DNA of 64,000 nt from Protonemura montana (Eukaryota; Arthropoda; Insecta; Plecoptera; Nemouridae). Location of the stretch: assembly GCA_947568835.1 (NCBI GenBank), contig OX387604.1:27638851-27702850 (forward strand), in the 5' to 3' direction. Below are positions 1 to 64,000 of the stretch, one piece after another; position 1 is the stretch's first letter, and the number at the start of each line of letters is the position of its first letter. The notes below the pieces were generated by a model. The model had not been told where the DNA came from and ran no database searches. It saw only the letters and a list, made by a program, of their open reading frames with translations. The translations under genes were made by a program, and so were the position numbers.

Positions 1-621
1 CACCAGTTTAGACTGCAGAGTCAGTGTATCAAAGTTACAGTTTCGTCGCGACAGTGGCACCAGTTTAGACTGCAGAGTCAGTGTATCAAAGTTACAGTTT
101 CGTCGCGACAGTAGCACCAGTTTAGACTGCAGAGTCATTGTATCAAAGTTACAGTTTCGTCGCGACAGTAGCACCAGTTTAGACTGCAGAGTCAGTGTAT
201 CAAAGTTACAGTTTCGTCGCGACAGTAGCACCATTTTAGACTGCAGAGTCAGTGTATCAAAGTTACAGTTTCGTCGCCACAGTAGCACCATTTTAGACTG
301 CAGAGTCATTGTATCAAAGTTACAGTTTCGTCGCGACAGTAGCACCATTTTAGACTGCAGAGTCAGTGTATCAAAGTTACAGTTTCGTCGCGACAGTAGC
401 ACCATTTTAGACTGCAGAGTCAGTGTATCAAAGTTACAGTTTCGTCGCGACAGTAGCACCATTTTAGACTGCAGAGTCAGTGTATCAAAGTTACAGTTTC
501 GTCGCCACAGTAGCACCATTTTAGACTGCAGAGTCAGTGTATCAAAGTTACAGTTTCGTCGCGACAGTAGCACCAGTTTAGACTGCAGAGTCAGTGTATC
601 AAAGTTACAGTTTCGTCGCGA
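1..621. repeat. 57-bp tandem satellite (about 11 copies, runs off the window edge)
   Basis: Head-to-tail copies of a 57-bp unit that begins CACCAGTTTAGACTGCAGAG. Copies differ at only a few recurring positions: CCAGT or CCATT near the start, TCAGTG or TCATTG in the middle, CGCGAC or CGCCAC near the end. There are no spacers, so this is satellite DNA and not a CRISPR array. The left end is cut by the window, so the true size is unknown. Confidence 0.95.
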
Positions 622-2745
622 GGTACAGATATTGGAGACAGCCTCGTGCTCCACGAGAGTCATCACAAGCCACATGTTTGCTTGCCCTCGAGATCCCACA
701 ATAATAAAAGAAAGTCCTGAAATCTTGCTGGTGTGTGTTCCTACGACACCGATCGCTGAAATAGCAGAGTTTGGACAGCGCACATTTAGTACGTGGTATC
801 TTACATTATGCTGTGTTTTTCCGTGGCTAAGCAGTAAATAGAAGATGAGGCGTTATTTTTGCGAGGTTTATGTAGAACACATTTAAAATATCTTGTATTG
901 GATTTTTGGTAATTCCACTTGAAATGAAAGATTTATTTTAAGATGTGGAAAGTAACTATCTTGCTTGTTCCTTGAATGACCTGGGAAAGAAGTACAGATT
1001 GGAATTCAACAATTCAAACACTTGCCTATTGGATGGGTATTAGGGGTAGATAGTTGGGGTCACAACTGACAGTCAAATGTCGTCTTATTTAGCACTGAAG
1101 TAGTAATTAATGAAACATTATTAATACCTCTTTCACGATAGTAAAAACGGCTATGAGTTTCAAATTCCAATTGCAGACTGGCATAGTTATTACCGTAATT
1201 TATTGATAATCCACTGTTACATTTCCGGAGAGGAATCCGTCGCTGAGTCAGCATAACTCCATCAGATTTAAGCATTAGCTTGCGTCTCTTCAGGGCCCAT
1301 GGGGCGTGCCGCGTCCCTACAATGTGATGAAAATGAAGCAAAAAGCCCACATAACACAATGATACAATAGACCAAGGCCAGTACATGTACATACAGGAAA
1401 TATACAAGGAAGACAGACACAGAAAGCTGTGAGTCAAGATTTGCAGCAAGGCCCAAGCCTCTGTTAGGTTTTCATTCATTTATTGCAGCAAAATGAGATC
1501 TGTGCTTATTTTTGCTACTTTTATACTGCTTATAACTATAAGACAAAATAATATTTTTGATTTTGAAAAATGTCAAGCTGTTGCCAATAGTGTGATGAGT
1601 CGCCTAGTTTTTGTTTTGTCACGAACTGACAAGTGGTTTGACCGATTAGTTGTATCCAGTAAGAGGTAATATCTGCGCGGGAATAGACCAGAGTAAGAGC
1701 CCACTCCAATAGCCTTCAGTACGGGATTTGGGACACTGGGAGAGTTATCGATGCGCTTTTTGACTCTGGTAAGTAATAAACGACCAAGTGTCTCCGTAAA
1801 CCATTTATTACGTTTGCTTTTTTTTTCTGACAAAACAGGATTATGAAATTACAGTTTAAAGATGACATAAAATAAAATCACAGTTAAGCTCACAATGGTG
1901 TACCATTCTAACAAGGAAATTGCTCCGTGAAATAAATTGCTTCTAGTATTAGTAACCTAGAATGCTAGAGAGCATTAGCATGACAATCTCTAATCTCTAA
2001 TCAGCAGAGCAAGTGCCTCAAGGATAAATCAAGACTAACCCCAACTTCAACTATTTTCACTTGAAGGCCAGAGAAGATATTTTCCATTCCAGTTTTGACT
2101 CAAGATGGAACATCTGTGTAAGCTTATCTGTGATAAAACATATAAATAAGAAGGAAGCACACAAATTTCAGATGAAATCAAGAATGCTTAACATATTAGG
2201 GGGAAGTCATCTCATATGCTAGCCATCTGATTGCGGGAAAGTGAATGTCAAGCTTTGATTAAGCAATGTCACTGGAATAGTGGCTCATTTCCGTTAGTTG
2301 CCACCGCAGTAGATCAACAGCCAAAAAAAAAAAAATAGTCCTTGATCCTTGAGTCCTGAACTTGATCCTTGAACTAGAGTCCTTTATCCACTGGAGAAAC
2401 ATTTTAAATGTCAACCTATTAATGTGCAGCGGATTAATGACTGAAGATTTGTAGCTAATGCCATAAAAAAAAAAGTAAAAAAAATATAATCTTGCAATTA
2501 AGGGTCAAGTATTTATTCTATTTAATTACAGCCCCATCTACTTATAGGTATACAAGAAGAGAATCTAGAAATAATTAGTGGTTTATTAACAAACAAGCTT
2601 ACCATATTAAGAATTTCATTTATTAGAAGCTGGATCAACTTAAACAGTAGAAATCCATTGGAGAAGGAGCTGAAGCAATCCATTGAAAGCCGATTTCTAA
2701 TGAAAACGCTTGCAATGCGCAAAGTATTTTATTATTAACCAATAA

Positions 2746-2810
2746 CCTCTCAAAAATTGATACCTAACTGGGGACGAGACTAACTTTTTTGAGCATCAAT
2801 TTTTGAGAGG
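2746..2810. mobile_element. Minimal inverted-repeat element (same ends as the tRNA-derived foldback elements)
   Basis: Perfect 16-bp terminal inverted repeats, CCTCTCAAAAATTGAT at 2746-2761 and its reverse complement at 2795-2810, enclose about 33 bp. The same ends bound the larger elements at 26015-26176 and, degraded, at 28121-28311. This looks like an internally deleted copy of that family. Confidence 0.7.
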
Positions 2811-3164
2811 GTAGTAGCGTCCAGGCTAACAGAATTAAGTTCCTATTCCAGTGTTAAATTTCATTGATTTAAGAAAGCAACCCGTCTTACAAGAAGTATA
2901 AGTTGTTGTTTGATTAGGTGCTATTTGGGGTTAGGTTCCTTCCTATTTAATCCCTTATCATAATGCAATTAACTCAAAGCATTATATACGGTGTTTATTA
3001 CCGAGGTGAACTAACTACTGGGTTTGGAGACAAACAACGACGGGAGGAACTAGTACGCTGGTCCCAACTATCAAAGCTTAGGTAAAAAATATGTGTCGAT
3101 TGGCAAGTCTTTGTCCTGAAATTATTTAATTTGTTAAGTTGACAAACTGTTTTGGCAACAGGCT

Positions 3165-3240
3165 CTGTGGCGCTGGTTTAATGGCTTCAGTGCATGAGTG
3201 AGCGATGATGAGGATGATGATTATTTCTTGCGTTGTCTCA
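3165..3240 (-). mobile_element. 5S-SINE 3' tail fragment
   Basis: Reading the minus strand, the CATCATCCTCATCATCG-like stretch, the CACT(C/A)AT segment and the CCATTAAACCAGCGCCACA segment match the 3' part of the SINE copies at 27061 and 30458. The 5S-like head is absent. It is a diverged, truncated relic. Confidence 0.5.
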
Positions 3241-5052
3241 TCACTATTACAGCCCGTCACCAACTTAGTTCCTGAACCGAAGGCACCAAACCAAGACATA
3301 GAAGCCTGATCCCAGAGGAACTTGAATCCTGCAAGTGTGGAGGAAACAAGAAACTCGTCTACGCAAAGAAACATTATATCCTAGAGGATTTAGACCATCC
3401 CGGTCATTCTGTCGGAGTCTGGAGCAGTCAACGATCGGTGATTATTGACAGGAAATCCAAGGAGTGCTAAAACTAATACCGCGAAAGAAAATAATTTTTA
3501 TTTAAGAACCCACGTGTTCCTATCGCAGGCCTAGGAAAGAGTTGTACATATATTTTTGCCTTACAGAAAAATAAAGAAGGACAAGTATCCTGAAAATTAG
3601 AAAAACAGATTATTGGCCGATTTCACCAACGTCAAGCTAAACTTGGTATGAACTGAGTTGAAAGGTCAAATTCATTCTTAAAAATTGTTATTAATTCAAG
3701 AAGGCCTGTAGCTGTTAATAGGCTGGAAGTAGAAGACTGTAGAATTTTGTAGCTGTTAATATTTTCTTGTTGTGCTAATCTTTGTTTATAATTTGAACCT
3801 AAGCCAAGGAAGGGTTAAATTTGAAACTGTTACATAATTCTGAGTCACAAAACACTCCCTTTTGATTTTAACTCTTTGCTAAAACTGTATTTTCTTCTAA
3901 AAAAAACTGAGTTTTCATAACATTTGTGGATATTTGGCAATCTATTTACACTACTAAACTAGACGTAAGAAATAAAGAAATATACTCGAAGCAACCATTT
4001 TAAAAAAGCCTCCCTTCGTAGTTGTATCAAGTGTTTCACTTTTTTCTGCAAAATTTGCACTAGTGATTATTTTAGTTGATGGAACAGTTTATACCAAAAA
4101 TAGAGTTTTGTTTCCTGGATCCCCCACGAAAATAAGATTGAATCGATAAAATCTCTTTAATGTTTGCAAAATGTCATTGTTTATTGGAGTATCAAATCTT
4201 GAGCCTAAACCCAGTTTAGCTGGATATTGGTGCAATCGGCCCAAAGCAAAGCAAAGCAAAGCAAAGTGAAGGACATTTGGATGATTGATTGATGACAAAA
4301 TGAGTACATGCCCTTTTTTAGGTGACAAGTTTCTTAAATCAGAGAAGTACAACTATACTAATCATATCAATAACATATTGTAAAGAATAAATCAAGAAAG
4401 CTAACAACTAAATAATAATAAGCATTAAAAGTGTTTTCAAGGTAAGTATAAAATTAACTTAATATAAAATAAAGCTATACATAAATAACAAACTATTGTT
4501 CTAACTAAAACTTTCACACAGTTAATATCACAAACCAGAGCTGCTTCCTATATTTAAATGCTATTGTTTAATTGGTAACGCATGCCAAAAGCCAGCACAA
4601 AAAGCTTGGAAAAGAAAGAGGAAATAAGTAAACGCATCTTAGCAAAAAGTTAATTGCGAATGATGAAAAGTTATTTGCGTTTCTGCACTGTAAAGTGTAA
4701 AATGAGCAACAACTTGTACATCTTTTGCAACCACTTTTTCAATATTGATACGATGTCAATCTTACTTCCTTCTTCCTCTACTACAAAACTTACTTGACCA
4801 TACAATTTCAGCCATGATATGAATGATTATTGAAATTACTTCATGGATTACTTCAATTATTTTCTTTGTTGTACTGATAAGAACTCAAAATAAATTCTCC
4901 TTTACAATTACAAGATATACCTAAAAGAAAAATGTTAACAAAAAAAATCTAGGAAAATAAGTCAATACGAAATGGACTGTGATGATATAAATGCAAATGA
5001 GACTAAGAATAAAAAGCAATGCGTGAATATCAACAAACAGCTAGAAGCTCAC

Positions 5053-8000
5053 CAGGAGCCGGATGATCTCCAGGCACGGTCGAAGCTTTGGGTTTAAACG
5101 GCACCATCTGTGAGAAGTCAGGACGCGGTAACATAAGCATTATTTCTTCCTCCCGTTCCGCGTTTCCAGAACAGCCGGTACCAAGATGGAACGAACTCCT
5201 TGTAGTCGTGTTATCACAATATCCGATTGACCTGAAAACCACCACAGTTGTGTTAGGTAGATACGTAGATATTTGTTCGAGTGTTATTAAGATAAAAACC
5301 ACCAGTAAAAATGGCCAACACAGCCTGTTTAGTCATTTTAACTTGTGGTTCTAATCCTGAATATATTATAGCCTTTTGTTGTTTTCTAGCTAAAACGCAA
5401 AGCCTGCATTACAACCCACAAATGAGGAACTATTGTAGTTAACCCACTTGATCTCTGGTATAAGTATTAGATATCAGTAATGATATATTGTATATTATAT
5501 ATATATATATATTGTATATTGTATCTAATAAATCTACCAGATACAAGATACAATATTTTACATATCGATGGATAATTCCCAGGTGAACAGCTTGGTCAGC
5601 AACATCAGTAGGTCAACAATATTGGTAGGTCAGCAATATTGGTATGTCAGCAATATTGGTATGTCAACAATATTGGTAGGTCAGCAATATTGGTAGGTCA
5701 GCAATATTGGTAGGTCAGCAATATTGGTAGGTCAGCAATATTGGTAGGTCAGCAATATTGGTAGGTCAGCAATATTGGTAGGTCAGCAATATTGGCAGGT
5801 CAGCAATATTGGTAGGTCAGCAATATTGGTAGGTCAGCAATATTGGTAGGTCAGCAATATTGGTAGGTCAGCAATATTGGTAGGTCAGCAATATTGGTAG
5901 GTCAGCAATATTGGTAGGTCAGCAATATTGGTATGTCAGCAATATTGGTAGGTCAGCAATATTGGTAGGTCAGCAATATTGGTAAGTCAGCAATATTGGT
6001 AGGTCAGCAATATTGGTAGGTCAGCAATATTGGTAGGTCAGCAATATTGGTATGTCAGCAATATTGGTAGGTCAGCAATATTGGTAGGTCAGCAATATTG
6101 GTAGGTCAGCAATATTGGTAAGTCAGCAATATTGGTAGGTCAGCAATATTGGTAGGTCAGCAATATTGGTAGGTCAACAATATTGGTAGGTCAGCAATAT
6201 TGGTAGGTCAGCAATATTGGTAGGTCAACAATATTGGTAGGTCAGCAATATTGGTAGGTCAGCAATATTGGTAGGTCAGCAATATTGGTAGGTCAACAAT
6301 ATTGGTAGGTCAACAATATTGGTAGGTCAGCAATATTGGTGGAGAGCAAAAGTTTGCTTTACAAGTAAAGTAAAGGCATGTACAAGTTGGCCAGTATTAC
6401 ATGCATCTCTGTTGTATTTCCTATGATTGCTTTGCTAACACAAGTACAAAAGAAAATTCAGACCAACACAAAATGTGTACCAATTTGTCAACCTGTATCA
6501 GGTTACAATCCCAGAAATTTTAGGGGAATTTAGTTCTGTAGTTTAATATATAGCTCTGGTTATTTGAAATGATGGAGTAGTTATTCAAGTGTTTAAAACC
6601 TACTTGAGTTCGCCAGCTGTACAGGGAAACAAGTCGAAGAACTTGTAACGATCGATTAGTTGAGCGGTCTCCTTTCCCTCAAACTCCTTGATTTGCTGGA
6701 GAACAGCACTTCTGCGTTTCTCTACATTAACAATAGACGTCAGATCACCGATGTTGCTTTCAAACTCAAGAAATCGGTTCCAAATTTCACTGAAAACAAA
6801 AACACACAATGTGTCAAATTGTGTCACGAACTGACAGATAACAGCCTGTTTTGTGGTGGAAAACAATATTTCATTAAGTCTTTGAAAAGAAGTGCCGATG
6901 TTGTTTTTTGCCAGTATCAGCTCACTTGCCTTTTTATTAAATGGTAGCCAAATAAAAAGGCGGCATTGAAAATGTGTACAACCACAGAACCATAACCACC
7001 AAGAAACCACAGATTTTGTTAAAGAAAAGAAGTTGCTCTGGCAGGTAACCACAAAAGATGTTAGTGCAAATGATGACTTTTGAGGAAACAAATTAATATA
7101 AGTCAGAATCTCAAGGAGATCAACTGCAGAATGGCACGTTACAACAAAAAAGTCCCAGCATTGTGGAAGAAAGCGGTGTTATTTTCTCCACAAGTTCATT
7201 CATGAGCATTGGGACAAGATAAAGCAACATCAAAAATGTAAACTTGCCACTTACACAGATTTTTCAGGGTCCAGACTACCTGAAGAAAGAACTCTTTCAA
7301 AAAGCACACGAGTGTTGTTGTCCTCTGCAAATTGCAAAATTTTGTTAGAAAAACAAGTAATATTTTGACTGAAAAGTAATTGACATCTGAACTTCCGCAA
7401 ATATAAGACACGGCATTGCATTCGTTACCATTCAGGTGAGATAGATAGTCAACATAGCAAAGAATGTAGTCCGGGTTGTCAGAAAATTTCTTTAAACCGA
7501 GTTCAAAGATGCGAAATGCAATGTTCTTGTCCTTGCTGCAGTAATATTCCATCAAAGCAGCTGCCACAAACACCTAATAACAAAAAAGATGTTTCCAATC
7601 ATATTATTGGGCTGTCATCCAATTCATATAATTTATGTGGACGTCTGCAAGATTTCAGCACATTCATGTGTCAGCAAGAGAATTCACTGCGGCCTTCACA
7701 ACATTCTGACCACGACAAGCAGTACATTTTGTTTTAAATATCTTTTGAGATATTTTTAAAGCAGTTTGAACTCAAAAATAGATGGATGTTATTCCTCGTG
7801 ACATATCAAAGTCAATCCAAACTAAGTTACAAGAGGACATTGTTTTAACAGGACACTAAAATAGATTACAAACCAGTTCGGTTACTAACCTGGAACCGGG
7901 ATCTAGGGTCCTCACGTGCTCGTTTGAAAACAGTTCTGGCAGATTTTATTCCCTCTGCACGTCGCGTGAACTTCATGTATTGTATGTAGGCCTTGGCAAG

Positions 8001-11000
8001 CAAACAAATCATCCAGTTATTATCAATTATTATGTTTTTATTCCTCATAAATCACAGTACATGGTATGAAAGTAAACGAGTAATTCAATAAACAAATAAT
8101 AATTTATTAGTTTGATTGTGTCCATCACATTAATAATTAAAGATAACAAAAGAAGAAAGCATTGAAGGCATTTCTTTACATGCATTGGAATTTAATGAAA
8201 AAACTCGAGCTTAGTTTTGCTGGACCCTTTTCGTGGCTTGCCAGAGTTTTCACGAATTATAATGTCTTAATGTGGTCCAATAACATACCCAAGATGTTGC
8301 TATTTTTTAAGGTTTTTGGAAAATTCACCAGACAGTAGGGATTTTTACAGGAAGACTGAATTGTAAGAGAAAAAAAAAAATTACCAGTGTAGGATCACAG
8401 GCTTCTATGTCGAGATATTTGCTGTATATTTGGTGAACTTTCTCATATCTGTGTCTGCTTTCTTCAAAATCAGCAAAGGCAAAGTAAAGTAGCATGTTCT
8501 CATTTAGCATGGTATTTGTGGCTCGTTCGTAGACATTCCCAGCTTCATCATTGAACAGCCTTGATGCCGTTATGTCCTGAAAGGTAAATAGTTTAACAGT
8601 TATTCATAGTAAAATGTGGGATGAATTTCACTTACAATACAAAAATATTGTATGAACTGGAGACTATTGCAGCGAAATAACTGTTTCAGTGTTCATGAAA
8701 AATGTATGCCATTTTTAAAACGATGATATTACAGGTGCAGTAAGTGACATTAAATCAAGCGCATTCAATTCTCTTCCATAAAAAAACTGCCACCTTTTGT
8801 GCAGCATCGATGATTTCTTTCAGCGAAGGCAGTTTAAAATATTTAAGCTTGTGCTACTGAGAACGAACAAATGAAAAGAAGAAATGTACGCCCAAACAGG
8901 GCTTTTATTCTCACCCCTTTCTCTGTCAGAATCTTTGCACTATGCTCTACAAATTGGGCCGCTTCATACCAAGCATCAGGATGATGAGCCAAGCATAGCA
9001 AACATTGTTCATAAGCAAACATTACTCTACGCGTCATCATAGAAGTGTCTTCTGTTCGCATTGGATTAGATTTCTCCCAGTTGATGTATTTTTTCCAAAG
9101 GTCAACCTGCATCAGAAAGTTTGCAGATGTCAAAACCTGGCTTTTTCAGAGTGGTTGGGAGATCAAGAGTGACAATTAGATTTAATTGCATGGTAATGTT
9201 TTACTATCTTTACAGCCACCATCCAAACAAGGGGTAGCCAACGGAAAAAGACTCAACTCTAAGAGAAACAGATTTTACCGATTAATATTGATGCAATCAT
9301 ATAGAATCATAGATTAAATTCATGGCATTGCAATATGTGGTACATGTCCAAGAAAGTGCTGAACTATCTCATAATTTATGTCATATTTATAACTTCATGC
9401 CAGTGCATTACCAATTGTAAACTAAGCACTTGAAACTAAGCCTTGATTAGATTTTGATTGGTAGACTCAGTAAATATGAGAAGTGTCATTAATGACTAGA
9501 AGCATAGAAAATATTTGTGCAACTGCACACAATGCACGTTGTTGAAAGTCATGGGCTAACCTGGCGTAGTTCATCGGGATGAGCAGTTGGTGGGACGCTG
9601 GGTATGTGCTTGTTCAGTCCACGAGTAATAGCTTCAAATTCTTTACTGACTCGTCTAGAGTTCATGTAATCACGACTTCTCTCTAATCCCATTTTTTCTG
9701 CAATTATCGGGTTGATGTTCTGTTCGTAAGCCATGTAATCTTTCCAAAACTGTTCAATGTTGGTCATGGGATTGACCACTCCTTTCTGATAAACCTGTAT
9801 GATGGGTCGATTAGTAACAAGCAAAATTTTCATTTCATGCATTAATTTTTAAAAGTCAAATCGAACTTACTTTACGAACAGCACTAATCTTTTGATTTTC
9901 TGCGTATGAGCCAATTGCTTCAACACTTTTTAAGAAGTTGACATAATCATTCCAGATCGGGTAGGAAGAAATGTCCATGCCAATCTTATCCAGCGCAAAG
10001 TCGTAAGCTTGAGCCATCTTCTCCCTGAAAGTAGAATGAAATGGCTTAGTATTTCTAATATTATATATTCTATAATATCTATTCTAGCTACATTCAGTGT
10101 AGTAGCTGCATTCAGTGCAAGACAAACTTGCAGCAATTACGGTCAGTTGTTTCTTTAGTTAATTATCTCCAACATGAAATGAGGATGAGTTATTGATTGA
10201 TAGTTATTATATTATAGTAGCATAACAAGTAATATAATATTATACTATTTCATTCGACTAAATTCCTTGGTTTGAAACAAACTCACTTGTAGGTTGGTAG
10301 CGATGATTTAGTCTCCTTGACGTATGCCAGATACAACTTCCACAAGTCGATGTTGAGTACTTTGATGAGGCAACGCTGGAATAGCTGTCAAAAAAAAAGT
10401 GAGATGAGATCACAGTCATGACCAGCACATGTTTTAGTAAAAGTAATCAATTTAAATTTAAGAGACACTCGTTTTTTTAAAAGCAAGTTTTCTTAAAAAA
10501 TGTTGTCTATGCTAGTAAAAGTGACCTAGAGGCTAACAATCTGTGGCATCAAGGGTGAACCAATAACCCTGGAAACATGCCAAGATATGTGATAATTTTA
10601 ATAATTAAAATTAGACAGCTATTCTCAAGATACTTGATCCAGTTCCCCAATGCTAACCAACACCACCCTCTACAACACATTACCTCATTCGTTACATTAC
10701 ACTCGATAAAAGGGCAAATTGTAGGCAGTCGTGCCTTGAAAGATAACTTTAACACTATCTTAAGATTGAAGCACATTGTTTCAAGTTTTAGTACTATAGT
10801 TCACCATTCAAAGAATCATCTTATCATCTTGAAGCAAAACATTGCGCATTGGCTATCCACACTCTGAAATCTGTGAAACCAATATGGAAGTGAACATAAA
10901 ACACAAGATATCAAGCACAGACAGAGGATATCAGGGTCCAGGGTCATGAGGAACACAAAATAATAAAACGCAATTCAATTTATTTAAAAAAGTCTTTATT

Positions 11001-14000
11001 TGACGCAGCTCAGTAGCAGCTAATTGTGCAACTCTTAAGCAACAGCAACTCACCTAGGTTTGGAAAACCGTATCAAAGACCGAATTGGCACAACCTCGAT
11101 GGATCCCAGGCAGCATCTGTTAACAATGTGTTAAAAACGATCCACTTATAACAGAGAAAATAGAATGGCTAAACAGCTCTAGACCAGAGTTATTGATTCA
11201 TCTGCTAAGTTAAAAAGCAAACTGATAAATCCATTAAATCAAATGATTTAATGGATCCATCTGCAAATCACAACTATGGTCTGAAGCAGCAAGACAGAAA
11301 CTTGTCAGCTTTTCCACATAAGTCCCAGTATCGACTCCACTCAACCTAGAAATAAAGTAAGTGTTACTTTCATAGGAAATGTCAATTCAGTTGTAAATGT
11401 AACTGCATTTATAAACATTCATATTGTTAAGCTAAGCAAAATAATTACCTTTGGTATTTCGTGGAGCTTCTTTCCAAATCGATACTTTTTTCTGCACGAA
11501 ATGCACAAAAGTAACGCGAAAACATTTCAAAGGCCAACCATTTGATCTATGCAAAATGACCCGGACCAACTGTTACACCAATTAGCAAGTTATTTATGTA
11601 GATCGAATGAAATAAAGAAACTCTGGAAATGTTTTACAATATGCGGGTAGTAATCTGACTTTCACTCGGATGCCATTCAAGAAACAGTGCCCTGGGCTAT
11701 TTCTTACATAATCATAAAAGATGAAGCTCACTGTAAGCCGATTAATAGAAAAAAAACTCTAATTCCAACCTGTACCACGTGATTTGAAATCACCAAGTTC
11801 CCGAAAATAAATTAAATGTTTATCTCTGTTCATAAAATAAAAAATGTTTAACTGGCTAGGATCCCAAAAAAATGTCAACTTGTATCTTTATAACCCTTGA
11901 GCAGTATTTTCTCTTACTTGCCGAGAAGAAAATCTCTTCTTGCAAGACTGTAATATTTAAAAGTAATTGTTTCACACTTCCAAATGTTCCCTCCTTTTAA
12001 TAGCCTATATCACGATACTTTAACTAGAAGGTGCAGATTTCTTTACATACCCCCAAGAAATAAATAAATACGTGGCTCGAGTTGCGGGAAAAACTTGCTC
12101 CGAGCATCCAATGTCCTCGGAATTATGCATTGTGAGTAAACCAGTTCTTTTACAGCTGTTCAAAGCCACAAGTCATTGCTTTGCTTAAATCTACTTTTGG
12201 AATATGCTTTGAGCATGAAATGCCAACCAGATTACAGGATTCCTTACGTTCATTTCATGCATCTTGTATTCAGGACGTGGGGCTTTACATTCGCAATTTG
12301 GGAAAGAATACAGTAAAAGGAGATAGGATATCTATCAGATCTTTCATATATTATTAGGAGTGTCAACTGCAGGCTTATCGTAGAAAGTGACCTTCCTTGA
12401 CTATTGAAACAAACTTTTAAATGATATTTGAATAAAAATACAATAATTTTAATTGTTGCTAATGAGAAATTACCATAGCACATGAATGAACACGGTGTTT
12501 ACTTAAAGCCAATCACAGCATTGAGGCCAAGTACCTTATTCAAATTTTTTAAGAAGACATTAAATAAGATGTGATTATGGTCAAGAAAAATCTAGAACCA
12601 CGGCAAAAATAAGGTAAATCATATGCTCAACAAATTGTTTATTGCTGTATTGCTCTTTAGAGGGTTTCGATATTGAACTGATCTTTTTTTGGTACTAGTT
12701 ATCTCAAAAACTAGTTACCTAATAACCACATAAATACTGCAACTATGATTTTTAGTGTATTTTGAAGATGATGTTTGCTTTTAAAACTGTACTGGTGCAA
12801 TAAACGTCACTCAAGTTATAGATGGACCAAGAATGTTTCTAGACCATAACATCGAGCTGTCAAAGAAAGCCACCTCCCACGATTTTTAACACGGACGTCT
12901 TCAATGAATTCGCTATTTTGAAGGAAAGGCATCAACCCCTTTATTTTATTAAGTGCCGCATTTTTAAATATGTTTTGAGACTGATTAAAAACAACAATAA
13001 ATTAATAACAAATTAACTAATGAGAAGTAGGCAGCAGTACCATTCATCAACATTGTCACGTATTACATACCTTTTCCACTTTCTCAAAGTTCCTGGCTTT
13101 CATCTGAAAAATAAGAAGGTACAAAAGTAAATAACTTGTGAATAATATTGCACTTTAATTTTTATCCGGGGCAGTTCTAGACTCAAACAGAAGATCATTT
13201 TTGCTGGGATCAAAACCACTTTTAACCTTCAAATACTGACGAATATACCCAGAAAAAGCCCCAAGAATACTAGCGCTCTGGATTTCTGAGAATGTTCCCT
13301 CGATTTGAGGGGCATATCTCTGTGTCCCAACATGCAAACTAATACACAGTGCATGGATTTTAAATAAGGTTAAAGTAAAATTGAAAAGTCTGTGCTGTAA
13401 GAAATGCCCACAAGGAAAATTTAAAAATTAAGAAATTAACAACCACTGTTAGTACATAAGTTAGGTAGGTAAACAGTCACAGATTGAAGAGCTCATACTC
13501 ACAAAAATAATCAAAAAGACCATAAAACAATCCCAAATACAATAAAAATTAAGTTGGTCGTAGTTATTCATCCAAAGGCAACAATGCCATCTAGAATTTA
13601 CAGCCTTACCACCCCAAAATCAAAAAGCAATAATGTGTACCTTTTCACACTGATAATCAATTGCACTTAGATCAATTACGTTGGTTAAAGTTGTATGCGA
13701 GTGAAAGCTTTTAAAGTAATTTGTAAGACTTTTGACACTTCAAACGCAATGTGCATCAACACCATAGAGCTTTTGATTCGATGTACTTTTATCCATATAC
13801 GGTGCTTAAATCTGCATGTTTGGATACATAGGACATTCTAAATCGAGGGTATAAACTCAGGAATTCTCCCATGCCTGAGAATACCACCCACATCTGATCC
13901 TTTAATTGCAGTAATAATAAAGATGAGAACAAATACCATCACTTTCTTTAAACTATTGCAAGAAAATGAGCTGCAGCAACAGTAAGAGATGATAAATTAT

Positions 14001-17000
14001 GTTCACCAAGAAACTGATCATACCAATGCACCTGATCTAGGTTGATAATCAATTTTGATATTCTGTGACATGTAGAAACTGGCATAGATAGAAACCTGCA
14101 GACCATTCTCAATTCTTGTGCATGAACATGAACATGAACGTTTAACAACAACAACATTCAGACAGAGGAGGTCCACTTGCATCGAGAAATGACACACTCT
14201 GAAGTCTTTATTTATTATTTTTTATTCCACAATTGATTACAGATATGTAATTTTAGGAAAGTCATAACAATAAGAAGGTTCTTTAAGAAAGAAGGTGCAA
14301 CGATGAGGTGTTGTGACTTACCTCTAGCTCAATATAGATCTTCCAGTAACGCCCGGTGCTGGGAAAAGTCTTAACAAGTCGTTCGAAGAAATTTCTTGTG
14401 TCCCCGATCCATCTCAATTGAGCTTCTCTGATAAGCATGCTCCATGCTTCAAGGTCATATGGGGTATCATCAACCGTTTTCTGAGCCTTTTTCAGTTTCT
14501 CACTTCCCCAATCCTGGAAAAAAACAGTGTCACAATCCAGTACAAACAGTACAATCCATTTGCAGCGAGGCAAAATCATTTTTCTCTCTGTGGTGTGAAA
14601 AAGTCAACATTTGCATTCTTGATGCTCAAGTCTAAGGCACCAGCGTTGTCAGAAGATTCCCATTACTATTTTTTGTTTTGTTTACTAAATCAATCATCTT
14701 CCATTGATTTTAACAATAGAAAAATAGACATTGGTGAATTGCAACGGAGCCTTGCTGTGTAGGACAAATATAAGTGAATATTTCTAAGAAGAATAAATAA
14801 GAATAAGGAATAAATAAGAATAAAGAAAGAATAAGGAATAAATTATGTAGCATATTTCAAGCACGGGTAAGAATTTTCATCAATTTAGATTCCAAATTGT
14901 AAAAAAAAAACTTTCCAATCCTGATTTTACAAAAAAATGTGGATTATTTAATAATTCCAATTCCCACCCTTGTTTCAAAGCATCTAAAAACTATCATTAT
15001 TTGTAGCATTACAAACGAAATGTTGCACAATTCAAGTTCTAGTTCCTCAAATTCCATCAATTATTTCAAACTTAAAAGTTAAAATGTTTCAGAGTTTGTA
15101 AATAATGTGTACATTTGTATAAATTAAATCTCAATTGATAATGCATTGTATTGTTATTATTTACTATCATATCATTATACATTGCATCGACGATTGTCAA
15201 TTATAAAAACATTAAAAGTAATATCACAAAGATAACAATGAACAAAACATGAAGGAAAAACTTGAAGGTAAATCTAAAACTAGAGTTATCACTAAAGAAT
15301 AAAACACTTGTATTTTTTATAGTGGGTTGACCAAGAGAAAATCTTTTATGTGATTTTTTAAAGTATTAAAGTTTGCTATCGTCAATAAATAAGGTAGCTG
15401 TGTAAAATATTTGTATACCTGTACAATGTCTCCTGTCTCATTAAAGTGTTAAATTGCATCTTAGAATTACACATTTTGTAGCAATTCTCCTGTAATGTCT
15501 ATGAATACCTGTGTTTATTGATATTGATAATATATTTTAACAAATAAAAGAAAGTTTTTACACAACATGTTTACGCTACGTGTAAAATGATGTTTCTTTA
15601 CTAAGTTTTACAAAGTTGGGATCTTCTGTTATGAGTGATTAATGATTATTCTAATTGCTTTTTATCTGTAGCCTAAATACTTTATTCTTGACAGAAACTG
15701 GATTTCCCTCAACTGTGATCCCATATTTTAGAACAGAGTAGAAATAAGCAAAATAAACAATTATTAGTGAATCATTTCTGACTCTGTCTCTTAATTTGTG
15801 CAGTGCATTACAGAGCTATATTACTAATTGAACTGCCTGTCTGGAACTAAGGGGATACAAGAATTACTCTTTCAGACAATGACAATTTTTACAAAAACTA
15901 TTTCAACTGGATTTTGAATGCTAAACGTAACGATAATTTAATTATATATTAATAATAATTAATATAATTTGATAATATAATTTTGACCGCAATGAATAAT
16001 ACAATTTGGATTATATCACATAGCGTAAGGACAACCTTTAAAAATTGGCGATTTTTCCAAACACATAATTTGTTAGTAAAAACATTAATTTGTTTGAGGT
16101 CATATTTTCAAAAATACAAAATATGTTAGTTTTTTAGTTATTGACACTGATTATTTTATTTAGATGCATTCAGGAAGCTTGAACTAGGTAATTGTTACAA
16201 TTTTTTGTGGTTCTTTTTTTATCGGTAAATTGTCAGGACTGCTCTTACCCTTAATGAAGTAACGGGTACAAGTTACGAAACGTTGGAAAAATTTAGTTGT
16301 TCTCCACTTCGCATTCAAAACCCAGTTTGAATAGTTTTTGTAAAAACTAATGCTAAGGTTAGATAAAGTAGACATGAGTCGAAAAACCAGGACACGTTTC
16401 CATGTTTCTGTTGAGACCTACTAAATTGCAATACTAGGTTTAAATTCCTATCATGGATACACAATTAAATTAAAAGAGATGTCCCTTGTGAGTTCACATA
16501 CTTTAGACAGTGTTGAGTATAAGTAGTGAGTTTGAAAAAGTTGTTTCATATCCATCGGGCTCTCTTACCAGGGTTTGAAATTGGGCCAAGAAGCTGTAAA
16601 CCGTTCCTGAATATGGTTTACACACTAAGGAATTGATAGCCTTCCCGTATCAAAAGGACAAGAAACGTTTAGATGAAGTCATTTCGCCAGATTCATACTC
16701 ACATTCTGTTCAGGGCATGGCAGGAGCAGGCCTAAAATATTTATTTTAAAGGGGGCATTGTTGTGCAACTGAATTAAATCTGTAATCCATTTACAGATTT
16801 CATATTTCTAAACCTTAGCCAACTTTCGTAGCGAATCCTCGAATTGGAATCAAAATTGCGATGATAGAAACTCCTAATAAGGTAGAATATATTAAATTAG
16901 ATTTGATTTGCTTAGAAAACCAAAAGTCACTTGCACGGAAACCGCCTCTAATATCAACAATACACAAGCCTGTTGTAACAGGCAGCTATTAACGAAATTA

Positions 17001-17091
17001 TTTAAGCCTATAATTAACTGAAACTGAAACTTACTAGCTCTGGGGGCAGCTTCTCCACTTCTGGCTCTGCTCTAACTTCTTCCACATCCAT
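5053..17091 (-). CDS. CSTF3: Cleavage stimulation factor subunit 3 (CstF-77 / suppressor of forked), 3' end incomplete
   Basis: HAT-repeat scaffold of the nuclear CstF complex, which binds the GU-rich element and drives mRNA 3'-end cleavage. Coding exons, 5' to 3': 17091-17035, 14513-14322, 13103-13071, 10384-10287, 10024-9871, 9794-9561, 9106-8915, 8576-8385, 7991-7890, 7573-7429, 7324-7255, 6789-6604, 5231-5053. All junctions are GT-AG and the reading phase is continuous, giving about 611 residues against about 717 in human. Diagnostic stretches are [64 protein letters not shown] and [10 protein letters not shown]. The final [13 protein letters not shown] segment matches the family's conserved link region, but the C-terminal 'monkeytail' that binds CstF-64 was not found. 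Reading past the donor at 5053 gives a stop at 5030-5032. The gene is divergent from DENND2. Identity is certain; only the 3' end is open. Confidence 0.95.
5594..6341. repeat. 17-bp tandem repeat array (about 44 copies) in the last identified CSTF3 intron
   Basis: Nearly perfect head-to-tail copies of AGGTCAGCAATATTGGT. Minor variants are AACAATATT for AGCAATATT and TATGTC or TAAGTC for TAGGTC. Each unit carries the 8-bp palindrome CAATATTG. The array lies between CSTF3 exons 12 and 13, so it is transcribed in the pre-mRNA. Confidence 0.97.
12940..12950 (-). promoter_or_regulatory. Candidate intronic poly(A) signals in CSTF3 intron 3
   Basis: Two overlapping AATAAA hexamers on the minus strand lie about 120-130 nt past the exon-3 donor at 13071. 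If the donor is not used, the frame reads four more codons and stops (GTA TGT AAT ACG TGA), giving a protein of about 98 residues. Drosophila su(f) and vertebrate CSTF3 are known to make truncated products from intronic polyadenylation. Use of these signals here is inferred. Confidence 0.4.
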
Positions 17092-18392
17092 ATCAAAAAG
17101 TTGGATTGATGAATCTAAACAACGAAGAAGTTTGCCGAAACTACAGCCACAACCTATCGAGCCTGACCTTCGATCTGCTCAGTGCTCAGTCGCTAGGCAG
17201 CGTTTACGTTTGCTCGCAGTGTTGCCAGTCAAATGACTGCAATCCATGACAGGAGTGCCATTTGTGAAAATCTAATAAATATATATGAAAAAAAATTCAA
17301 GTTATCAAAAAATATGTTCGAGGGATCAAATATCTTTCTCTGATATTGATCTAAATGCTGAACATAAAGTATGTTTTAAATTTCTTTACAGTGGCTAATC
17401 GCATTAAACTTAAATTAACGCGCGCACTTTTTAAGGCATCGAATTTAAATTTACGTAACTGTTATTACTGATTTTTATTTTCAACAGATGTTCAACAGAG
17501 TAATGGCATTCCTTAGAAATAACTAAAATTCCGTGAGGATTAGGCAACTATCAAATTAAATGAACAATTCATAATAAACATTCAGATGTGTATATAAAGA
17601 CATTTTCTGTTTTCACCGCCCTTTTTATTTTGGTGACAAATTTCCAAAGTTCCAAGGTCGATTTTCTTATGTGTGGCTAACCTGTCTTCGTCTACCGTGG
17701 GAAGGGAACGGAAGGAAGATGGTGCACCTTTCATAACAAAACTTCGTCACCTTTTACGGGTTTCAAAGTATGATATTTCAGTAACTAAATTCTGTTGACT
17801 AAATGTTTTCCGCTACAAGTATCAATCTCTCATTTAAATTGCCTCATAGAATCCGATTCATAGCTGGCTGCGTAACGAACATTATCGTAAGTCCAGTTTA
17901 GGCCTTCATGGGTGTTTCCAAACAATAACACAATAAAGCATTGATTTATAACAAGCATTGCTTTCGTTTGCCTGAGTACCTCATTCTTGCATGATTAATA
18001 TCGAAACCCTTGATTGGTTATCTAAATGTGGTGTTAATAATGTGTGCCCTGGAATACAATTGAGTGATCTAGAGCGACAGGACAAAGCTAGTTGGTACCT
18101 CTGTTGGTACGTTACTACTTACTAGGTACTTGATGTCAATAGTGCTCTACATAACAACAGTACTCTACACCTGACAGAACAAATCTTTGCTGTCACATAT
18201 CTTATATATATGCATTTCTGATTTTAATAGTATTTCCATTTTTGTTATAGGTTCACCCTCTACGTTGCCCCGAACGAAGTTTCGTTGATATGCTGTAATT
18301 GAATAGCCGCAGAAAGCATTACTCTACGTAGACATGCAGGTAACTAGCTACAAATGTTGGCTTTAGTCCACCCTTAGGGTGGTAGCCTTGCT
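17092..18392. promoter_or_regulatory. Shared intergenic region between divergent CSTF3 and DENND2
   Basis: About 1.3 kb separates the CSTF3 ATG (17091, minus) from the DENND2 ATG (18393, plus). No coding sequence or repeat is visible. It must contain both 5' UTRs and both promoters. I see no convincing TATA/Inr pair, so the start sites are not assigned. Confidence 0.5.
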
Positions 18393-21300
18393 ATGTCTAG
18401 AGCAAATGTGTCAAGCAGGGTAGAAGATATAAAGAAACGGTTGGAAGCAGCAAGCAATGCTCCATTGATAAGTCCTGAGAAGTTGCTGTTAGCGTCAGCT
18501 AATCGGCAAAAGAATGAATCGGCTATCAGAGCAAACATTCCACGAACATTCCTCGCATCACATTCGGATACACCGAGACGTAGGGGCCCCAACGTGGCCT
18601 CGACATTGGCTCAACATTCTGAGGCTGGGAAACGCAAAAGCTTGTCACCAGTCAGAAGTACGCCAGTCAAGTTAGATCGTCAGTTGAGTTCTCCTAGCTC
18701 TCGAGGAAACAATGTAAGAAGGAGTCCAGCATTTCGTTGTGACAAGATGGTCAAGGGTCGCAACGTAGTCGGACAGAGACCTCGCTCGTTCGTAGACACT
18801 TCACTGAACCGAGACGAGGTTAAGGTTAAGAGGTTAAATTCTTCACCAACAAAAAAGCCTGTCAAATTATTAGATACGTCGAGAAGATACGAAATGAAAG
18901 GAGTCGTCAAACCTGAGATAACATATCCAAAACCAAAGCCAAGTATTTCTCCACCTAAAGCATTAAATGACATTCCGAGGAATCCTAAAATAGAATATGC
19001 AGTAGTAAACAAGGCTCTCAAAACAAAGAAGCATGTTTCAGAAATTAGAAATGTATTTCTGAATGAAAATAAATCTGAAGAGACTGATATCAAATCTGAT
19101 ATTTTTCAAAAAACATCAACCAAAGAGGATTTTCAAAATCCAAGTCAGCTTGCTATCCCAAGCACTGACAATTCCAAAACGAATGGAGCTGATTGCAATA
19201 AGTTGGCAGTACGTGGAGTGAATGAGAACTCTCGTGAAATGGAAGAATTTATAGAAAAAAAGTCTGGAAAAATTGCAAACTTGTCCCCAAAACTTGGTGA
19301 ACCCTGTGAACATGAGTACGGAACTATTTGTGTGCCGGAGCGACCTTTAGGAAAGCCAAGTCCTAACGAGTATGGTAAGGTTAGTTTGAGCAACACTTTA
19401 AAAGCTGTGTTAAGCTCGCCATTGCCAGCAGGCCCTCCGCCACGTAAACCTCCGCGAACCTTTGCCCACGCTGCCATCAGTCACCAATCTCCTGTTCGAG
19501 ATCAAGTCCAAAGGTTCAACGATGTTGCCATCACCAGTCTGTCAACCGTGCCAAAAGTTTCGCCAAAACCGTGCATTCCTGGAAAAATTGCCAATCTTAA
19601 TCAAGCTGCCAACATTCTACGTCCAAGAAACGGAAGTAACATTGGAGTCATGCCGATCACTCAAGAAAGTTCGACGAAATCTCCACCGCAGAGACCGACT
19701 CGATCCAAGACAGAGTCTGAAATAATGCTCCGAAAACTCGAAAACGTTTTAAAAAATCATCAAAAGACAGGTATTGTCATCAAACCCACAACATCACCCC
19801 CGGTTCCCACCTTGATCAGCAGTCGACCCGAGGTAAGACTACGCAATCACACTACTGATAATTCCCGGAATGAAACTAGGGTCGGCTGTTTGGAATCATT
19901 CAGCTGCGTTAATCGTCCAGATACAATTCCATATCAAAGACTTAACGAAAACAACTCTGAGTTCTTCGTTGCACTTCCGTCTTCGTTGCACAACATGCGT
20001 CGATCCAGCTCTGTGGAGCACATTTATGCAGTTCCCTTCGAGTTCAACGGGAAGAGTCCTGACGAGCGGTCAGCTTTGAGTCTCGAAGCAAGAAGAAAAC
20101 AAGCAACTCGGAAGATACTTGCTGTCACCCCAGAGAAGATCGTTGAGATTGGACAGTTTAGAGAACAAATGGAAGAAGAGAGTTCTAGGGTTGATGATGG
20201 AGGTCTTCACTACTTGGTAAGTTTGCCAAATGCAACCAATAAATTAATTGTGCTTGGTACCTGACTGGGCAAAGCTACAGAATGCTAAACAAATCTCAGT
20301 GGTAAATGGTTTGGTTTGTTTTCTTTTGTTAAGATCGTTTTAAATTTTAGTTGCTCCTTTTTTTTTATTAAGTTTTATAATTAATTACTACTGTTAGATT
20401 GATATCTCATCAGTTGGTTAGATCTTTGGAGATCTAACATTTTCATATGTGAAATATGTGGCCGTACATAGCACTAAAAGATGAAAGCGATTAGTATGAT
20501 GGGTAAAGTTAAAGAGAAACCGCTATTGGTAAAGTTCCTGCTCGAAAGATGGCCGCCAAATGACTTCTTTACCGACAAAAATGGAAAGTGTCGGAAGACT
20601 CCGGTGGGTGGAGTCAGTCAAACGAAATTTTATTTATTTATTTCTTGCAGATTACTCAAATATGAGTCTGGTTTACCTCAAATTATCTTTACTAATTTTA
20701 ACCTCAAAAATTGATATGCATTTAACGATAATTTTGAGTCGTAATTATTTAATTGTTGAGATTAATTAAAAAAAAGAAAGGACCACAAGTGCCATGTACA
20801 TTCGTCTCCAATTACTACATGTTAGTTAACTTGGCAGATAACTCTACATTGAAATTTTCTTTCTAACCTAACCTATAAACTCAACAAATAAACCAATAGA
20901 CAGTTCTTGTGCTATATTCTCTTTTTTTTTTACGACAGGGCACCTTGGTACAAATGTGCTTATTTGTATTTCTCACTATATTGAAATTTGGAATGACTTG
21001 CACATTCACCATTTAAATTTGTTTCGTATTGCCCACTTATAGAACTTCAAGTGTAAGCAGGTGGAAAAAAGTACACCTGCTATGTCACAATTTGAGTTTA
21101 ACAGGGCATGAAACCCCCAATTCTTGTTTCTGTTTTCAACTTGCATGCTAACGTTGCCATCCTTACTTCTCTTTGATCATCCCATGAGCATTGAAAGTTA
21201 AAACTAACTTTGTGAAAGCTGAGTGCCTTCTGATAGAGTTAGACATTATTATACCTCCTTTAATATAGAGTCCTCATGCATACCTAACAATCTTACTTGA

Positions 21301-24300
21301 GATCAATTAGAAAGTAAAGTCTCTCTTCTTCAGATTCATGATTACAAATTAGAGGCTAAATTACATCAGCTTTATCCCAAAGCTACAATATCTCGATTGT
21401 TGCTGGAATGCTATGGAATGCTATGGAATGCTATGGGTAGCTGGTAAAGCTTCAAGCATGGGTATAATGATGTCTCATCTGCCTGCTTTCATCCCATTCT
21501 CTACATAATGCAATTTGGGGAAATTACCTACTGTGTGCTTTTGTTGCTGTTTAGAGGACGGGATCATCATATCACCTCGACGTCTTGTGTTTGTTTCAGA
21601 GTTCTCCAGTAAACTCCGAGCTTGATACTCATCAGTCACCGAAAGGGACTTCTGCAGGGGAACCAGAAAAGAGTAAAGCACTCCGGCCGAAACCTGGACT
21701 TCTCCGGCTAGCTGGGCTTGTTAGAGGTGCTGACAAACCTAACCAAGAGAAGGTGGGTAAAAATTGTAGTTAAATATGTTAAGCTTTGAACATATTGATC
21801 AAGTCTCTAATTATTCTGTTTTCTTTTATCTTCCTTTGCGTATTACCTGTTTGAATGAAGATTTAGAGCTGATGTGAAATGGTTACAATTTTATAAAATG
21901 ATTTTATCGTTTCAAAGAGAAAATGAAAAGGTGTATTCTCAGATAGTATTTTACATATATTTTCTAATCACTTATATATGGATATGGTTAAGTTGAGAAG
22001 TTGAGAAGCTGTACTAACATTTATGTAATGCTGTCTGTAAATATTTGCTTCCTGTTTCTTAGCAAATGTTAAGCCAGTGATTTTAATTTTTAACATTCTC
22101 GATTGCATTGGAATCTGATATTTTTTCACTATACTAATTTTACATTATAAGTATTATTCTTAAGTATTATACTAATTTATTGTTATTATTATTTGTCTAC
22201 AGTAGGTAACAGAAACAATAAGGTGTGGACTTCTACATTCTAAATACTTGGCCGTTGTTGCTCTCTTTTGTTGCTTTGATTGTAGCATTGACATTGTGAT
22301 CATTTTCTCTATAACTTCACAAATCATTGCTTACAAAAAGCATACAATTTCCAATTCATAGATCCAGCTTTTGCATAGGAAACTTAGTTTTAACTATTGC
22401 ATTACTAGCAAGTAGTTGGATAATATTAGCAGGGTTGCACATGATGAAAAGTATACTATTTAACAAGGAAAGTTTGCATAAACAAATTTTATCAACTTAC
22501 ACATAAGTTGTAACAAGTGGAGTTTGAAAAATGATCAGGCGGCAGGGGTGTGACACCCATGTGATTTTATATATTTTTTATTTCTGATAACAATATTGAT
22601 TCTGCTATTTTTGGTCCAAAAGATGGTTATGTACATAACTTTTTGCTAATGCAGAACACTTAATTAGAGATTTTTCTTGTAAGCTGTTGTCAATTTGAGG
22701 TAAATTGGAAATAGCTTTGAGAAGAGAAAGCATGTTTCAGCAGAAAACATAGGTTTTGTTGAGTTGTGTATTCATTACAACTTTAAAGCTGCAATATTTT
22801 ATTATAATAATATTTGTTAAGTAAAAATATATTTTTATTGTTGGTCACTTGCATTGCCCTTCTTTATTTACTTGTTTGCTTGGTTTGGTACATCCCGTTT
22901 GCAATCACCTTCTTTTCCTCCTTGTTATTTCAATACTTACCCACTGTTTCTTTTTTTAAGAAAGTAAAAAGTATTTAAACAATTTGATCTCTGTTTTGGC
23001 TACGAGTATATGTTCCCAGATATCAGCCTGTTTGCTCTTTATCTTCTTAACCTTGAGTTTATCTGCATAATTATTTGAGTAGCATGCGTCCTGAACATCT
23101 GCCCGCCAACTCTACCGCCAACTCTACCGAGCTGAAGGATTCTGTTGTTAGTATGGTTTGCACCTTTACATTGTGTTATTCAATGGCTATATTTAAGTGC
23201 ATCCTGGCTGCATCCTGGCTGCATCCTGGCTGCATCCTGGCTGCATCCTGGCTGCATCCTGGCTGAATGATACATATAACTTACTCTTTTTATTTCTATA
23301 TTGCTTCTAAATCAAATCCTTGCTGTTCTGAGATTTCACTTTCACTTTCTTTTAATGATTGAAAATAAGGGATCCAGAAGTGTTCAGTAAAAGAATCCAA
23401 AACAATTTTAAAGAAAAATTAGTTATCTGGTTCTTCTTTCTCTTCCCTCTTTCTACCTCTCCTAAGAGATGCAACAATTGCTAACAACTTGAGAACAACA
23501 TTGCTATAAAATAATATAAGATAATATGTTTTTAATGTGGATTTGAGTGCAGATCCAGCAGATTATGAACCAGGCATTTGGAATGCCCCATGGACCAGAG
23601 GTTTCTGGATCAGATGAGTCTCCTGGATCGACCCCGGATGGAAGCCTGGACTTTGCATCCAGTATCGCAGAACCTTTGGAAGACGCTACAACTAGTTCTG
23701 GTGAGACGATATCCAGTTAGCTATACAAAGTTAAAACAAAGTGGTGCTACCTAACAGTTCGTTAAAAGAACTAAAACTTGGACTTTATACTTGGATCTTC
23801 GGTACATTCTTATCCACTTCAGAATACCACAAATATGTGTTCAGATACTTATATCAGTAGCTGGTGTTATTGACAGCCAAGTGATTCATTGGAAATTGGT
23901 TATTGTTTGTTGTGACTAATTAAGTTTGGATGTGAATTGCATTGAATCGTCCTCGAGTGTTTTCCTTTTGCTTTTAAAAAGTGAAAAAAGCGGTAGAAAG
24001 AAGAAGAGAGTTTTTGAGAGGAAGTTATTGTGTTTTAAAATGCTAAGTGTTATAGATAGGTTTATTTATTTATTCTTACGAGGTTAACGAGGTATACTTG
24101 TGTGTCCAGGTTCTGAAAGTCTAACAGAGACTGCAGAGTTGCGTCAGTTGACAGAAAGACGTAAGACTTACGTACGCCGTGTTTCTTGTCGGATTGCGCC
24201 AACAAAACAACCGCATATGTTCCCGCATCTCTTCCAATACGTTCTGCTCGTTGGACTCAATCTCGGCTGTGGAATCAACAAGCCGTACATCAAGAGGAAA

Positions 24301-27300
24301 TATCCATCCGATGTAAGTGACTTAATTAGCTTACTAAACGATATATTAGGCCCTCGTTCTTCAGAATGATGAGATAGCATTGCCAATTAAAGCCTTTTAT
24401 CTTTTTACCACACAAAGCTAAAATAAACTGTTTCATTTATATTTTATAAGCTTTATTCTCCTTGTAAAATTCATAAATACTAAATAGATTGGGAGCGACA
24501 TTTCTAGCTTTCTGTGAGTATCTGCCATAAGTTCATCTTTGGTAAAGTTGTTCCGTGCCCAAAAATGTAGCCCATTGGATCATGCTATTGTTATATAAAG
24601 TCTGGTTTAAAACTTGCAAGGTTTGCCAGTTTTGACATAAGTTCTTATGGAAAGTATAAAACCAGTTTGGGTCAGTGACAAGGTTTGTTTAATGCTGAGA
24701 CATTAGTGAAAGTGAAATAATGACAACAAACTTGAATGCAGGCAGAAGTGACTCCACACATTGAAGAGTTCTGCTTCCCGGATGCTTCAGCTTGGCCTCG
24801 TAAGCCACACTCAAACGAAATGCCCGACGAACAGAGCTACTCATTGGTCATTACCAACGATAAAGGGGACCGCACTTTTGGCTACTGTCGTCGAGTGAAA
24901 CCCGAAGGAGCCGATGTTTGCCTTCCTCTTGCCTATTGCATAATCAGTCCGTTCAGAGCAACTGGCTTCTATTATAAAGTAAGTCTGCTTTTTATAGCAA
25001 CTCTGTTGATAGCAATGCGTTCCATGGTTAAAAACATTTGGGCCAGACATGCTGTCAGATTGTTCCATCTCCCATCTCTTGATGCCTTCTCATTTTCCAA
25101 TGCTAGCTTTTCATTATATTGTCTAGAACTGGAGACTGTATGTATGTAAATTGTTTAAAAAACTAATACATTTTACATTTTCAAGTTACAAATATTATGT
25201 ATTGTGTGTGAATCTGCTGTAAATCTGCTGTAAATCTGCTTGTGTTTCCAAGAGAGACAAACACATAAGTTTGTTTGTTTGTTGATTGCAGGTGCTTTCA
25301 GAACTAGAGTCACGTCATGGCCAACCAGAAGTGCTGCAGACATCATTTATCATGGAGCTGTACAACTGTAGCCTCCCTGGTCCAGGACAGTCCTTGAAAC
25401 CCAGCCCAGATCTCAGCTTTGTTTCACCCATTGCAAATACTGTTCGATCCACCCTCGACTCCGCCCACATGGTCCTCACTTCGAACGTCCAAGCCATGAA
25501 CGGTGCAAATGGAGAAACCAAGATGGATAACAGAACTTCAAGCGAAGTCGATGGCAATAGAGGAAGACTGGTTCATAGTTCAACAATAGTGCGACGTCCA
25601 TTGGATCTTAGACTGGAAGAACAGGATCTCAGACAGCTGTTTTCAGCTGTCAATGTTTCTGATCTGCTGCTGCTCTTTGGCTCACTTCTCTTGGAGAGGA
25701 AAGTTGTGCTCTTCAGTGATTCACTAAGGTATTAACAATAAGCCAGATTTAGCCAAGCTTTTTCAAAGTTTAGTAGAAAAAATTAGTTTTCTTAACTTTA
25801 AATGCTGATGTTTAGGAAGATTTCAAAAAATGTTTGCATGAAATACTTTGCCTGTTCAGCGCTTTACTGAACTTAGCATTGTATTAGTTTTCTTTAATCT
25901 AACCTGCATTCTCCATCTACCTAGGTCACTCACCCATGATACCTTCTTTTGCTTGATCTTGTCAATACAATATTGCCTCCTCTCTTTTTAATTATTAGGA
26001 ACATTACCTACTAACCTCTCAAAAATTGATGCCCAAACGGAGACTCGAACCCTAATCTTCACCTGTCAGCGGTTGCTCGTACCAATTGAGCTACTTGTAC
26101 ACATCATTTTTTGGAGGATTTTAGTGTATTTGGTAAGGTTTTTGGATTGATGAGATTGAGTATCAATTTTTGAGAGAGTTGTAGAGTTCCTAATCATAAA
26201 ATACTCTGAGCATTGCAAGAGTTTGCAGTTGAAATGAGATTTCTCATAGGAGCCACTTCTTTCACAGTCACCATAGAACTCAATCCATTACATTGACACT
26301 AAATTGTATTCCAGCAAACTGTCATCGTGCGTCGAGGCTTTGCAGTCTATCCTGTATCCGTTCAGCTGGCAGCACACCTTTATTCCCGTACTGCCGATAT
26401 CTCAGATTGAATACTGCGATGCACCCACGCCTTACATATTTGGGATTCTCAAACAAGCTGGACAAGTGCCGGTTGTGGACATCACCGACGTACGTAGCTA
26501 TTTCCTATATCGACATTCTGAATGTGTTTTTAGATTCAATAAACCCCCCTAAATAAATTAAGTTTAATTAACACTTGATTCCCCTTGAAAACCACCATTT
26601 TTGTTGGTGTAGTAGTTATCAGTTAGTATTTTTTGAAAAGACAGTTAAAAAAGCAGTGGTTCTCTGACTAAAACCTAGCCCAACTGGTCACAGCTTAGTT
26701 ATTAAAAATGTCTTTGTAATTCGAAGCCATTGCATGGTTATTTGGTATAAGATATTAATAGGTTCTAAACATTATCAGGGCATCGCTGTGGACGTGGATA
26801 CCAGCCGTGTGTTGGTCAGCGTGGGTGACGAGGCCACCATCTTGCCAACACGACTTAGACGTAGCTTGAAGACAGCGTTGCAGATGGTTGGGCAGTTAAC
26901 ACAGCCGACGGAGGCCGCTCGTAATGTGCTGGTCTCGGAGGCTTTTGTGCGGGCGTTTGTTGAAGTTTGTGGTCACTATCAAACCCACATCGTTGCCAGG
27001 CCAGAGGGACGACATTTTGAGGTAAAATTATCTGAAGAAATTTTGAGGGTAGATTTAGATGACCAGTTCTGTTTGGGAGAGAGGTTGGAGGGATGAAAGT
27101 TAAGCAACACTGCGCTGAGTCAGGTATTGGTTGGGTGACCATCATACACATGACCAGTTCTGTTCGGGAGAGAGGTTGGAGGGATAAAAGTTAGTACAGC
27201 AACTTCACTCGCCTTGCTTATCAACCTCTCGACAGCAAGGATTTGTGGAGGAATCCTGTTGTTTACGTTGTACCGTCCTTCTGAAAGGACGTTAAGCTGG

Positions 27301-28474
27301 TGGTCCCCTTGATGCTCTTCGACAGGAGTAGGCTACGTGCCGGCACCGGGTTTCCCCTCCTCCCTTCTAGGCTAGGTTAGGTTCATCATCATCCTCATCA
27401 TCATCCACTCATTCACCGACGCCATTAGACCAGTGCCGCATGGCCAGATGTCAAAACAGTGCGTCGCTAAACACCACAAATAATAATAATAATAATTGCT
27501 ATTCCATGCTATTCCATGCTTGCTATTCCATGCTTGCTATTCCAAGCAATTCATTTTAAATTTAATATGCTGATCAATCAAGTCCCATCCCAGCATCAGA
27601 AAGTCAGAAAGATCGATCATATCATATCATGATTTCTTGACGATGATATCGTTGATTGGTGGCTTGTTGCAGAGAGAGGCATTCGTAGCGGCAGGAACAT
27701 CCCGAGCAGAACGCTCGTTCCTGGAGTGGTTCTCAGAGACTGCCATGTTCCGACGGTTCCTAGAGGTGCGCATGGAACGGGGCAATCGGTTCCGTGGGGT
27801 TTTCGAGCAGCGGGCTCGAGAACGCAGAGATGAAATCGACAAGAACGTTGTACTTGGTCGGCCAAACAAGAAACATCGCACATTGGGTGAGTACATTTCA
27901 CTTTTGTTTTTTATTAGAAGACGCTCTTACTACAGTACCCAATCTCTGTGCTATTTCTGTAGTTTACAGTATTTTGAATTCTATACAATTATTAGTCTAG
28001 CCTTCCCAAAAAGATATTTTTTTGCTGTAATTAAATCAGCATTAGTTAGATATATTTGCTTATAAGTTAATAACAGTTTTATCTCTGCTGTTTGCAAAGC
28101 TGTAAGTTTATAACAAAAAGAACCTTAAAAATTGATGCCCACGCGAAGAATCAAATTCCGATCTCCACCTTTTGCAGGTGTTGCTCTAACCAATTGAGCT
28201 CCTTTTTCTTTTTGAGAGGATTTTTTCAAAAAAGTCCACAAAAGAACGTGTTTAAGTAGCTCAATCGCGGCACTCACATCAGGTGGAGATCAGCTCCAAT
28301 ATTGAGAGGTTATTTGTGTTTCTTATTTAATAAAATTCTTTCAGCATTACAAGCTTTTCAAGTAACAAGTCAAGCATCGAACAATACTTGCCGCATCAAC
28401 TGACTGATATTCATCTCTTGTACTTGTATTCTATTTCAGGTGACAGATTCAAGGAATGGACACCATTCACGTAG
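18393..28474 (+). CDS. DENND2: DENN domain-containing protein 2 family (Rab guanine-nucleotide exchange factor)
   Basis: Predicted exchange factor for Rab GTPases in membrane traffic (vertebrate DENND2 proteins act on Rab9 or Rab13). Coding exons: 18393-20216, 21600-21752, 23553-23700, 24110-24312, 24742-24978, 25292-25728, 26315-26489, 26779-27021, 27673-27886, 28440-28474. That is ten coding exons with GT-AG borders and continuous phase, about 1222 residues. An in-frame TAG just upstream supports the ATG at 18393. Residues 1-700 are basic, Ser/Pro-rich and probably disordered, with islands PPPRKPPRTFAH (about 347), SEIMLRKLENVLKNHQK (about 441) and SVEHIYAVPFE (about 540). The tripartite DENN module follows: uDENN about 740-860 (PHMFPHLFQYVLLVGL, EEFCFPD, FGYCRR), cDENN about 960-1080 (LFGSLLLERKVVLFSDSL, ILYPFSWQHTFIPVLP), dDENN about 1110-1205 (VSEAFVRAFVEVCGHY, MFRRFLEVRM). 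The exact DENND2 paralogue cannot be assigned. Confidence 0.93.
23199..23264. repeat. 11-bp tandem repeat, six perfect copies
   Basis: GCATCCTGGCT is repeated six times without change inside a DENND2 intron (21753-23552). Perfect copies of a short unit suggest a young minisatellite. Confidence 0.9.
26015..26176 (-). mobile_element. tRNA-derived inverted-repeat (foldback/MITE-like) element, copy A
   Basis: Ends are CCTCTCAAAAATTGAT at 26015-26030 and ATCAATTTTTGAGAG at 26162-26176, facing each other. Read on the minus strand, the left arm contains TAGCTCAATTGGT (A-box, 26081-26093) and GGTTCGAGTC (B-box, 26042-26051), the two internal promoter blocks of a tRNA. The anticodon arm is degraded and there is no clean acceptor stem, so this is a tRNA-derived repeat and not a tRNA gene. 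It lies in the DENND2 intron between exons 25292-25728 and 26315-26489. Confidence 0.75.
27061..27496 (+). mobile_element. 5S rRNA-derived SINE, copy 1 (chimeric head, TAA-repeat tail)
   Basis: A 5S-like stretch at about 27090-27140 (AGTTAAGCAACACTGCG, then GGTTGGGTGACC) matches the internal control region of 5S rRNA. It is followed by a body beginning GACCAGTTCTGTTCGGGAGA, a C/T-rich segment with GGCACCGGGTTTCCCCTCC, a TAGGTTAGGTT motif, CATCATC repeats, and a 3' end CAGTGCGTCGCTAAACACCA followed by (TAA)n. A second partial body copy lies upstream of the 5S part. It sits in the DENND2 intron starting at 27022. Confidence 0.85.
28121..28311. mobile_element. tRNA-derived inverted-repeat element, copy B (tRNA-like sequence in both arms)
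   Basis: Left end ACCTTAAAAATTGATGCCC and right end ATTGAGAGGTT are degraded forms of the copy-A ends. The left arm, read on the minus strand, holds GAGCTCAATTGGTTAGAGCA followed by AGGTGGAGATC. The right arm, on the plus strand, holds GTAGCTCAATCGCGGCA followed by CAGGTGGAGATC. The two arms are therefore inverted, diverged copies of the same tRNA-derived unit. It lies in the last DENND2 intron. Confidence 0.7.
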
Positions 28475-28659
28475 CTCACATGCCTTGATGGGGACAGTAT
28501 TCCGTTACCTGGCCTTGCCTAATTAGCACTCTAGTTCATAGATTGATCATAGTTCATAACTGATCATTCAAATTGTGCATCATACTCAATAAGCTAACTG
28601 AGAATCTCAAATCAAAACCTCTGCACTTTGAAGTTAGTAACATTTTATTTTTGAAACTT

Positions 28660-28665
28660 AATAAA
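28660..28665 (+). terminator. Likely DENND2 poly(A) signal
   Basis: Canonical AATAAA about 190 bp after the DENND2 stop codon at 28472-28474. It is the first such hexamer in the 3' flank that I see and is placed sensibly for a short 3' UTR. The cleavage site itself is not determinable. Confidence 0.5.
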
Positions 28666-29096
28666 AAACAAGATTGCACTATTTTTTTATTAGCAAACTG
28701 TTTTTAGTTTTACATTTTGATAAAGTTTTTCAGTGTATCTTCAGACTTTTTGTCAGATATTCCAGCTGCATTTGCTTTCAGAAAGTTTGAATGCCTTCGA
28801 TACATTCTTTTTTTACTGCGTAATATACTGTCTTATATAATACGTTGCAATTGCTAATTAAATCTCTTGTTTTAAAAGTTAGACCAGTTGCCTTGCACAA
28901 AGTATATTGGTGCATACATTTTAGTTTTCATTTAGTTTCCCCCACTCTCTTCACACATTCAGTAGAACTATAGATGCCATCTTGCATTTGTAACAACAGA
29001 AGTATTGATCATTTGGCTGGTAACCTTTCTCCCAGATGCCTTTCAATTATCTGATAGCTGCAAGCAATGCTTGCTTGCTATGCTTGCTTATACTCA

Positions 29097-29438
29097 GGTT
29101 ACATTTCATTGGAAATTTATGATATTATCTCAGTGAACAGAAATGCATTTAAGTGTAAGCTTTAAGTTAAATTTACGTGTTATGTAAGTTTGAATTTCTT
29201 GTATAATTTAAAAGCAGGCAAGATGAGCTGGGCAGCAAGTTGTAAGGAACGGTTGTCTCTTTTTTTTGGTTACATTTCATTGGAAATTTATGATATTATC
29301 TCAGTGAACAGAAATGCATTTAAGTGTAAGCTTTAAGTTAAATTTACGTGTTATGTAAGTTTGAATTTCTTGTATAATTTAAAAGCAGGCAAGATGAGCT
29401 GGGCAGCAAGTTGTAAGGAACGGTTGTCTCTTTTTTTT
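29097..29438. repeat. 171-bp direct tandem duplication, two essentially identical copies
   Basis: The block starting GGTTACATTTCATTGGAAAT at 29097 is repeated immediately at 29268 with no difference that I could find, down to the terminal T run. Such identity in non-coding DNA implies a very recent duplication or an assembly artefact. Confidence 0.95.
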
Positions 29439-30457
29439 TAATGTGAAAATTGTTTTCAATTTTGCAAGTAACTTGTTGCCTTAACTAAGATGCCTTCTTC
29501 GTAACTGATGAGTGAGATAGATAATGGTAGACAGGACGAGAAGGATCGAAAAGGGAATGCACTCAAAAATGTGATTTATTATTTATTAGTACAAAAAAGG
29601 ATATTTGTTGGTGCAAACACAATAATGTACATATATGTTGCCTTACATTGTTTTCCTGAATTTACATTTAAACTTCCTTCCAGTCGTTTGTAGATCAACA
29701 TTGTGAACATTGCATTCAATGATAAAGTGAACAATTTGTTGTCAAATAATGTATAGTTTTATTTGTTCAATACCTTCTTGATATTGGCAATCCATTCCCA
29801 AACGAGCCTTTTAACTTCTCAAAATCAAGCAAGAAGATGGTAGTTTGCATCCCTTAGCCATATAACCTAACCTAACCAACAACATGGTTTGTAGTTTGGT
29901 TTGTATAAGTCAAAACTGAAGTAATTCGATTTCATTTTGGAGTATTTTATCTCATGACAAACCACCTGGCAGCTTCCTCACTGTTAGAGGTAATTTTAAC
30001 ATCTTTTTAAAAAGTAATCAGTGACCACCGTTAGCTTTGTCGATGTCTAAGCCAAGCTCATTTCAAGCTGTAATAGTAGCTGCTTCGCACACCATTTTTC
30101 TAGGGCAATTCGTTCTTGAAATTTGGCACATTTTTTTTATGCAAAATTGATTTTCTTTTCCTCAAAACTTAACCGGTAAGAATATCTGTTTTGGAAATTC
30201 TTACATCGCTAATCAAATAATATATAATCCTGGAACAAAGATTGATGGGAAGAACTCCAAGCCGCTGTTGTAAGACGGTTGACACAAGGTACGTCATTCA
30301 ATGAGGCACAGATTTCTCAGGGTGCGGCTCCTTTCTTCCACCCTCGTGGTTATAGTCATGGCTCGAGTAGATCTTTTATAATGCAAGCATTGAATAAAGA
30401 TGGGGTGTTGTATATTCCTATCCGTATTCTATGATACAACCTCTAGGAGTCTTTCAT

Positions 30458-30838
30458 GATTATTGGAGTTTCACGACGCCCTGTGACACTGGTCTAATGG
30501 CGTCGGTGAATTAGTGAATGATGATAAGGATCATGATGAACCTAACCTAACCTAGAAGGGAGGAGGGGAAACCCGGTGCCGGCACGTAGCATACTCTTGT
30601 TGAAGAGCACCAAGGTGACCACCAGCTTTACGTCCCCTCCTCCACAAATCCATGCTGTCGAGAGGTTGATAAGCAAGGCGAGTGAAGTTGCTGTACTAAC
30701 TTTCATCCCTCCAACCTCTCTCCCGAACAGAACTGGTCATGTATATGATGGTCACCCATCCAATACCTGACTCAACGCAGTGTTGCTTAACTTCGGTGAT
30801 CTAATGAGAACCGATGTTTCCAACACAACAAACAGTTC
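30458..30838 (-). mobile_element. 5S rRNA-derived SINE, copy 2 (most complete head)
   Basis: Read on the minus strand, the head (30838 to about 30750) runs AACATCGGTTCTC, ATCACCGAAGTTAAGCAACA, then GGATGGGTGACC. This matches the A-box, intermediate element and C-box of arthropod 5S rRNA. The body (GACCAGTTCTGTTCGGGAGA onward), the GGCACCGGGTTTCCCCTCC segment, AGGTTAGGTTAGG and the ACCGACGCCATTAGACCAGT tail are almost the same as copy 1, apart from an internal deletion of about 32 bp. Confidence 0.85.
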
Positions 30839-31154
30839 GGTCTGTACGAGTCTCAAATATGCTCCAAATGCATATATTTTCCTTTAACTTGTATTTGCCC
30901 CAACCACCACCACCAACTGTCATTCCCCTGATTAAATTAATTTTTCCAATAATTTCTCCTTTTCTACAAGAAAAACAGTTTTTTAGGAGTGGTGGGAGGG
31001 GGTAGCAAATAGTGTTATGCTCGCGCCTGAATACACACCCCAACCGTTCCTGGAATAAAATATACCTACATACTTAACTATATTGTTAAGCTAGAACCTG
31101 ATTGGCCAGTGCCCATGGCTATAGTTTTCAAGATGAATTTCCAAAGGTTTAGTG

Positions 31155-31510
31155 TAATTCAAGTCGAGACACACTGCTCTAGGTCAGGCATTGGATTAAT
31201 ATGACAAAGATATTATTTCATGACCAGATGACCAGTTCTGTTCGAGTTTAGGAAGTTGGAGAATTTAAAGTTAGTGCAACAGCCACTATCATCGTCCTGA
31301 TAAGGTATCAAAATCTGAAATCTGGAATTAGTAAATTCATTCTGTTGTTAGTGTTGAACTGTCCTTCGGAAGGTTAGGCGAACTGGTTGTCCCCTTCGTG
31401 ATCTTCAACAAAAGTAGGCAAGTGCCAGCACAGGATTTTCGCTGGTTCTCGTCTCAACTAGGTTCACATTCATCCACTCGTTCAACTACACCCTAAAGCC
31501 CAGAGCCAGA
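31155..31510 (+). mobile_element. 5S-SINE, copy 3 (old, diverged)
   Basis: In the same order as copies 1 and 2: CACTGCTCTAGGTCAGGCATT, GACCAGTTCTGTTCGAG, AGTTAGTGCAACAGCCAC, TGGTTGTCCCCTTCGTGAT, AGGCAAGTGCCAGCACAGG, ACTAGGTTCACATTCATCCA. Substitutions are spread throughout, so this is an older insertion than copies 1 and 2. Confidence 0.65.
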
Positions 31511-34500
31511 GGACCTAGAACCAATCTATCGATTAAAGTGTAATTGCAAAGTACGCAAAATGTCTCTGCAAAATGTGCGCTTTCGGCAATACTTTGTTTG
31601 TTCTTAGATAAACTTCCCACGGATTGATTTGTTTTGGTGCTGGTTTGGCCTGTGTTGTGTGCCTGCCTGCCAGTGCAGGAAGGTCGTGGTAACATAGCAA
31701 TACATGTGGTCTTGTCACGACTTAAGACGGGCAGAAGGAAAGATGGCAGGATTGCCCTCCTCACTTTTGGGGGATTTAAACATACTACTTAAATATTCCC
31801 CGACTAACTAGCTCCAGTCAATCAATCAATTTGGATTTTTTTTTACTCAAAAAATAATGTATTACAAATAATAACAGATAGTTTGTAAATATAACTGTGA
31901 GTGATCTAAGACAATCGCTTGTGCATGGGCGTAATAAACAAAACTTACAAACTTCATCACAAGGTGGCATTCTAAATATATTTAATATAGTTATGGTTTG
32001 ATCTAAAGCTAGTTTCAACTTTCAACTTACTGTGTCAACAACTTACTGTGTCAACAACTTACTGTGTCAACAACTTACTAAAAGACCAGAGTTCTCTCAA
32101 AAAGTCTAAAGAAAGATATTTAGTTTTTCTGGTAGGAAGATGTCCTACTATTCGTTGCCTTGTAGTTTCCCTTGTTTCAAAGTCCACAACTAAACAAGGC
32201 GGCTTTGCGTAGCTGAAAATATTATAACCATTGCTGTACAAACACGTAGGTAATAAGCCGGATCTTTGAAGCAGTGTTTTTTTTATATATCCTACTATAT
32301 TGTAAAATAATTTTCCTTTCGATCGTGGATGTTCTTCGCACGATTCTCTCGGTAGATTCAAGGTCAAAGTGGTCAAATGATGAGCAAATCCTAAGTCAGT
32401 GAACACGTTAATCGTATTTCGTAGAGGGTTACAACTTATAAACCCGTGACAAGGCACGGTAGGACTAAAACTTACAAACCAAAACTGAAATCAACCAAAA
32501 TGTAGACCTCCAAGAGTAACATTGTTCGTAATTATGATAGGAACAGGTATGCACATACCTGCAGTGCAGTGTACAAACTAAAGATACATGTCACGATTCT
32601 AAATATTTTAAAGGGTTCAGTGCATTTTGGAGGAAGGGGAAGAGGGTATATGGTGGGTTAGCGAGGCGAGGCGCTTACGAAATATGTGGGAAGAAGAACT
32701 TGTACCAAATGCTTTACAGCCTGTAACTCTACCTTCCACAACGCTACCACCAAGCGAAGCATCGAGACTCAGTTGCTGCTTTTATTGGTAGATATCCAGA
32801 CAGTGTAAATTGCTCAGTGTATATCCCCATTTATATTATCGTTGAACTAGCCACGCCTATAGCTTTACTATCAGAACTTGTACCTTACCTTGTACAATTT
32901 AGCCACAGCAAGCCCACCGCCCACCGGCACACCAGATCACGATAAACTGGTGTATAATGGGTGAATATTTAAGGGTTCGTAAGCCCTTGAGTTACCAAAT
33001 GACCAAAAACAAATGTCTAGTCTTTTCTTCCCAAGTTATTTACATATTTTTGAAAGAGAATTGCAGAAACCTCGTATTTTTTCATCTAGTTCCCCTGCAT
33101 GAGAACCTGATGACTCATAGCGTAGACTCGGTGGTGAATCGTGACTGATCATGAGTGAATTGGTGACCTATTGGTCTAAAGGAAAGAAAAAATGCTGAGA
33201 TCGCATGCCTAGCTTTGTTTACTAGTCGATAGCCTTTAATTGCTGCGAAGGGTCATCTATCAAGCGTCACTCTCTTACGAAATGTGCAATCTAATTTACT
33301 CCATAGTTACAAAGTTAAAAAAATAAAATGGCAAACCTACAAGGTTTTGTTAATTTTTCAGCTCATTTCACAATTTAGGTGGTTATTTATTTACGAAGTT
33401 ACAATGCCTTATCAGCCTAATATCTTTCATCTTCATCACATTGGTAAGTTCCAGATGACTCTATTCTTATTGTTTCCATACATTTTCTGAGCTATTAATA
33501 ATGAAATTAAGTAAAAAATGTTGTTTATGACGCGACGTTGTTTATGGCCTTCCCACTTTCGAGACATGCGTCTGAGCGTTATAACAGTCTGTTCTTCTTC
33601 ACAATTAATATTCAGGTGGATAATTAAAGCATTATTTTATTTTTAATATCATATTCATTAACCGTGACCAATTACCAACAAGTTCAAGTGTTGATGCTGC
33701 CATTACAACACTCGTAATCTCACTCATACAGTGAGAAATGTACTTGCCATGGTAAGGTTGGGCCCTTGAAAATTCTTCTCCAACCAGACAAATTTGTGGA
33801 AAACATTACTCTCAGCCATTCGTTGGGGTAGTAGTAGAAGAAGTTAAATTTATTTTGTAGTGAAGTGCTTTGGCAGTGAAAGATTGCCTCGATTTTCTCT
33901 AGTTTTCAACCACTATTCCAAATTTTGATCGATTATATTGCAACCCCCCCCCCCCCCCTACCCCTCCCCCTGCAACTCACTGGATATATTTGCCTCATTG
34001 GACCAATTGGGTGCAAAGTGGACATTTCAGCACCAAGAGAACCGGGCATCGAACTCATCGTCTGCTGCTAGCTTCGTCTGGTTTGTCTGGTCGTAAACTC
34101 GTAAACTCGTGATATAATGATCTTTTATTTTTACAGACTCGAGATGGAGAATATTGTTGTACCTTGCCGTGCACAAAGTAGTAATCAACCAACCACAAAC
34201 CAGACATATCTTGATCTGATGCTAAGCACAGATACAAAGTAGTTTGGAATATCAGAAAAACCACCGAGGTTAAGTAACATTACGCCAAGTAAGCTATTGA
34301 ATTGACAAATATGACTCAAAGAAACAGTTGTATTTAGAAGAAAGGGTGGAGAAATTGAAATGTTAATGTAGTTTCTATCGACCTCTCGAGCCCATACTAT
34401 TTGAAATTTTACATCCATCGAGATATTGTGCTTTTTGACCATCTAGCCTCCTTAAGAAGCGAGAACTACATTAGCGATGGTTTTAAATTGATAAAGCCTT

Positions 34501-34529
34501 TGAACGTATAGCTCAAACGGAAATTCAAA
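31511..34529. other. Gene-free interval
   Basis: Holds a 16-bp tandem repeat (CAACTTACTGTGTCAA, about 3.5 copies, 32023-32079), a 15-base C run at 33944-33958 and an unassigned 132-codon open frame on the minus strand at 32059-32457. No gene can be supported. Confidence 0.45.
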
Positions 34530-34688
34530 CGCTTACGGGCTTGCATGTAGGTCGGCACCGGGTTTTCCCTCCACCTTGCAGAAAGGCTGGGTTAAGTTCG
34601 TCATCACACTCATCGTCTCGTCATTTGCCTACACTAATATCACGAGTCAATTGTCAAAACAGTGCGTCGTTAAACGTCACAAAGCGGT
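34530..34688 (+). mobile_element. 5S-SINE, copy 4 (3' fragment only)
   Basis: Contains GTCGGCACCGGGTTTTCC, a C/T-rich stretch, CATCACACTCATCGTC and the shared 3' end TGTCAAAACAGTGCGTCGTT. The 5S head and body are missing. The 3' end agrees with copy 1, which fixes the element's true terminus. Confidence 0.65.
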
Positions 34689-35105
34689 CGAGTGATCTCG
34701 ACTTATTGGCGGTCCAAACAGAATGCTATTTAAAACCATATACCATAACCAGTATACCATGATATGGTGTTGTTACACCATGGTTTTTAAACCATCTGTT
34801 ATCTCATGTAAGTTATCGCATGTGGATTTGAGAAAACTCTGAGTTCAAAGACACGGACACGAGTTGGCAAAAAAATATTTGAGTCTTCACTTTCCTCGAT
34901 TCGCAATAAAGTCGTATTAAAAATTTAATAAAAAAATGTTTCGTGGTGTTTTCCCCAATGAGATAACTCTAAATTCTGTCTCGTAACCCATCTGATAGAC
35001 TTATGAAATTTACAATCCAAGGTGCAGTACTATGTCTACCGCTCATATGTCATCAGTATTAACCCAAATCATGGCAATTTAGTTGGAACTTGCATTTTTC
35101 ATAAA

Positions 35106-35594
35106 GTTGACAGAGAGCTTACCACTAATACAACAACGTAAGTTGACAGAGCTTACCACTAATACAACAACGCAAGTTGACAGAGCTTACCACTAATACA
35201 ACAACGCAAGTTGACAGAGCTTACCACTAATACAACAACGTAAGTTGACAGAGCTTACCACTAATACAACAACGTAAGTTGACAGAGCTTACCACTAATA
35301 CAACAACGTAAGTTGACAGAGCTTACCGCTAATACAACAACGTAAGTTGACAGAGCTTACCACTAATACAAAAACGTAAGTTGACAGAGAGCTTAACACT
35401 AATACAACAACGTAAGTTGACAGAGCTTACCACTAATACAACAACGTAAGTTGACAGAGCTTACCACTAATACAACAACGTAAGTTGACAGAGCTTACCA
35501 CTAATACAACAACGTAAGTTGACAGAGCTTACCACTAATACAACAACGTAAGTTGACAGAGCTTACCACTAATACAACAACGTAAGTTGACAGA
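35106..35594. repeat. 34-bp tandem repeat array (about 14 copies)
   Basis: The unit begins GTTGACAGAGCTTACCACTA and ends AACAACGTAA. Two copies (35106 and about 35380) carry an extra GA that turns GAGC into GAGAGC. Every junction recreates CGTAAGTTGACAG. The array is non-coding and lies between the SINE cluster and the protease-homolog gene. Confidence 0.95.
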
Positions 35595-37536
35595 TGCAAT
35601 AGTCAAGTGAACCAGCAGTTATTGAATCACCGAATCGACCTTATGAAACAGTTATTCAGAATTAGCGAGCCATAGACCGAACGACATACGATTACGCCTA
35701 CGGAGGTAGCACAAGGTGCTTGAACACTCATCTTGTGCGACAACCTTACTCAGTCATAATTAAGCAACGTGTGTGTGTGTACGTAATTAACATAAAAATG
35801 ATATTCCCGACCAAATGTAACAATGAATGCTAGATCAGTTGCGTTCCCAGTTGTTACTCTATGCATATATTACTGCATGCGTTATTGAACACTGGAGGTT
35901 GCATATCATTGCACTTACACAAATTTATTCTTGGAAATAATCATTTTCGAAACAATAACAAATATTGCGCACTTCTTAAAATGCGTGCACCTGTTGACTA
36001 TGATCAGATGCAATAAAGGTATTTGTTTAGTTTTGAAACAAATTACTTGATTTTATTACTTTTTGGCAGACGACAGAAGTATTTACTGTTGACTTCACCC
36101 GGATTCAAAGATGAACTAAGAGTACGGATTCTGGTTTAAGCCGAGGGAAATACCAAGGTAAATTGAACAGAGATTCAAAGGTCAAATTGACTCTTTGAAA
36201 GATGTTTGCAGGGCGGCTCTGTCCCGGTTCTGAGAACTTTGCTCACAACCTGGAATATATAAAGATTGATATCGAAATAATGGACATCGTGATTTCATAA
36301 TCATAACACAAGACTGGACATTTCTTGCGATCCACTTAAAACTCGTACAGTTCTGGGCAAATCTCATCGTCCAAGAGCGATGAAAAATCATTTAACATTT
36401 TTGTCATGTTTCTTCTCTTGGAAGTCTGCCCACAGATGACTTTCCTACATTCCTTGTTGTTTAATAAACATTTAAGACAAATATTTCAGTTTATTCAATG
36501 TTATCGGGTGTGACAAGATGCATCGGTTCTCTCCACATTTTGAATTCCATTGAATTTACACGCAATTGTTCAGACAAACTCAGTATGGAACAACTGCCAA
36601 TAACAAAATGTTGGCTTCGTCTTCCCGAGGTCCGATTTGATATCAAATGATCTGACTTCTTGAAAGAAAATCAATTGGAAAGAATTAAGTGGAATTCGAA
36701 AAGTGAAAAATCGTCGTTTCGAAGTCAAGGGCTACAATTTTCTAGTTATCTAAATGTCAGCAACTCTTAACAGCGCCGTTATCCCCTCCACAGCAATCAG
36801 CTTAATCCTGGCGCCGAAAATATGAACCTATGAAAATATGGAAATATGGACCTAATATGACCTAATATGGCCTTTGGACTACGCGGCAGGATCAATGAAT
36901 CCTGGAAAATATGCGATGGTTTAGTTATGACTGAAGCATGAACACAAGAACAGAACTCATTGACAAAAAACGATGGAATATCGGAAAGGAATGGAAAGGT
37001 GGACTGTGATATCAAAATGAAACTGCAACCCCTTTTAACGTTTCTCTTTGTACCTTAAATCTTTGCCGCCTCGAAAATATTCCTCCCGAAAAACAGGAAT
37101 TTCTGGACGAAGGCAGTGTGGCACTATGACGAGTTCAAATGTAAGTGAAAAACTTTGACGATACCGAGGCAGGAAAGCAGGAACTTTGGGCAAGACTTGA
37201 GAAGAGAACAGAAGTTGAAAGTCAGGAAAACTGCACAAAGAGAATGGGGGAGAGACAGTGAAACAAAAAGGAAAGTCCTACAAGAAAACCGTTATTCCTA
37301 TTCTTGATAGGATGTACAAGCCTGGACATCGGTCGGAGACGGAGAAGAAGACGGAGAAGATGATAAAGATAGAGGCGTCTGTGTAAGAGTAAGATCCGGG
37401 CTGAAGTTGAACCGTCACGTCTCCATACTGCGCCGACTAATCACAGGTAAGTAATGACGTCACCGATCCTTTCCGCGAACGCAGATCTTGTTAATGTTGA
37501 GCCAAGGAATTCTAATCCCTACCAGCTGAGCGTAGC
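35595..37536. other. Upstream region of the CLIP protease-homolog gene
   Basis: About 1.9 kb without a supported gene or recognised repeat. It presumably includes regulatory DNA for the gene starting at about 37569. No specific site could be assigned apart from the core promoter listed separately. Confidence 0.4.
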
Positions 37537-37573
37537 TATATAAGACAGCATCATGCAGACATGCAGTCAGTGT
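37537..37573 (+). promoter_or_regulatory. TATA box plus initiator core promoter
   Basis: TATATAAG at 37537-37544 is followed by the arthropod initiator pentamer TCAGT at 37567-37571. The spacing, about 32 bp from the first T of TATA to the A of TCAGT, is right for RNA polymerase II. It predicts transcription from about 37569, leading into a non-coding exon with a good donor at 37643. Confidence 0.75.
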
Positions 37574-37642
37574 GGAAGATGAACTTCTAGAGGTAACATC
37601 GTGAAGATACCGCACAAAGGATATTAGAAAATCACGGCTAAG
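37569..37642 (+). other. Non-coding first exon with a 3-codon upstream ORF
   Basis: Predicted 5' UTR exon of the protease homolog. It starts at the initiator and ends before GTAGGT at 37643. It includes ATG AAC TTC TAG at 37579-37590, a minimal upstream ORF that could damp translation. The next exon starts after TTTTCAG at 37956, twelve bases before the main ATG. Confidence 0.6.
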
Positions 37643-37968
37643 GTAGGTCGAGAGAAAAATATTTGTATGTTTCTTCCTACGATATGTTTTTTATACTTCA
37701 TTTTTGAGCTCCGAGACAAAAACAAATGCACCATGCTTGTTTTGTTAAGGGAAATCTTAAGGTGGATGAGTCAGTGGTTTTTATTTACATAAATAACTGT
37801 CCTTGGCTTGAGACTATTTTCTATCATAAACAAATCAAATTGTAATAATACGGAAACAAATATTTCTTACTCATCGCGGTCGAAGGACTTGTTACGAACT
37901 AAGAAATCGCATTGTTTTCTTCAAACAAATCTCTTAAAATCTCGTTTAATTTTCAGAAATTCGAAAAG

Positions 37969-40900
37969 ATGGTCAAAATGTTGGCTGTAGTCGTGATGGC
38001 GAGTTGCCTTGCCTCCGTGTGCAACGGCCAAGGTTACGGCGGCGTTCCCCAAGGAATCAAAGGAGTCCGCACTACAACCACATTTGCTCCAGACGTCATC
38101 CCTAGCGATAAACAGGCAGAGATCTTCTACCAGCAAAATCCCAACCCTGAAGATGTTCAGAGGCCGGCAGCACCACAACCGCAATACCCTTCAGTGCCTC
38201 AGTACAACAAACCCAACCCAGGGGTCCCTCAGAACAGTCCTCAGCCCAAACCTGGAGTCCCTCAAGCCTCCAATCCTCAGCCGGTCGGGCAGTATCCCGG
38301 CCCCCTCCCAGACAATTCCGTCTACGCTGGTTCGTTCACCGATTCTCAAGCCCCAGGTGGTAATTTCTGGTGGATGAACCAGAACAATCCTTTTAAGGGT
38401 GCTGGCGTTCCTCCTCAGCCGCCAAAGGGCACAAACCCGTCTCAAAATGTTGGCCCCTCACACGGTAGCGCCCCTCTGCCGCCAAGCAACAACCCCAACA
38501 ACCCATTTTTAACCGGGGGAGTTAAGCCAAGTGGTTCCTACCCGGGGCCGAGTGGGAATAAACCTGCACCTAGTGGCAATAACCCTGCACCTAGTGGGAA
38601 TAATCCTAATAACCCTTTCCTAAGTGTTGGCAGCGGACCGTATCCGGTCCCAAGCGGAAACAATCCTCCTACTAGTGCCGTGAACCCGAACAATCCGTTC
38701 CTCAGCGGAGGTGGCAACACTCAAGGATGTGGTGGAAATTCAGGATGCGGCAGTCAAGTACCTCAAGGAGGGAGCTATCCTGGCAATCAAGGTGTTCCCT
38801 GCACCGGGTCTGGTTACCTGTGTGTCTCAAAATCCAACTGCAACAACGGCGTCATCATCGACAACGGATTGGTGGTCAAAACTGGGGTAAGTTATCAAAA
38901 AAGAATATGTTAATGTATAAGCCTGATTAATATGCAAAGATTATTGTAGCACATAAATCTTCTCCTTGGTTACATCGTGTTGCTATTAAGTAACAAGGAT
39001 TTTCTTGGGAGACACTTGACGTGGGCGTTAAAATAATGTGTCATCGCAGTTGCAGCATATGCATGTTACCTGTTGTAAGGTTATCTCGTATCTTGTTTCG
39101 CCTTCGTAATATATGCATCCATTGTGTTGTTAGCTATTGGCTTTCAGGATGGGTTTTACCCATATGATTAGCATAGCTGCTTTTGCAAAGCGCGTCAATG
39201 ACTCATTTTAATCCAAAACCTGTATAAGTGCATAAATCTCAAAACGCGATCCTCAAATTATAAGAGGGAATTTTCTGAACGCGAATAAGATAGGCCTGAT
39301 GTGCCGCCAAGTGTGATAATTTCATATCGCGGAGTAAGAGCATGTATTGTACATCAAACTTCAATGAACAATACGACGAATAGGAGTAAAAAATTGTGCA
39401 AATTGTCAGGAATTTGGTAAGGCTAGGTTGAATTGAAGCGTGCGAACCAACAATTGTAAGAAGATGTGATGCTATTTTTGTAATGCCCGCATTGTACCGA
39501 ACTAAGGACAGGTATAATGTAGAATATATATAGGTATACATGTATACAGGTATAATGTACAGCTATGATGTACAGATATAATGATGCCAATCAAACAGGT
39601 ACACACCAATTACATACACTGCATCCGTAAGTCAGAATCATTCAAGGTTGTGATGTCCCATAGCGTCCAGGTAATAAAAAAGTGTGTATTTGTATCTTCA
39701 TTTGTAACATGTTTCAAGACTTGGGTACTACACGATCTCCGACAACACAACAGAAAAATGTAGACAAAAAAAACGAATGATTCTCTGTTTTTATTTTCTT
39801 ATGTTAAATACATGTATCTTTCATCTAAAGGTTCAGCAATGTGATGCCGCCAGCCAGATCTGTTGTCGTCTCCCGTCCAATCCCAATTACCCCGGGGGCA
39901 ATGCGCCCGTGAAACCCACCGGAGGACGTCCCACTTACCAGAACAACCCCAACTACCAAGGGCAAGGGTCTGCCCCTGGGACCAACGGCGTCCCAATCGG
40001 AGGGTCAATCTTTGACAGACCTGTAACCCCAAATCCTGTCATCACCCCGTATACAGGTGAGTGCTGTCCTTGATTACCTTGATATTGCACTTGATCAGAA
40101 ACGATCCCCTTCAATATCCTTCAACATTTAGATTAATCTAGACTGCATATAATTATACGCTGTTTTTTTCACGAGATTTCCAAAAATCCAACCGTAGATG
40201 GTGGAGCAATTTTCTGCACTCTAGATTTATGACTGGTTTTGTGACCTTGGAAAAGATTTCGAGGAAAATATGGACACCTATCGTAACCTGAGATGCGGGT
40301 GAATGGGGGGGGGGGGGGGGGGGGGGGGGTTTATATGATAATTTTTATTTCTTCAATCCTCTTTCTTCATCTTTACAATACTTTTATTTTGATTTTGAGG
40401 GATTTTATTGTTCAAGGGATATTTAAAAACAAGTATATGCACAATTCTTTCCAATGCCATCTCTAATAATCACTTACCCTTCAAAACACAGCAACTGATT
40501 AGCAAAAAGCAATCAAATTTCAACTGACATTCATATGATTGTTTTGTCAGGACCTTTGAATGTGACGCCGTACCCAGGATGTGCCGCTGCATTAAAGTGT
40601 GTGGAGCTCATCTACTGCACCGCTGAAGGAGTCATGGTCGACACCCCACAAGTTCTCACTCGAGAGCAAGAGGAGAACAGAGTCCCGCTATCCGTACGTT
40701 ATTTCCCACACTGCAGCCAATTTCTCATTTTCAAACCACTCTAGTCTGCGTCCAAACTATTTCTTGCATATGGCAATCTCATTCTAGGCAAAATCATCCA
40801 ATTTACCTACATAATGATAATTATTTAATCTTACGACGCATCAAATTTGTGCTATTTTTGCTTTTTAACCATTCTAGTAATTTATTTTCCAAGCAAGTCA

Positions 40901-43821
40901 GAAGAATGATTAAGTTAATGTTGGTAAAATATGTACAGATTTGAAGCTATCTATCATGTGAGAATGCAGGTGTTGGTTATTCTAGAGAAAAGTTTTGTGA
41001 TAACTTACCAAGTACGTATCTGGTTTAGTTGCAGTTACAATCAGTTGCAGTCACAAGGTTGAGGGTGTGTTGTGTTGTGGTTAGGTTAGGTTGAGCTCCT
41101 GGGAGAGCAAAACTGATAACAGAATCACACCCATCAAATAACTATCTCTTTCCATGCCAATTTATGATAATGAAACTATTAGGTTGTTTTCCAAATTTAG
41201 TAAAATTGTTGCCAAGACTTTCCATAATTTATAGACATATATGAATATGCATATATTTACTGAGTTTTTTTGAACGAGTATCTATTTTATAAGTAAGAGT
41301 ATTCGTTAACAAATGTGAATAAAAACAATGTTTTTCCAGCTAAATCTATGACAACCAAGCTGTATTTGGCAATTTGCTTAGTTTCTCAATCCAACAGAGA
41401 ACTGCATGTCTTACTCACAAATATGTATTTTACAGGAGTGCAGCAATCCTGACACCGGTATTTTGGGCAAATGTTGCCGCGATCCAAACTACAAGGACCC
41501 ATGGCCAGGTGGCATGATGATGCATGTCCACCACGAAGGAGACCACGGAGGCCAGTTTGTCGACCAGCAAGGCTTCCCCACGGGTCAATACGATGGCTCT
41601 CAAGGAGCCCCATCGCAGCAACAATTTAACCAGCAAACACCCAATGTCAACGTTCCTAAGCCCTTCCCTCAAAAACCATTCCAGCCACAACCAGTTCCTC
41701 AACAGAACTTCCAGCCACCACAGCAGCCACAGCAACCACAGCAAACGTATCAACCTCAGCAAAACAACCCCAGACCGACAGTTCCCCCTCAACAATATAA
41801 CCCGCAATTTCCTCAAGGATCTCAAAACATTCCTCAACCGCAGCCGTTCCCTCAAGGATCTCAAAACCGTCCTCAACCGCAGCCGTTCCCTCAAGGATCT
41901 CAAAACCGTCCTCAACCGCAGCCGTTCCCTCAAGGATCTCAAAACATTCCTCAGCCACAACCGTTCCCCCAACAACCTCCCCCTCAGCAAAACTTCCCGA
42001 AGCCTGCTCCTCAACCGATCGTGCCACAATATCAACCGCAGAAGCCCGATCTTCCACCTTGGCAGCCAACTCAAGTAAACTTTGCCTCTCAGACCCCTGA
42101 GAAGGTTCCTTACCAACCAGTCCAAGGATATCCCAATGCCCCTCAGCAGCAGTACGTGCCAGCCCAAAACAATCCTAACTCTCCGGTCTCAGACAATCGT
42201 TGCGGAATCAAGGGGAACGTAGACAGGAGCGGGATTTCAGACCTGGATGTCGCCGAGGGAGAATTCCCGTGGCATGCGATGATCCTGAGCTCTGCTGATG
42301 GAAAACCGTTGTGTTCGGCTGTAGTAGTTTCAGACCAAGCCATCTTGACCGCTGCCCATTGTGTAAACAAGTGAGTCCAACATTTTATTAATTTATATGA
42401 TAAATTGACAATGATACAGGCTACTTTTTTAAAATGAATATTTTAAAATTTCAAATCACATAAACTGGGGCTTGGAAAGGGAAAAGGCAAACAGACTTTA
42501 ACGGGACCGAAGTAAAGACAACGAAACTTAAAAAAAAGTAGCTACTATTTTGTCATAACATCGTCATAACACGTCATGACATCATAAAATCAAGCCATGT
42601 TTGTCAATAAGACTGTTCTTCTTTCAGTCTGGAGAGCCGGCAGATTTCTGTCTCAGTTGGAGGAGTTCGTCTTGGTTCACAATCAAGCTACCCCGTTGTA
42701 GCCATCGCAAGGCACCCCAAGTTCGATGCCGTCTCACAGTTCAATGACCTGGCCGTTGTGTTCTTGAGCCAGCCTGGAAGTGGCCTTCGACCTGTCTGCT
42801 TGCCTCAAAATAGCGGCATTGTTGGAGGAAATTGCATTGCCACTGGTTACAGTAGAAAAGCCATTCAAAGTAAGTTATCCCAGGAAGTTGAAAGAGACAC
42901 AGGTTTTGCTTGCTTAGCGACTTAAGATAAATCTTAAACCATGTGTGTGTTTTTGTACTAATAATAGAATTTTTGTCCAGGCAACTCAGGTTCGCTCCAC
43001 CAAGTGCCTATGTATTCTGTTCCTCGAGATGTCTGCGAACAGAAGCTGAAGGCCAGCAACCTCGGAAAATATTTTGCTCTGAACCCAAGCTTCACGTGTG
43101 CACTACCTACAAAAGCAAGCTTGTGCAAGGTGGGCAGTCATTTCATTCATCCACCATTTGATAAATCTCTTTGCAAGCTCATACTCCGCACAAAATACAT
43201 AATTTTCAAAGTTGTAACTTGGATTCTCCTTTGAATCCATTTTAAATGATTCAATGCGCAATTCAAGTCTTCTCAAGTCGCACGCTTGACAAGACGTAGT
43301 TTGAATACAACAAACACCATCTAGACACTAAATTTTACTTACTTTCTATACTTTTCACTCTTTTATTTTAGTCACCCCATAGGGAGCCTCCATTAGAGAT
43401 AAAAGGCAGCTTAAGGGCAAAGGTATCCAAGCGACTCTCTGTGTTATTTCTACAGAAGAAAACATTTTAATTTGCACCGAATTTCAGTTAGAAACCTAGT
43501 AGTTATATTCCGTATTGGCTAGATGTGAAATATCAGTGTTGTCTTTGTATTACGCAGGTTGGTCCTGGGTCTCCCATCTCTTGTGAACGGTCAGGTGCCT
43601 ATGAGCTTGGAGGAACGTACAGCTGGGACGTTGGCTGCACCCAAGAGGAGACTCCTGCGGCTCTGGCCATTCCAGATGTTGACTGGATCAGGTCTGTCAT
43701 ATCACGACCCATCGCAGATGTTCTCAAGGAGGAACAGAATGAAATAGAGAAGCGCAAAGCTAGCCAGGAAGTGGTAGACCCAGATAGCAAGCCAGGATTC
43801 TCGCAAGGTTATGGAAAGTAA
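37969..43821 (+). CDS. Secreted CLIP-domain serine protease homolog, catalytically inactive (scarface / masquerade-like)
   Basis: Extracellular non-catalytic protease homolog; relatives act in melanisation cascades or, for Drosophila scarface, in epithelial JNK signalling. Coding exons: 37969-38886, 39831-40056, 40551-40693, 41436-42370, 42628-42869, 42981-43129, 43558-43821, all GT-AG with continuous phase, 958 residues. A signal peptide (MVKMLAVVVMASCLASVCNG) is followed by a Pro/Asn/Gly-rich region with NNPNNPFLSG-like repeats. Two CLIP-like cysteine modules are split by introns: CTGSGYLCVSKSNC...QICC, and CAAALKCVELIYC...GKCC. A Gln/Pro-rich linker holds four 13-residue repeats. The protease-like domain starts at about 682 (CGIKGN...GEFPWHAMIL). 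His (TAAHC, about 737) and Asp (FNDLAVV, about 781) remain, but the GDSGGP block reads VGPGSP, with Pro (about 874) in place of the serine. There is no RIVGG activation site. Orthology to scarface itself is inferred. Confidence 0.93.
40305..40329. repeat. 25-base G homopolymer
   Basis: Uninterrupted G run on the plus strand within an intron of the protease homolog (40057-40550). It could form G-quadruplex structure, and its length is prone to sequencing error. Confidence 0.9.
41811..41966 (+). repeat. 39-bp coding minisatellite (four copies)
   Basis: In-frame repeats starting at 41811, 41850, 41889 and 41928 encode PQGSQNIPQPQPF or PQGSQNRPQPQPF in the linker of the protease homolog. The two middle copies carry Arg and the outer two Ile, consistent with recent unequal exchange. 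The length is a multiple of three, so copy number can vary without a frameshift. Confidence 0.9.
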
Positions 43822-44383
43822 ATGACAGATGAAGATGCCCTAAGTGGTGTTGTTACAACTTACCTGCCAAATGGTTTGATTGGAATGGTTGAAACTTAAC
43901 TCTAAAAAATGTATTGGTTGTATTGAGAAAAAAACTGCAATCAATTTTTAACTCAGGAGCATCATGGTGGACCTCCCCAAAATGTATTTCTTGACGTCTC
44001 AAGTCTTTTACATTGAGTAGGCAGATTGGCAAATTATGTGTTGCCGCCATTTTTTTGTACACAAGTTCGGAAACTACTTACGGTAAAGCTTTCTACACAA
44101 ACAAATTCTGTCATTTTATTTATTGAATCCCATCTTTGAACTATCCTTATTTCACTCTTTCTACCTTATGCTTATACGATATTTCAGGTAGATTGCCTGT
44201 ATGTATATTTATATCAATATATAAACCAAATATGGAGAGAAAGGATGTAAGGTTCAACTGACGATTTAGTCTTCATTTTTTTCTGATAGATTTTTTTTTT
44301 CATAAGAAGGTGTACATTTTTATATAAATAAATTGGACAAATATTTGGTATTGTGCTGCCCTTTTTTTGCAATAAATGTACTT
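43822..44383. other. Interval between convergent genes (3' UTRs)
   Basis: Lies between the stop codons of the protease homolog (plus) and RpL9 (minus). It contains AT-rich 3' UTR-like sequence and plus-strand AATAAA hexamers at 44327-44332 and 44371-44376. No other gene is seen. Confidence 0.55.
44327..44376 (+). terminator. Candidate poly(A) signals of the protease homolog
   Basis: Two AATAAA hexamers, at 44327-44332 and 44371-44376, about 0.5 kb past the stop at 43821. Use of the second would place the mRNA end at or inside the RpL9 coding end (44384), giving overlapping antisense 3' ends. Which one is used cannot be told from sequence. Confidence 0.4.
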
Positions 44384-44956
44384 TCAATCTTCTTCTCCAA
44401 CAATTGTAGTCTTCTCAGATACGTAAAGACCATCCAAGAACTTGCGGATGTCCTTATTTTTCACTGATGTTGATTGTTGAATCAAAGCTGCAGATCTTGA
44501 AACATCTTCGATACTATTTCCTTGGACGATGAGCTCATCCTTTTGCTTCGGCGAGTTGGCAACTGTTACACCGGGAGACATCTTCACCCGACGAATGTAT
44601 TTTTCTCCAAGAAAGTTTCGAATCTCTACTACAGAGCTGTTTTCCAAAATTACGCAATTGATTGGGAAATGTGCGTACACTGCTCGCATCTTGTATAGAA
44701 ATCCTTGGGTGACTCCCTTTAGCATGTTCTCGATATGAGAACACACGGTTCGGACAGCAGCCAGCTCTTTCTTCGTTCCAAACCATTTCTCAACACGCAC
44801 GGTGGATTTGTTGACCATGTGGATGTCTATGGCCAAGTGCTTGAATGAGCGTTTTAACGTGCCTCGTGGACCTTTGACGGTCACTACTCTTGCTTTAACT
44901 GTTACTGACAAGTTTGTAGGTATTTTCACACACTGGTTAGTTACTAATTGCTTCAT
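44384..44956 (-). CDS. RpL9: 60S ribosomal protein L9 (uL6), single coding exon
   Basis: Structural protein of the large cytosolic ribosomal subunit near the stalk base. A complete 190-residue reading frame runs from ATG at 44956 to the stop at 44384; animal RPL9 is usually about 190-192. Conserved blocks are [78 protein letters not shown] and [17 protein letters not shown]. There is no frameshift or missing block, so it looks functional. No intron interrupts the coding region, which is unusual for an animal ribosomal protein gene; a 5' UTR intron ending just before the ATG is possible but not shown. It is head-to-head with GDP-L-fucose synthase and tail-to-tail with the protease homolog. Confidence 0.97.
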
Positions 44957-45270
44957 CCTCGCGAAATAATAAAAGCTTTTTATCTAAAACTGAATTAAAA
45001 CACGGACTGGCACGTGCACAGCTCCCAAAATGGTGTCTGGAGAGTTATAAAGAGATCGCAGGCTCCCACAGGCACAGTAGGGAGGGCAAAGTGCCAGAAA
45101 AAACAACCCGGTGCTCCTCGGGAACATATTCAAATTCCAGGCGGGTGGTGCGCTCTATCCAACGTTGCCAGTAAAATGGCAACCGTTCGTCTGGTGTTCG
45201 ATTGTTGGTTTCAGAACGGTTGCAGTTGGTTTGTCTCGTGACTTGTCGTTTGATAAGAAGTTGAGAGCAG
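44957..45270. promoter_or_regulatory. Compact bidirectional promoter region between RpL9 and GDP-L-fucose synthase
   Basis: Holds the RpL9 upstream region (minus) and, at its right end, the likely non-coding first exon of the fucose synthase gene, ending AGAGCAG before GTGAGA at 45271. One CACGTG E-box lies at 45011-45016. No clear TATA box serves the plus-strand gene. Start sites are inferred. Confidence 0.45.
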
Positions 45271-49822
<4,552 letters not shown>

Positions 49823-51897
49823 TGGATAGCAGTCTAATGCTAAACATTTGGTGGGAACAAATTTGAGTATTTCATAAAACATATTTCTTTCCAGTACAAG
49901 TATGTTGTTAAACTGTGATTTGTAAATATCAACCAATATTTTTGTGTTTTATTTTGGAGCCTTCTTCCTGTTTGGTGTGTCCTCAGAATTGCTGGGTCTT
50001 AAATTGATCGAATGCATCCTCAAAAGGATTTAAAGACCAATGTCGAGATGATAAATTCATAGCCCGAAGTGTCACATTACAGTTTCCATCCATAGTGTGA
50101 CTCAACTTTCTTTTCCTTCCTTCCTCCCAGTTGTTTTTATCTTCTAACTGGTGTTAACTGGTTAGTCCATGCAAATAATTCAGTACTAACGACACACAAT
50201 TCTGAATCTGAGGAATGTCAAATTAATTCTATGTGTTGATGCCCCAATATTTGTTTGTCAGAGTGGTTTGTAACCAGAAACACACACCTCTGTTCCCCAT
50301 CTAATGCAGGTCCCATTCTTACTCCTGACCAGTTTTTTAGCTTTAGCAAAACAAGCAATGCCTGGAAAGTCTTCATAGAGGAAAAGGGAAGTTGACAGCT
50401 GAGTTGGTTGTGTTTTTGGTATAGAAACTATCCCAGTAACTGCCTGAAAAGCATTTGAAAAATCATGGAAAACTAAAAATACAGTTGACTTCCATCATCA
50501 AACCTTGGACCTCTGTAAAATATTTCTGGGATTTTTCTGTTCACTATATTTCATTTTAGTATCACTTTAGTAAGATTGCATTTTACTATTTTTTTTTTTT
50601 GAAAATATTTTATTCTTGGCACTAAAATTGAGAGCAATCATGCTGTTTACTCATAAAATCACTAACTAGCAGCAGCACTCCTATAATAATCATAATATAG
50701 TTTTTTTATTTGGATTCATATTTAATTAACCAATTACCAATAAATCAATATGTTGGTCTGCTTCCTGAATTTGTTCAATTACCGTTTCTTGAAACAATTG
50801 GCACAATCAACAACAACACAATTAACAAGAAGAATAACAGTGGATTGGTCATCTATGATATTGTAAGATTTCAACAAGATTCAGCGATGTGTTTAATAAA
50901 ACGACAAGAAAATCGACTCTTAATCAAAAATCTGTAATTGGAACCTGAACACCTACTGTCAGTAAATTTCATTTTTCGCTTGCCTAAGAATTCCTTTCAG
51001 AAGCATTTTTATTGGCAGATATTCGCCATACCAATTCCCATGTTTGAAAAGATTTTATCTAGAATCGCTGTAATCTCTAGTTTGATCTCATTATAAAAGC
51101 TGAAGCAGATGGATTTGCCATGTTAGACCCCAGAAATAGTATTTTATTATCTCTGTTGACGCAGAATATCAATGCCAAAGGAAAGGGTGATCAATTTGGC
51201 GACGATAGGTAACCACAACAAAACACATTGAAACTTTAAATTGTCAATAAATAACAAAACTGATAGGGGTTCCTTAGAGTTGATTGCAATTCAAAGTTAC
51301 CATCTCATAAGTTTCAATTCGCAATGATATTTTTCACCTTTTTTACTTTATTTTTATTGAAAAAGTCTGCATACCAAAGATAACCCATATGCCCAAGAAG
51401 ATATGACAATTACATTAGCTAATAAGATTGTTGATGCTTGGATTTGATCGCTTTCAGGCACTAGCTCCAATTTGCTAGTGCTTTTCATGTGGTTATTCAC
51501 ATAGTCATCATCATGTCTTCGAGTAGAAGATACAAGGGGCCTTCTTTCAATTTCAAAATCAATTGCTAGAATTAAATATGTAATTTTTTTTTCAATAAGA
51601 AAAGTTCTCAGTTCCTTGTTTATTTTCTCAGTTTAATTGTCTAACGCTCTACAGTCTACACCCCACAGAGTTGAAGAAAATAAAAATCAGTACCTGGTTA
51701 CTGATTTAAGCAGCGAATTGTCCGTGCACGATTTACGCACAAATATTGCACAAATATAGCATTTGGAAGGTGTTAGAATCAATTTCTCTGTATGTATCAT
51801 GGCAGTGGTGGTTTGGAGCAGACCCTCCTCAGCATACGCGTGAGCAGGGTTAATCGTTAGATACGGCAAAGCTTAAAAAAGATGACCATTTGGGAAC

Positions 51898-51899
<2 letters not shown>

Positions 51900-51937
<38 letters not shown>
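51900..51937. repeat. 38-base G homopolymer
   Basis: Uninterrupted G run on the plus strand, the longest homopolymer in the window. It is a strong potential G-quadruplex former and a hotspot for length change. Confidence 0.95.
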
Positions 51938-51938
<1 letters not shown>

Positions 51939-53785
51939 GTAATAAATGAAAATACTGAAATACTGCCGCACCGCTGCGCACGTCTATGCTCCTCAGAGAA
52001 TGCCCTGACGATGGAGGATCTCAAATTTCAAGTTGCTTTTTGACATGGTGAAATTACGAATGTATCTCATCCTCAAATCCGCAAAGAATTCCATTTTTCA
52101 CGTTCGTTAATTTAATATTTTCAAGATGTGATGATCAAAGTAACAACTACAGGTTAAAGGCTGCATCACCTTCTATAAAAATTCTGATACAAATAATGCA
52201 AATTTGGCAAGTTAAATAATTCCACATGTTATGAATCATTTCAAAGCTTTTCAGACAGGAAGTCTTAATGAAAATGGTAATTCAAAATTTGTATCAATCT
52301 ATTTGAAATTCTTACCACAAAAATGTCAGTTTCAATTCGAGACATGAATTTTTCAGGCTCGTGCACAAGGCTGTTTCAGTACGTGGCATTATTTTTAACC
52401 TATACCATCTAACATAGGCTCATAGACATTACGTAACTGAATTCTGGCAGTCGGTAAGCGTTAAGTACTAGTGGTACTCCTGTTGAAACAGATTACTACG
52501 CACGAAAATAATTACATGTCCTTTACCTACGGTGCAGTAATGACTTGCCACAGCAGCAGATCATTCCAGAAGGAATAATCGTTCACTCAACGGCTTATTG
52601 CACAACTTCTCCTACTGCATTTATCTCTTAGGGCCAACCAGGGAAAATACTACTCCTTATCAGTTGACCGCACCATCCCAATTATTTGACAAACCCCATA
52701 GAACCTGCATCCCTATTACCGAACCAAGTATCATAATAAACTAACTCGGAGGTACACCATTTAAAAATAACCGTTATTTTTTCAAAGTTGATCTATTACT
52801 TTGTTGAGAGGGAGGGATATGGAATAGTATTTGGAGCGTTGCAGGGATTTTTACTTTGTTTTCGTGTAATTGTCTACGTGATTCCTAGCTGAATTCCTTT
52901 TGTTCGGATAAGACACTCTGCAGAACAAGACTAACCAACAAGGTAATGATGGTGATCTGTAACTATAATGCACGTAGTCGTCCTTGACTGCAAATGCATC
53001 GCAGACTGCCAGCCTTATTTGGCGAACACCGATGATATTGAGAGCAATGGTGAGATGTGTTTTGTTATGCTATAGGTAGAGGAAGAAATGTGAGATGCAT
53101 TTTTCAAATAGATCTCTATTATACTCAATAATTATCGATGGCATTTGGTTGAGAAAACAGTATATCTTTACTCTTAAATTGATACATCCAGTATAACAGT
53201 TAATAAAATACATACATTTTTACGATATAGCAGGTATATTAAGAAGGCCGTAGTGATAGGACCATAGTAGAAACAATTGAAAGCTTTAGCTTGAACAATA
53301 AATATGTGTAGCAATGAAGCAGCAGAAAGAATAGAACGAAGAGCATCTTAATGTTAAGGTAGGCTGGCTAAAGGAGGCCAAAAATAAGTACAAATTTGTA
53401 ACACTATTACAGCTCAGCTTAGTAGGTATTATAAAACAGCAATATCATATTTCCAGAGAAAACGGTCACGAGGAGAATATGACCGAGTTTAAAGGTTTAC
53501 ATCGATTCATAAAAAACATTAAATCACAACAGTCTTAAATTTTCATACGTTTTGCTTACACCTAATTAACACGAATTTACATAATACTAAGTACAGGTGA
53601 TTTTAAGAATCCAGTTGTATCACCCGACGATTGAAGTGTACAAGATAATGTAGCACAATTAGTAGGATAATTTACCTTTACGAATAGTAAAAATAATTGA
53701 TATCATATGCATTCTAAAATAATTGATAAAATAATCAAAATTTATGAAGTTACTTTAGTTTAAAAAAATACAATATGATATTGAA

Positions 53786-53880
53786 GTAATAATAACAATA
53801 ATAAAAATGATGATATTATAATAATAAAATTAATAATAATATTAATAAAAAATAATAATAATAATAAAATAACAATAAAT
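53786..53880. repeat. AAT/ATA-type imperfect microsatellite
   Basis: AT-only stretch built from AATAAT and ATAATA units with interruptions, probably within or just beyond the vrille 3' UTR. Confidence 0.7.
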
Positions 53881-54000
53881 AAACACTTACATAAATGTAC
53901 ACTAGCTATGCCATCCTATGAGAGATGACATTAACCGAACCATAGTATAAACACAGCATGCAAGACATTTACAACCCCTACAGCTCCATACACAGAATGC

Positions 54001-55322
54001 TCAATGAGCACCGCTAAGCTCATCCCTCTCACCAGCAGCATTCTTCCTGGTGAGGATACTCTTCAGATTTGCAACCTCTGACGCCAACCGCGCCAACTCA
54101 GACTTGAGCTGTGCGTCATCAGGCGGGCATTCGTCAGAAGCATCGGTAGGAGATCCAGGATGACGAACGAGGGACACCAACTGGTTGGTTTGTGTGCTGC
54201 TCCATTCAATACCTTCTGAGATCCCGGAATCGCGCTCATCACTACTTCCTTCTGCGTCCCAAGGAGGGCTCGCCCGTGGACACGCCGGTTCTTGCTTGAT
54301 GTTCTGCAGGGAGAGCAACGCAGATGCCGCGTCTTTGTCGCCCAGAAGCGTCTTGTGACGGAGCTTGTGTGGCAAGTTGTTGTTGGCAGAAGATACGGTG
54401 GTGGCGTTACCAGCGGTGTTGTTCGTTCCTTGGACAGAGGCATCGTCTCCGCTGCCACTGGACAGCTCGTAGGGGGATGGAGCTCGACTGCGACTTCGAC
54501 TCAGGTTGAGGGCATTGTTGTTTGCAGACGCATCGAAAGAGGGCACGTGCAATGCAGACATGCCGTACTGATATGGGTACGCCTCTGGCTCGGTGTAGCC
54601 GTTGTTATCTAATTGCGAGTGGAAATGGTGGGGCGATGCTGCGTGCAGGCCGTTGGCAATCGGCTGGTGAATCACCGAAGTAGGAACTGGACTCGGGGAG
54701 TCTGGATACATATGAGACGAGGATTGGGACGAGCCACCGGACAATTTCGGGCGTTTAGTGATGCTCAATACTTGTTCACTTGTCGGTAAAGTTGCCATTA
54801 CTTGTTCAACACTGACTACGCTTTCCCCGTTGATGCCGAATTTGTCTTTGATTGCTGCTAGTTGTGCTTTCAGGACATGGTTCTCTTTGCTCAGTTCGAC
54901 GACACGGGTCTCCAAGATCATGTCGTTGAAGCGACGCTTTTCGCGGGAGCGTTTGGCTGCTTCGTTATTCCGTCGTCGTCGATCCCAGTAACTCTCATCT
55001 TTCTTGTTGTCCGGGATGAATTCTCGTTGTTTTCGCTGCGAAAACAGCTCCTTGCGTTTGAGATGACCGGCCAGATCGAATCCTGGAGGATAGTTGTCAG
55101 GATCCGGCGAGCCTGGCCTAGACATGTCCATCATGTGACCGTCAGGACCGCAGTATCCCTGGCCGTCCACCTCACGTTGATGTCCTCCCATGCTGCTGTT
55201 GCTGCTGCTGCTGTGGCTGGCCGGCATTGTCGAACTGTTGACGCAAGCTAGTTCCCCGTTGATGGGTGAACCACTTTGACGGGATACGAATTCAGCAACC
55301 ATCATTCGATGTCGTAAAGCAT
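54001..55322 (-). CDS. vri: vrille / NFIL3-type bZIP transcription repressor (main coding exon)
   Basis: Nuclear basic leucine-zipper factor. In insects VRI represses Clock through TTATGTAA-type boxes and closes the second feedback loop of the circadian clock; it also acts in growth and tracheal development. The exon starts after acceptor TTCTGTTGTAG at 55323 and ends at the stop 54003-54001. The first in-frame Met is at 55305, giving 434 residues if translation starts there. QRKQREFIPDNKKDESYWDR precedes the basic region RRRNNEAAKRSREKRRFND (about 110-128) and the zipper (about 129-157), followed by the vrille-specific VSVEQVMATLPTSEQVL. The rest is Ser/Asn/Pro-rich and low-complexity, including a Ser run from CTG repeats. 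The exon opens in phase 1, which implies an upstream coding exon (see 57523-57627). Family assignment is firm; the N-terminus is not. Confidence 0.95.
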
Positions 55323-55964
55323 CTACAACAGAAAAGAAAATATCGTCATTAGTCTTTATTCTTAATGGCAAAGACTTTTTTTTTGCGTTTTAGAGTCAGC
55401 TTAAAACTTTCTGCGCTGTTTCGCCGGTAATATTGATTGAAATTACAATTAACTGCAATCTGATGTTATTTAGGAGGGTAAACCTATTCACCACCCATTT
55501 GCATGAGCTCACTTTCGGAGCTCAAACGTTTGGTTTAATATACAAATGTGTTGTATTTCAAATGCCAACGTCTATGTAAGATATTATTTTCGTTTTCCTT
55601 CCTCCTTATGAGAAAAGCCTTTCATCTAATATCATGCTCCTGGCAGATTTAATTCAATTTTGATTGCTCCATGGATAAATGGATTTCTATCTATAAAACC
55701 TACCCCTCCAGTTTGCCTCGAGATGGTTATATCTGATCAAATAAATCTTAGTCTTTTACATAGGGTCGTAGTCTACTTTGTTAGTTTGTCGGCTCTCGAC
55801 TGGGGTCCTTATATTGAAGATGCTTTTATACGCGTCCGAAATGAGATATTTTAGTGCAAGCCTACAGAGAGAACAAGACGATCACAAAAGGTGTCTAGAA
55901 GTCCTAGAGCCCACTCTCAAAAGATCACGCAGCGGGTGGAAGGGGTGAGGGGGGGGGGGCAGCG

Positions 55965-57087
55965 CACGTGTCACTCTAAGTGGTTCAGTGAGGTAAACAT
56001 GAAATTAATTATTAAAAATAAGTCAGGGCTAAAACTAACAAACTAGGAGTACGGTGGGTGTGTGGACAGTACCCCAATCCCAATCCCTATCGAACCGCAC
56101 TTGCGACACCTCTAAATTGTACACGTGTATCTACGTCTTAGAGGACCGTCTATTAATTTCAACTTCGTTAATTGGAGTATGATTTACATGGCAACGGCTC
56201 ACAATCATTGAAACGCATCGAAATGTGATCAAGATAAAAAATATTGCCACCAATTGGCGATTGCTGATTGATGTGCTGGTCTTTGGTTTCCTGCTAGCTA
56301 ATTGGGTGCGAGGGAACGACTCTTCGAACGCTCCCGTTTTAGAAAATCGGTTTATGTAGGTCGCTGGAAATTAAATTTCATGTAGGATCTATGTGGTTAA
56401 ATACTGATTTGCTATAATGAAATTGAATTTGTTATTTTCTGTGAAAACACTTGTAAAAGCCCTCGAGACAGGGTGGTAAAATAAACGCACGTGGTATCCA
56501 TGGTTTGCAATTTGCATGCTCATATTTTTCATCACAGCTCAGATTGAATTATTTGCACCGTTTTGAATTTGACAAGAACTTCCCAGCTCTTATGTATAAA
56601 TATGGTTTTTTCAAAATATCCTCCTCGATTTGCATGTCGTGTGCCTGGTCCTGAATGCACGCGCGTTGCGCTGTAATTGCACCCGCGGAAACGCTAAGTG
56701 AGCAATGTCTTGTCAAGGGCAGTGTAAAGCTAACAAGATTAGCAAAGAGATCAGGAAATTGCCTCTAGAGCAATATTTGCCAGCGGGCTTCCAACTTATA
56801 TTCAGGTTCCTTTTCAAATTGTGAAACTGGCAAATAAATTCACACGCGCGATATTATCGAATGATAAAGAGAACGCACTAAATATAAATCGGACTTGTTG
56901 AAATATAGTTCAGCAGTTGCGTCATGTTTTTATCTTGACAGAGTAATGACCAGAGGAGTATGACAGTCGACTAGAGAATTTCCTATTGGTCCATTACTGG
57001 CTACTCTTTGTTCGTAACATTCGCAATGATTCGCAACAGAGAGGAAATTTCTGTGACGTTTATAATTGCCATCAAGGGATTCACGTG
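55965..57087. promoter_or_regulatory. Cluster of four CACGTG E-boxes in the vrille intron
   Basis: Perfect CACGTG hexamers at 55965-55970, 56122-56127, 56488-56493 and 57082-57087. This is the site bound by CLOCK/CYCLE, which activates vri in insects. At this base composition about one would be expected per 9 kb, so four in 1.1 kb is a clear excess. Two more lie upstream at 60441-60446 and 62038-62043. Function is inferred. Confidence 0.6.
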
Positions 57088-57522
57088 TATGCGTTTAAAA
57101 AGCCACGTATATATTTGTGAGCAATTTTGTGAGTCATACATGGTTGAAGCATCGGAGATCCAAACCTATGCCTCATCTCCTCCGCACCGTGACCTGTCTA
57201 AAGTGACCCTCCGGGCGGGCGGGCAGGCACCAATCTGCAATGTTATCGCCAGCACCATGGTACCCAACGCACCCACAACACAGGTTGACTTCTCACATGG
57301 CTAGATTAGATGCTAGTGCCAAAGTCTCAGCCTACACTGATCTACCAAAATCAAACGACGTAAAAACAAACAATAACACATCGATGCCAAAAAGCCATTG
57401 TGCAACAAGTTAAGAAACAAGATAAGGAAACACAAGTTATATAAATAACACGAGTATTTCAATGAAAATCATGTTAGAAACAAAAACAAGCCTCATGTTT
57501 TTTTTATGTTTTAACCACTCAC

Positions 57523-57627
57523 CAAAAAAATCTTTCGCTTTTTCAGCAGGTGACTTGATTTTTGAAAACTCTTCATCAAACGTAACCGAATGTTTAAAAA
57601 AAAACTGCCTGTTACGTAAGGTCGCCA
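57523..57627 (-). CDS. vri: Probable upstream coding exon of vrille
   Basis: A 105-nt segment with acceptor TATTCACAG just before 57627 and donor GTGAGT just after 57523. Read in phase it encodes ATLRNRQFFFKHSVTFDEEF and then SKIKSPAEKAKDFF. It ends in phase 1, exactly matching the phase-1 start of the main exon, and the joined codon is GAT (DFF-D-ALRHRMM). It also opens in phase 1, so the initiating Met must lie further upstream; an in-frame TAG upstream excludes simple 5' extension. No similarity was used, so this rests on splice signals and phase alone. Confidence 0.5.
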
Positions 57628-57909
57628 CTGTGAATACGTCAAGGAACAGAGCTATCGCTACGTGCTAACCCAACCAAGGTAAACGATGGACTGATAGATG
57701 AAGCAAGGTTCGAACGAGTATTGTCGCGACTGACGGTAGAAGGTTGGTGGACCAGACCGACCAGACTATAGACAAGGCACTCATTGCATGGAGCGAGGGG
57801 TGAGGAACTACACACAAACACCCTCCCTGACTCACCAATCACAACGCGTTGTGTCACCTTCTCTCTTACGTAACCACAACCGTACTCGCTCACTCTCTCG
57901 TTACGTAAC
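57611..57909. promoter_or_regulatory. Three TTACGTAA (VRI/PDP1/E4BP4) boxes at the 5' end of vrille
   Basis: TTACGTAA at 57612-57619, 57866-57873 and 57901-57908; the last is a full GTTACGTAAC match to the RTTAYGTAAY consensus of PAR/E4BP4-type bZIP proteins. VRI itself binds such sites, which suggests autoregulation or PDP1 input. The first box overlaps the candidate upstream exon. Confidence 0.55.
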
Positions 57910-60900
57910 CGGGATCCCGTTTGCCCCTTAATTTTTAACGTCTATTTAATCACGAACCCGAATTTAGACGGACTTTTCCGAATAGAGCATGCTGATGAGT
58001 CCGCCGCGTTTTCTTGAGCTAGCGCAATTTTAAAAGGTGAGTGAACCACTAGAGATGTGGACAAGAAAGAAAACCTTATCTCTATTACGTCTTAAAATTA
58101 AAATGTAGTATAGGAGGAGTGACCTCCCTTAATAGCTAACGTGATGATCACTCGAACTCGGCTGGTTGCGTGGGTATAGCTATTTTAAATACGACGCACA
58201 TTGCGTTTTACACTTGCGCTCGCTTTTTATTGCCAATTTGGTAAAATATTTTTAAACCATCATTCTACGGTGTTTAAAGGAACGAAACACAATTTACGAT
58301 TCTTTCCGAGATCTTTACCACAATTTTTTTAATTATTATTATTATATTTTTTTCCGAAAAGCGTACAATTAATAGCAAAATGTAGTATCTCCGAGCTATA
58401 ATTCCGTCATAGGAAGCAAAGAACAGATTTCCTTTACTTTGTAATGAGATTTCCTGAACATTGACCTTCTCTCGATTATTCAAGATTAAATAAAAATCAG
58501 CATAGGTTTTCTAGCCAGTCAAGATCCGAAATCTTACGAAATTGAACGTGCACGTAACTATTTGATTAGGTAGTTCTTTGGCAGTACCATCCAGTGCATT
58601 CGCCCAGATAAGGAAAACCACAAGCACTTTATTATTATCGATTACACAGCATTCCTACACAAGCCCATGGGTTTCGTAATGTTGCGACTTTATCTTCATA
58701 AATCATAATTAAATTATGATATCCCAATATGATGTACATAATAATCAAGCATTTTTACAGGCTGATAAAATGAAGATGTCGATGAACTTCTCTTGTCAGT
58801 CAATCTCAATTATTACTTCACATGACGATGGGGATTACAGATATAATATAAAACAAGCTGCAATAGTTTGCAATAATTTGCAATAACGCTTATACGTAAT
58901 ACATTGAGATAAAGGAGCCTGAATATGATTACCGTACCTGCCAATGAACAAAACTACTGAACCTTGGTAGCTATAATTATGAGCCTCAACTTTCCGGTGT
59001 GATAAAATGGTTAAGATTTGACCACGTTTAGACGGCGGAGTTAATCCTCGTATGAGCAACCATTGATTGCCCTTGGCCGGTGTGATACGTTGAATATTAT
59101 GTATGCAGTAACCTTTCCCTACATTGCATCAAGAGACAGGAAGTCGAAAGCCCATGGTCATCGCCGGAATAAGATCAACTGAACGCCCTTCAAGAGAAGA
59201 AATCAACAATTTTGGGCATATATTTGAAACTTAAGGACCGGAAGTGAAACAAGTGGCTTATAATGTTGATGTTAATGTTGTGGTGGTTTTATAAAATCGA
59301 TATTTAACATGTGTTTTAGTTGTTTTGATGCTTGATTTTTAGGTTTATTTTCAAATGTTGTTGTTGTTATTGTTAGGTTGTGTCTATGTTTGGTTTTCAT
59401 GATTATTTAAGGTATTTTATAGCATTTTATGTTATTTAGGTTGTAGTAATGGGCAGAGGTTTACCAAAAATTTGAATAGCGTTGTCTAGAACAGGACATC
59501 AGCATAATGACTCACACAATTTAATCCGGTTGTGTGATTAATGTGGGAACATAGAAAGTACACACAATGAACTTGTTTATGTTTCAAGTGTAACAAAACC
59601 ATTTGATATGTTATAGGAATCACAGGTAAGCTCGGTGATAATTGTCGGTGATTTCAAGTATAATTGGTGAGCGCAAATATCAAGAAACTATTGCATTCGG
59701 ACTAAGAGGCTCATATATTTCCGAGTGACAATGGATTGTATGTGAATTTGATATGAGATGCTCAGAAGTGGACCTCTCATTCTTGGTCCTGACAATCAGT
59801 AAATTATTCCAAGAATTGAGTTGACAATTGAGTAACGTAATCATCGAACAAGATAACGAATACTTTTCAAGTACCAACTATTAACGAGTGGGTTGCACGT
59901 TAGTGCCGAACTCTAACGGCAAATTAGAGGTAGCAGAATTCGAAGTTCAGTTATTGATTGTGTGATGACAAAGAGTCTACCGAGTTTCCGTCTCATTCAT
60001 TAGCTATCATTTACAAAAAAAAGAACACATTTATGAAATCAGATCATTCAATATTTTCTACCATGCGCATAATTATTATTGAAAACATTTGTTAATTTCA
60101 ATGTAAACTTGCATTAAGTAGTTGTTTACAGTATTATAGAGAAGTGTGATTATCAGATGTGTTTTTTCTTTCTGTTGCTAAATAAATACAAAGTTATCAT
60201 AATCTCGGTGTTTGTAAAAGAAAACATGGATAGCCGCCGATGAATCTTGTTAATGAAGCCTGAAGTCGATATTCTCTAGTAGTCTAAGCCGCGTGTTATT
60301 TCCAAGCAGATTTCAATGTAAATATCAAAAAGATTATTCTTGCTTAGACCCAAAATAATGTAGTGCTATATTCTTTTGCAACTTTGAAATGAGCTAGTAG
60401 CCGAACAAAGGATCCCCTTATCTTTCATCCAATCAAGATTCACGTGATCAACAATATAAACAAATAATTACCGCATAACATATGTTACGATTGTCAATTA
60501 TTAAGTATGATTGATAAGAACGAGATAAAGACTAACATAGACCAATGGCCTAGGACACTGTTTTTATCTCAATACATCGTTTATCTTTACATTTATTTAC
60601 GTCTATGGTATGTAGATTGAACTGGATTTACCTTATTTACTTCTCAAATTAGGTGAGAAAATATGCAAGGAGGTCTGAAAATCACATTTTTTGGTTGTGT
60701 GATTAGTTATTTTACATACTTCCATCGTCAGAAAGTGCAGATTTACTTAGAGACGATTAACTTCCAAACCAGTGTGCCTATTCTTAGAGTTCGCACTAAA
60801 TCGTTCCTAAAATACCGACCGTGGGACTGAAAAACAGCGTCTTACGAATGTCTAACGAATATATTAGCATGTAGGTACATGGAATGTACCAAAGAAGATA

Positions 60901-63900
60901 GCACACATGTATTAAGGTTGTTTTCGGCAAAAGTCTAGTTCTGCTCAAACTACTCATTCCAAATTTTGAATTCTGTACCGAAAACCAATCTCCCACTTTC
61001 TTACACCCGTGGGATTCGGGGGTTTTTGACGGTTTCCAGCATCCAAGTCTTTGTCGATATGTATTTATCAAAAGAGCTTAATTTTGATTCTAGTGGTAAT
61101 GAAAACTGCAATGGCAAATAAAGAGCTGAAGTAATCAAGTCGCCTGCCAGAATGAAGTTTTTCTAGCCTCTGGTATCGTATCATTGGCTGTATGCCCCTA
61201 TGGTAGTATAACCTATAAACTCAATGGTATTTAGTATTTCAATTCAGTTGGTAACATTGTGTGGTGTTGCTGACGTAAAATCACAAATTTTACTTATCAA
61301 AAAATTGCATTTGACTCACTTTTATCTCTTGCATTCTTGTTATTATTGCTGGCGATATCATGGACTGACGCAACTCATATGAAGTTTACCGCAGGTCTTT
61401 TTGAACAAATTTCAAACAAAGAAAACTGGAAAATAAATTATGTCCCAATTTTAGATATCAAGTAGTGAGCTGACAGCCCACACTGAAAGCAAAGCTACGA
61501 TTCCAGTCGTTATAAAATAGGTGAACGGTGTACGAATCTGCTAGGACGCCCGATCCGAGATTTCGTGGGCTCGCCGAAATCCACTGGGGTATAAAAATAG
61601 TATGAGCCCAGCATGCATGACTGTGTTTCTTTGCAGTAATTGACCCCAAAGAACGTGTGCTATACTTTGGTCACATTCGTAAATTATAGCAATATATTGG
61701 ATTCTGCTAATAAATAAACGATTTCCATTCGTGCGTTTGCCAAAGATTTGACGTCACTTTTGCGAGAGGTGAAAACAGGCATAAAAAGCAAAATAGAAAT
61801 ATTTTTTCTGCAATTAAAAAAAAATGCTTTGAAGCTTGACGAGGAAATGCATCGGAACACATTTTCGTTTGTTATGAAAAGGTCTAGACTGTCAATATTT
61901 AAAAAGGTATTTACCTATTGATTAAAATGTGTTCATTTATATCGCCACAAGAGAGCCAAGCGTCGTATAAACTGCTCTAGACATTCTCAAATTGAGGTCT
62001 GGGGTGAAGCCAATGCGACAAGAGGCTAGGATTCGCACACGTGTAAATGGGATAAATTACATTGGCACAATTTAGTTGTGTCTGCAATATTCCAGATTAT
62101 TTTTATGTCAGCCTTCCTCTATTTTCAGTTCAATGCTTTTTGTCTCATTCCACACACCCCTCCCTCCCCACCCCCTCCCCTTCTCAACCAACATCATACC
62201 TATCCAGTGCGTCTTTCGATCTAATACCTAATACAAATTGGATTCTATATTACGTCACCGTGAATTTTAGTGCACCAAAGTTTACCTGCTAGGCTACGCT
62301 GAGATACTAAGTAGATGCAGCCGAAAAAGAATGCCTAATTCCAAACGGCAGTTGACATGGTTCAGTCTGTATTTGTCTTTGCCCAGTGGCCCACTTTTTG
62401 CAAATTGGGGTCATTGCGTCAGCGTTTAAACACATCAGGGCGGTTACACGAAAATCGCGCTCGAATATTCTATAGATCCATTTCAGATTGTAAATTAACG
62501 ATCGCAATCTTCTAAAGAACATAAGATATCGAATCATAAAATCAACTTTAGCTCATGAGATTCAAGTGTTAGGTGGTGGTGGATGATATTATTTCTGTAT
62601 CCACTATGACGTGGTTAAAATTCAAGTTTAAGAGCAATGAAAGTCATTGACCTAAATAGTCGTGGAGTGTGAGCGATGGGCAAAGAAATGGTATGCCAAT
62701 CCAAGCCATTCACTCCGTAGGTCTATAGGTATACTAAAGTAGTTAGATAATGAGCTTTCTCCGACGAGTATTGCTAGTGGTCGCGTTGTAGTTTGCTGCA
62801 ATGGTGCTAGCGAGTGTGGCGATACCGCGAGACAAAACAGCTTTCCACTGGGCTACCTTTTAGGGTCATAGACCTAGACAATCCTCGAATCAAGGTTATT
62901 ATATGTGTAATATTAAAATTAAAAATTCAGCACATCCGCTTGCTGACAAATCAAAGATCTAACATAATATTTGATCATTGTAATCGATTTGTGTTTAGTA
63001 GGATGAAAACATATTATTGACTACCTTTCATTTTTAATCCTTACATTGCTAGAAGTTTTTTTTTTTTTTTTTTTTGTGCAAGAAAAGGTAAAACGCTTAC
63101 CCGGGTTTTAGCAAAATGCAACTACGAGAAGACGGTTTGATTTTCAGAAGGAGATTAATTGAGCTTGCATCCTATATCATAAAATGGTACGATGTTCTAC
63201 GAATTTATTTCAAGAGGACGCGAACCGATTTAGAATGAAGATGATAATATGCGTGGAAGGAAATTATTTAATGATTCATTCAATTCAAGGGACTCTATGA
63301 TGGAGCATCTCAACGACTGCCAGGATTCTAGAAACGGCACCTCCATCGACGAGGACCATCAGGAGCATCACTAGTTAAGCGGATAAATTGAATATCCGTA
63401 TTGAATCTCTTGCCATCAGCTTCCTGTCGAAAAGGAATGGTTTTAATCGGTCGAGAATCACGAATGCATAAAATGCAAGGCAAACTGGCTGCAATTATAT
63501 GCCGTAAATATAAATACAACGCAGACATTGAGTTTTAACTTGTGTAGAATGGTTAGCCAACAAAACCTTCAATGCTTTTGAAACTTCCGCTTTTCGATAA
63601 TTCCGTTAATATTTAATCCGCCTTTGTTATTTAATATTTGCGGTTTTTTTTTTATAGAATTATCTAAATTAGAGCATTTAGCCGCATAGTTCTTAAAGAG
63701 GAGAAATATGATTGTCATTCTGATGGAAGTGGATTTGGGAAACGATGTTCCGATTGCAGTGTTGAGTCTGAGTCCCGTTTAAAAATGAATTGTTTCGTCG
63801 TATTGGTGATTACATTATCATGCAGATGATAAGAATGTTTCCTGAATTATTACGTAATTGTTAAGGATAATTAGTTCGCCACTTACAAGACTATAGCTAA

Positions 63901-64000
63901 AACAACAAAAACAATGCATTTTCATTGCCATAAACCTGCGCGCATTCTGTGCAAAGCTTAGTTACCAGCCTGCTCAAGTAGCAAGCACCTACACCATCTT
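57910..64000. other. Upstream or intronic DNA of vrille, no other gene supported
   Basis: About 6 kb with only short, unrecognisable open frames on both strands. It includes E-boxes at 60441 and 62038, an ATTACGTAAT box at 63849-63858, a TATAAAAATAG motif near 61591, a pyrimidine-rich tract at about 62150-62195 and a T run ending near 63075. Since vrille's first exon is not located, this region may be a long first intron. Confidence 0.45.

Follow-up and report, generated by a model that had tools for sequence, protein, structure and literature searches.

A 5S-headed SINE with a tandemly repeated promoter module in the genome of the stonefly Protonemura montana

Do the 5S rRNA-like segments scattered through a 64,000-nucleotide stretch of Protonemura montana DNA (the window) belong to one family of retroposons, and if so, how did that family take shape and spread? 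A profile built for nhmmer from 20 full-length genomic copies recovered all five copies in the window (Table 1), in keeping with the several copies of a 5S-derived SINE that had been proposed from the letters of the window. Two of these had been credited with heads that match 5S, and copies 1 and 2 indeed aligned to the host 5S gene better than all 1000 shuffled sequences. At E ≤ 1, Rfam 5S also matches the window once, clearly, in the head of copy 2 (54.3 bits, E 1.4e-08, 30841-30726). For copy 4, 2 of 1000 shuffles were as good; the head of copy 3 is indistinguishable from shuffled sequence (439 of 1000 as good), so that its membership of the family follows from its overall profile match and not from the head alone. 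The first-pass annotation was right to call copy 3 old and to place a copy 4 on the (+) strand, although the start that it gave for the latter, 34530, lies too far in and misses the old promoter part.

Table 1. Copies of the SINE in the window, with the parts of copies 1 and 4
Feature	Position	Strand	Consensus positions	Description
Copy 1	27057-27486	+		5'-truncated, one and a half modules; nhmmer matches 27057-27102 and 27097-27486
Copy 1, partial module	27057-27096	+	100-139	
Copy 1, complete module	27097-27187	+	49-139	
Copy 1, body and tail	27188-27486	+		
Copy 1, module-to-module junction	27091-27117	+		GGATGAAA / GTTAAGCAACACTGCGCTG, exact match; mark of the tandem promoter module
Copy 2	30841-30459	-	1-433 (nhmmer)	Single module, complete 5S head (30841 to about 30721)
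Copy 3	31142-31535	+	49-397	Old, diverged, about 66% to consensus; nhmmer E 4.7e-37
Copy 4	34239-34685	+		Old
Copy 4, promoter part	34259-34394	+	41-189	nhmmer E 1.1e-07
Copy 4, 3' part	34551-34683	+	291-432	nhmmer E 4e-18
Copy 5	3121-3237	-	337-417 (aligned core, 3221-3141)	3'-end fragment; nhmmer E 1.4e-15

Copy 1 matches the consensus at 96.7% over 390 bp and has a (TAA)n-like tail after 27486, to about 27500. It lacks the 5' head, beginning at consensus 100-102, and retains the promoter half; its flanks (locus L039) were checked and showed no target-site duplication. Copy 2 has an internal deletion in the body and an altered 3' end, and is 85.5% identical to the consensus over a 407-column alignment. 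The two copies, described earlier as very similar, are 84.8% identical over 348 columns. The first-pass annotation mentioned neither the extra partial module of copy 1 nor the main feature of the family, a promoter module multiplied in tandem.

The consensus is 438 bp long and opens with a 5S rRNA gene: a 5S-derived head of about 121 nt is followed by a body of about 300 nt, and a (TAA)n tail closes the 3' end. Rfam model RF00001 matched copy 2 and five of the seven SINE loci scanned with 54-67 bits over model positions 1-120, and the two loci without a match are those without the 5' head. Against the host 5S gene, the consensus aligns gap-free at identical coordinates over positions 17-92 (64/76, 84%). 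The head contains box A, the IE and box C, at the 5S coordinates that we take to define them, and its predicted fold resembles that of 5S, with bases that differ on both sides of helix I. The consensus lacks TTTT, which is permissive, and only that, as regards Pol III. An exact 34-mer of the module had no occurrence in genome_contigs and none in viral_contigs.

Genome-wide, 7,893 heads and 9,375 junctions from module to body were counted (≤3 mismatches each; reversed controls 0), many copies rather than the few that would have spoken against a family. Colinearity of the head with host 5S, beginning at the very first nucleotides, might also be expected of independently retroposed 5S rRNA pseudogenes. 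This reading, which we regard as practically excluded, is refuted by the body and tail that the copies have in common: one body and one tail, with common ends, follow the 5S part in 38 aligned loci, the junctions counted above all lead to one body, and five fetched heads and copy 2 carry identical helix I changes relative to host 5S. The family is short and dispersed, in thousands of copies with a single 5' and a single 3' end. It is a 5S-headed SINE of the SINE3 type in an arthropod genome, a variant of that type whose promoter is turning into a satellite.

The satellite unit is consensus 49-139, a 91-bp module that contains the 5S internal promoter region and repeats in tandem. We counted 26,906 module-to-module junctions (≤3 mismatches) and 35,916 modules, which make up about 1.3% of the genome, with reversed controls of 0 for both; the junctions plus one module per copy give 34,799 to 36,281, in agreement with the module count. 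Tandem Repeats Finder (TRF) reported a period of 91 with 10.1 and 13.1 copies at one locus (L069). Arrays derived from this portion of the SINE also extend beyond it, without its ends, at a few loci: L073 has 22 modules in a 2.9-kb stretch with neither head nor body, and L085 has 7 modules without a body in the fetched stretch.

Target-site duplications of at least 8 bp flank 30 of 54 copies, compared with 1.5% of 2,862 mismatched flank pairs; the other 24 have no duplication of 8 bp or more. Such duplications had been suggested as a check on the family, and they were found in these genomic copies though not at copy 1. Among 20 multi-module copies, selected for having the 3' end, 14 start at consensus 1-4; 10 have duplications of at least 10 bp and the other 10 none above 7 bp. 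Those with the longer duplications include copies of seven (L086, L083), six (L082), five (L084) and four (L072) modules, as well as the dimers L041, L049, L064 and L087. The four-module copy of L072 and the ten-module copy of L069 occupy separate positions within a single duplicated segment, and each site is empty at the other locus. The inverted arrays in L069-L072 resembled a single element with inverted ends, a foldback transposon; this reading was rejected in favour of separate SINE insertions in opposite orientations in the duplicated segment. A possible strand bias was also set aside: parts of C1 looked one-sided among the matches listed, an exact minus-strand match at L059 was absent among them, and nothing was inferred.

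Seven of 15 headless copies start at consensus 101-116 (P = 4e-06 under uniform starts; positions taken by hand, with copies at locus edges left out). Because some of these copies have no promoter downstream, internal transcription starts are the less likely origin, and stops of the reverse transcriptase at the folded 5S part the more likely one.

Taken together, these data make it highly probable that a 5S-headed SINE duplicated its promoter module on one rare occasion, that multi-module copies spread, and that their arrays then changed in place. A 5S gene supplied the first ~121 nt, and with them the transcription start, the internal promoter and a 5S-like fold. Pol III would presumably copy the SINE into RNA from this 5S-type internal promoter, and the target-site duplications point to insertion by target-primed reverse transcription, with an enzyme that is possibly that of an I-clade LINE. 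The second module probably arose through a rare duplication between two copies of AAGTTA that lie 91 bp from each other, at consensus 49-54 and 140-145; we infer this event from the module junction and from the missing reciprocal product. Copies with two to several modules would then have spread as insertions themselves. Their arrays later gained and lost modules at their sites, for which unequal exchange between 91-bp units is the simplest explanation. What results is a graded series: SINEs with a single module, SINEs with more of them (up to 13 seen), and 91-bp arrays that have neither head nor body.

A rather improbable alternative is that the arrays formed wholly in place at each locus, by slippage or unequal exchange, and that multi-module SINEs never transpose as such. 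Arrays do change in place: module numbers differ at common insertion sites (10, 9 and 10 at one shared site; 13, 6 and 5 at another), and higher-order repeats are visible, as in L069, in which modules 2-5 reappear almost unchanged as 6-9. Modules 2-6 of L086 have one and the same sequence, and 17 positions of its body depart from the consensus; given its retained 13-bp duplication, its near-identical modules and this divergence of the body, the insertion may be older than part of the array. The modules of L071 are quite different from those of L069 and L070 at their common site, which indicates that arrays can be replaced and blurs any reading of module ancestry. In elements with at least four modules, the modules of one locus are slightly more alike than those of different loci (mean distance 0.045 versus 0.051; within lower in 13 of 17).

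However, in the 17 pieces that hold two or three complete modules, the modules of a piece are on average about as distant from each other (0.053; within lower in 11 of 17) as from those at other loci (0.056), which points to an old duplication of the module. Inner modules also have G at consensus 70 in common (80 of 116, compared with 5 of the 25 copies with strictly one module; modules of one array are not independent of each other). The reciprocal deletion, which would be expected if many loci had recombined at AAGTTA independently, was found 0 times. These observations favour a rare, old duplication, followed by the spread of multi-module copies.

Whether the number of modules matters to the element is a separate question. 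Array length could be a selected trait of promoter strength, several 5S-type promoters giving better transcription; the repeated module is the promoter half, and retroposed 5S promoters have been suggested, in the parts of the sources drawn on here, to be weak without upstream signals (PMC3272025, PMC8010984). We hold this to be unlikely. Counted by element, the divergence of the bodies shows no clear difference, with medians of 0.034 for multi-module (n = 24) and 0.031 for single-module elements (n = 27), and of 0.025 (n = 10) and 0.033 (n = 20), respectively, in loci chosen by the tail; as the two classes are about equally diverged, neither stands out clearly as the younger. One subfamily with a single module, marked by A at 82 and T at 95, has spread too. 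An age reading from 20 divergence-measured copies was discarded as uninformative on multi-module copies, because all 20 were single-module by choice.

Fifteen reverse-transcriptase loci (L091-L105) were checked for the SINE tail within the fetched stretches. Only one of them, L102, a LINE with RNase H that is tentatively placed in the I clade on this domain and on general features, has tail similarity on its own strand near the end of the frame: 22 terminal nucleotides, GTGCCGTTAAACCCCACAAA in the LINE and GTGCGTCGTTAAACACCACAAA in the SINE. The match is weak (score 15; best of 1000 shuffles 14), the tails differ ((ACAA)n versus (TAA)n), and L103 and L104, members of related 1261- and 1239-aa families (45-46% to L102), have no tail similarity in their fetched stretches. 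L102 is accordingly a single weak lead to a candidate partner. A match at L099 was an unrelated reverse-strand SINE copy, and that locus was rejected.

Like the present SINE, SVA is a retroposon that is non-autonomous and carries a variable tandem repeat in its interior; it differs in being a composite whose repeat is not a 5S-type promoter. 5S-headed SINEs are already published for Lepidoptera (HaSE3, PxSE4, PxSE5, LaSE2, CsSE2) and a beetle (SINE3-1_TC) (PMC3272025, PMC8010984), which qualifies the earlier impression of few arthropod cases. As far as these accounts are drawn on here, insect SINE3s, like the present SINE, join a 5S head with an internal promoter to a further body and a simple-repeat tail (PMC3272025, PMC8010984, PMC10886601), and have target-site duplications and hundreds to thousands of copies. 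Their tails are given as (TGA)n and (ATGT)n rather than (TAA)n, and the partner of HaSE3 as RTE-type; the comparison made here is one of described features. Neither main text, that of PMC3272025 or that of PMC8010984, uses the word 'tandem'.

For the arrays, the nearest parallel is with the SINE-derived satellites of squamates (sSats), as presented in the portions of PMC10702118 used here: tandem repeats made out of a SINE segment, forms that range from SINEs with an internal duplication to arrays, orthologous loci that differ in length, and homogeneity that rises with array length. The squamate satellites derive from Squam1-3, which are not stated there to be 5S-headed, whereas the unit here is the 5S promoter region; and arrays with both SINE ends are called uncommon there (PMC10702118), in contrast to the 14 of 20 multi-module copies here, selected for the 3' end, that begin at consensus 1-4. 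In dimeric SINEs such as Alu (named in PMC10702118) and Twin (cited in PMC8010984), a duplicated promoter-bearing part likewise spreads as a unit, but the dimer is fixed, whereas the number of partial-head modules is open-ended in the present SINE.

At its least, the family is one more 5S-headed SINE in an arthropod, of a kind already known in insects. The change from transposon to satellite is usually visible only afterwards, and here a single chromosome-scale genome shows its stages side by side: SINEs with one module, dimers, SINEs that contain long arrays and have target-site duplications, and arrays without SINE ends. Duplicated segments supply filled and empty sites as well as array-length differences at one insertion. 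In its widest form, the proposal is that a SINE multiplies its own 5S-type promoter, spreads as variable arrays and seeds a 5S-promoter satellite, with array length setting transcription or titrating TFIIIA; this we put forward as speculative and doubtful. If true, about 36,000 potential sites of the TFIIIA type would be present in the genome of one arthropod, and the passage from retroposon to satellite could be observed midway in this element. As it is the internal promoter region that is repeated, the effect of promoter number on the success of a SINE is directly testable in this family.

A profile built on 20 full-length genomic copies of the SINE found five copies in the window (see table), and comparison of the window with Rfam gave a single match at E-values up to 1, the 5S rRNA match of copy 2. 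The first-pass annotation, which had claimed a 5S rRNA-derived SINE family with at least four copies in 8 kb plus a tail, was correct in its main point; the observation is real and more interesting than first reported. Compared with host 5S, the heads of copies 1 and 2 were equalled by 0 of 1,000 shuffled sequences and that of copy 4 by 2 of 1,000, whereas 439 of 1,000 shuffles did as well as the head of copy 3 taken alone; the description of this copy as old agrees with our profile-based reading. No target-site duplication was found in the flanks of copy 1. A gene with a DENN domain apparently holds this copy in a short intron (window 27049–27672; splice sites read by eye), the SINE starting about 8–10 nt beyond the putative donor at 27049. 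A stretch common to window 28138–28200 and locus L101, GATGCCCA...CCGATCTCCACCTTT...GCTCT, looks like a second repeat, tRNA-like and in minus orientation, two copies of which form an inverted repeat in the 3' half of L101. Window 29099–29430 reads by eye as a near-exact tandem repeat with a unit of about 165 bp.

Features in the window and multi-module SINE loci (L-numbers) of the same genome
Feature	Window position	Strand	Modules	Observation
Copy 1	27057–27486	+		96.7% to consensus over 390 bp
Copy 2	30841–30459	-		Full-length 5S rRNA model match, 54.3 bits (Rfam)
Copies 3, 4				Old
Copy 5				Tail
DENN-domain gene, DENN	25286–25735
DENN-domain gene, dDENN	27574–27903
L086			7	Full head; target-site duplication, 13 bp
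L083			7	Start mid-module; target-site duplication
L082			6	Target-site duplication
L084			5	Target-site duplication
L072		-	4	Full head; target-site duplication
L054		+	2	Target-site duplication
L041, L049, L064, L087			Dimers	Target-site duplications

The 438-bp consensus aligns without gaps to the host 5S gene at identical coordinates (17–92, 64 of 76 positions identical), so that the first nucleotide of the SINE is the counterpart of the first of 5S. When seven SINE loci (L003, L005, L044, L048, L086, L083 and L073) were run through cmscan, five matched 5S model positions 1–120 at 58–67 bits, L083 and L073, both lacking the 5' head, gave no 5S match, and the host 5S gene scored 117.5 bits. 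The first 121 nt are predicted to fold like host 5S, with helix I different on both sides. The element ends in GTGCGTCGTTAAACACCACAAA(TAA)n, and TTTT is absent from its consensus. Another head duplication occurs in L006 (1409–1949), where 5S part 1–92 runs directly into a complete SINE from nucleotide 1. Among 15 reverse transcriptase loci, whose fetched stretches need not all reach the end of the LINE, one (L102), an RNase H-bearing LINE with an open frame of 1,246 amino acids, has a 3' end, GTGCCGTTAAACCCCACAAA(ACAA)n, similar to that of the SINE (score 15 versus 14 for the best of 1,000 shuffles). The tails are unlike, (ACAA)n versus (TAA)n, and L102 is a candidate partner as a lead only.

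The host of the window, which spans positions 27638851–27702850 of contig C16, is an arthropod. In its 258.5-Mb assembly (34 contigs), Chitin_bind_4, a family of cuticle proteins, is matched 130 times, a number that we take to indicate an arthropod, whereas none of 14 prokaryote controls matched; six TTAGG repeats in a row are matched 13,014 times. The window encodes a Scarface-type clip-domain protein, and the nearest solved structure to a ribosomal protein L9 is chain 4v6w_CH, presumably from the Drosophila ribosome. At the start of contig C11 (L012–L038), the host 5S genes lie in a unit that recurs about every 9,508 bp and contains three of them in two orientations; near this array (0–0.93 Mb) are numerous matches to reverse transcriptase, with long open frames.

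Some SINE copies carry a tandemly repeated 91-bp module (consensus 49–139) that includes the 5S internal promoter region and is bounded by AAGTTA at consensus 49–54 and 140–145. Pattern counts tolerating up to 3 mismatches, for which each reversed-pattern control gave 0, bear out the claim of a family genome-wide, with 7,893 heads, 9,375 module-to-body junctions, 26,906 module-to-module junctions and 35,916 modules (about 3.27 Mb, 1.26% of the assembly); the last figure is consistent with junctions plus one module per copy (34,799 to 36,281). Among 31 elements ending near a tail match, in loci selected on tail similarity with the head not used (L039–L068), 21 carry a head, with a single module in 16 of them, two modules in 4 and six in 1; of the remainder, 4 have one to three modules without a head and 6 lack a complete module. 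Module numbers per locus follow a looser rule, and for some loci an alternative count of complete modules is lower by one or two.

Copies with several modules insert as such. Of 54 copies that retain a 3' end and sufficient flank, 30 have target-site duplications of at least 8 bp near the 5' boundary (24 of 38 with full heads), against 1.5% of 2,862 mismatched flank pairs; the other 24 have none of this length. The 20 multi-module copies in this test divide into 10 with at least 10 bp, of which the long duplication of L049 sits in locally repeated sequence, and 10 with 7 bp or less, three of which (L069, L070 and L071) are a single shared insertion. L069–L072 all derive from a segment of contig C1 that has been duplicated: the target of the four-module SINE of L072 is present once only in L069, and the site of the 10-module SINE of L069 is empty in L072.

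Arrays also change in place after insertion. The insertion common to L069, L070 and L071 has 10, 9 and 10 modules; L070 has lost one module relative to L069, the modules of L071 are quite different, and modules 2–5 of L069 reappear nearly unchanged as 6–9. A second insertion, common to L069, L070 and L072, has 13, 6 and 5 modules; in L071 it has lost its 5' end and kept 3 modules, and in L072 it has lost its 3' end. L073 is a 22-module array with neither head nor body. Mean distances between modules, within elements and to other loci, are 0.045 and 0.051 for 17 elements with at least 4 modules (within lower in 13), and 0.053 and 0.056 for shorter pieces that hold two or three complete modules (n = 17, within lower in 11; the L090 array entered as two pieces). 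Homogeneity is strongest in L086 (0.009 within versus 0.032), the minus-strand element of L069, L078 and L083. G at consensus 70 occurs in 80 of 116 inner modules, those of one array not being independent, versus 5 of 25 strictly single-module copies.

The simplest account would be a rare initial module duplication, spread of the oligomers by retroposition and then unequal exchange between 91-bp units, never to under one module. The first duplication could also have arisen by reverse transcriptase template switching at AAGTTA, which the data do not distinguish from exchange at AAGTTA; the reciprocal product of exchange, a head directly on the body, was found 0 times genome-wide at equal pattern length and tolerance.

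Body divergence from a common consensus is similar in single-module elements (median 0.031, n = 27) and multi-module ones (0.034, n = 24); in loci chosen by their tails the values are 0.033 for 20 single-module and 0.025 for 10 multi-module elements. A subfamily of single-module copies, marked by A at consensus 82 and T at consensus 95, has spread too; both results count against a benefit of extra modules. A82 occurs in 10 of 25 single-module copies versus 5 of the 190 modules in multi-module elements, and T95 in 9 of 25 versus 6 of 190. The subfamily, seen in L044, L048, L050, L053, L055 and L057, is almost only single-module, with changes in or near box C. Because L086 combines its 13-bp duplication and hardly varying modules with a body 17 differences from the consensus, its array may have been homogenized after insertion, or its body may come from another subfamily.

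SINEs with a 5S head (SINE3) have been described from fishes, mammals and insects, including Lepidoptera and Tribolium (PMC3272025, PMC8010984, PMC10886601), and SINE-derived satellites from squamates, in which an array with a SINE end on either side is termed uncommon (PMC10702118). Titles and abstract beginnings in the open literature gave no description of a 5S-headed SINE whose promoter modules stand in tandem, from which we do not claim absence from print. The present SINE is built like SINE3, with its 5S-derived head, thousands of dispersed copies and target-site duplications, and its promoter region behaves like a SINE-derived satellite, with tandem units and with arrays that lack the SINE ends. 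With its tandem promoter module, the SINE is a variant within the known SINE3 kind.
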